Notes under the pieces: generated by a model
Database searches by the model: none
The model's input: only the letters and a program-made list of their open reading frames with translations
Told to the model about the DNA's origin: nothing
Shown: positions 1-40,995 of the stretch, in pieces
Numbering within the stretch: the stretch's first letter is position 1
Layout: the number at the start of each line of letters is the position of its first letter
Source: Candidatus Stahliibacteriota bacterium
Lineage (GTDB): Bacteria > Hydrothermota > UBA3073 > JACQXS01
Direction of reading: 5' to 3'
DNA: 40,995 nt
Assembly (NCBI GenBank): GCA_016208615.1
Contig: JACQXS010000005.1
Coordinates: 1-40,995 of the forward strand
Made by a program: the position numbers and the translations under genes

Positions 1-74
1 GTCACCCCCTTAGCTTTTAGAACCGCTATCATATCTCGTTCCTCTTTTGTTAAATGAGTATATCTCCCATCCAT
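1..74 (-). mobile_element. 5' end of an IS30-family-like transposase (truncated by window edge)
   Basis: Reverse complement reads MDGRYTHLTKEERDMIAVLKAKGVT, resembling the IS30 transposase N-terminus (xYTHLTxEERyxI); GGAGG upstream of the ATG at 74. Confidence 0.7.
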
Positions 75-185
75 TTCGCTCTGACCTCCTTTCTTTCACT
101 ATTATAGTCAGAGCGTTGCACTTTGTCATTGAACTTATGTATAACATTATTTATAGACTTTGACCAAACAGGTTACGGGATAAGG

Positions 186-1913
186 TTAAGACAAAATAAG
201 ATTGAGCAACCCTCCTACTGCAAGTGCAGACACAATCATAATCACGGTAGATTTTAGCACATCTTTAAGTCCCAGTTCTTTGGCAAGAGTGATGAAAGTA
301 GCGATGCACGGAAAATACATACTCAGGACTACTGATGCAACGACAAGTTGTTTTAATGTTAGACCTAAGGGAGCAAGCATCCCAATCGCAACATCCTTGC
401 GCAAAAAGCCAATTAACAATGCCGCTACTGCCTCAGATGGTAATCCCCAAATTTTAGTAACCACTGGAGCAGTGAACCTACCAACAAATTCAATTATGCG
501 GAGTGAGTAAAGCACATTTACAATAAATACGCCCACAAGAACCCAAGGAATAGCTTCTCTAATAAACCATTTAATTCTAATCCATACTTTTTGTACTAAG
601 CCCTTGAAATAAGGGATTCTATATGGTGGTATCTCAATAAATATTTCCGGCGATTCACCCTTTAATACCCGATTGAGCAGAACACCTAATCCAAGCCATA
701 CAATAAATAAAGTCCCAAAAACAGCGGCTAATCCTGACACTCCATATTTACCTATAAGTCCAACAATCATAGCAGTTTTCGCCATACAGGGAATAGATAT
801 AGCTATTAAAGTGGCTGAAATAAACTTCTCTCTTCTTGTCTCCATAATCCTTGTTGATAAAATAGCAGGAACATTACAGCCAAGTCCAAGCATCATAGGT
901 ATTATAGCGAGCCCATGTAACCCGAGTCCGTGCATCAATGTATCTACAAGGATTGAGAGCCTGGGCAAGTAGCCTGAGTCTTCTAAAAAAGATAACACAA
1001 CATAGAATGCAACCACATAAGGCAAAACCATCGCAAATGGAACAAATAACCCTGTAGTCAATAGACCAAACGACTGAACAAAATCTATTTCTCCTTCAAC
1101 CAATTCCCCAACGAGAATATTATGAATAAAGCCCTGTGCTCCCAACAGAGTTGAAAGCTTTAACATCAGGGGTGCCCATAGTTTTTCAAAGATAGGAGCA
1201 AATACATAGCCTATAAGCTCTTCACCAATGAATCTGATAATCTTGAAAGTGCCATATAGTATTATTAAAGCTATTGGAATCCCTGTAAAAGGTGCTACCG
1301 ATGCATCGCCCAACCTTTCTAAAAATGTATGGTGACGATGGGTTATTTTTTCTACTTTAGCTATTATATTTCCAATCTCGTGCCATCTTTCTAATTCCTC
1401 ATATTCATAAAGAGAAATCTTTGCTTCACTTATTCTCTCAACTAATTTTTTTATCCCTTCTCCTGTGATAGCACAAGTGGGAAGACAAGGAATACCCAAA
1501 ATTTCTTCTAATTTTTCTATATCAATAGATATGCCGATGTGCTTTGCTTCATCCCAAAAGTTAAGTGCTACGAGCATCGGAATTTTATGCTTTAGCAATT
1601 GAAGGGTAAGATTAAGACTACGCTCTAAATTTGTAGAATCTACAACATTAATTACAATATCACCGCCAGTGGTGCTGACCACATCAGAAAGCATACTAAC
1701 AGCTACTTCTTCTGCTTTACTTGTTGGCTCCAATGTATAAGTCCCAGGGACATCAATAACCTCTACTTTTTCATCCTTTATCCGCATATTCCCTTTTGTG
1801 AACTCAACAGTAGTCCCGGCGTAGTTTGAACAAATCACATCTACTCCGGTAAGGCGATTGAATACTACACTCTTCCCAACATTCGGATTCCCAATGAGTA
1901 AAACTTTCTTCAT
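186..1913 (-). CDS. feoB: Ferrous iron transport protein B
   Basis: GNPNVGKS P-loop, DVPGTYTL, FeoB membrane domain (EDSGYLPR, GLGCNVPAI); start overlaps upstream stop (ATGA). Confidence 0.95.
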   Translation of the reverse strand: MKKVLLIGNPNVGKSVVFNRLTGVDVICSNYAGTTVEFTKGNMRIKDEKVEVIDVPGTYTLEPTSKAEEVAVSMLSDVVSTTGGDIVINVVDSTNLERSLNLTLQLLKHKIPMLVALNFWDEAKHIGISIDIEKLEEILGIPCLPTCAITGEGIKKLVERISEAKISLYEYEELERWHEIGNIIAKVEKITHRHHTFLERLGDASVAPFTGIPIALIILYGTFKIIRFIGEELIGYVFAPIFEKLWAPLMLKLSTLLGAQGFIHNILVGELVEGEIDFVQSFGLLTTGLFVPFAMVLPYVVAFYVVLSFLEDSGYLPRLSILVDTLMHGLGLHGLAIIPMMLGLGCNVPAILSTRIMETRREKFISATLIAISIPCMAKTAMIVGLIGKYGVSGLAAVFGTLFIVWLGLGVLLNRVLKGESPEIFIEIPPYRIPYFKGLVQKVWIRIKWFIREAIPWVLVGVFIVNVLYSLRIIEFVGRFTAPVVTKIWGLPSEAVAALLIGFLRKDVAIGMLAPLGLTLKQLVVASVVLSMYFPCIATFITLAKELGLKDVLKSTVIMIVSALAVGGLLNLILS

Positions 1914-2431
1914 AAATTCTCCTTATATGTCAAATGTAGGGGCGAGGTAACCTCGCCCCTACACTCAATAAGGTGGTCACAGTATGGGTCACCCTTTGGA
2001 ATTGATTTTGGGATACTATAGTGGAGATTCTTACCCAAAGCCTCTACTAATATCTTTTCCATAGTAGTATGGGCTTCACAAATTTCCGGTAACTCCCAAG
2101 GATATGGACATCTATAAATCCTTATGATTACTTTCTTATCAGAAAACTCTGTAACTTCACCTTCGCCACCCACATTATTAAATATTCTCACAAGATACAG
2201 TGCGACTGCCTTAATATCATTGTCTTTTATTCGTTTTCTTATTGTCTCCGCTATCTCCATACCATAACGATGACTTACATCCTTTATTAAATCTAATCCA
2301 TCTTCACTATACCTATCATAGATTGTATCATATAAAATCTTAATCCTTCTTGACAATCCTGCAATAGCGCTACGATATCTCTTTTCTATAGGAATTTCTT
2401 TAATTTCTATGCCCTCTGGCAGTTTTATCAA
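1910..2431 (-). CDS. L-2-amino-thiazoline-4-carboxylic acid hydrolase-like protein
   Basis: 173 aa; motifs YDRYSEDGLDLI, NNVGGEGEVTEFSDKKVIIRIYRCPYPWE, EICEAHTTMEKILVEAL, IPKSIPKGDPYCDHLIE; C-terminal tail encoded by a palindromic repeat. Confidence 0.6.
   Translation of the reverse strand: MIKLPEGIEIKEIPIEKRYRSAIAGLSRRIKILYDTIYDRYSEDGLDLIKDVSHRYGMEIAETIRKRIKDNDIKAVALYLVRIFNNVGGEGEVTEFSDKKVIIRIYRCPYPWELPEICEAHTTMEKILVEALGKNLHYSIPKSIPKGDPYCDHLIECRGEVTSPLHLTYKENL
1936..1962. repeat. Perfect 13+1+13 palindrome gtaggggcgaggt-a-acctcgcccctac
   Basis: Direct reading; lies in the 3' end of the 173-aa CDS. Confidence 0.95.
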
Positions 2432-2433
2432 CT

Positions 2434-3273
2434 TTACCTCCTTTCTATTCTATTGCGTATTTTATCTACTATTTTATTGAATTCTTGTGCCGAAGGAGAA
2501 TCACTGAATTTTTCAATAAATGCAACTCCACTATCACCTGCCTCAACAATATTTGGGTCAATTGGGATTCTACCCAGAAATGGAATACCAAGCTCTCTGG
2601 CTGCTTTTTCTCCACCGCCTGTCTTGAAAATATCTATACTCTTTCCGCAATGTGGACAGGTAAATCCACTCATATTTTCTATAATCCCAAGAATAGGTAT
2701 CCTAAGTTGTATCAAAAATTGGACACATTTCCTTGAATCTGAGAGAGCTACTTCCTGTGGTGTAGTGACGATAACAGCTCCGCTCATCTCAGGAATAAGT
2801 TGACAAATTGAGAGAGGCTCATCTCCTGTCCCAGGAGGAGCATCTACAATTAAATAATCTAATTCACCCCACGCAACTTCACCAATAAACTGCTTCAATG
2901 CTCCCATTTTTAAGGGACCCCTCCAAATTACGGGCATATCCGGACCACTTATCAATGAAGCCATAGAAAATGCCCATAAATTGGGACTTACCATTATAGG
3001 AATCATACCGTGAGGGGTCATTATCAATCTCTTACCCTCAAATCCAAGCATCTTTGCTATTGATGGTCCGTGAATATCTGCATCCAGAATACCTACTTTT
3101 TTATCTTTACTCAGAGATGCAGCAAGACTCACGGCTACAAAGCTTTTGCCCACCCCACCTTTATTAGACAGCACCAATATTTTATGCTTTATCTTTGCCA
3201 AGTTTTCTTTGACCCTACGGTCCAGCTCATCTTGTTGCTGGTGTCGTTCTTCCATTGTGGTTTCTTGTGGCAT
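2434..3273 (-). CDS. Mrp/NBP35/ApbC-family P-loop ATPase
   Basis: [41 protein letters not shown] motif. Confidence 0.93.
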
Positions 3274-3355
3274 ATAATACCTCCTCTCTATGACTCAGAT
3301 TAAAGAATCCACCTCTTTCTTAAACACCTTGCCTCTTCTCTCTGTATACTAAATA

Positions 3356-3715
3356 CTAATGCTCACAACTCTTGTGCTCTGGACTATCATGGTCACAGAG
3401 GCTTTCACCACTGACAAGCTCACCTTTCAAAAAGATTTCTATAACTTGCTCTATAGAACCAGTCACTCCTATCACAGTCTCAATGTTGTATTGAGTAAAG
3501 AGTTCTTGAGCACGATGTCCCATACCTCCAGTAATAACAACATTTACCCCCATATTTGCCAGATAACCTGGCAGAAAACCGGGTTGATGTGCCGGGTTCT
3601 GTATCGTTTCCCTCTTTACTATTTTGCCCTCCTCTACCTCTATTATAGTATATTCTGGACACCTACCAAAATGAGAAGCAACTTGTGCTCTCTCTGTAGA
3701 AATAGCTACTTTCAT
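3356..3715 (-). CDS. NifX/NifB-C-terminal-like (dinitrogenase Fe-Mo cofactor / ORP-type) domain protein
   Basis: MKVAISTERAQVASHFGRCPEYTIIEVEEGK..., GGMGHRAQELF. Confidence 0.85.
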   Translation of the reverse strand: MKVAISTERAQVASHFGRCPEYTIIEVEEGKIVKRETIQNPAHQPGFLPGYLANMGVNVVITGGMGHRAQELFTQYNIETVIGVTGSIEQVIEIFLKGELVSGESLCDHDSPEHKSCEH

Positions 3716-3718
3716 CTT

Positions 3719-4153
3719 TTATTCCTCCTTTTTTTGTTCAAAATTTTTGATTGCTTCATACAATGTGTTTGCAGCCAGAAGAGCACAATGGCGGTTAGCT
3801 TCAGGCAATCCACCAACTGCTTTAAGAACTGTCTCTTGAGTAATACCTCGGGCTTCAGTGAGACTTTTACTCAAAATTAATTCTGTTACCATACTACCGC
3901 AGGCAATTGTTGTGCCACAACCATCGGTATTAAAACCAGCATCTATAATTTTGCCATCCTTTATCTTGAAACAAATCTCCATTGTATCACCACAGGATCC
4001 TGTTATCTTGCCATAACCATCATTATCACTTAAAATACCCCGACTTCGGGGCTTCATCCAATGGTCAATAACTGTTTCAGAATAATTTCTTCTTGCTTCA
4101 TCTAAAATTTCCCGTTGAAGCTTCTCAGCTAATTCATCAAGATTATTTTCCAT
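3719..4153 (-). CDS. IscU/NifU-like Fe-S scaffold
   Basis: GSCGDTMEI, DGCGTTIACGSM, NRHCALLAANTL conserve the three ligand cysteines. Confidence 0.9.
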   Translation of the reverse strand: MENNLDELAEKLQREILDEARRNYSETVIDHWMKPRSRGILSDNDGYGKITGSCGDTMEICFKIKDGKIIDAGFNTDGCGTTIACGSMVTELILSKSLTEARGITQETVLKAVGGLPEANRHCALLAANTLYEAIKNFEQKKEE

Positions 4154-5048
4154 CTTTTAATTCTTCTTGCACCTTATCCCACAAATCTTTTATTTCCTTT
4201 GATGCTGAAGAATCAGAATGCTCTACAACGGGCATCTCTTTTACTAATGCCTCTATAACTGCTTTATCAAAGGGAACTTTGCTTACCACTTTAATATTAG
4301 ATTTTTGACAATACTCCTCAATAGCTTGTGTGTTCTTTAAATTCAAATCATACTTGTTTATACAAACCACAGTTTTAATCCCAAAATGCTTTGCCACTCC
4401 AATAACTCTTTCCATATCATGCATCCCTGAAAGAGTGGGCTCTGTGACAATCAGTGCAATATCTGCTCCACCAATACTCGCAATTACTGGACATCCAATC
4501 CCGGGTGGCCCATCTATTATAATATAATCTGCATTCCCTTTTTCTGCTACAAGTTTCGCATTTTGTTTTACAACAGTTACCAATTTTCCCGAGTTCTCCC
4601 CTGCAATTCCCAATTTTGCGTGAACTAACGGTCCGTATTTGGTATCAGAAATATACCATTCCCCGTTTACGACTTCTTCTATCCGGATTGCTTGCTCAGG
4701 ACAGACATACTTACAAACTCCACATCCTTCGCAAGAAATTGCATCTACAACTATCTGACTTCTGATTTCTTTTATTGCCTCAAATCTACATACTTCCATA
4801 CACTTCTTACATCCTGTGCATCTATCTTTATCTATCACCGCCTTCTTTCCACCACTGAACTTGTGCTTCTCTTTAATAGTAGGGTGGAGCAAGAGATATA
4901 AATCAGCAGCATCTACATCACAGTCAGCCATTACTTTCTGGTTAGCTAATGATGCGAAACTCCCTGCTACAACAGTCTTGCCAGTCCCTCCCTTCCCACT
5001 TATGACAACTATTTGCTTCATCTTCTTATTCCTTTGAAAATATTCCAC
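4143..5048 (-). CDS. MinD-superfamily P-loop ATPase with inserted ferredoxin domain
   Basis: SGKGGTGKTVVAGSFA, CTGCKKCMEVCRFEAI and CEGCGVCKYVCPEQAI clusters, DGPPGIGCPVIAS. Confidence 0.92.
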   Translation of the reverse strand: MEYFQRNKKMKQIVVISGKGGTGKTVVAGSFASLANQKVMADCDVDAADLYLLLHPTIKEKHKFSGGKKAVIDKDRCTGCKKCMEVCRFEAIKEIRSQIVVDAISCEGCGVCKYVCPEQAIRIEEVVNGEWYISDTKYGPLVHAKLGIAGENSGKLVTVVKQNAKLVAEKGNADYIIIDGPPGIGCPVIASIGGADIALIVTEPTLSGMHDMERVIGVAKHFGIKTVVCINKYDLNLKNTQAIEEYCQKSNIKVVSKVPFDKAVIEALVKEMPVVEHSDSSASKEIKDLWDKVQEELKDGK

Positions 5049-5061
5049 ATAGAAACTCTAC

Positions 5062-5571
5062 TTATGTATTTTTTCTCTCACCAAATTTCTTTATATTGTC
5101 CTCAGCTTCTTTCCTTGCTGACATCCAAAAACAAAACATTGAGCAGGCACCTAAAATTATTGAAAAGACAGACTGAAAGACTAAAATTAGAGCAATAGAC
5201 CAAATCGTCATTCCCAATGTCATGGGCTGACCAATGATGCTATATATACCGGTATCAACTAATATAGTGGTATTAAGGGCTGAAGTTTCCGGTTTACCCC
5301 TATGTGTTAAAGCAATATGAGAGACTATGCCTAAATAAGCTGAAGGAACATAGAGAACCCAGCCAATAATTTTTAACCACAAGATATCAAGATGCATCCA
5401 CTCTTTACCAATAGTTAATTCAAGTGTTAACAAAGTAAAAAAGATACTCAAGCCTATATGCATATAAATTTCACTAATAAAGCGCTCCTTAGCCGATTGG
5501 ATTATCCATCTGCTATTAACAATCCATATAACAGCACAAATACCAATGCAAACTATATCCCTTATAATCAT
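5062..5571 (-). CDS. Isoprenylcysteine methyltransferase-like membrane protein
   Basis: 169 aa multi-TM; VDTGIYSIIGQPMTLG resembles the Y..xRHPxYLG motif of ICMT/PEMT proteins, but with GQP in place of RHP. Confidence 0.6.
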   Translation of the reverse strand: MIIRDIVCIGICAVIWIVNSRWIIQSAKERFISEIYMHIGLSIFFTLLTLELTIGKEWMHLDILWLKIIGWVLYVPSAYLGIVSHIALTHRGKPETSALNTTILVDTGIYSIIGQPMTLGMTIWSIALILVFQSVFSIILGACSMFCFWMSARKEAEDNIKKFGERKNT

Positions 5572-6470
5572 TTACTAATTAGCTCCTTTATCCTAAAATA
5601 TAGGTTCTTGAACTTTGGCTCCCATTCTTTTTTCCATAAAATAAAAGGTGCACCATTAGAGTATGATACTGCTATTTCTCTATCCACAGGAATATTCATA
5701 AGGATAGGAATCCTTTGTCTGCCACAATATCCTTCTACTTTTTTGTCTCCAATATCAGCACGATTTATGATTACACCAAAAGGAATAGTAAGTTTTCTCA
5801 GAACCTCAACCGCCAGAATCAAGTCATTTAATCCAAAGGGAGTTGGCTCGGTCACCAAAATACAGAAATCGCTACCCTTGACAGACTCTATTACAGGACA
5901 GCTCGTCCCAGGTGGAACATCTATTATAGTAAGTTTATTTGAATCTATTCGTGATTTTAATTCCCTTATCACAGGTGTAGCCCTTGCTTCTCCAATATTA
6001 AGCTTGCCATGACTGAAATTTATATTCCCACTTTTCCCTTCTTCAATTACTCCTATTGTCCTTTTTATCTCAGTAATAGCGCCTTCCGGACAAAGAAGAC
6101 TACATCCTCCACATCCATTGCAAAGTTCAGGAAATATGAGAACTTTGTCTTTAAGCACAGCAATAGCATTATACTGACATACTTCTGAACATTTGCCACA
6201 ATGAGTACACTTTTGCTCATCCACTTCAGGAATAGGAATGGCCACAGGATAGGTTCTCTTGAACTCGGGCTTCAGAAATATATGTGCATTTGGCTCCTCT
6301 ACATCACAATCCAAGAACTGAACCCATGAATGTGGGTAGGTTTGGGTCCCCTGACCCAAACTTTCTAAGTTATAGCGCAGGGGTTTATCCCTCGCAAGAG
6401 ACAAAGCCAAATTGACCGCAACCGTAGTCTTCCCAGTCCCACCCTTCCCACTGGCAACCGAAATAATCAT
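5568..6470 (-). CDS. MinD-superfamily P-loop ATPase with inserted ferredoxin domain (second copy), carrying a palindrome-derived insertion
   Basis: SGKGGTGKTTVAVNLALSLA, LDCDVEEPNAHIFL, CTHCGKCSEVCQYNAI, CNGCGGCSLLCPEGAI, DVPPGTSCPVIES. Confidence 0.92.
   Translation of the reverse strand: MIISVASGKGGTGKTTVAVNLALSLARDKPLRYNLESLGQGTQTYPHSWVQFLDCDVEEPNAHIFLKPEFKRTYPVAIPIPEVDEQKCTHCGKCSEVCQYNAIAVLKDKVLIFPELCNGCGGCSLLCPEGAITEIKRTIGVIEEGKSGNINFSHGKLNIGEARATPVIRELKSRIDSNKLTIIDVPPGTSCPVIESVKGSDFCILVTEPTPFGLNDLILAVEVLRKLTIPFGVIINRADIGDKKVEGYCGRQRIPILMNIPVDREIAVSYSNGAPFILWKKEWEPKFKNLYFRIKELISK
6340..6361. repeat. Palindrome gtttgggtc-ccct-gacccaaac inside MinD-ferredoxin CDS
   Basis: 9-bp perfect arms, 4-nt loop. 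Confidence 0.93.
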
Positions 6471-6475
6471 CTGAT

Positions 6476-6713
6476 TTACTTATCCCTTCCGCAGACATTA
6501 TCAGCTGAACATGGTGGAGTATCACAGCGCTCTGTTCTACCACAGCAAGTAGCTCCTTTAGGAGAATTATCCACTCCAACCCTTGCGGGAATGGAAATCA
6601 ATTTTGTAAGATTTATGCTACTACAAGCTGGACATACCGGAGTCTCTTGCCCTTTTTGAAAAAAATTCAATCTCTTTTCCACAACTCTCACACTTATATT
6701 CGTATATAGGCAT
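6476..6713 (-). pseudogene. FmdB-family zinc-ribbon protein with apparent frameshift at a T7 run
   Basis: MPIYEYKCESCGKEIEFF from ATG at 6713; continuation QKGQETPVCPACSSINLTKL...CCGRTERCDTPPCSADNVCGRDK is in another frame. Removing one base of the 7-nt run (6659-6665 on plus) joins them. Confidence 0.85.
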
Positions 6714-6720
6714 TTTTATC

Positions 6721-7089
6721 TCACCTATTAACTTCTTTCTCTAATTCACTCATACGAGTTTCAATTACTTCCATTTCTTTATGCAGAGCACCGGCTTCGT
6801 CTTTTAGCATTTGCAATTCCTCTTGGGCTGTTGGCTGTGAATAATAGGGAGCATAGCCCGGATACGCATAAGGCATATACGGTGAGCCGTAGCCATAAAA
6901 TCCTCTTCCCCAGCCTCGTCCTCTTCCAAATCCACGACCTCTGCCCCAACCACCTCTACCAAAGCCAAATCCACCACGACCAGGAATTGGGTTAGCATAC
7001 CCTGGCGCAGGATAGCCTGCACAAAGACCCATCGCTCTACCTGTCATAGGTCCCAAGCCCCAAGGACCTGTTCCATCTCCTCTTGGCAT
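6721..7089 (-). CDS. DUF5320-like Gly/Arg-rich protein
   Basis: MPRGDGTGPWGLGPMTGRAMGLCAGYPAPGY..., Gly/Arg-rich middle, C-terminal coiled coil EELQMLKDEAGALHKEMEVIETRMSELEKEV. Confidence 0.8.
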   Translation of the reverse strand: MPRGDGTGPWGLGPMTGRAMGLCAGYPAPGYANPIPGRGGFGFGRGGWGRGRGFGRGRGWGRGFYGYGSPYMPYAYPGYAPYYSQPTAQEELQMLKDEAGALHKEMEVIETRMSELEKEVNR

Positions 7090-7090
7090 T

Positions 7091-7678
7091 TTAATCACAT
7101 CCTTTCTCCTCAATCTTATTTATTCTCTTGTTAATTTCATCAATTTGTTGCTTCATAAAATCTGACTGCTGCTTTAACATCTGTAGTTCCTGTTCTCTTG
7201 TAGGCTCTGGCATAGTAGGTCCCATTCCAGCCCCCATTCCCATACCTCTGCCTCTACCTCTACCCATTCCTCTTCCCATACCACGACCCATTCCCATTCC
7301 ATAGCCCGGTCCCATGCCGACACCAAAATGTGGTGGAACATTTGGTTGAGCAACAGATTGAAACTCGCCCCTTTTATATTTATCTATCGCATCTCGCACT
7401 ATTCCCGAAATACCAACAATTACTTGAACCCCTGCTGATTGAAGTGTCTGAAATGCATTTGGACCACAGATTCCTGTAAGAAGAGCCTGAACTCCTTTAT
7501 TTGCAATAAGCTGTGCAGATTGAATGCCTGCTCCTCCGGATGCATCAATATTCGGATTTTCTGCTGCCTCAAATTCCATAGTATCTGTATCTACAAAAAG
7601 AAAGTAGGCACATCTCCCAAATCTTGGGTCAATTTGTGAGTTTAAATCAGTGCCTTCACTTGTAACTGCTACCTTCAT
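7091..7678 (-). CDS. NifX/ORP-type domain fused to GMGR-rich linker and DUF5320-like coiled coil
   Basis: MKVAVTSEGTDLNSQIDPRFGRCAYFLFVD..., then GMGRGMGRGMGRGRGRGMGMG, then EQELQMLKQQSDFMKQQIDEINKRINKIEE. Confidence 0.85.
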   Translation of the reverse strand: MKVAVTSEGTDLNSQIDPRFGRCAYFLFVDTDTMEFEAAENPNIDASGGAGIQSAQLIANKGVQALLTGICGPNAFQTLQSAGVQVIVGISGIVRDAIDKYKRGEFQSVAQPNVPPHFGVGMGPGYGMGMGRGMGRGMGRGRGRGMGMGAGMGPTMPEPTREQELQMLKQQSDFMKQQIDEINKRINKIEEKGCD

Positions 7679-7950
7679 TTTCCTCCTTCCCGATTAACTA
7701 ATTTTACTCCCTTATCCTTGCCTTCTATTTCCACTAATATTCTCCGTGCCATACCAAACCCAATACCTATCTGGGTATTGCCAACTTGAATCATTACAGG
7801 ACCCCTCATAAATTGAGCACTCAATTTCTTAATCTCCACACCTTCTCTAATTCCCATCGCATCTAATCTTCTAATCGTATTATATCCACCATATATCTCT
7901 ACTATTTTACCTGACTCACCTGTCCGCATATCCACGAGAGATAACTTCAT
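7675..7950 (-). CDS. feoA: Ferrous iron transport protein A
   Basis: LSLVDMRTGESGKIVEI...RRLDAMGIREGVEI...GPVMIQVGNTQIGIGFGMARRI. Confidence 0.88.
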   Translation of the reverse strand: MKLSLVDMRTGESGKIVEIYGGYNTIRRLDAMGIREGVEIKKLSAQFMRGPVMIQVGNTQIGIGFGMARRILVEIEGKDKGVKLVNREGGK

Positions 7951-8378
7951 CTTTTTCTACACTTATCACAAACTCCATATATGTTCAACTGATGGTGAGT
8001 AGGGATAAATTCTTTTTCTCTTGATAGTTTAGCCTGTATTTTCTCTAATTGTTTATCAAACACTTCAATAGATTTTCCGCACTTTGTACAAATAAGATGG
8101 TCATGATGCCTATGCCTATACTTATGTTCGTAGCGAATCTTGCCATCTCCCCAGTTTACTTCCCTTGCTAACCCAACTTCGTATAACAAGTTAAGTGTCC
8201 GATAGACAGTCGCATATCCTATTTTGGGATTCCTCTTCTTCGCAAGCCCATAAATCTCGTCTGCCGTCAAATGCCTCTCAGTTTTGAGAAAAACATCCAA
8301 AATACTATCCCTTTGCCCAGTGCACTTTAACTTTCTCGCCCTTAAAAACTCATTAAATACCGCTCTATAGTATTCCAT
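7947..8378 (-). CDS. fur: Fur-family transcriptional regulator
   Basis: CTGQRDSILDVFLKTERHLTADEIY, GYATVYRTLNLLYEVGLA, HHDHLICTKCGK, CDKCRKR. Start likely MEYYRAVF at 8378, not the Fur-box-encoded MIMIIIIK. Confidence 0.92.
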   Translation of the reverse strand: MEYYRAVFNEFLRARKLKCTGQRDSILDVFLKTERHLTADEIYGLAKKRNPKIGYATVYRTLNLLYEVGLAREVNWGDGKIRYEHKYRHRHHDHLICTKCGKSIEVFDKQLEKIQAKLSREKEFIPTHHQLNIYGVCDKCRKR

Positions 8379-8381
8379 TTT

Positions 8382-8400
8382 GATAATGATTATCATTATC
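8382..8400. promoter_or_regulatory. Fur box gataatgattatcattatc
   Basis: Perfect 9-1-9 palindrome; one mismatch (central base, plus strand) to GATAATGATAATCATTATC; adjacent attatc extends the hexamer array. Confidence 0.93.
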
Positions 8401-8413
8401 ATTATCTTGTCAA
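8387..8413 (-). promoter_or_regulatory. fur-feo operon promoter: TTGACA -15- TAATCA
   Basis: -35 at 8413-8408, -10 inside the Fur box, 8 nt before the ATG. Confidence 0.65.
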
Positions 8414-8462
8414 GTAAAAAATAAATTTATTTGTGTAAGAAGTGGTAAGAAATTTATTTTGC

Positions 8463-8490
8463 TTGACTTAGCAAGATTTATCGCTATCCT
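8463..8490 (+). promoter_or_regulatory. ruvX promoter TTGACT -16- TATCCT
   Basis: -10 ends 8 nt before the ATG at 8499. Confidence 0.65.
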
Positions 8491-8498
8491 ACAATTAA

Positions 8499-8906
8499 AT
8501 GGAAGAACCTCGCATTTTAGCTATAGATTTTGGCGAAAAAAGGATTGGACTGGCAATAAGTATTCCAAAGTTAAATATCCCAGAGCCACTTAAAACAATA
8601 GAGAGAAAGGATTTATGGGCAGAATTGGATGAAATATTCAAATCTTATAATATAGACACTGTAGTTATAGGACTTCCTTTACATACTGATGGGAGAGAGG
8701 CAAAAAATACTCCTATTGTCAAAGAATTAGCCGCAGAAATAAGTGTTAGATATAATATTCCTGTAAAGTTATGGGATGAGAGATTTACGACAAAGAGTGC
8801 GGAACAGCTAATGCATCTACTGGGTAAAAAACCAAGTAAAGATAAAGCAAATGTGGATAGAATAGCTGCCGCTATTATACTTGATGAGTATTTATCAAGC
8901 ATCTAA
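8499..8906 (+). CDS. ruvX: Putative pre-16S rRNA nuclease / Holliday junction resolvase YqgF family
   Basis: ILAIDFGEKRIGLAIS, VVIGLPLHTDGREA, LWDERFTTKSAEQL. Confidence 0.9.
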   Translation: MEEPRILAIDFGEKRIGLAISIPKLNIPEPLKTIERKDLWAELDEIFKSYNIDTVVIGLPLHTDGREAKNTPIVKELAAEISVRYNIPVKLWDERFTTKSAEQLMHLLGKKPSKDKANVDRIAAAIILDEYLSSI

Positions 8907-9411
8907 ATCTATCTGCTGGTATGAATAGGTGGCAGGTTTCATTAGAAGCTAAATCTTCCATCAGTTCATTTATTTCCTTTTTTAGTATAGGGTGTAATAA
9001 AGGAGGTTTAACCTCAGTTGGAGCAATTTCAGATAAGGGTAATAGTACAAATTTGCGTCTATGTAATAATGGGTGTGGAACTATAAGAGTAGGTGTATTT
9101 ATTATTAGGGTATCAAAAAATAATATATCTATATCTATTGTTCGTGGTCCAAACTTTTGTTCCTTTTTCCTGCCCAGCGAGTGTTCAATTTTACCTATCG
9201 CTTCAATTAGAGTAAATGGTGAAAGGTTAGTCTCAAATAGGATGACACAATTTAAGAAGTCTTCCTGCTGCTCCAATCCCCAAGGTGAAGTCTCCCATAT
9301 AGAAGAGCAATCTTTGATTAAATTGTTTGCTGATAATTTATGTGTCGCGGTAATGATATTTTGCAACCTATCGCCGACATTAGAGCCAAATCCCAAATAT
9401 ACCTGTGACAT
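8875..9411 (-). CDS. folK: 2-amino-4-hydroxy-6-hydroxymethyldihydropteridine pyrophosphokinase
   Basis: LGFGSNVGDR, ETSPWGLEQQEDFLNCV, FGPRTIDIDILFF, VPHPLLHRRKFVLLPL. Confidence 0.93.
   Translation of the reverse strand: MSQVYLGFGSNVGDRLQNIITATHKLSANNLIKDCSSIWETSPWGLEQQEDFLNCVILFETNLSPFTLIEAIGKIEHSLGRKKEQKFGPRTIDIDILFFDTLIINTPTLIVPHPLLHRRKFVLLPLSEIAPTEVKPPLLHPILKKEINELMEDLASNETCHLFIPADRFRCLINTHQV
9003..9015. repeat. Mini-palindrome gaggt-tta-acctc inside folK
   Basis: Direct reading; same arms as sites at 14994, 15009, 15769. Confidence 0.7.
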
Positions 9412-9416
9412 TGGAA

Positions 9417-10418
9417 TCAGCCGATTTCAATAATACCGGCACCTGTTATTTGGCGGTGTTTGAGTAATTGTAGTGCTTGATTAGCTTCTTCTAAAGGGAA
9501 TATAGTAGTTTCTGGTTTTATAGGTATTGAAGCTGAAAGTTTGAGCAGTTCTTCGCCATCAGTTCTGGTGCTGTTAGTTACGCTGCATATAGTTTTTTCG
9601 TGATATAGATATTTATTATACTCCATTTCAGGAATTGGTGTCATATAGATGCCTGCCAGTGCCACTGTACCGCCCTTTTCTAAACTTTCAAGTGCATTTA
9701 GCACTAACTCACCTGCGGGGGCGAAAATTATGGTACTATCTAATTTATGTGGTGGCAGATGAGTAGTATCACCCACCCATACACACCCAAGTTTTTTAGC
9801 CAATTTTTGATGCTCATGACTACGAGTAAAGACATAAACTTCGCACCCCCAATGGACTGCTATTTGTATGGCTATATGAGCCGACGCCCCAAATCCATAT
9901 AATCCTAATCTATTACCGGGCTTAATTTTACTTGACCTTAATGCCCTATACCCTATAATGCCTGCACATAAAAGAGGAGCTGCCTCTCGGTCGATGAATA
10001 TTTCAGGTATAGGATAGACAAAATCTTCTCTTATTACTGTATATTGAGCATATCCGCCATCAACATTATAGCCTGTAAAGAAAGCTTTATCGCATAAGTT
10101 TTCGTTGTTTGATTTACAAAACTTACATTCCCCGCAAGTAGAATGTAGCCATGCTATTCCGATTCTATCGCCTATTTTGAAGCGAGTTACCATTTTACCC
10201 TTACTCTCTACTCTACCTATAATTTGGTGTCCTGGGATAATGGGTTTCTTGATTAGTGGAAGATTGCCCTCTACTTCGTGCAAATCAGTATGACAAATAC
10301 CGCAGACGCTTATTTTAATGAGTAATTCAGTTGGCTTTGGAGTAGGAATCGGAAGTTCTACTAATTTAAGTGGACTATTATCAATAGATGTTGGTTCATT
10401 TAATATCATTGCTTTCAT
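9417..10418 (-). CDS. Zinc-dependent alcohol dehydrogenase
   Basis: VCGICHTDLHEVEGNLP, GHQIIGRVESKG, CGECKFCKSNNENLCDKAFFTGYNVDGGYAQY, GLYGFGASAHIAIQ; MKAMILNE start preferred. Confidence 0.9.
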   Translation of the reverse strand: MKAMILNEPTSIDNSPLKLVELPIPTPKPTELLIKISVCGICHTDLHEVEGNLPLIKKPIIPGHQIIGRVESKGKMVTRFKIGDRIGIAWLHSTCGECKFCKSNNENLCDKAFFTGYNVDGGYAQYTVIREDFVYPIPEIFIDREAAPLLCAGIIGYRALRSSKIKPGNRLGLYGFGASAHIAIQIAVHWGCEVYVFTRSHEHQKLAKKLGCVWVGDTTHLPPHKLDSTIIFAPAGELVLNALESLEKGGTVALAGIYMTPIPEMEYNKYLYHEKTICSVTNSTRTDGEELLKLSASIPIKPETTIFPLEEANQALQLLKHRQITGAGIIEIG

Positions 10419-10426
10419 ATAGTTAG

Positions 10427-10454
10427 TAAATATATGTGATATAACTAATGTCAA
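10427..10454 (-). promoter_or_regulatory. adh promoter TTGACA -16- TATTTA
   Basis: -10 ends 8 nt before the ATG at 10418. Confidence 0.6.
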
Positions 10455-10517
10455 GAAGTACTTAATTTTTATTGACAAGTTCACAAAAGGGGTTAATCTT
10501 TTATCAGGAGGTGCAAA

Positions 10518-12452
10518 ATGATAGGATTATTTATTGCTATTTTGGGAGTAGTGCCACCGGTAGAGGAAAAGCTTAATACTCAAGGGTTTGTCATTGTCCC
10601 TACTACTAAGCGAAACATTTACGACATCTATGAGGGGGCAAAAAAGCAAAATGAACCCATTCTTGTAACTACTGATGTTGTTCTCCATACGGCACATATT
10701 TTATTTGACTACACGCTGCGGATATTAGAGATTGATACTTTGTTGCCGAAGGTTAAGATACTCACTAAAGGAATGATAGATGCTTGTCTATCTCAATCAA
10801 AAGAAGCCAAAACTGAGGTAATTAGGGGTGCGGTGGATGATAATTTAGCCTTCTTTGGAGTAGCGGGCAAATTACTTGGCATAGAATTGCCGTCTAATGT
10901 TCCAGACAAAGTAAAAGAAAAAATAGATATGGAAGTTAAACTTATTGAAGCCCATAGAGGACCTGTGGCATCAGCTATTTTTGGCTACAACGAAGATTAT
11001 ACACAATATATACCGCGTGGCCATTATACTCGTAATCTTGCTTTTGAGCAATACTTTAAGGCAATGATGTGGTATGGAAGGATGGGTTTTTATATTAATC
11101 CGCACCCAACTATGTATCTTGAACCCATAGACCCTATTAAAGAAGGTATAAAAATGACCCGTATGGCAATACTAATAACAAAAATTATCACTTCATCTCC
11201 TAAATTAGCCAAGTTATGGGACGAAATCTACAAGCCTACTACCTTTTTTGCAGGCAAATCAGATGACTTTACAATGAAGGATTATCAGACGCTACTAAAG
11301 ACTGTTAATCCAGCCAAAGACAATTCAATACTTGCATTTATAAAGATGGTAAAGAAATTACCTGCTCCCCGAATTGTATCGGTTGTTAGTGAAGATACTT
11401 TGGGTTTAAGAGGATTAAGATTTATGGGACAAAGATTTATTCCGGACTCATATATATTCCAGAACCTCGTATATCCCAAAGTCAAAAACTATACAGGTGA
11501 TGGACAGCCATTTACGGTTGAAAATACAGCTATTGGTAAGATGCGTTGCTTTCCGCGGGGCTTGGATGTGATGTTTATATTTGGAAGCGAGGTAGCGGGT
11601 GATATATTGAAAGAAGAAGGGGATAGGGAATATACATTGTACGAGAACCAAGTTAAGAAACTTAAATATGAGTTCAATAATCTGCCTAAATCCCAATGGA
11701 GTGAAAACCTTTACTGGCGTTGGCTATTTATGCTTAAAAAACTTATCACTTACACGGATACAAGGTGTCCCGAGTTTATGCAATCAAGGTTATGGAAAAT
11801 AAAGCAGCTTATGACGGCACTTGGCTCATGGGCAGAGTTACGGCATGATACTATTCTTTATGGTAAGCAAAGTTATACTTTGTTAGCCAGTGCGGCACCT
11901 CGTCCAGAAGAACTTGTAGAAGGATGGGTAGAGCCATATCCTGAGATTTATGAATTAATGCGTCAATTTGTGTTGGAGATTGCTAAAACAGGCAAATATC
12001 CAGAAGAGGTAAGTCAAAAGTTAAATATATTTGCGGGTATTTTGGGTGAATTAAGTGTAATTTCAGGTAAAGAGCTTGATGATTTACCTTTATCAGAGCG
12101 GGAATGCAAACTTATAAAAAATATAGGTAGCAGACTAAAAAGTATGACCGAATTCTCACCTGACCTGATGAATAAAATAACTTCCGGTGCTGATGAAGAG
12201 ATGTCAATAATTGCGGATGTGCATACGGACCCAAATTCGGGTAAAGTGTTAGAGGAGGCAGTTGGATATCCGAGTGAAATATATGTTAAATTACCAGGCA
12301 ATAAGATAGTCAAGGGAGGTGTCTTCTCATATTATGAGTTCAAAGCCCCAATGGAAGAGAGATATACAGATGAGAAGTGGCAAACAGAATTGCGAACTAA
12401 GACACCTGAACTGCAAAAATGGGTATCTCCATTACTGCTGGGAGAGAAGTAA
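10518..12452 (+). CDS. DUF3160-family protein, probably secreted
   Basis: LNTQGFVIVPTTKRNIYDIYEGAKKQNEPILVTTDVVLHTAHILFDYTLR and LGSWAELRHDTILYGKQSYT. Confidence 0.75.
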   Translation: MIGLFIAILGVVPPVEEKLNTQGFVIVPTTKRNIYDIYEGAKKQNEPILVTTDVVLHTAHILFDYTLRILEIDTLLPKVKILTKGMIDACLSQSKEAKTEVIRGAVDDNLAFFGVAGKLLGIELPSNVPDKVKEKIDMEVKLIEAHRGPVASAIFGYNEDYTQYIPRGHYTRNLAFEQYFKAMMWYGRMGFYINPHPTMYLEPIDPIKEGIKMTRMAILITKIITSSPKLAKLWDEIYKPTTFFAGKSDDFTMKDYQTLLKTVNPAKDNSILAFIKMVKKLPAPRIVSVVSEDTLGLRGLRFMGQRFIPDSYIFQNLVYPKVKNYTGDGQPFTVENTAIGKMRCFPRGLDVMFIFGSEVAGDILKEEGDREYTLYENQVKKLKYEFNNLPKSQWSENLYWRWLFMLKKLITYTDTRCPEFMQSRLWKIKQLMTALGSWAELRHDTILYGKQSYTLLASAAPRPEELVEGWVEPYPEIYELMRQFVLEIAKTGKYPEEVSQKLNIFAGILGELSVISGKELDDLPLSERECKLIKNIGSRLKSMTEFSPDLMNKITSGADEEMSIIADVHTDPNSGKVLEEAVGYPSEIYVKLPGNKIVKGGVFSYYEFKAPMEERYTDEKWQTELRTKTPELQKWVSPLLLGEK

Positions 12453-12490
12453 ATTTATTAGCTTTTTAGGTTATTAAGAAATATAAGTAA

Positions 12491-14836
12491 TTATCTTATA
12501 ATTACAAATTTCTTTGTTGTGGTAACATCAATGCCCTCAATCCGACAGAAGTATATTCCAGAAGGCACAGACTTACCTGCTAAATCATTACCATCCCAAG
12601 TAAGTCTATGAGTTCCTGATTGGAATTCTTTCTCTGCTACCCGATATATGAGTGAACCTGCTATATCATAGATACGGACACTAATTTTACATCCCTTAGA
12701 TATATGGAAGTTGATATAAGCTTTATGTAGAGAAGGATTAGGCATTATAGTAAAGTCATTTATTAGTGAACGCGGTGTAACTTCTTCAACTCCCATTGGA
12801 TTAAATCCTCTAATCTCCGAAATAGGTCCTTCTTCTCCTCCATCTACCCAATAAGTCCGTGTTTGAGGATTGACACAAACTAATCTACCATTAGCAGATA
12901 TGCTTCCTGGTGTTTTACATAAGTTTTCTGTAAAAGACCCATCCATTGTTAATTCATAGATATTAGTTGAATCAAGAATAGGATTAGAAGCAGAGCCACT
13001 TAACCATGTATAGTATAAAATTAGACTTCCATTCTCATAATCTCCATGTGGGTCAAACGCTACTGCCTGTGCCGCTACTGCTCCTAATGGTGGCTGTGGT
13101 ATAGGAATATCAAAACTGGATAACAAATTACCAGAGGTGGAGACCTTAAATATTTTATGCTGGTCTCTGTCAACGGCATATAGATATGAGCCATCGGAGG
13201 TTATTCCGGTAGGGAACTCAGTAGCCGGTGAAGTGAATTGTGTGTCTATAGCTCCATTTGTGGGATTTACTTTGTATATTTGCTTTGTCCCGGAACTCTG
13301 TACCCATAATCGTCCATTATTCCATACTATACCTAAGCACGAGGCATCATTTTCAGGTGTCGGAATAGTGCTTATTTGTGTACCTGTCTTATCTACTTTG
13401 TATATTTGATTAGAATAAAGCGAAGTAATCCAAAAATAAGTTCCATCAAACGCCATTGCACTTGGACAATTCCCAACATTAGCGAACTCACTTATTTTTC
13501 TACATGACCGCCATCCTGCTTCTATATCATATTGTAATGTAAAACTATCACTATAAGTTGGGGTAGTAGCTGTGATACTAATATTGAATGTAACTGTATG
13601 AGGAATAGGGCAAGAAGCACTTGCCGTTACCTTGAATGGGCTTGTAGAATTGTTAGCCGTATTACCGTGAGTTATATTACTAAAATTAGATACCCCACTA
13701 TTCACAGTTACATTAGGGTCAGTACTCGTGATACTACCTTGCACACCTATAAAATCACCTACTTCTGCCTTCAAATAGATAACAATATTTACTTGCTCTC
13801 CTGGATTCCAAATACTATTATTTGGTTCAGTAACTTGGAAGTTAGTTAATCCAATATCCGGTATAGTTAATGGAGGGTCCATCCAATATACCCATGAGGG
13901 ACCTCCATAATTACTACCTTCTTCTCCATATCCACGCCATACATATGAACTACTGTTACCCCATGAGTTTTTCAGTAGCCAAGCATTTTGAGCATCATCC
14001 CACCCCGCCAAACACACTGCGTGGTTAATGTATTTTCCCATAATCGGCATATATACTCCACTTTTATAAAAGAAAATATCCTTCCTCCATTCTACTGCAC
14101 AAGCCATAGGTCCGTCTCGCAATTCATTTTTATAGTTTGCTGCTGTTGGCTCCGTATATCCATAATCCGTAATCTTCACTACCCTTGTTTCCCAATCTGA
14201 ACACCTTTCAGTGCATGGTCTATCTTGTGCCTGGTATGGGAAACAAGATTCATCCGGCATTCCTGTATCTTTTATGAACTGCATTACTCTACCGTATGTT
14301 ATATGTCCATATTGTGTTGTTATTCCATTACATCCATTAACACCCTGTTCGTGACAACAAGAGACCAGGAATTGTTCTGATAAGTCTGGATTCTCATCAG
14401 GTGTATTATTAAAAATTTTCATTCTCGCTTCTAATGCACTTGCTACTCCGTGAGCCCAACAACTTCCACAACTACCTTGGTCTTTAACAGTAGTCATCCA
14501 ATTATGACCATTGTAAGTTCGCCAATCTAATGCATCAAGTAGTTTTTCTCCCTTTAATCTGCGTGCTTTTGCCCTTGGCGATTCTTTATATTTCGGTGTA
14601 ATAGCTCTTGTTTTATCCATTGTTATATTAAGTCCGGTTCCCTCTTTTATCCACTTTTCTCGTAATTCGCGTGAAATAGTGGGCATACCTGCAACCCATG
14701 GATTGCCGAGTTTAGCCAAAGTATCTTGCAACATTTTCAAGAATGCAGCGTCATCCATTTCATCTGTTGGTGTCTCAGCTCCGCCAGCTGTTCCCATTAT
14801 CCCACATAATCCTAATAAGACTAACCACTTTTTCAT
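12491..14836 (-). CDS. Secreted papain-family (C1A-like) cysteine protease with C-terminal FlgD/Por-like domain
   Basis: DQGSCGSCWAHG (Cys), NHAVCLAGWDD (His), LLKNSWGNSS (Asn); signal peptide; SVRIYDIAGSLIYRV...GTHRLTWDGNDLAGKSVPSGIYFCRI; SD aggaggtg before ATG at 14836. Confidence 0.9.
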   Translation of the reverse strand: MKKWLVLLGLCGIMGTAGGAETPTDEMDDAAFLKMLQDTLAKLGNPWVAGMPTISRELREKWIKEGTGLNITMDKTRAITPKYKESPRAKARRLKGEKLLDALDWRTYNGHNWMTTVKDQGSCGSCWAHGVASALEARMKIFNNTPDENPDLSEQFLVSCCHEQGVNGCNGITTQYGHITYGRVMQFIKDTGMPDESCFPYQAQDRPCTERCSDWETRVVKITDYGYTEPTAANYKNELRDGPMACAVEWRKDIFFYKSGVYMPIMGKYINHAVCLAGWDDAQNAWLLKNSWGNSSSYVWRGYGEEGSNYGGPSWVYWMDPPLTIPDIGLTNFQVTEPNNSIWNPGEQVNIVIYLKAEVGDFIGVQGSITSTDPNVTVNSGVSNFSNITHGNTANNSTSPFKVTASASCPIPHTVTFNISITATTPTYSDSFTLQYDIEAGWRSCRKISEFANVGNCPSAMAFDGTYFWITSLYSNQIYKVDKTGTQISTIPTPENDASCLGIVWNNGRLWVQSSGTKQIYKVNPTNGAIDTQFTSPATEFPTGITSDGSYLYAVDRDQHKIFKVSTSGNLLSSFDIPIPQPPLGAVAAQAVAFDPHGDYENGSLILYYTWLSGSASNPILDSTNIYELTMDGSFTENLCKTPGSISANGRLVCVNPQTRTYWVDGGEEGPISEIRGFNPMGVEEVTPRSLINDFTIMPNPSLHKAYINFHISKGCKISVRIYDIAGSLIYRVAEKEFQSGTHRLTWDGNDLAGKSVPSGIYFCRIEGIDVTTTKKFVIIR

Positions 14837-14919
14837 CTTAACACCTCCTATTCTTGCTTTACTTATAGTATATTTTATAAATTTGTCAAGCACGATTTTT
14901 GTTTGGGTTGATTTTTTAT

Positions 14920-14947
14920 TTGACGAGCTGATAGGTAGTGATAAAAT
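14920..14947 (+). promoter_or_regulatory. lptD promoter TTGACG -16- TAAAAT
   Basis: -10 ends 7 nt before the ATG at 14955; no SD. Confidence 0.6.
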
Positions 14948-14954
14948 ATATTAG

Positions 14955-16913
14955 ATGATTTTTATTTTTATCATAAATATAGTTGCGGGAAAGGAGGTGC
15001 AACCTCATGAGGTGCAACCTCAAATTGAGTATAGGGGAGATACTCTTAATTACTTATGGAAAGATAAAATAATTCTGCTAACAGGAAATGCCGAGATTAA
15101 GACTCCTGATGTGTTAGCCAAATCTGATACCATAGAATATTATGCTAATAAAAATATAGTAACCGCAACAGGTAATCCGATATTATGGGTAGGTAGCCAA
15201 AAAATAGATGGCAAAAAGATGATATATGATTTGGTAAGCGAAGAAGGTATAGTTTCTGATGGCAGGACCCAAATTCAAAAGGGCTGGTTTGATGGTAGGA
15301 TTATAAGAAGAATAGATAAAAATGTGCTTAACATAGACTATGGTAAATTCACTACTTGCGACCACACAACACCGCATTATTATTTTTGGGGCAGAGAACT
15401 TAAGGTTTATACTAACAATACAGTCTTTATAAGGCCCCTACTTTTATTTGTGCAAGGGTTGCCGCTTTTTTATGCCCCATTTTGGTGGTTTCCAATCAAA
15501 AGTGGTAGGCAGTCTGGGTTATTACATCCTAAGGTTGGCAAATCAACTACTTGGGGTAGATATGTTGAGAATCTTGCGTACTATTGGGTGCTAAACAAAA
15601 GGTCAGATGCCACTTTTACGCTTAATTATTATGAACTTATGGGACCAAGAGTATCGGTTGAGGGAAGATGGATTTTCTCACAAGCAGTGATGGGTAATTT
15701 TAATACCTCATACATAATGGAGCCAAACAAAACAAAAAGATGGGCAATGGACATTGCTCATACACAAGGAGGTGCGACCTCAGGATTTGCTAATCGTCTG
15801 ATGCTGCGAGCAAGTGGTCATTTTATTAGTGATGTCCAATATAAAGTAGATTACGAAGAAGAAAGGTTGGTGCAATTAGATAAAATAATGGACTCTTACC
15901 TGTCATTGAGTAAGGCGTGGGATGTTGGGACGGCAAACTTTGTGATAAGTGAAAGACGAAATCTTGTAACCGATAGTATATCCAGGAGCTTGCCTGAAAT
16001 GAGCTATTGTCTAACTAATCGTCGGATTTTGGGAGTTAATTTCTCTTGCTCAGGTGGATTATCAAACGCAAGTTCTTTGGGCGGGGAATATAAGCAAACG
16101 GGACAAAATACATTCGCAATGTCAATGCCTTTTAAGTTATTACGCTACTTTTTTTTAACTCCCGCAACTAACTATACTTTTGCTTGGTCGCATCCGGATA
16201 CTTTAGAATACCCAAAATATTTATTAATACCACGCTCTTCTAATTACGGTGTCTCTTTATCTACCCGTATTTATGGGAAGTCTATTTTTAAGCCCGAGTT
16301 TAGGCATACTCTAACCCCCAGTATCTCTTACTCGCTTTCACATTCCTTAACTGACACTATACGCGGATGTGCATTTTCAGTAGGAAATAATTTTGAATTA
16401 GTAGTTGGGAAGAAGAAATTTTACTTGGCTACTTTGAATATTGCAAGTAGCTGGAACTTTGATAAGGATAGTCTTAATCCTATAAGCATATCTATGGAAT
16501 CAAGAGTTATCCCCTTATTGAATATACGAGCTACGGGAAGTTATGCCCCGTATGCAGATACATTTAGCTTTACCCAGCTTATAGTTGGCTCTTACTTTTC
16601 GCGTAAAGATATTTCATTAACTTTGAATTATAGTTGTACACCACGACAAGGCTGGCAATCTGACCAAAGCTTACGATTTGGAATTAACACAAAGCTGACT
16701 AAGAATTGGAAATTGAGTTTCTCCGGCACATATGATTTCCTCTCCGGCACACTAATAGATGAAAGGTTTTCCATCTATCGTGACCTGCATTGCTGGGATA
16801 TGGTGTTCAATTTTGACAGATACGGTGAAGCTTGGAGATATGATTTAGAAGTTAAATTAAAAGCTATACCGGAAGTAAAAGTCGGCAAAGGAGTATTTGG
16901 TATATTCCTATAA
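14955..16913 (+). CDS. lptD: LPS-assembly protein LptD/OstA-like
   Basis: OstA-like N-terminus (DTLNYLWKDKIILLTGNAEIKTPDVLAKSDTIEYYANKNIVTATGNP), PLFYAPFWWFPI, large beta-barrel C-terminus. Confidence 0.85.
   Translation: MIFIFIINIVAGKEVQPHEVQPQIEYRGDTLNYLWKDKIILLTGNAEIKTPDVLAKSDTIEYYANKNIVTATGNPILWVGSQKIDGKKMIYDLVSEEGIVSDGRTQIQKGWFDGRIIRRIDKNVLNIDYGKFTTCDHTTPHYYFWGRELKVYTNNTVFIRPLLLFVQGLPLFYAPFWWFPIKSGRQSGLLHPKVGKSTTWGRYVENLAYYWVLNKRSDATFTLNYYELMGPRVSVEGRWIFSQAVMGNFNTSYIMEPNKTKRWAMDIAHTQGGATSGFANRLMLRASGHFISDVQYKVDYEEERLVQLDKIMDSYLSLSKAWDVGTANFVISERRNLVTDSISRSLPEMSYCLTNRRILGVNFSCSGGLSNASSLGGEYKQTGQNTFAMSMPFKLLRYFFLTPATNYTFAWSHPDTLEYPKYLLIPRSSNYGVSLSTRIYGKSIFKPEFRHTLTPSISYSLSHSLTDTIRGCAFSVGNNFELVVGKKKFYLATLNIASSWNFDKDSLNPISISMESRVIPLLNIRATGSYAPYADTFSFTQLIVGSYFSRKDISLTLNYSCTPRQGWQSDQSLRFGINTKLTKNWKLSFSGTYDFLSGTLIDERFSIYRDLHCWDMVFNFDRYGEAWRYDLEVKLKAIPEVKVGKGVFGIFL
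14994..15021. repeat. Two tandem gaggt-gca-acctc mini-palindromes
   Basis: gaggtgcaacctc at 14994-15006 and 15009-15021, encoding EVQPHEVQP in the LptD N-terminus. Confidence 0.85.
15769..15781. repeat. Mini-palindrome gaggt-gcg-acctc in lptD
   Basis: Same arms as the 14994 sites; encodes QGGATSG. Confidence 0.75.
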
Positions 16914-16939
16914 CAAATGCTTGTTTGTAAAATTAGGAC

Positions 16940-16968
16940 TTGACTTTTTGAATAAAATAGAGTATAAA
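16940..16968 (+). promoter_or_regulatory. Promoter TTGACT -17- TATAAA
   Basis: -10 ends 7 nt before the ATG at 16976. Confidence 0.6.
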
Positions 16969-16975
16969 GTAAGAG

Positions 16976-18359
16976 ATGAAAAAATTGGTAAATATAGCCC
17001 TTTTATTGGTGCCATTGAATTTATTGGGTGACTGGATATTGCAGCAGAGCGGGGTTAATAACACACTTGGCGATGTGTATTTTGTAGATAAGCTCCACGG
17101 ATGGATAGCTGCTGGTAGTGATGATAGTGGTAGGGGACTAATACTTTGCACAACAGACGGAGGTAAGAATTGGGAGAAGGTATATACAGATTCAGGCTGG
17201 GTCGGATGTATTGGATTTTTTGACTCACTTGAAGGCTGGGCTGGTGGTGGAGGACCAACCCATTATTGATTCTTCATCTCAGTCTCAACGGACTCCTGCT
17301 GTTTTATTTCATACTACGGATGGCGGGCATACATGGAACGAGGACAAGAGTATGAATTCTCATAAATTTAGCCCCTCTTCATCTCTTATTTCTCATTATG
17401 ATGACTACTATGAATCCGTAAATCGTATTCATATAGTTAATTCTATATATGGTTTTTATATGCTAAATGGGGAGTATATAGACTTTTATCATGGCATGAC
17501 TATTGAATGGATAATAGTAAATTCATTAGATGGAGTTCATTACTGGAAGGAAGATTGTTTTGTGTGCGGTAACCTTTGGGGAATAGATTTGTATTTCACT
17601 GATTCTCTGCATGGCTGGATTTTAAAAAGAGATGGAGAGTCCAATCCTTACCCGCAAGTACTTTATACCGAGAAAGGAATAGAAAGTTTAGCTGTAATTT
17701 CTGTTGTTGATTCCCCCCTCTATGTTGATGTAAGTAGAATGGATTTTATAGATAGCTTACAGGGTTGGATAATTTCTAGTAAAAAAGTTTATCATACAGT
17801 AGATGGCGGATATAACTGGGTAGCAGAATCAATTGTAGTAGTAGGAAATCTTGGTGAGATTGATTTTCTTGATTCTTTAAATGGCTGGGTATCTGGTAAT
17901 ATTGGTACTAGAGGAATTATTTTAAGGACAAGAGATGGTGGTAATAATTGGACACAGGAACTTACACCTATAACTTATTATGTGATAAGGTCTTTATATT
18001 TTGTAGACACATTAAACGGTTGGGCAGTAGGTGATAATGGCAAAATTCTACATTATACCACTGTGGGAGTGGAAGAAGATAGATTCTTCGCTGACGCTCA
18101 GAATGACAGATTAGAAGTAGAGCCAAATCTATGTAGTTCGGTAGTTAAGATTAACTATTCAGTAGATAGAGAAAAAGATATTTCATTAACTATTTATGAT
18201 GTTACGGGTAGGTTAATAGAAGTATTAGTTGATGGCAAAATAGACCAAGGGTCATATCAAATAGACTGGACTACTACTGGGTTACCACGCGGAATCTATT
18301 TTGCCAAGTTAGTAACCCCAACTCGCAAGATTACAAAGAAGCTTATTCTTACTCCTTAA
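16976..18359 (+). pseudogene. Secreted YCF48/BNR-like repeat protein with C-terminal sorting-like domain, split by a frameshift
   Basis: ORFs 16976-17269 and 17211-18359 share TTDGGKNW/TTDGGHTWN/TRDGGNNW and DSLxGW repeats; joint near 17240-17260; C-terminus YDVTGRLIEVLVDGKIDQGSYQIDWTTTGLPRGIYFAKL. Confidence 0.8.
18079..18111. repeat. agattcttcgctgacgctcagaatgacagatta element in the linker of the YCF48-like protein
   Basis: Imperfect inverted arms attct..agaat; encodes DRFFADAQNDRL. Confidence 0.6.
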
Positions 18360-18385
18360 AAATAATACCAACCAAGGTTATACTT

Positions 18386-18444
18386 TTGGAAGTAAAATTA
18401 AAAGCCATACCCGAGGTAAAAGTCTATTTGGTATATTCTTATAA
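18386..18444 (+). pseudogene. Ghost of an lptD 3' end
   Basis: Matches 16845-16913 except for 6 synonymous changes and a 10-nt deletion (ggcaaaggag). Confidence 0.9.
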
Positions 18445-18475
18445 CAATTACTTCAAGTTACACACAACAAAACTC

Positions 18476-18916
<441 letters not shown>

Positions 18917-18977
18917 TTACTCAAATCGGTTAGTAATGTGAGGGGTTTGCAAGGGAAATAGAAATTAAATACAAGAT

Positions 18978-20156
18978 ATGAATAAAGTAGAAATAATACG
19001 CCAGAATACGGTTGAAATTATACCCGAAGATGAGTTAATAAATAAACTCAATAGTGGTAAGCAGTTAAGAGTGAAGTGGGGTATAGACCCGACTGCTCCT
19101 GATGTCCATCTTGGTAATGCAGTTTGCCTTAGAAAGCTCAGGGAGTTCCAAGAATTAGGACATAAAGTCATTCTTATAGTAGGTGATTTTACCGCTAAAA
19201 TAGGTGACCCGTCCGGTAAATCAATTAAAAGACCTCAAATATCTGATGCTGATATTGACAAGAATATGACAAATTACATTCCCCAAATACTTAAAATCCT
19301 AATCCCAGACTTAACTGAGTTTAGATATAACTCGGAGTGGTTGGGCAAACTAACATCTGAACAAATAATCAAACTTGCTGCCCGCTTTACAGTAGCACAG
19401 GTATTGGAGCGAGAAGATATATCTAATAGATATAAGAAAGGTGAGCCAGTTGCCTTGCATGAGTTGCTTTATGCTCTTTTTCAGGGCTATGATTCAGTAG
19501 CTGTGCATGCGGATATTGAAATTGGAGCCACGGAACAAAAGTTTAATATCCTATTTGGCAGAGAAGTGCAAAGAGAATTTGGTCATCCATTACAAGTTGT
19601 GATTACATTACCAATACTTGAAGGATTAGATGGGGTTAGGAAGATGAGTAAAAGCTATAATAATTACATAGGTATAACTGAATCGCCACGCGAGATGTTT
19701 GGCAAACTTATGTCTATACCAGATAGCTCTATTATCAATTATATACGGCTGACTACTAATATTAACGAGAATGAAATAAGTGATATAGAGAGCCAATTGA
19801 AAGAAGGAAAAGTAAATCCGAGAGATATAAAAATAAAACTGGCACGCGAAGTAATAGCCATATACCATTCTAATGAAGAGGCAATAGAAGCAGAGGAAGA
19901 GTTTATACAAGTTTTTAGTAAGAGGGAAGTACCAACTGATATTCCTGTGTATGTTTCTCACGAAAAAAAGGTCTGGATAGTCAAACTACTTGTAGATGCA
20001 GGAATTGTGGCAACAAGAAGTGAAGTTAGAAGACTAATTGAACAAGGTGGAATAGAGATAGATGGTCAGGTAGTGAAGGATGTAAATTTTGAGCTTGAAA
20101 ATGATGCGATTATTAAGATAGGGAAACATAAGTTTTTGAAATTTAATATGAAGTAG
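18978..20156 (+). CDS. tyrS: Tyrosyl-tRNA synthetase
   Basis: KWGIDPTAPDVHLGNAVCLRKLREFQELGHKVILIVGDFTAKIGDPSGKS, KMSKSYNNYIG, S4-like C-terminus. Confidence 0.96.
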   Translation: MNKVEIIRQNTVEIIPEDELINKLNSGKQLRVKWGIDPTAPDVHLGNAVCLRKLREFQELGHKVILIVGDFTAKIGDPSGKSIKRPQISDADIDKNMTNYIPQILKILIPDLTEFRYNSEWLGKLTSEQIIKLAARFTVAQVLEREDISNRYKKGEPVALHELLYALFQGYDSVAVHADIEIGATEQKFNILFGREVQREFGHPLQVVITLPILEGLDGVRKMSKSYNNYIGITESPREMFGKLMSIPDSSIINYIRLTTNINENEISDIESQLKEGKVNPRDIKIKLAREVIAIYHSNEEAIEAEEEFIQVFSKREVPTDIPVYVSHEKKVWIVKLLVDAGIVATRSEVRRLIEQGGIEIDGQVVKDVNFELENDAIIKIGKHKFLKFNMK

Positions 20157-21316
20157 TAAAAATGGGAGGGTCGAGATGAAAGGATTTAAAAGTATAATTA
20201 TAGGTATAGTGGCTATAAGTGTTCCGTTAAATGGGGCTTGGAGGATTAATACTATAGCTGGTGGTGGAGGTGATGGAATAGATGTAGGGCAGGGCAGAAA
20301 TGATGGTGCAAATCGGGTCTATGTAGTAAGTGGTAATAGTATTCGTGAATATTCATATACAGGTGGGAATTGGGGCTTTGCTGCACTTCCCTCTGGTGGT
20401 GCAGACTTTGGTTGTGGTGATGTAGTAGTTGGGAAAGGTAGGAATGATGGGATTTATCGTGTTTATGCAGGTGGAGCTTACGGTGGTATTGTTGAATTTA
20501 CATATACGGGAGGTAGTTGGAATCCAAGTGTTGTAAGTAGTAGGGGGTATATAGAATCGCTTCTTATTGGAGATGGTAGGAATGATGGACAAATGCAAGT
20601 CTATGTTCAGGTGTATGCAAATGGTGGAGTTCATGAATGCAGATGGACAGGTACGGGATGGAGCGAGTTGACCATAATGGGGTCTGATGCTACTCGTTAT
20701 CCTGCTATTGGACCCGGTAGGAATGATGGGATTAATAGATTGTATATTCCACAGAGCTTCTCTACATTGTTAGAATATACTTGGAATGGTAGTTCATATA
20801 CAGGGGGTACAATACCTATTTCGTTTGGAGAAATAGGAATGGTGTGCGTAGGCCGCGGAAGAGGGGATGGAACAAACAGAGTATATGTAACACAGGTGGG
20901 CAACTTTAAGGAACTTACCTATACTGGTAGTTGGGCATCATCTAATGGTGGAAATGGTAGTGTCTTTAGTATTTGTGTCGGTAAGCTACAGGCAGATGGA
21001 AAAGATAGAGTCTACTCTCGTAACACAAGCGATAATGTTTATGAATGTGCTTGGTCCGGAAGTAGCTGGAATACAGATAACATAGATGCTATTACTCGCG
21101 CTTCTATTGCTATTGGTGAAGGTAGAAATGATGACACAATGCGTATGTATGTGGCTGCAGGTACAAACTCTTCAGACCCATTATATGAAATTACTAATAC
21201 CAATCCGTATGTTATTGATACTACTGGGGTAGAAGAAGATAGAGGACAGAAGGCAAAAATTAGAAATTTATCCTACCCCATTTACTAAAAGCGCGACTAT
21301 AGACATAAGACTTGAG

Positions 21317-21366
21317 ACTAAAGTAGAGCAATGCTTTAGCCTTGCAAACCTAAAGGTTTGCCCTAC
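21317..21366. repeat. Compound hairpins ctaaag..ctttag and gcaaacct-aa-aggtttgc
   Basis: Direct reading; in frame within the sorting domain. Confidence 0.85.
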
Positions 21367-21421
21367 AATCTCTCTGACAATTTATGATTTAGCGGGCAGA
21401 ATAGTCAAGTCTTGGGATTTG

Positions 21422-21438
21422 TCCCGCTTCCTGCGGGA
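21422..21438. repeat. Hairpin tcccgc-ttcct-gcggga
   Basis: GC-rich palindrome in AT-rich CDS. Confidence 0.8.
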
Positions 21439-21601
21439 TCCCGATGTGGCGGGAGGATTTGGGAATTATGATTTCCACAAAGTGGTGTGGGATGCATCAG
21501 ATGCAAATGGAAATAAAGTACCACAAGGGATTTATTTTGCAAGTGTAAGAAACGGGAAGCTAAATATCTACAAGAAGTTAATTTATATGGGGAGATAAAT
21601 T

Positions 21602-22093
21602 ATGGACAAGGATGAGTTGTATAACAAGGGACTTGAACTTCTAAAAGTTGGTAATTGTGATGATGAGGCATTAGATGCTTTTAATAAAGCAATAGAGTTA
21701 GACCCCAATGATAGTAAAATATGGTGCAGAAAAGGAGTATCGCTTGATAGACTGGGACGCTGGGAAGAGGCGCTTGCCTCACACGAAAAAGCTATAGAAT
21801 TAAATCCAAGTTATGCAAATGCATGGTATAATAAAGCGGCTATACTTGAGCAATTGGGTAGATATTCTCTCGCTCTTGAAACTTACAAAAAGGCATTAGA
21901 ATTGCAACCTGATGATGCTGATGCGTGGTATAATTGTGTCTTAATCTATGCTATGAATAATGATAAAGAGAATATACTTATTTGCCTGTCAAAAGCTATA
22001 GAGTTTGATAAAGCATATAAAGAAAAAGCTAAAAAAGAGGAAAAGTTTAAATTCCTAATAGAGGATAAAAGATTTCAAGCCATTATAGAATAG
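21602..22093 (+). CDS. TPR-repeat protein
   Basis: DAFNKAIELDPNDSKIWCRKGVSLDRLGRWEEALASHEKAIELNPSYANAWYNKAAILEQLGRY. Confidence 0.92.
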   Translation: MDKDELYNKGLELLKVGNCDDEALDAFNKAIELDPNDSKIWCRKGVSLDRLGRWEEALASHEKAIELNPSYANAWYNKAAILEQLGRYSLALETYKKALELQPDDADAWYNCVLIYAMNNDKENILICLSKAIEFDKAYKEKAKKEEKFKFLIEDKRFQAIIE

Positions 22094-22165
22094 GAATAAT
22101 GGATTATAATCAAATGAAATGAGATACTGCTCAAATATATAAAGTTTTGACTATCCTTCTTGTTG

Positions 22166-22226
22166 TGCGGGTCAGGGGACTCCCGCCAAGACGGGATCCC
22201 GAAGAAAGCGGGACCGCACCTACCCG
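22166..22226. repeat. Intergenic GC-rich palindromic element gtgcgggtcaggggactcccgcc...gcgggaccgcacctaccc
   Basis: Arms gtgcgggtc/gaccgcac; shares gggtcaggggac with the reverse complement of the 6340-6361 element. Confidence 0.75.
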
Positions 22227-22342
22227 TCTAAATTCTAATGAATTTGTCGTGAGTTGTGAAGTTTATTTTTTATTGACAATCTAAATAGGATAATATAATT
22301 TAGGGACATTAGGAATTAAGAAATCTGTGAGGTGCTTTCCTT

Positions 22343-23257
22343 ATGTTAAAAAGGTATCAAATATCGGGCAGCAAGATTGTAGAAAGTATAGACGAAAAGA
22401 GTCCCATATTAGTTTTTATTGCTCCCAATGAAAGCGAACAAAGGCATCTTATAGATGATTACAAGATAGATGAGCATACTCTTCATTCTGCTATTGACCC
22501 TGATGAGCTTGCGTGGTTAGAGTTTGAGCCCAACCATTTGGCACTTATTTTTAAGAGACCTCAAAATTACTCCGGAAAAGACCAATTATTGTTCAAATCC
22601 TCTACTACGGGGCTCTTTTTATTTGCTGACCGCCTTATTATCGTGCTGCTTGATGACATACCTCTTTTTGAGAATAAAATATTTGCCAAAATTCACTCCC
22701 TAACTGACATAACTCTAAAACTTATCTATTCTTCTATTTTTCATTTCTTAAAGCACTTAAAGGTCGTTAATATGATATCTGATGAATTAGAGCAGAAAAT
22801 CAATAAATCAATGGAAAACAGGTATCTGATAAGCTTGTTTACACTTCAGAAAAGCTTAGTCTATTATTTAGATGCCATCAATTCCAATAGCGTACTCGTA
22901 GAGAAGCTAAAAATTAACACCAAAAGAATTGAATTTAGTCAGGAGCAGTTAGAACTATTAGAAGATATTACTGTTGAGAACAATCAGTGTTACAAGCAAG
23001 CAGAAATCTATTCCAATGTGCTTGCCAGTCTAATGGATGCTCGTGCTTCTATAGTTAGCAATAACCTTAATATACTTATCAAAGTCCTGAATATAATTAC
23101 TATCTCTATAATGGTGCCTACTCTTATAGTTTCTATTTTCTCTATGAATGTCAGATTACCTATTGAGGATGTCCCTCATGCTTTTTGGATAATTTTGGGA
23201 TTGTCCGCCATCTCAATGCTTAGTGTTTTATTTATCTGGAAGCGTAAAAAATTGTGA
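22343..23257 (+). CDS. CorA-like magnesium/divalent cation transporter
   Basis: 304 aa, C-terminal two-TM arrangement, IVSIFSMNVRLP at the GMN position; LASLMDARASIVSNNLN. Confidence 0.85.
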   Translation: MLKRYQISGSKIVESIDEKSPILVFIAPNESEQRHLIDDYKIDEHTLHSAIDPDELAWLEFEPNHLALIFKRPQNYSGKDQLLFKSSTTGLFLFADRLIIVLLDDIPLFENKIFAKIHSLTDITLKLIYSSIFHFLKHLKVVNMISDELEQKINKSMENRYLISLFTLQKSLVYYLDAINSNSVLVEKLKINTKRIEFSQEQLELLEDITVENNQCYKQAEIYSNVLASLMDARASIVSNNLNILIKVLNIITISIMVPTLIVSIFSMNVRLPIEDVPHAFWIILGLSAISMLSVLFIWKRKKL

Positions 23258-23344
23258 GCCAATAAGTTTGCAGAGATGCGACAGCAAAAGACTATAGACA
23301 TTAGACAAGAGAATATCGGAAATAGAGATGTCTTGGATGGGAAG

Positions 23345-23449
23345 CGATATATATCGGACGGGGATGGATATATATCGGACGGGAATGGATATATATCGGA
23401 CGGGGATGGATATATATCGGACGGGGACGGATATATATCGGATGGGAAT
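23345..23449. repeat. Tandem repeat, five 21-bp copies (ggatatatatcggacggggat)
   Basis: Units 23345-23365, 23366-23386, 23387-23407, 23408-23428, 23429-23449 with few substitutions; each contains palindrome gatatatatc. Confidence 0.97.
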
Positions 23450-23475
23450 AGAGTTATTTAATAAGAAGGTGTTAG

Positions 23476-25635
23476 ATGGTTAAAAAGATTGTTTTTTTTC
23501 TATTTTGTCCTGCAGTAGCGGAATTTCTGCTTTGCTCCAATGGGTTTTCTTTTCCTGTTTTTGCTTTTCATGGTGCGGTTGAAGGAATAGTTGCTGATTC
23601 TTTTGGCAATCCATTGGTGGGGGTATCAGTATGGTTAGAGGGGCATAAAATAGGTGATGCTACTGATTCTACGGGCTGGTATAGTATTGAAGTTCCAGAG
23701 CACGGAAAATATAGTGTCATTTATGAATATATTGGGTTTAGGAGAGAGAAGGTAGAAGTTGAAATTCCATGTGGGTCCCGTGTACGGAAGGATGTGATAC
23801 TGAAAGAATCGGCTATTCAATTCAAGGCAACAGAAGTTATAGGTCGTAGAGAAGCTATCTACAAATCCAAAACCCCTGAGCCGACTACTATTATTCCCAG
23901 TGAAGCGGCAGTACGGACAGGGGCATCAAATATTGGTGAAGCATTGGAATTAGAGAGTGGTATAAAACTACAAACAAGATGTGAAATGTGCGGGTCATCA
24001 GAAGTTTCTATTCAGGGGCTACCGGGTCGGTTTTCACTTATTTTGCTTGATGGGATGCCACTTTTTTCAGGTCTGGCATCTAAATATATTTTGGATATGT
24101 TTCCCGTAGAGTTTATGGATAAAATAGAAGTCCTTAAAGGAGCTTCTGGGGCAATTTGGGGCAGTGATGCTATAGCGGGGGCAGTAAATATAATTTTACC
24201 TCAACCAGCTAAACAATTATTAGCCAAAGGAACTTACACTTATCGGAGTTATGGGAATGATGTTTCGGGTGTATTTTCTAATTGGCTAAATTCATTAGGT
24301 CTAACTGCTATGGCAGCTCGTAATAATAGTTATTCTGTTGACCTTAACAACGATAGTATTAGCGAAAATACTCCTTACTCTCGCAACATTTGTCTTATTT
24401 CTATGAATGTTGTTCCTGCCCAGCAGTGGAATATCAATATAGGCAGTTCATATGCTGATGAAATTCGCAAAGGAGGGCCGATAGTGCCTGAATCAGAATA
24501 TGGCACAAATCCTGATGCAGAAAAGATTTCTACCCGAAGATGGGATATATGGGAACAGAGTAGTTTTGGCTCTACCAGTAAGTTGCTAAAGCATAAATTA
24601 GCACTATCCTATCATAATGAAGATGGAGTTGTTGAAATGAGAAATTATTCAGCGGAGCAAAAAAGTTTATACAATGAGATTTCAGGAAAGTTAGAGAGCT
24701 TTGTATTCGGTACTTCATTTTTATATCGGTCTCTATCTGACACAAGACTTTTTGACTCCTATACTGAAAATGACTACGGAATATGGATTTTGGAGGAGAG
24801 GCAACTTTTAGGTGCTACTCTTTTATCTACGACGAGGGTGGATTTGAATTCTAATTATGGGACTATTTTTTCGCCTTACTGTGCAATAAAAATTAAAGAC
24901 TTTAATTTTGCAATTGGTACAGGTTTTCGTACGCCTTCTATTATTTTTGAAAGTATGGAATCTATTCCTATAGGGTATCGGTATGCTATCCGTAGAGATA
25001 AGAATCTCACTAAAGAAACATCTACTTCTATTGAGTGTGGGTTTGGGAAAAAGATGATGTTCAAAAACTTTATTTCTGATATTAGGCTTAATTTATTTGC
25101 TCACCGGGTGCGCAATTTTATCAATGCTCGCTTTGAAGGGCTTGATAGCACAAGGGCAATGTTTTATTACTATAATCTTGATGAAATAGCTACCTCCACA
25201 GGTACAGAGCTTTCCGTAGCATTTTCGCTGCCCGCAAATATAAACATAACGCTCGGAGGATTTGCACTGTTGCCTAAAATGGATAATGGAGAGATGCTGC
25301 CTTTCATAAATAGATGTGGACTTAACTACTCTACTACATACAAGAATGAGAGACTTAAATTTGAACTCAATACAACTGGTGAACTCAATGGTCCAATGGC
25401 GGTGCAAACTGTTTATGAGGATAGCTCTACCCACACAAGCGATTCACCTGTTTATATTATTTTGAACTTTCGTGGGACTCGGGAATTGGGATTTATGAAG
25501 ATGAAGCTTATTGGGGGTATTAATAATTTGATGGACTATCGTCAACCTCCTTTAGCTCGTGATGGCAAAATAGAATACTATTGGGGACCTATTATAGGTA
25601 GAGAATTTTATGCCAGTATTTCAGTAAAACTTTGA
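23476..25635 (+). CDS. TonB-dependent receptor with N-terminal carboxypeptidase-regulatory-like domain
   Basis: GAVEGIVADSFGNPLVGVSVWLEG; plug VSIQGLPGRFSLILLDGMPLFSG...IEVLKGASGAIWGSDAIAGAVNIIL; ends in a barrel-type strand. Confidence 0.93.
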   Translation: MVKKIVFFLFCPAVAEFLLCSNGFSFPVFAFHGAVEGIVADSFGNPLVGVSVWLEGHKIGDATDSTGWYSIEVPEHGKYSVIYEYIGFRREKVEVEIPCGSRVRKDVILKESAIQFKATEVIGRREAIYKSKTPEPTTIIPSEAAVRTGASNIGEALELESGIKLQTRCEMCGSSEVSIQGLPGRFSLILLDGMPLFSGLASKYILDMFPVEFMDKIEVLKGASGAIWGSDAIAGAVNIILPQPAKQLLAKGTYTYRSYGNDVSGVFSNWLNSLGLTAMAARNNSYSVDLNNDSISENTPYSRNICLISMNVVPAQQWNINIGSSYADEIRKGGPIVPESEYGTNPDAEKISTRRWDIWEQSSFGSTSKLLKHKLALSYHNEDGVVEMRNYSAEQKSLYNEISGKLESFVFGTSFLYRSLSDTRLFDSYTENDYGIWILEERQLLGATLLSTTRVDLNSNYGTIFSPYCAIKIKDFNFAIGTGFRTPSIIFESMESIPIGYRYAIRRDKNLTKETSTSIECGFGKKMMFKNFISDIRLNLFAHRVRNFINARFEGLDSTRAMFYYYNLDEIATSTGTELSVAFSLPANINITLGGFALLPKMDNGEMLPFINRCGLNYSTTYKNERLKFELNTTGELNGPMAVQTVYEDSSTHTSDSPVYIILNFRGTRELGFMKMKLIGGINNLMDYRQPPLARDGKIEYYWGPIIGREFYASISVKL

Positions 25636-25657
25636 AACATCAGTGTAGGAGGATAAA

Positions 25658-27076
25658 ATGGTAATTTTAGCTTTAATTATAGGGATTATTTTCGCAGGTG
25701 TGGCTGAGGGAAGTTGGAGGGTAGTGAAAATAGGAACTTGTCCAACTACGGGAGCTGAAGAAATAGAAGTGGTGAAGGGCAGGAACGATGGTAAGAACAG
25801 AGTTTATGTTGTTACTATGGGAGGCGGTATATATGAATGGACATATTCGGGAGGAAATTGGAGTTATGAAGCAATATTTTCTGGTGCTCCAAGATTTATT
25901 CCTTTGGGAGTAGGCTATGGTAGAGGGGACAATATAAATCGCCTTTATATTGGTGAATGGGGCTACGGTGGTATTAAGGAGGCGAGCTTTTCTGGAAGTA
26001 GTTGGACAAATCAATATGTATCAAATACTGTTGGTAGTGTATTATGTGTGAGAGTTGGTGATGGCAGAGACGATAATATAATGCGTCTTTATGCAGGTGG
26101 GCAGTATTTTGGACTCTATGAATATACAAGGACAGGTAGTACTTGGAATTTAGGGATAATAGATGGTGCTCCAACAATTGGGACGCTGGATATAGGGGAT
26201 GGGAGGAATGATGGAAAAAATAGAATCTATGCCCCTGATAGATTTGGGCCTGTTTATGAATATACTTGGAGTGGCAGTTCATTTAATCAAGTGGTAATTA
26301 CTGTGCCACAACAGAACATAGTTGGGGTAGCTGTAGGGCAGGGCAGGAGTGACGAAACAAATAGAATATATGCGAGCAGAGAAAATGGACATCTATACGA
26401 ACTTACATATAGTTCAGGGATATGGCAATATGTGGATATGACACCATCCGGACCGAACAAAAGTCATTATGGGATACGGGTTGATAGAATGAGGAGCGAT
26501 GGCAAGTATCGGGTTTATACTACTACGCAGGGCGGTGCGGTTACTGAATTCAGCTGGAATGGCAGTGCTTGGAAGGATAGTGTAGTTGATGCCGTATCAG
26601 GTGCTACTGCTTGTTTGGATATAGGAGTGGGTAGAAATGATGATACATTTAGGATTTATGCTACAAATTACCAGACAGGTGGAGTATACGAATTTACTAA
26701 TACTTCTCCGTACGGAGTAGCAGAAGAAAGTCAAAACTCAAAATTCAAAACTCAAAAGTTAGAAGCGTATCCTAATCCATTTGTCCAAAGAACAGTTATT
26801 AGGGTTCAGGGATTAGGAATTAGTGAAACCCAATCCCCAATCCCCAATCTCCAATTACTAATTTATGACCTTGCCGGCAGGAGGATTAAACATTGGGATT
26901 TGGAATTTCCCGACCCGTCTCGTGTTGGGACGGGTGGGAATTGTGATTTCCACGAAGTGGTTTGGGACGGCACTGATGACTTGGCAAATAGAGTTAAAAC
27001 AGGTATTTATTGGTGTAGATTAGAAGCGGATGGAAGGATTAAAGGATATAAGAAGTTAATATTAATAGGGGGATAG
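25658..27076 (+). CDS. Secreted 7-repeat propeller protein with C-terminal FlgD/Por-like domain
   Basis: Seven GxGRxDxxxRxY repeats; LEAYPNPF...LQLLIYDLAGRRIKHWDL...VVWDGTDDLANRVKTGIYWCRLE. Confidence 0.85.
   Translation: MVILALIIGIIFAGVAEGSWRVVKIGTCPTTGAEEIEVVKGRNDGKNRVYVVTMGGGIYEWTYSGGNWSYEAIFSGAPRFIPLGVGYGRGDNINRLYIGEWGYGGIKEASFSGSSWTNQYVSNTVGSVLCVRVGDGRDDNIMRLYAGGQYFGLYEYTRTGSTWNLGIIDGAPTIGTLDIGDGRNDGKNRIYAPDRFGPVYEYTWSGSSFNQVVITVPQQNIVGVAVGQGRSDETNRIYASRENGHLYELTYSSGIWQYVDMTPSGPNKSHYGIRVDRMRSDGKYRVYTTTQGGAVTEFSWNGSAWKDSVVDAVSGATACLDIGVGRNDDTFRIYATNYQTGGVYEFTNTSPYGVAEESQNSKFKTQKLEAYPNPFVQRTVIRVQGLGISETQSPIPNLQLLIYDLAGRRIKHWDLEFPDPSRVGTGGNCDFHEVVWDGTDDLANRVKTGIYWCRLEADGRIKGYKKLILIGG
26728..26941. 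repeat. Three repeat-derived insertions in the propeller sorting domain
   Basis: agtcaaaactcaaaattcaaaactcaaaa (~26728-26757), attaggaattag...ccaattactaattt (~26814-26867), acccgtc...gacgggt (26913-26935). Confidence 0.6.
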
Positions 27077-27967
27077 ATGATACACTCTATATTAGTTTTC
27101 ATTCTTTTTTCTCAATTGCAGGGTAACAAAGTTGAGATAGGTGGTCAGTTTGGTGTCTTATGGGAGAAGGAATATAAGAAAAATAAGGAAGAGGAACAGC
27201 TGCATCAATTTTCTTTGCACTTTGGGATACTTAACTTTATTGCCCGCCCCTCAAATAATTTAGAACTTACAGTTTCGCATGACTTTGTGGGCAGGGAGAC
27301 GCGGAAGTTATATGCAGAGGTATTCTTGCATAGAATAATGAGTAATATAAGGATTGGGAAATTTGACCCCCCATTTGGCTTACCTATAGCTGACCATACT
27401 TCGCTATTGGAAGATAATATACAACTGGGTAGGCAGAGACCGAAAGTAGGGATGGGAATTAGTATCCATCCTTCAATAGTTGAGTTAAATGTGGGACGCT
27501 TTACTATGGCGGGCTTTACACCTGAGGCGGGTAGTCCTTTGGACCTTTTGGTTGGCACATTGTCTATAAGACCTTGGATTTTTGATTTGGGATATGGCTA
27601 TTATTCAAGAAAGAGTGAAGAATATGAGCGTACTCTTAAAGAATTTTATGCGAAAATGTTTATTAGGGGTAAAGTTTGTTTATTGGGGAAACAAATTACA
27701 GGTGTAGAGATATATGGTCCTGAGTATAAGACCCAATTTAATGGCTATTTAGTGGAGATGAAAGTATATCCGCACCGATTAGTTATACCGTATATTAGGT
27801 ATGAGCAATTTAGCAGAGAGGAGGACAAAGTAGCAAGTATTATCAGCGGTGTAACATTGATACCTATGCGGAGTCTTTTCTTTTCTATTAGTTATTATGC
27901 CAATTACGAGAAAGAACAGGATATAGAGAATAATTTTCTCGCCATAATGACAATAGTAAGATGGTAA
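27077..27967 (+). CDS. Outer-membrane beta-barrel/porin-like protein
   Basis: Alternating amphipathic strands, IRIGKFDPPFGLPI (porin O/P-like motif), terminal aromatic ...IVRW. Confidence 0.6.
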   Translation: MIHSILVFILFSQLQGNKVEIGGQFGVLWEKEYKKNKEEEQLHQFSLHFGILNFIARPSNNLELTVSHDFVGRETRKLYAEVFLHRIMSNIRIGKFDPPFGLPIADHTSLLEDNIQLGRQRPKVGMGISIHPSIVELNVGRFTMAGFTPEAGSPLDLLVGTLSIRPWIFDLGYGYYSRKSEEYERTLKEFYAKMFIRGKVCLLGKQITGVEIYGPEYKTQFNGYLVEMKVYPHRLVIPYIRYEQFSREEDKVASIISGVTLIPMRSLFFSISYYANYEKEQDIENNFLAIMTIVRW

Positions 27968-27977
27968 AGGAGGTTTT

Positions 27978-28535
27978 ATGAAAGTACTTGCACTTGTAGG
28001 GAGTCCAAGGCGCGAGGGAAATACTGCGGTCTTGGTTCAAAAGGTTTTAGAGGGCATAAAAAGTAAAGATAATAAAGCCGAGATTGAGCTTTTGTTTTTG
28101 AATGATTTGCAAATTCGTCCTTGTCAGTCGTGCTATTCGTGTTTATCTTCGGGTATATGTGTGCAGGAAGATGATATGCGGTTAATTTATAAATCACTGG
28201 CAACAGCAAATATATTAGTTGTAGGTACTCCAATTTATATGGAATATGTGAGCGCACAGACTAAATTATTCATAGATAGATTATTCTCAAGTGCTCACGA
28301 GCAGCGTTCTTCTTTTCAGTCGGGAATGAGAATAGTTCTTGTTTTCACTTGGGGGTGGGATAAAATAGACGGATATGATGATGTAATTGATGAGGTAAAA
28401 GGAATCTTGACATCCGGTGATAGGAAGGTTGTAGGTGTAGTAAAAGGTGTAGGTTTGAGGTATAGAAAAACAGAAGCCCTTGATCTGCCAGAATTACTTA
28501 AAGAGGCATTTGAAGTGGGTAAAAAAGTAGCATAG
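27978..28535 (+). CDS. NADPH-dependent FMN reductase / flavodoxin-like iron-sulfur flavoprotein family
   Basis: VLALVGSPRREGNTAVLVQKVLEG, CQSCYSCLSSGICVQEDDM, VVGTPIYMEYVSAQTKLFIDR. Confidence 0.9.
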   Translation: MKVLALVGSPRREGNTAVLVQKVLEGIKSKDNKAEIELLFLNDLQIRPCQSCYSCLSSGICVQEDDMRLIYKSLATANILVVGTPIYMEYVSAQTKLFIDRLFSSAHEQRSSFQSGMRIVLVFTWGWDKIDGYDDVIDEVKGILTSGDRKVVGVVKGVGLRYRKTEALDLPELLKEAFEVGKKVA

Positions 28536-28544
28536 GAAGAAATT

Positions 28545-28823
28545 ATGGCTCATATTACTGTGCAAGTCTATACGACAATAGGAAATAAGTTAGTCAAGGG
28601 TAAAATACAAATAGAAGTCTCAAATATTGCGGAAGCACTTGATAGTATGGAGAAGCATTTTGGGCGTGAGTTCAGAAATGAAGTGCGTGAGATAGATGGA
28701 AGCATAAAGACAAATTATATTGTTACCTTGAATGGGTATCCGATAAATAGGAAAACTCCAGAGAAAGTAAAGCTTGCTGATAATGATGTGCTGCAAATTT
28801 ATCCCGCAATATCAGGGGGGTAA
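28545..28823 (+). CDS. MoaD/ThiS-family sulfur carrier-like protein 1
   Basis: Beta-grasp size and ...ADNDVLQIYPAISGG C-terminus. Confidence 0.85.
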   Translation: MAHITVQVYTTIGNKLVKGKIQIEVSNIAEALDSMEKHFGREFRNEVREIDGSIKTNYIVTLNGYPINRKTPEKVKLADNDVLQIYPAISGG

Positions 28824-28831
28824 TAAATATT

Positions 28832-29104
28832 ATGGCAGCAGTTACAATAAAATATTTAGGTAATTTTATTCTTGCCACAAGGAAGAAACAAGAAGAAATT
28901 GTAATTGACAAAGACGAGCGGGTTGGTAGTCTAATAGATAAGATAAGAAAAAAGTATGGTGATAAACTTTTTGATAGTCCAATGACTGTGGTTTGGGTTA
29001 ATAAAGTACTATGTGATAAGGATACAATTTTGCAGCAGGGGGATGAGATAACTTTGCACCATAAAGATGAATTGATTATCGGTACATTAGTTGGCGGTGG
29101 GTGA
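28832..29104 (+). CDS. MoaD/ThiS-family sulfur carrier-like protein 2
   Basis: ...LQQGDEITLHHKDELIIGTLVGGG C-terminus. Confidence 0.82.
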   Translation: MAAVTIKYLGNFILATRKKQEEIVIDKDERVGSLIDKIRKKYGDKLFDSPMTVVWVNKVLCDKDTILQQGDEITLHHKDELIIGTLVGGG

Positions 29105-29127
29105 AATGCAAAAATTAAGAGGTGCTA

Positions 29128-30925
29128 ATGCCTGAGGAAAGGATACGAAAAAAGGATTCGGCAAGATTAGTATGGGATACTAAACCCAGAAGGGCGCCAA
29201 ATCCTAAAGATGTTGAATTTCAGACGGCTGAGGTGGTTATTCCAAATCCTCATAGAGATTATGCACAGCTCCCTCTTTCTTTTAGAGATGGATTATTGGG
29301 TGAGAAGGAAATAGACAAGCAAAAGATGAACCGGCTCATCTGGGGCGATAATCTTTTAGCTATGCAAGCACTTCTTGCACAAGGATATGAGGGCAGAATT
29401 AACCTGATTTATATTGACCCGCCTTTTGATAGCAAAGCGGATTACTCTCACAAGATGACAATTGAAGGAAATGAGTTTACCAAAGAGCCATCTGTAATTG
29501 AACGGCTTGCTTATAAAGATACCTGGACTGGTGGAACAGATTCTTATCTTGATATGCTCTATCCAAGATTGCAGTTAATGAAACGATTGCTATCAGAGGA
29601 TGGAAGTATTTATGTGCATCTTGGTTGGCACGTGGGTCATTATGTTAAAGTTATTATGGATGAGATTTTCGGAAAAACATTAGAAAAAGGATATTGGCAT
29701 GCTCTTGATGCTCCTGGCCAAGGAGATCCGAGGATATTTTTCGGACGCACCTTGAACCCTCCACCTGGGAGACACTGGATGTGGGACCAAGAGAAAATAG
29801 ATAAAGCAATTGAGGAAAGGAGATTAAAGTTACATCCAAAAACTGGTAAACCTGAATATTGGGTTGAACCTGAGAGAGAGCAATTTGCAGATTCAAATTG
29901 GGCGGAAATACAGGCGTATACTTTCAAGTATGGATTTGATACAGAAAAAAGTGAAAAACTTTTAGAACGCATTATCAACGCTTCATCTCAAGAAAACAAC
30001 CTTATCGCTGACTTCTTTTTAGGTTCTGGCACTACTCTTGCTGTTGCAGAAAAACTTGGTCGTCGTTGGCTTGGCTGTGAGCTTGGCAAAGTCGGTATTC
30101 AGGTAACTCGTGCCCGGCTTGTAGAAATGCAGGCAAAACCTTTCCTAATTGAGAATATTGGCAACTATCAGCGGGAGATGATTTATCTCACTGGTGGCAG
30201 AATCTGGGAGATGCAAGTTCTTATTCTAAAACTTTATGGTGCAACTCCAAGAGACAAGACCAGTGGTCTTGGAGTCAGGAAAGCAGAGGATGGCATAGAT
30301 GAGCTTGTTTATGTAGGTTATCCTGATAGACCTATCACAGCCAGGAAGGCAGAAGATTCTCGGCTGGGATTACGAATATAATTATCATCAGGCATTAGAA
30401 GCACGGAAAAGTGCCCTTAAAGATAGATTGAAAGTTCAGATAGAAAGCAGGGATATTCCACCTGACATTTATGACTATCTCAAGAAGGCAAAAACAGACG
30501 AGGATATTGAGTCGCTTGCTGATAAGGTGCAATTTTATGCAAGACCATATTTGCGGTTAAGTGAGCCTGAGGTAAAAGAATTGGGAAATAATCAAGTCCA
30601 AATAAAGCTTGGAATGAATCGGTATGTGTTAATGGACATTCCAGTAAGCCGTGCTTCTCAAAAAGGTCAATTTGATTATTCTGCATTGATGAAACTTGCT
30701 AAAGACAACTTTGCTGTTCTTATAGATTACTGGGCAATAGACTGGGACTATGATGGATTTACTTTTAAGAGTGAGTGGCAAGCATTTAGAGGGAATAAAA
30801 AAAAAAAAAAAACAGTACCAATTGTAGCAGCAGAGACTTTAGAGAAGAAAAAGAGGACTGTCGCAGTGCGGGTAGTAGATATATTTGGCAATGATGCCGG
30901 GGTAACAATAGAGATAGAAAATTAG
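29128..30925 (+). pseudogene. Type III-like (beta-class) DNA methyltransferase, frameshifted near 30340-30360
   Basis: LIYIDPPFDSKADYS (motif IV) then IADFFLGSGTTLAVAEKLGRRWLGCELGK (motif I). ORF 1 ends 30381; the +1 frame continues KILGWDYEYNYHQALEARKSALKDRLKVQIESRDIPPDIYDYL into ORF 30428-30925. Confidence 0.85.
30797..30812 (+). repeat. A16 homopolymer inside the methyltransferase C-terminal region
   Basis: aataaaaaaaaaaaaaaaacag; encodes NKKKKK. Confidence 0.95.
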
Positions 30926-31175
30926 ACTATACAATTTAGCTGATATGATTGCAGGGACAATTCATCGGTCATATAGTAGTAAGGGGGATGCCAATGTTTA
31001 TCGTACAATTATACGGAAGAGGGAGGAAAATATTTGGGAATTTGGAAAATAGGAACGACCTACGGTCTATCGTAAGGATTCTTACGAACGCACACCATAC
31101 GGTGACAGTTCAACCATTAGGTCTTTGTATGATGAGTATATTCATCATTTTTTACTTTGTCAAGTAAAATGTTAG
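30918..31175 (+). pseudogene. Degenerate coding remnant, possibly DUF3800 C-terminus
   Basis: One frame reads KIRLYNLADMIAGTIHRSYSSKGDANVYRTIIRKREENIWEFGK*ERPTVYRKDSYERTPYGDSSTIRSLYDEYIHHFLLCQVKC*, a single TAG at 31050 and no matching N-terminus. Confidence 0.4.
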
Positions 31176-31184
31176 AAAAAAGTA

Positions 31185-34004
31185 ATGGCAAAAAAAGAAA
31201 TTAAAGAGGCCTTTTCTCAATTGTATTTAGCTAAAGCATTGGAAGGTGAAGTGCAGGGCTGGGTTGACCAGGGTTGGCCCGGGGTTACTCAAACTACGCT
31301 TGAGCTTTTCAATTATTGGTTTCAAAGAGAAGAATATACTGATGAGCGATTCTACGCTTGTCAAAGGCGAGCTATTGAGACAGTTGTATATTGCTATGAA
31401 ATATTGCAAGCAGGGACTCTGCAAGAGCTTTTTGAACGAGTAGCACCAGAAACTCTTTATCAACATCTACCATTAAAACAAGAAGTTGAAACTATACCCT
31501 TCACAAAATATGCTTTGAAGATGGCTACTGGTTCAGGCAAGACCTGGGTATTGGCATCTTTACTTGTGTGGCAATATTTTAATCGCATAAATAATGAAAG
31601 AGAAAAGAATTACTCTTGCCGATTTCTGGTAGTTACTCCGGGACATGAAGTATTAAATCGTTTGCTTGATTCTTTTAAGGGCAAGCGAGACCCCAAAACT
31701 GGGAACAGGAATCCAGAAGCCTCAGATTATAAGCGTTCTTTATTTATACCTGAAGGTGCAAATTGGAGGGACCGGTTTCATTTAGAGATACTTGAACCTG
31801 ATGATGTAAAATCAAATACTACTCCACCTGACGGGCCTTTTGTTTTTCTGACCAATTGGCAACAGTTCCGCTTAAAATCTACTGCTCCTGATTTATGGGC
31901 TCAACAGACAGGTGCGGATGTAGAAGAAATGCCGCGAGGAGAAATTATTTTGGATTTCCTTTCTAATTATCCTGACCTAATTATTATGAATGACGAGGCA
32001 CATCATGTGCATGGGAAAAAGGGTACAACAGGAGAAGAATTAAAATGGCGTCAGTTTATGAATATTCTTTATGACCGATTAAAAGAAAGCTATGGTGATA
32101 AGTTTGGTCCCTTCCTTCAAATAGATTATTCAGCCACTCCTTTTTATGGAAGCAGAGAGAAGCGGGAGTATTTCCCACATATTGTTTATGATTACGAGTT
32201 ATTAGTTGCGATGCAGGATATGTTGGTCAAGCAGCTTTTTTTAGAAGAGCGCCAATCTATTGGAGGTGAGTCTTTAGATGATTTGGACTTTCGTGCAGAA
32301 CGATGTGAACCAGAAGGTAGTCATCGGCGAGGTGAGATAAAATGTCTTTCAGCGGGACAGAAGCTACTTTTGGAAATTGGGCGTTTGAAACTGGAGCAAC
32401 TCTCCACAGAATTCAAAGAAAAAGGACTTAATAAAAAGTCTGTAATGATGGTACTTTGTGAGGACACCAAAGTGGCTGACTTGACAGCAGAACACTTTGC
32501 TACTCGGAATGATGAGCGCGGAAATTATTATGATGATAAACAAGTGATGGTTATTCATTCTGCTTTACCCGAGAAAAAGCTTGATGAAGCAAGATTACAA
32601 CTTGATAAAATTGATGTGGATGATGACCCACTTAGGGTAATTATTTCAGTCTTAATGTTACGAGAAGGATTTGATAAGAACAATATTTGTGTGACAGTAG
32701 TTTTAAGGGCAACTGAGGCAGACCTACTTTTGGAACAGATTGTTGGAAGAGGTTTAAGACTAATGTTTCCTGCATATTCTTTTCCAGAATTACAGGATGC
32801 GAAAAGAGATGCATTTTCCGAGATAAGAAGAAATAAGATTCCTTCTAACTCACTTGATTTTTTGTTTGTAGTTGAGCATCCCAGATTTAGGGCTTTTTAC
32901 GAGAGTCTAAAGCGTGAAGGATATGTTATCCCCGGAGGTGATACCAGTGGGACAACCTCAACTGGCGATTTAATGTCGGTAGATGCTATAACTGAGAGAA
33001 TTGAGAAATTTGACATTGCGTGGCCAATTCAAGTTTATGATGAAGGTCGTATGCCAGAGCTCTCACAAATAGATGTTGCTACTCTACCTAAATATGGTAA
33101 GGACTTTCGTCAGTTAAAAGAGTGGCTTTCTAAACTTATTGTTCAAGAGACCCATGTAGAGACTGGGAAGAAGACAAGAACTTGGAAATTAGATAATGAG
33201 TATTTTGACTTTTTTCATTTCTTAAGACAAGCATCAAAAGCGATAGCAACAAGAGGAAAAACTTCTATCTTGACAGCAAAACAGGCAGAGATTGCTGAGT
33301 TGATAGATAATTATGTATCAGAATACTGTTTTGGAGAGTCAATTGATTTTACACGACAAGAGAATTATTCTGTACTTAACTATAGTGATGTGTTTGACTA
33401 TATTGTTCAGACAGTTCATAAAGCAATCGTAAAACTAATTGAAGGTTACAAATATGAAGTGAAAGGAGTGTGGGGAAAACTATCAGAAGTGCCGAGAATT
33501 ATGGTGAGAGAGAGTAAATCTATAGAGACAGATAAAAGCATTTATCCGAGAATGGGGTATCAAATCAAAGGTGGAGGTTTTGAACGAGATTTTATGCTGG
33601 CTGTATTAAACCCATCAGCAGATGTTTTTTCATATGCTAAATTGGACAGGCGGCATAAGCTAAAAATTACTTATCGAGATGAAACCGGAATTTCAAGGAA
33701 TTATGAAGTGGATTTCGTTGTAAAGACGCCTGATAAAATGTACCTTGTAGAGACTAAAGCTGACAAGGATATTGAGAGTCCAAATGTGGCAGTCAAAGCA
33801 CGCGCAGCAGTGGCTTGGTGTGAACAAGCTTCAACACTTTTGCCACTAAAAGAGTATAATCAACCTCAGAATTGGGAATATTTAATATTATCCGAAGGTA
33901 TATTTAGCCAGAATCGTGGATTAGGGTTTGAAGGTTTTGTTTCCTTGTGTAGAGGGATGCGGGATAGAATTATTGCCCAAGCAGAAAGTAGGTTGTTTGT
34001 ATAG
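31185..34004 (+). CDS. Type III-like restriction endonuclease subunit (DEAD/DEAH helicase + PD-(D/E)XK-like nuclease)
   Basis: ATGSGKTWVLAS, IIMNDEAHHVHG, VVLRATEADLLLEQIVGRGLRL, C-terminal YEVDFVVKTPDKMYLVETKADKD. Confidence 0.92.
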   Translation: MAKKEIKEAFSQLYLAKALEGEVQGWVDQGWPGVTQTTLELFNYWFQREEYTDERFYACQRRAIETVVYCYEILQAGTLQELFERVAPETLYQHLPLKQEVETIPFTKYALKMATGSGKTWVLASLLVWQYFNRINNEREKNYSCRFLVVTPGHEVLNRLLDSFKGKRDPKTGNRNPEASDYKRSLFIPEGANWRDRFHLEILEPDDVKSNTTPPDGPFVFLTNWQQFRLKSTAPDLWAQQTGADVEEMPRGEIILDFLSNYPDLIIMNDEAHHVHGKKGTTGEELKWRQFMNILYDRLKESYGDKFGPFLQIDYSATPFYGSREKREYFPHIVYDYELLVAMQDMLVKQLFLEERQSIGGESLDDLDFRAERCEPEGSHRRGEIKCLSAGQKLLLEIGRLKLEQLSTEFKEKGLNKKSVMMVLCEDTKVADLTAEHFATRNDERGNYYDDKQVMVIHSALPEKKLDEARLQLDKIDVDDDPLRVIISVLMLREGFDKNNICVTVVLRATEADLLLEQIVGRGLRLMFPAYSFPELQDAKRDAFSEIRRNKIPSNSLDFLFVVEHPRFRAFYESLKREGYVIPGGDTSGTTSTGDLMSVDAITERIEKFDIAWPIQVYDEGRMPELSQIDVATLPKYGKDFRQLKEWLSKLIVQETHVETGKKTRTWKLDNEYFDFFHFLRQASKAIATRGKTSILTAKQAEIAELIDNYVSEYCFGESIDFTRQENYSVLNYSDVFDYIVQTVHKAIVKLIEGYKYEVKGVWGKLSEVPRIMVRESKSIETDKSIYPRMGYQIKGGGFERDFMLAVLNPSADVFSYAKLDRRHKLKITYRDETGISRNYEVDFVVKTPDKMYLVETKADKDIESPNVAVKARAAVAWCEQASTLLPLKEYNQPQNWEYLILSEGIFSQNRGLGFEGFVSLCRGMRDRIIAQAESRLFV

Positions 34005-34066
34005 TAAAAGTTAAGCTAAAAAATTATGGGATAGTTACATGGAATAGAAAAGAATAGAAAATCAAA

Positions 34067-35074
34067 ATGGATAGGTACTCGCGGCAGATATTATTTGATA
34101 AGATAGGGGAGAAGGGGCAAAAGAAATTATTGAATAGTAAAGTAACCATTATTGGTTGCGGTGCATTAGGGACTGTAATTGCTAATAATTTAACCCGTGC
34201 TGGAATTGGGTATTTGCGAATTATTGACCGCGATATTGTGGAGCTTAATAATTTACAGCGTCAAATGTTGTTTGACGAGACAGATGCTAATGCTTCTTTA
34301 CCAAAAGCAATAGCTGCGGTTAATAAATTAAGCCAAATCAACTCAACTATTAAGATAGATGGTGAAGTAGCGGATGTAAATTACAAAAATGTTGACGAAC
34401 TGATAAAAGATGTAGATATAGTGTTAGATGGGTTAGATAATATGGAGACAAGGTTTTTGATTAACGAGGCGTGTGTTAAGAATAATATTCCTTGGGTATA
34501 TGGGGCAGCAGTAGGGGCTATTGGGTCAACGATGACTATAATCCCGGGTAAAACTGCTTGTCTTAATTGTATAATTGGTGAATTGCCCTCCCCGGGAACA
34601 TTACCTACCTGCGAAAGTGTAGGCGTGTTAAATACAATTACTAACATTATTGCTTCTCTTGAGACTACGGAGGCATTGAAGTTCTTGGTAGGTGAGCCGG
34701 TGAATAAAGATTTAATTTTTATTGATGCTTGGGACACGAGTTTTGATAAATTGAAGATTAAAAGATTAGATAACTGTTCTGTCTGTTGTAAGAAGGAGTT
34801 CAAAACACGGGAAGCCAAAGGAACTATTCTAACAACGGTTTGTTGTGGTAGGGATGCAGTGCAAATAAGACCACCAAAAGAAATAACTATTCCATTAGAA
34901 GACTTGCGAATATCATTAGAAAAGTTAGGGGAAGTAGTTTTTAAGGGATATTTATTAGTATTTAAGATAGATAAATATGAGATGATAATTTTTCCAGATG
35001 CAAGAGTTATTGTAAAAGGCACAAGAGATGAATCTATAGCCCGGAGTCTTTATGCCAAATATATTGGTTTGTAA
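34067..35074 (+). CDS. ThiF/MoeB/HesA-family E1-like adenylyltransferase
   Basis: RYSRQILFDKIGEKGQKKLLNSKVTIIGCGALGTVIANNLTRAGIGYLRIIDRDIVELNNLQRQ, CLNCIIG, CSVCC. Confidence 0.93.
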   Translation: MDRYSRQILFDKIGEKGQKKLLNSKVTIIGCGALGTVIANNLTRAGIGYLRIIDRDIVELNNLQRQMLFDETDANASLPKAIAAVNKLSQINSTIKIDGEVADVNYKNVDELIKDVDIVLDGLDNMETRFLINEACVKNNIPWVYGAAVGAIGSTMTIIPGKTACLNCIIGELPSPGTLPTCESVGVLNTITNIIASLETTEALKFLVGEPVNKDLIFIDAWDTSFDKLKIKRLDNCSVCCKKEFKTREAKGTILTTVCCGRDAVQIRPPKEITIPLEDLRISLEKLGEVVFKGYLLVFKIDKYEMIIFPDARVIVKGTRDESIARSLYAKYIGL

Positions 35075-35089
35075 GAGAAGTAAAATGAT

Positions 35090-35219
35090 GAGAAATTCTA
35101 AATCCGAAACCCTAAATCCTAAACAAATCCCAATTTTCCAAATCCCAAAACAGTTTAGGACATTTGGATTTTGGGATTTAGATATTGTTTAGAATTTAGT
35201 GCTTGGGATTTAGGATTTA
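35090..35219. repeat. ~130-bp imperfect inverted repeat built from aaatcctaaa / aaatcccaaaa words
   Basis: Left ctaaatcctaaacaaatcccaattttccaaatcccaaaa against reverse complement of right ctaaattctaaacaatatctaaatcccaaaatccaaatg. Confidence 0.8.
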
Positions 35220-35234
35220 TTGGGAGGAGGTAAG

Positions 35235-36407
35235 ATGAAAGAATTAGGTTTCTCAACAAAGGCGATTCATTCAGGTCAACCACCAGACCCTACAACGGGT
35301 GCGATTCTTGTGCCTATCTATCAGACGACTACATATGTTCAGAAAGAGGTAGGCAAGGATAAGGGCTATACATATAGTAGGGGTGGTAATCCAACAGTCA
35401 AGGCATTGGAATCGAATATAGCTGATTTAGAGGGCGGATTAGCTGGGACTGCTTTTGCATCGGGGATGGCGGCGATATCGGCTATTATGGCTTTATTTAA
35501 GGCGGGTGACCATATTATAGTATCCGAGGTTGTTTATGGAGGGACGCCAAGGTTATGTAATTCTATTCTGACAAATTATGGGATGGAATTCTCATACATA
35601 GACACTTCAGAGGCTAGTAATGTTGAAAAGACTATAAAAAGAAATACGAAAATGGTATTTATAGAAACACCGGGCAACCCGACTATGAAGATTTCAGATA
35701 TTAAGGAGATAGCCAAGGTTGTAGGGCGGGTGCAAGACCCGCCCCTACTTGTGGTAGATAATACATTTCCGACCCCGTATTTTCAACAGCCATTTAAGTT
35801 AGGAGCGGATTTAGTGATGCACTCTACGACTAAATATCTTGATGGTCACAATGCTACAATAGGCGGGATAGTCATTTCCAAGACCCCTGAAATAGATGAA
35901 AGGTTAAAGTTTATCCAAAAATCAGTCGGTGCTGTGCTTTCACCTTTTAATGCGTGGCTCACCATTATGGGAATAAAGACGCTTGCTTTGAGGATGGAGC
36001 GTCATAACTTAAATGCTCTGGGGGTGGCAAAGTTTCTTAAACAGCATCAAAAGGTGTGTAGTGTTTTTTATCCAGGACTGCCTGACCACCCTCAACACGC
36101 TATTGTGAAAAAGCAGATGACAGGGATTGGCGGAATGATTGCTTTTGAACTGCATGGTGGAGTAGAGGCGGGTAAAAAGTTGATGAAATCAGTTAAGGTG
36201 TGTTCATTGGCAGAAAATCTTGGCTCTTGTGAGACTTTGATTACTCATCCGGCTACTATGACGCATGCTGAAATTCCTAAAGAAAAGAGAGAAAAAATTG
36301 GCATCACGGATGGACTGGTGAGAATATCAGTAGGACTTGAAGATGTAGAAGATATAATAAATGATTTAGATAATGCTTTAAAGGGGGGTATAAATTATGT
36401 CAGATAA
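35235..36407 (+). CDS. PLP-dependent trans-sulfuration family enzyme (cystathionine gamma-synthase/lyase or O-acylhomoserine sulfhydrylase-like)
   Basis: [62 protein letters not shown]; start at 35235 after aggagg. Confidence 0.92.
35721..35748. repeat. Palindromic element gtagggcgggt-gcaag-acccgcccctac inside PLP enzyme CDS
   Basis: Same gtaggggcg...cgcccctac frame as 1936-1962. Confidence 0.93.
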
Positions 36408-37185
36408 GAAGATATTTGCTAATGTGGGGGAGAAGGAAGTAACAAGGGCGATTGTGGGTGAGTTTTTGAAACAGTTTAGTGATTATGCAGAAAGTGATGT
36501 TATTATTATAGGTGCTGGACCGAGTGGTCTGATGGCGGGTAAGGAACTGGCATCTAAAGGCGTAAAGACGCTTATTGTGGAGCGGAATAATTATTTAGGT
36601 GGCGGCTTCTGGATAGGCGGCTATTTAATGAATAAAGTAACGGTGAGAGCTCCTGGTCAGGAAGTGCTTACTGAGCTGGGGATTCCGTTTAATGAGGTTT
36701 ATGAAGGGTTATTTGTGGCTGATGGTCCACATGCTTGTTCTAAACTAATAGCCGCTGCCTGTGATGCGGGAGTAAAGTTTGCTAATATGACTGTATTTGA
36801 TGATGTGGTGTTGCGTGAAAATAATAGGGTTGCTGGGGTAGTTATTAATTGGACACCGGTACAAGCATTACCAAGAGAAATTACTTGTGTTGACCCGGTG
36901 GCTTTAGAATGTAAATTAGTCATAGATGCGACGGGGCATGATGCGTTTGTAATTAAGAGACTTGAATCCCGTGGACTAATAAAAACAGTAGGCTATGGAG
37001 CGATGTGGGTGACAAGGTCAGAAGATTTAGTTGTTGAACATACGGGAGAAGCGTATCCCGGAGTAATTGTAATGGGGATGGCTGTTTCAACAATATATGG
37101 GCTTCCAAGAATGGGCCCTACTTTTGGAGCTATGCTTTTATCAGGGAAAAGGGGAGCAGAAATTGCATTGGAGAAGCTTAAATAA
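36397..37185 (+). CDS. thi4: Thi4-family ADP-thiazole synthase
   Basis: [89 protein letters not shown]. Confidence 0.92.
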
Positions 37186-38042
37186 TGCATATCCCGGATT
37201 GCATTTATCTGTATAATGGAAGTGATGCAAGTAGCTTGAACTTGGAGGAAATAGCAGAATATGTGAAAGAGAGATTGGGGAATATAGAGATAAAAGTAAG
37301 AGAAGATTTTATATCTTTCCATCTCCATACTTATGCAAATATATTGGCGGAGAAATTAGCTTTAAGCAGGGTGCGTAAAATAGATACTAAAGAACAGAAG
37401 ATTAGCCCTTTGCAGATGGAGGTTGAGTATGAGAGGAAGAATTTGTTTTCTAAGACTTTTGGGGTTCTGTATGATGGGTTTAAGCTTATGGTTCTTTTCT
37501 CTGAGATGATTACTGAAAAAGAGTCTGATTTAGCACATTGTCATATAATTTTGACTAATCAATTGTTTGGGACTTGGGATGAAAGTGATTGTCGTTATCA
37601 TATAAGAGTGAGTATATATGGGTTTCCATCAATTATTTCGACTACGGGTATTGTAGAAGCACCAGCTAAACCGAGAGAGTTTTATTTGAGCCAGAGAATG
37701 GGTGCGGATACGATTACTTTGGAAAAGGAATTCAAAGGAAAGTTTATTGATTATAATGACTATCGGATGACAGAAATAATGAAGGGCTATGTAATGCAGG
37801 CTCTATTTTTTCATATCACAGGTAATCCATTTTGTGAGGATAGAAGTTGTCGGTTATATAATGCACATTGGCAAGAAGAAGTAATCCATGCACAGATAAG
37901 AGCAGAGCGGAAATCCCGCTTGTCCTGCTTGTCCCGCTTCGGCGGTGGCTCCATCGGTGGCTCCGGCGGGACAGGAGAGCAAGAGTTTTGTGAATATCAT
38001 CAACAGGTGTTAGCTAATATAAAGAAGGGAAAATTAGGATGA
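37185..38042 (+). CDS. DUF6775-like putative metallopeptidase, with repeat-derived insertion
   Basis: 285 aa; C-terminal FCEDRSCRLYNAHWQEEVIHAQIRAE...FCEYHQQVLANIKKGKL; family name from memory. Confidence 0.5.
   Translation: MHIPDCIYLYNGSDASSLNLEEIAEYVKERLGNIEIKVREDFISFHLHTYANILAEKLALSRVRKIDTKEQKISPLQMEVEYERKNLFSKTFGVLYDGFKLMVLFSEMITEKESDLAHCHIILTNQLFGTWDESDCRYHIRVSIYGFPSIISTTGIVEAPAKPREFYLSQRMGADTITLEKEFKGKFIDYNDYRMTEIMKGYVMQALFFHITGNPFCEDRSCRLYNAHWQEEVIHAQIRAERKSRLSCLSRFGGGSIGGSGGTGEQEFCEYHQQVLANIKKGKLG
37930..37973. repeat. Hairpin tgtcccgc...gcgggaca inside 285-aa CDS
   Basis: Locally GC-rich segment encoding RLSCLSRFGGGSIGGSGGTG. Confidence 0.85.
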
Positions 38043-38515
38043 AACATTCATTAAAAGTAGGAATGAGTTTTGGCTTAACATCGGGAGTAATTACTACATT
38101 AGGGATGATAGTAGGACTGCATTCAAGTACACATTCAAGACTTGTTGTTATAAGTGGTATACTTCTTATAGCCATAACGGATGCACTTTCAGATGCAATG
38201 GGGACTCATATTTCTGAGGAGTCGGAGAATACGCACTCTTCAAAAGAAATATGGGAAGCAACATTTGCTACCTTTCTCTCTAAATTTATTTTCGCTTTAA
38301 CATTTATTGTGCCTGTTTTATTATTTCGGCTTTCTGTGGCTATTGTAGTATGTATAGTTTGGGGACTATCTTTACTTACATTATTTAGCTTATATATTGC
38401 AAAACAACAAGGACAAAAAGGTTATATAGTCGCGTTGGAGCATTTGGCTATTGTGATAGTAGTTATCATTATAACTCATTTGATAGGTGATAAATTTGCA
38501 AGTTTTATGGGTTAA
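38039..38515 (+). CDS. VIT1/CCC1-like membrane protein
   Basis: 158 aa; FGLTSGVITTLGMIVGL, DALSDAMGTHISEESEN, several TMs. Confidence 0.75.
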   Translation: MKHSLKVGMSFGLTSGVITTLGMIVGLHSSTHSRLVVISGILLIAITDALSDAMGTHISEESENTHSSKEIWEATFATFLSKFIFALTFIVPVLLFRLSVAIVVCIVWGLSLLTLFSLYIAKQQGQKGYIVALEHLAIVIVVIIITHLIGDKFASFMG

Positions 38516-38530
38516 TTGGAAGGAGGCAAT

Positions 38531-39691
38531 ATGAGTAGAGTTATCTATTTAGACCATAATGCTACTACCCCTACTGATACAAGGGTAGTAGAGGCAATGG
38601 GGACTTATTTTAATGAACAGTATGCTAATCCGTCGAGTATTTATAAATTCGCACAAGAGGCGAACGAGGCAAAAGAAATAGCCAGAGATAAGGTGGCACA
38701 AATTATAGGTGCCAAGCCCAATGAAATAGTATTTACATCAGGTGGCACAGAGGCGGATAATTTTGCGATTAAAGGAGTAGCTTTTGCGAATCGGAATAAG
38801 GGAAATCATATAATAACGAGTAAAATAGAACATCCTGCTGTTCTCAATACCTGTAAGTGGCTGGAAAAACAAGGATTTGAAATAACATATATCGGTGTAG
38901 ATAAGTATGGGATAGTAGATTTGGATGAACTTGCATCTACAATTACAGATAAAACAATACTAATTACCATAATGCATGCTAATAATGAAATAGGAACAAT
39001 TGAACCCATATCAGAAATGACTAAAATTGCTAAACAAAAGGGGGTGTATTTTCATACTGATGCGGTTCAGACGGTAGGTAAAATTACTACGGATGTGAAT
39101 GAACTTGGGGTAGATTTGTTGTCGCTGTCAGGACATAAGTTTTATGGACCAAAAGGTATAGGGGCGATTTATATAAGAAAAGGAACAAAAATTGATAGCT
39201 TTATACACGGTGGACATCATGAATATAATAGAAGAGCAGGGACAGAAAATATGCCAGGAATTGTTGGATTGGGTAAGGCATGTGAGATTGCTATAAAAGA
39301 GCGAGAGACAGATGAGAAGAGAATAAAAATTTTGCGTGATAGATTATATAATGGAATAGCAGCAGCAATACCGGATATTATCTTAAACGGTCATCCAAAG
39401 CATAGGATAGCGGGAACACTGAATATTTGTGTAAAGTATGTGGAAGGCGAATCAATGTTGTTGAATTTGGATTTGGAAGGTATTGCGGCATCAAGTGGCA
39501 GTGCTTGTGCATCTGGGTCTTTAGAACCCTCGCATGTGCTGCTGGCTATTGGAGTAGCACCTGAATTAGCACACGGGTCACTTAGATTTAGTATGGGACA
39601 TAATAATACAGAGGCAGATATAGATAGAGTAATAGAGGTTCTGCCACCTATAGTTAAGAAACTCAGAGCAATGTCACCTTTTGGAAAATAA
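38531..39691 (+). CDS. iscS: Cysteine desulfurase (NifS/IscS family)
   Basis: YLDHNATTPTDTRV, FTSGGTEADNFAIKG, HTDAVQTVGKI, SLSGHKFYGPKGIGAIYIRKG, SSGSACASGSLEPSHVL. Confidence 0.95.
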   Translation: MSRVIYLDHNATTPTDTRVVEAMGTYFNEQYANPSSIYKFAQEANEAKEIARDKVAQIIGAKPNEIVFTSGGTEADNFAIKGVAFANRNKGNHIITSKIEHPAVLNTCKWLEKQGFEITYIGVDKYGIVDLDELASTITDKTILITIMHANNEIGTIEPISEMTKIAKQKGVYFHTDAVQTVGKITTDVNELGVDLLSLSGHKFYGPKGIGAIYIRKGTKIDSFIHGGHHEYNRRAGTENMPGIVGLGKACEIAIKERETDEKRIKILRDRLYNGIAAAIPDIILNGHPKHRIAGTLNICVKYVEGESMLLNLDLEGIAASSGSACASGSLEPSHVLLAIGVAPELAHGSLRFSMGHNNTEADIDRVIEVLPPIVKKLRAMSPFGK

Positions 39692-39724
39692 AATAGAATT
39701 TAGAATAATAGATGATATTTTTTC

Positions 39725-39752
39725 TTGACAAGCAAGTTTTTTATATTATTTT
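39725..39752 (+). promoter_or_regulatory. rplM promoter TTGACA -16- TATTTT
   Basis: -10 ends 9 nt before the ATG at 39762; no SD. Confidence 0.65.
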
Positions 39753-39761
39753 ATCTCAATT

Positions 39762-40193
39762 ATGAAAAGTAATTGGGTGTTGATAGATGCAGAAAATCAA
39801 ACTCTGGGTCGCTTAGCGACAGGGATTGCACAAATACTTATGGGGAAAAATAAACCTACATATGTACCCTGGCGTGATGAGAATAACTTTGTTGTTTGTA
39901 TTAATGCGGATAAAATAGTAGTCACGGGAAGTAAAGAGACAGATAAATTATATAAACGATTTTCAGGATACCCATCCGGGCTTAAAATTACTTCTCTTAA
40001 CCGAATGAGAAAGGAACATCCGGAACATATAATTCATCACGCAGTAAGCGGAATGCTGCCTAAAAATCACCTGAGGGATAAAAGGTTAAAAAGATTTAAG
40101 ATATATACGGGGTCAGAACATCCGCATAAAGCTCAATCTCCTGTAAGAATAACGATAGATGAAAAATTGGGTAATATGAAAGTAGGGGTGTAA
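39762..40193 (+). CDS. rplM: 50S ribosomal protein L13
   Basis: WVLIDAENQTLGRLATGIAQILMGKNKPTYVPW, HAVSGMLPKNHLRDKRLKRFKIYTGSEHPHKAQ. Confidence 0.97.
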   Translation: MKSNWVLIDAENQTLGRLATGIAQILMGKNKPTYVPWRDENNFVVCINADKIVVTGSKETDKLYKRFSGYPSGLKITSLNRMRKEHPEHIIHHAVSGMLPKNHLRDKRLKRFKIYTGSEHPHKAQSPVRITIDEKLGNMKVGV

Positions 40194-40195
40194 AA

Positions 40196-40582
40196 ATGGA
40201 AACTATTTATGCTATAGGTAAAAGGAAGAGGGCGGTAGCGCAAGTTACCTTAAAGGAAGGCAATGGGGAGATAAAAGTAAATGGTAAAAATCCTAATGAT
40301 TATTTCGGTAGGGATGACCTTTTGAGATATATTGAGTCCCCTCTTAAAATAATAAAAAGTGATACCCAGTTTAATGTTACTGCAACTGTTATGGGAGGTG
40401 GGATATCGGGGCAAGCAGGAGCTTTGGCACTCGGTATTTCACGTGCCTTGTTAAAGGTGGATGCGGATAATAGGAAAGTGTTAAAATCTAATGGCTTACT
40501 TAGGCGTGATCCACGCGAAAAGGAACGCCGTAAATGTGGGAGAAAAAAAGCAAGAAAATCATTCCAATGGACAAAGAGATAA
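40196..40582 (+). CDS. rpsI: 30S ribosomal protein S9
   Basis: YAIGKRKRAVAQVTLKEGNGEIKVNGK...GGGISGQAGALALGISRALL...LLRRDPREKERRKCGRKKARKSFQWTKR. Confidence 0.97.
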   Translation: METIYAIGKRKRAVAQVTLKEGNGEIKVNGKNPNDYFGRDDLLRYIESPLKIIKSDTQFNVTATVMGGGISGQAGALALGISRALLKVDADNRKVLKSNGLLRRDPREKERRKCGRKKARKSFQWTKR

Positions 40583-40995
40583 CGACAAAGAATTTGATTG
40601 ATGCAGGGGTGCATCTTGGGCATAAACGCGAGTCATGGAACCCTAAAATGGAGCCCTACATATTTGGTGAAAGGAAAGGGATTTGTGTGATTGACCCAGA
40701 GAAGACACTTGCACTTCTTATGGGGGCAAGCGAAGAAGTTAAGAAAATAGTTGCTACGAGAAGAAAAGCTCTATTTGTGGGAACAAAGAGGCAAATTGCA
40801 GAGGTAATAAAAGAAGAGGCATTAAGATGCGGTGCCTTTTATTGTACACGAAGATGGTTAGGAGGTACACTTACAAATTTTGTTACTATAAGGAAAAGTG
40901 TAGAAAAGTTAAAGTTGCTCGAAGAACAAAGAAATAATGCAGATAATTTGACAAAAAAAGAGAAGCTTATTATGGATAAGCAACTTGAAAAAATG
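40567..40995 (+). CDS. rpsB: 30S ribosomal protein S2 (partial, runs off window)
   Basis: MDKEITTKNLIDAGVHLGHKRESWNPKMEPYIFGERKGICVIDPEKTL...RRWLGGTLTNFVTI; overlaps the rpsI 3' end. Confidence 0.95.
   Translation, partial: MDKEITTKNLIDAGVHLGHKRESWNPKMEPYIFGERKGICVIDPEKTLALLMGASEEVKKIVATRRKALFVGTKRQIAEVIKEEALRCGAFYCTRRWLGGTLTNFVTIRKSVEKLKLLEEQRNNADNLTKKEKLIMDKQLEKM

Follow-up and report, generated by a model that had tools for sequence, protein, structure and literature searches.

The window, a stretch of 40,995 nucleotides, is contig C3 of a fragmented MAG (2.12 Mb in 126 contigs, 83% complete) and carries two paralogous propeller genes with C-terminal sorting domains, both of which hold inserts at two loops, together with an intergenic composite element. 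The features, with the evidence for each, are as follows.

21233–21595, plus strand: T9SS type A sorting domain, C-terminal, 121 aa (TIGR04183 and PF18962)
21323–21366, no strand assigned: loop 1 insert, family A, a GTAG-tagged REP head-to-head dimer (genome matches, mapped units, pattern control)
21422–21454, minus strand: loop 2 insert, 33-nt unit of family B (BLAST matches, mapped copies, +33 nt relative to the empty allele)
22165–22225, no strand assigned: intergenic composite, GTAG-REP 'D' with a nested 33-nt family B unit at 22181–22213 (comparison of D copies)
25658–27076, plus strand: paralogous propeller protein, intact, sorting domain at ~26717–27073 (family search, AF2 model, Foldseek)
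~26810–26862, plus strand: paralog loop 1, a run of CCCAATC-type heptamers (sequence, flank alignment)
26909–26935, minus strand: paralog loop 2, 27-nt unit of family C (BLAST, boundaries from 29 copies, +27 nt relative to the empty allele)

The domain at 21233–21595 passes both family cut-offs and so belongs to the T9SS type A sorting domains (TIGR04183, 27.1 bits with a cut-off of 23; PF18962, 28.7 bits with a cut-off of 27). The propeller ORF upstream of it, 20176–21288, had been read as one protein with the sorting domain, but the two are in different frames, with the shift at ~21233–21262, and thus form no single continuous ORF in the present assembly. The site of the shift lies in a heptamer-like tract (21220–21275, GATAGAG GACAGAA GGCAAAA ATTAGAA). 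A change of one 7-nt unit in the length of this tract would swap the frame, so that the shift may reflect slippage, an assembly error or genuine decay. The paralog's sorting domain scores under the family cut-off, and its assignment to the T9SS C-terminal-domain fold comes from its AlphaFold2 model (mean pLDDT 72.8, from an input alignment of four sequences only), whose best Foldseek match was the C-terminal domain of the T9SS protein PorU (6za2, E 3e-4). The low-confidence internal segments of the model, 35–38 and 71–75, fall within both inserts and between strands, and the model puts both in predicted disordered inter-strand loops.

Different elements at loop 2 and loop 1

An earlier reading of the DNA, made from the sequence only, had reported that extra sequence sits at the same two loops in both paralogs and differs between them, and the insert sequences that it described are indeed present where it placed them. 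For loop 2 the comparison can be made between identical flanks of related sorting domains. The segment between them is 49 nt in an empty allele (paralog C9:5215), 76 nt where family C is present (the window at 26.9 kb, C122 and C18) and 82 nt where family B is present (the window at 21.4 kb and C106), so that the insertions measure exactly 27 nt (C) and 33 nt (B), the precise breakpoints being ambiguous by a few bases because of the heptamer tracts around the site. Target duplication is absent at the loop 2 insertions of both B and C. The family B insert at 21422–21454, TCCCGCTTCCTGCGGGATCCCGATGTGGCGGGA, reads as (L)SRFLRDPDVAG(G), and the family C insert at 26909–26935, CCCGACCCGTCTCGTGTTGGGACGGGT, as PDPSRVGTG. 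At loop 2, different elements have genuinely entered one and the same ancestral loop, as the matching positions of the two inserts had suggested. The independent events are few, since the three family C alleles inherit one insertion and the two family B alleles another; to these is added a copy of C in loop 2 of C44, which is in a reading frame different from that of the other loop 2 copies.

Loop 1 of the focal domain (21323–21366, GTAGAGCAATGCTTTAGCCTTGCAAACCTAAAGGTTTGCCCTAC, read as VEQCFSLANLKVCPT) had been described as two palindromes, ctaaag/ctttag and gcaaacct, which turn out to be parts of one GTAG-REP head-to-head dimer composed of a degenerate unit (21323–21345, plus strand) and a perfect one (21344–21366, minus strand). 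Loop 1 of the paralog also carries an insert, read as GLGISETQSPIPNLQ, but as a heptamer run with imperfect self-complementarity, so that the claim of different palindromes at loop 1 in the two paralogs holds for the presence of an insert in both and is weak for the paralog's palindrome. Another paralog, C52:4282, has family B in loop 1. A GLGVSE motif resembling the loop 1 peptide of the window's intact paralog occurs in five other sorting domains.

Dispersal over unrelated conserved genes

The inserts are more than chance sequences, for each belongs to a family with copies scattered through the genome. BLAST against their own genome returned 20 matches for A, 40 for B and 12 for C, and mapping with substitutions allowed gave 21, 41 and 13 units respectively, the last a minimum, or at least 75 in total; these copy numbers come from searches of the genome in which diverged copies may be missed. 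A pattern search of 147 genomes of the phylum found A in 29 genomes and C in 10, and reversed-pattern controls for the two gave 0 matches in the same 147 genomes.

Copies within stop-to-stop ORFs of at least 120 aa (of which a few of ~125 aa may be spurious) amount to about 5 of 21 for A, 29 of 41 for B and 13 of 13 for C. Family models identify the genes that hold in-frame copies of B and C as ValS, AspS, ArgS, RecG, QueA, PrmC, GcvT, GcvPA (with two inserts), SucD and YbeY, and further hosts as a DegT aminotransferase, LplA (lipoate ligase), an LpxB-like protein, the SelA N-terminal region, an HdrA-like protein, PanC (pantoate ligase), PGM (phosphoglucomutase), an epimerase and a GT4 glycosyltransferase. 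The insert site of ValS (peptide segment NPKSQILPQMRDPEKSGTNPK) is empty in related genomes, the B and A inserts of AspS, jointly ~33 residues, are missing in 12 relatives, and a D plus B composite in QueA is missing in 11. The relative G003, conversely, has a C insert close to the C-terminus of QueA that the focal genome lacks, and its copies of C also lie in frame in apparent homoserine dehydrogenase and UvrC genes (names assigned by eye) as well as in a sorting-domain loop. No gene disruption was recognised at insertions among the conserved genes inspected.

Since the orthologous loops of QueA (L370, L372) and ValS (L014, L382, L383) also hold differing inserts across species of the family, the pattern first seen in the sorting domains is general. 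It had been presented as a property of this C-terminal domain, which cannot be upheld, as the bulk of the copies sit in housekeeping genes unrelated to it. Specificity of the elements to sorting domains is likewise ruled out by the majority of copies elsewhere.

Architecture and reading frames of the elements

Family A conforms to GTAG REPs in its terminal GTAG tag, GTAGGGCAAACCTTTAGGTTTGC, kept in all 21 mapped units, in its 6–13 bp stem and short loop, and in being mostly intergenic, ~16 of its 21 units lying in no ORF that reaches 120 aa. Family C has the CGTC tag of CGTC REPs (CGTC or TGTC in nearly all of 29 aligned copies) but not their stem, its own, CCGAC/GTCGG, being G/C from the first pair. 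These 29 copies are conserved from ACC to GGG, after which AA is preferred; two empty-site comparisons assign this AA to the target, and the base that follows a family C copy is nearly always adenine, usually as AA. Insertion into other elements was also found. The GTAG-REP 'D', whose reverse complement is GGGTAGGTGCGGGTCCCCTGACCCGCAC, is uninterrupted in L019 and L038 and carries the additional 33 nt at 22165–22225 of the window and in L030, L032 and L313, and in the relative G006 a family A hairpin has family C (+27 nt) inserted at its apex.

Stop-free frames number three of six in A and six of six in both B and C, and the coding share rises accordingly. Each of the six frames occurs among the coding copies of B (8, 6, 6, 4, 3 and 2 copies; P = 0.40 against a uniform distribution). 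Dinucleotide-shuffled B and C units were also stop-free in six frames in 71–78% of cases, so that such openness need not be an adaptation. The shuffles give no support to six-frame openness as an adaptation, and neither the multiple-of-three length nor the stop-freeness is proven to be one.

Stems and inserts across the sorting domains of the genome

The genome contains ~154 T9SS sorting domains, of which 141 were surveyed for perfect stems of at least 7 bp, with 20 synonymous-codon shuffles as control. Loop 2 had 10 stems against 4.6 expected (SD 1.7) and loop 4 had 13 against 3.8 (SD 1.6), part of the stems counted being common to related paralogs, and no excess was found in the strands of the 141 domains (19 against 17.7 expected). 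The idea that palindromes concentrate in loop 1 was rejected, with one perfect stem against 2.4 expected in the same domains. Clustering of palindromes, which the sequence-only reading had suggested for both loops, is thus found at loop 2 and not at loop 1.

Throughout the 141 domains, inserts of at least 5 aa sit between conserved strands. Sorting domains contain 9 of 75 element copies, or 6 of ~70 once common copies are collapsed by the author's judgement; against the 1.7–2.4% of the genome that these domains occupy, the collapsed count is a ~4-fold excess of events (P about 0.001–0.007). With the location between strands and the disordered loops of the AlphaFold2 model, this bears out the earlier suggestion that surface loops tolerate in-frame palindromes.

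Other repeated sequences were seen in these domains. The insert FFADAQNDR, TTCTTCGCTGACGCTCAGAATGACAGA, recurs in sorting-domain linkers or loops at 18084–18110 of the window and at C94:997, C48:3747, C10:20500 and C122:32713, and a loop 4 insert, SRRLSGSASGGK, with a perfect 8-bp stem (ATCCCGAA/TTCGGGAT), occurs at C48:5650, C107:12494, C107:15752 and C107:18815. Two more loop 4 inserts, GNPKSRYVGT and AVPINRDF, are present in three sorting domains each. Tandem heptamer tracts of the AAATCCC, GACAGAG and CCCAATC types code for many sorting-domain linkers and loops, often beside family B, and are found too in ValS (L014), RecG (L021) and ArgS (L019).

Y1 transposases

Four PF01797 (Y1, IS200-like) loci are present in the genome, and inspection by eye finds the HUH and Tyr motifs in three of them. 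Immediately upstream of the Y1_Tnp ORF at C95, on the one flank seen, is a family A head-to-head dimer. At 105 aa this ORF spans about half of the domain and appears truncated, and the neighbourhoods of the other three Y1 genes showed no A element. The C95 arrangement fits RAYT-driven REPs for family A (PMC2817692). A single copy of C occurs near a RAYT gene, at C88, which could be coincidence, and no transposase was physically linked to B; for CGTC REPs, the 2013 survey likewise gives the mover as not known (PMC3733652). The C88 Y1 transposase (L312:1126–1653) contains GADPCVCP..KGEHIGSPLQ, which resembles a sorting-domain loop insert at C97:4316.

Origin of the inserts

The dispersal, the empty sites, the unit lengths, the in-frame placement in conserved genes and the location in loops documented above are most likely the outcome of one process, in which small palindromic mobile elements of REP/RPE type, non-autonomous and dispersed through the genome, gave rise to the inserts as their copies and the survivors have been filtered into tolerant loops. 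Family A, as a GTAG-tagged REP, would plausibly be moved by the genome's IS200-like Y1 (RAYT) transposases, and B (33 nt) and C (27 nt) would insert without target duplication at a fixed length divisible by three. Because B and C are GC-rich, stop-free in six frames and a multiple of three in length, a unit that lands in a gene would lengthen the protein by 11 (B) or 9 (C) residues and neither shift nor end the frame. Insertions into helices, strands and active sites would then be purged by purifying selection and those in surface loops would persist, with a presumably near-neutral effect on the protein. Sorting domains offer several tolerant loops, and the same loop therefore gains different elements in different paralogs.

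Active attraction of the elements by sorting-domain loops, or by their heptamer or hairpin DNA, is possible but unlikely. The ~4-fold excess of independent events in sorting domains would suit it, as would the frequent occurrence of B within AAATCCC heptamers, the presence of B and C inside REP hairpins and the adenines that follow C. Many insertions, however (those of C, of A and several of B), lack heptamers and lie in ordinary genes, the heptamers may themselves belong to the B element, and loop tolerance alone predicts the same pattern. Somewhat more doubtful is that B and C are a distinct, frame-neutral class of micro-transposons, 33 and 27 nt long and stop-free in six frames, that often enter hairpins or heptamer tracts, are adapted to coding DNA and have protein loops as their main habitat.

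A different account has a few insertions spread by gene duplication or conversion among sorting domains, whose loops would then not be independent sites. Some copies do have this history: C3 and C106 have a common B, with 94% identity over 68 nt, and C3 at 26.9 kb, C18 and C122 have a common C with near-identical flanks. Yet the same loop holds different elements, an empty allele exists, C44 has its C in another frame and C52 has B in loop 1, and duplication accounts for copies inside subfamilies, not for the spread across unrelated genes, where most copies lie; as a general account it is improbable. Recruitment of the inserted peptides or hairpins for secretion (for example, sorting-domain spacing) or mRNA regulation, which would agree with their retention in several paralogs and with intragenic hairpins presumably being transcribed, is highly improbable, since metabolic enzymes and cytoplasmic tRNA synthetases carry the same elements, in six frames and as unrelated peptides.

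The mapped units, at least 75 in number, of which dozens lie within conserved genes and have clean empty sites, provide a dataset on selfish DNA that adds peptides to proteins, which could test which loops tolerate inserts and whether survival in coding DNA depends on unit length and stop content. They also caution that such inserts in MAG proteins can be real rather than assembly noise.

Comparison with known systems

In-frame palindromic insertions have been discussed chiefly for Rickettsia and Wolbachia, with REP cases scattered elsewhere. Our literature search for such elements in candidate phyla found nothing relevant, and we found no earlier report for this lineage, in which the empty sites and unit lengths are unusually clear. 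The Rickettsia RPE and Wolbachia WPE are palindromic repeats that interrupt a large number of conserved genes, unrelated to one another, without loss of frame (PMC2229807, PMC10969869, PMC4224334). B and C resemble them in entering such genes in frame at sites that are empty in orthologues, in forming several families per genome and in having host genes that are apparently not inactivated. They differ in size, the units here being 24–33 nt as against 105–146 bp for the RPE described there (PMC2229807) and ~100–150 bp for RPE and WPE together, in the reading of B in six frames and in a host lineage that has T9SS sorting domains.

GTAG- and CGTC-tagged REPs were described by Di Nocera et al. (2013), who also reported REPs lying within genes of Opitutus terrae and R. 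conorii, tRNA synthetase genes as targets, and two Xanthomonas species whose recB genes carry different REPs at roughly one position (PMC3733652). Family A resembles the GTAG REPs in its tag, in the short stem and in forming head-to-head dimers, one of which, at C95, adjoins a tyrosine transposase gene. Family C has CGTC without the stem that defines CGTC REPs, which is 8–9 bp, starts with A/T pairs and encloses a loop of 4–5 nt (PMC3733652), and B and C are mainly coding in the focal genome, whereas REPs are mostly intergenic. The GTAG dimer immediately 5′ of the Y1 gene at C95 recalls RAYT/TnpA-REP systems (PMC2817692), from which it departs in the seemingly truncated gene, the one flank seen and the lack of A at the other three Y1 genes. 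Given the precedents of RPE, WPE and intragenic REPs, the finding is thus a fresh instance of a known phenomenon.
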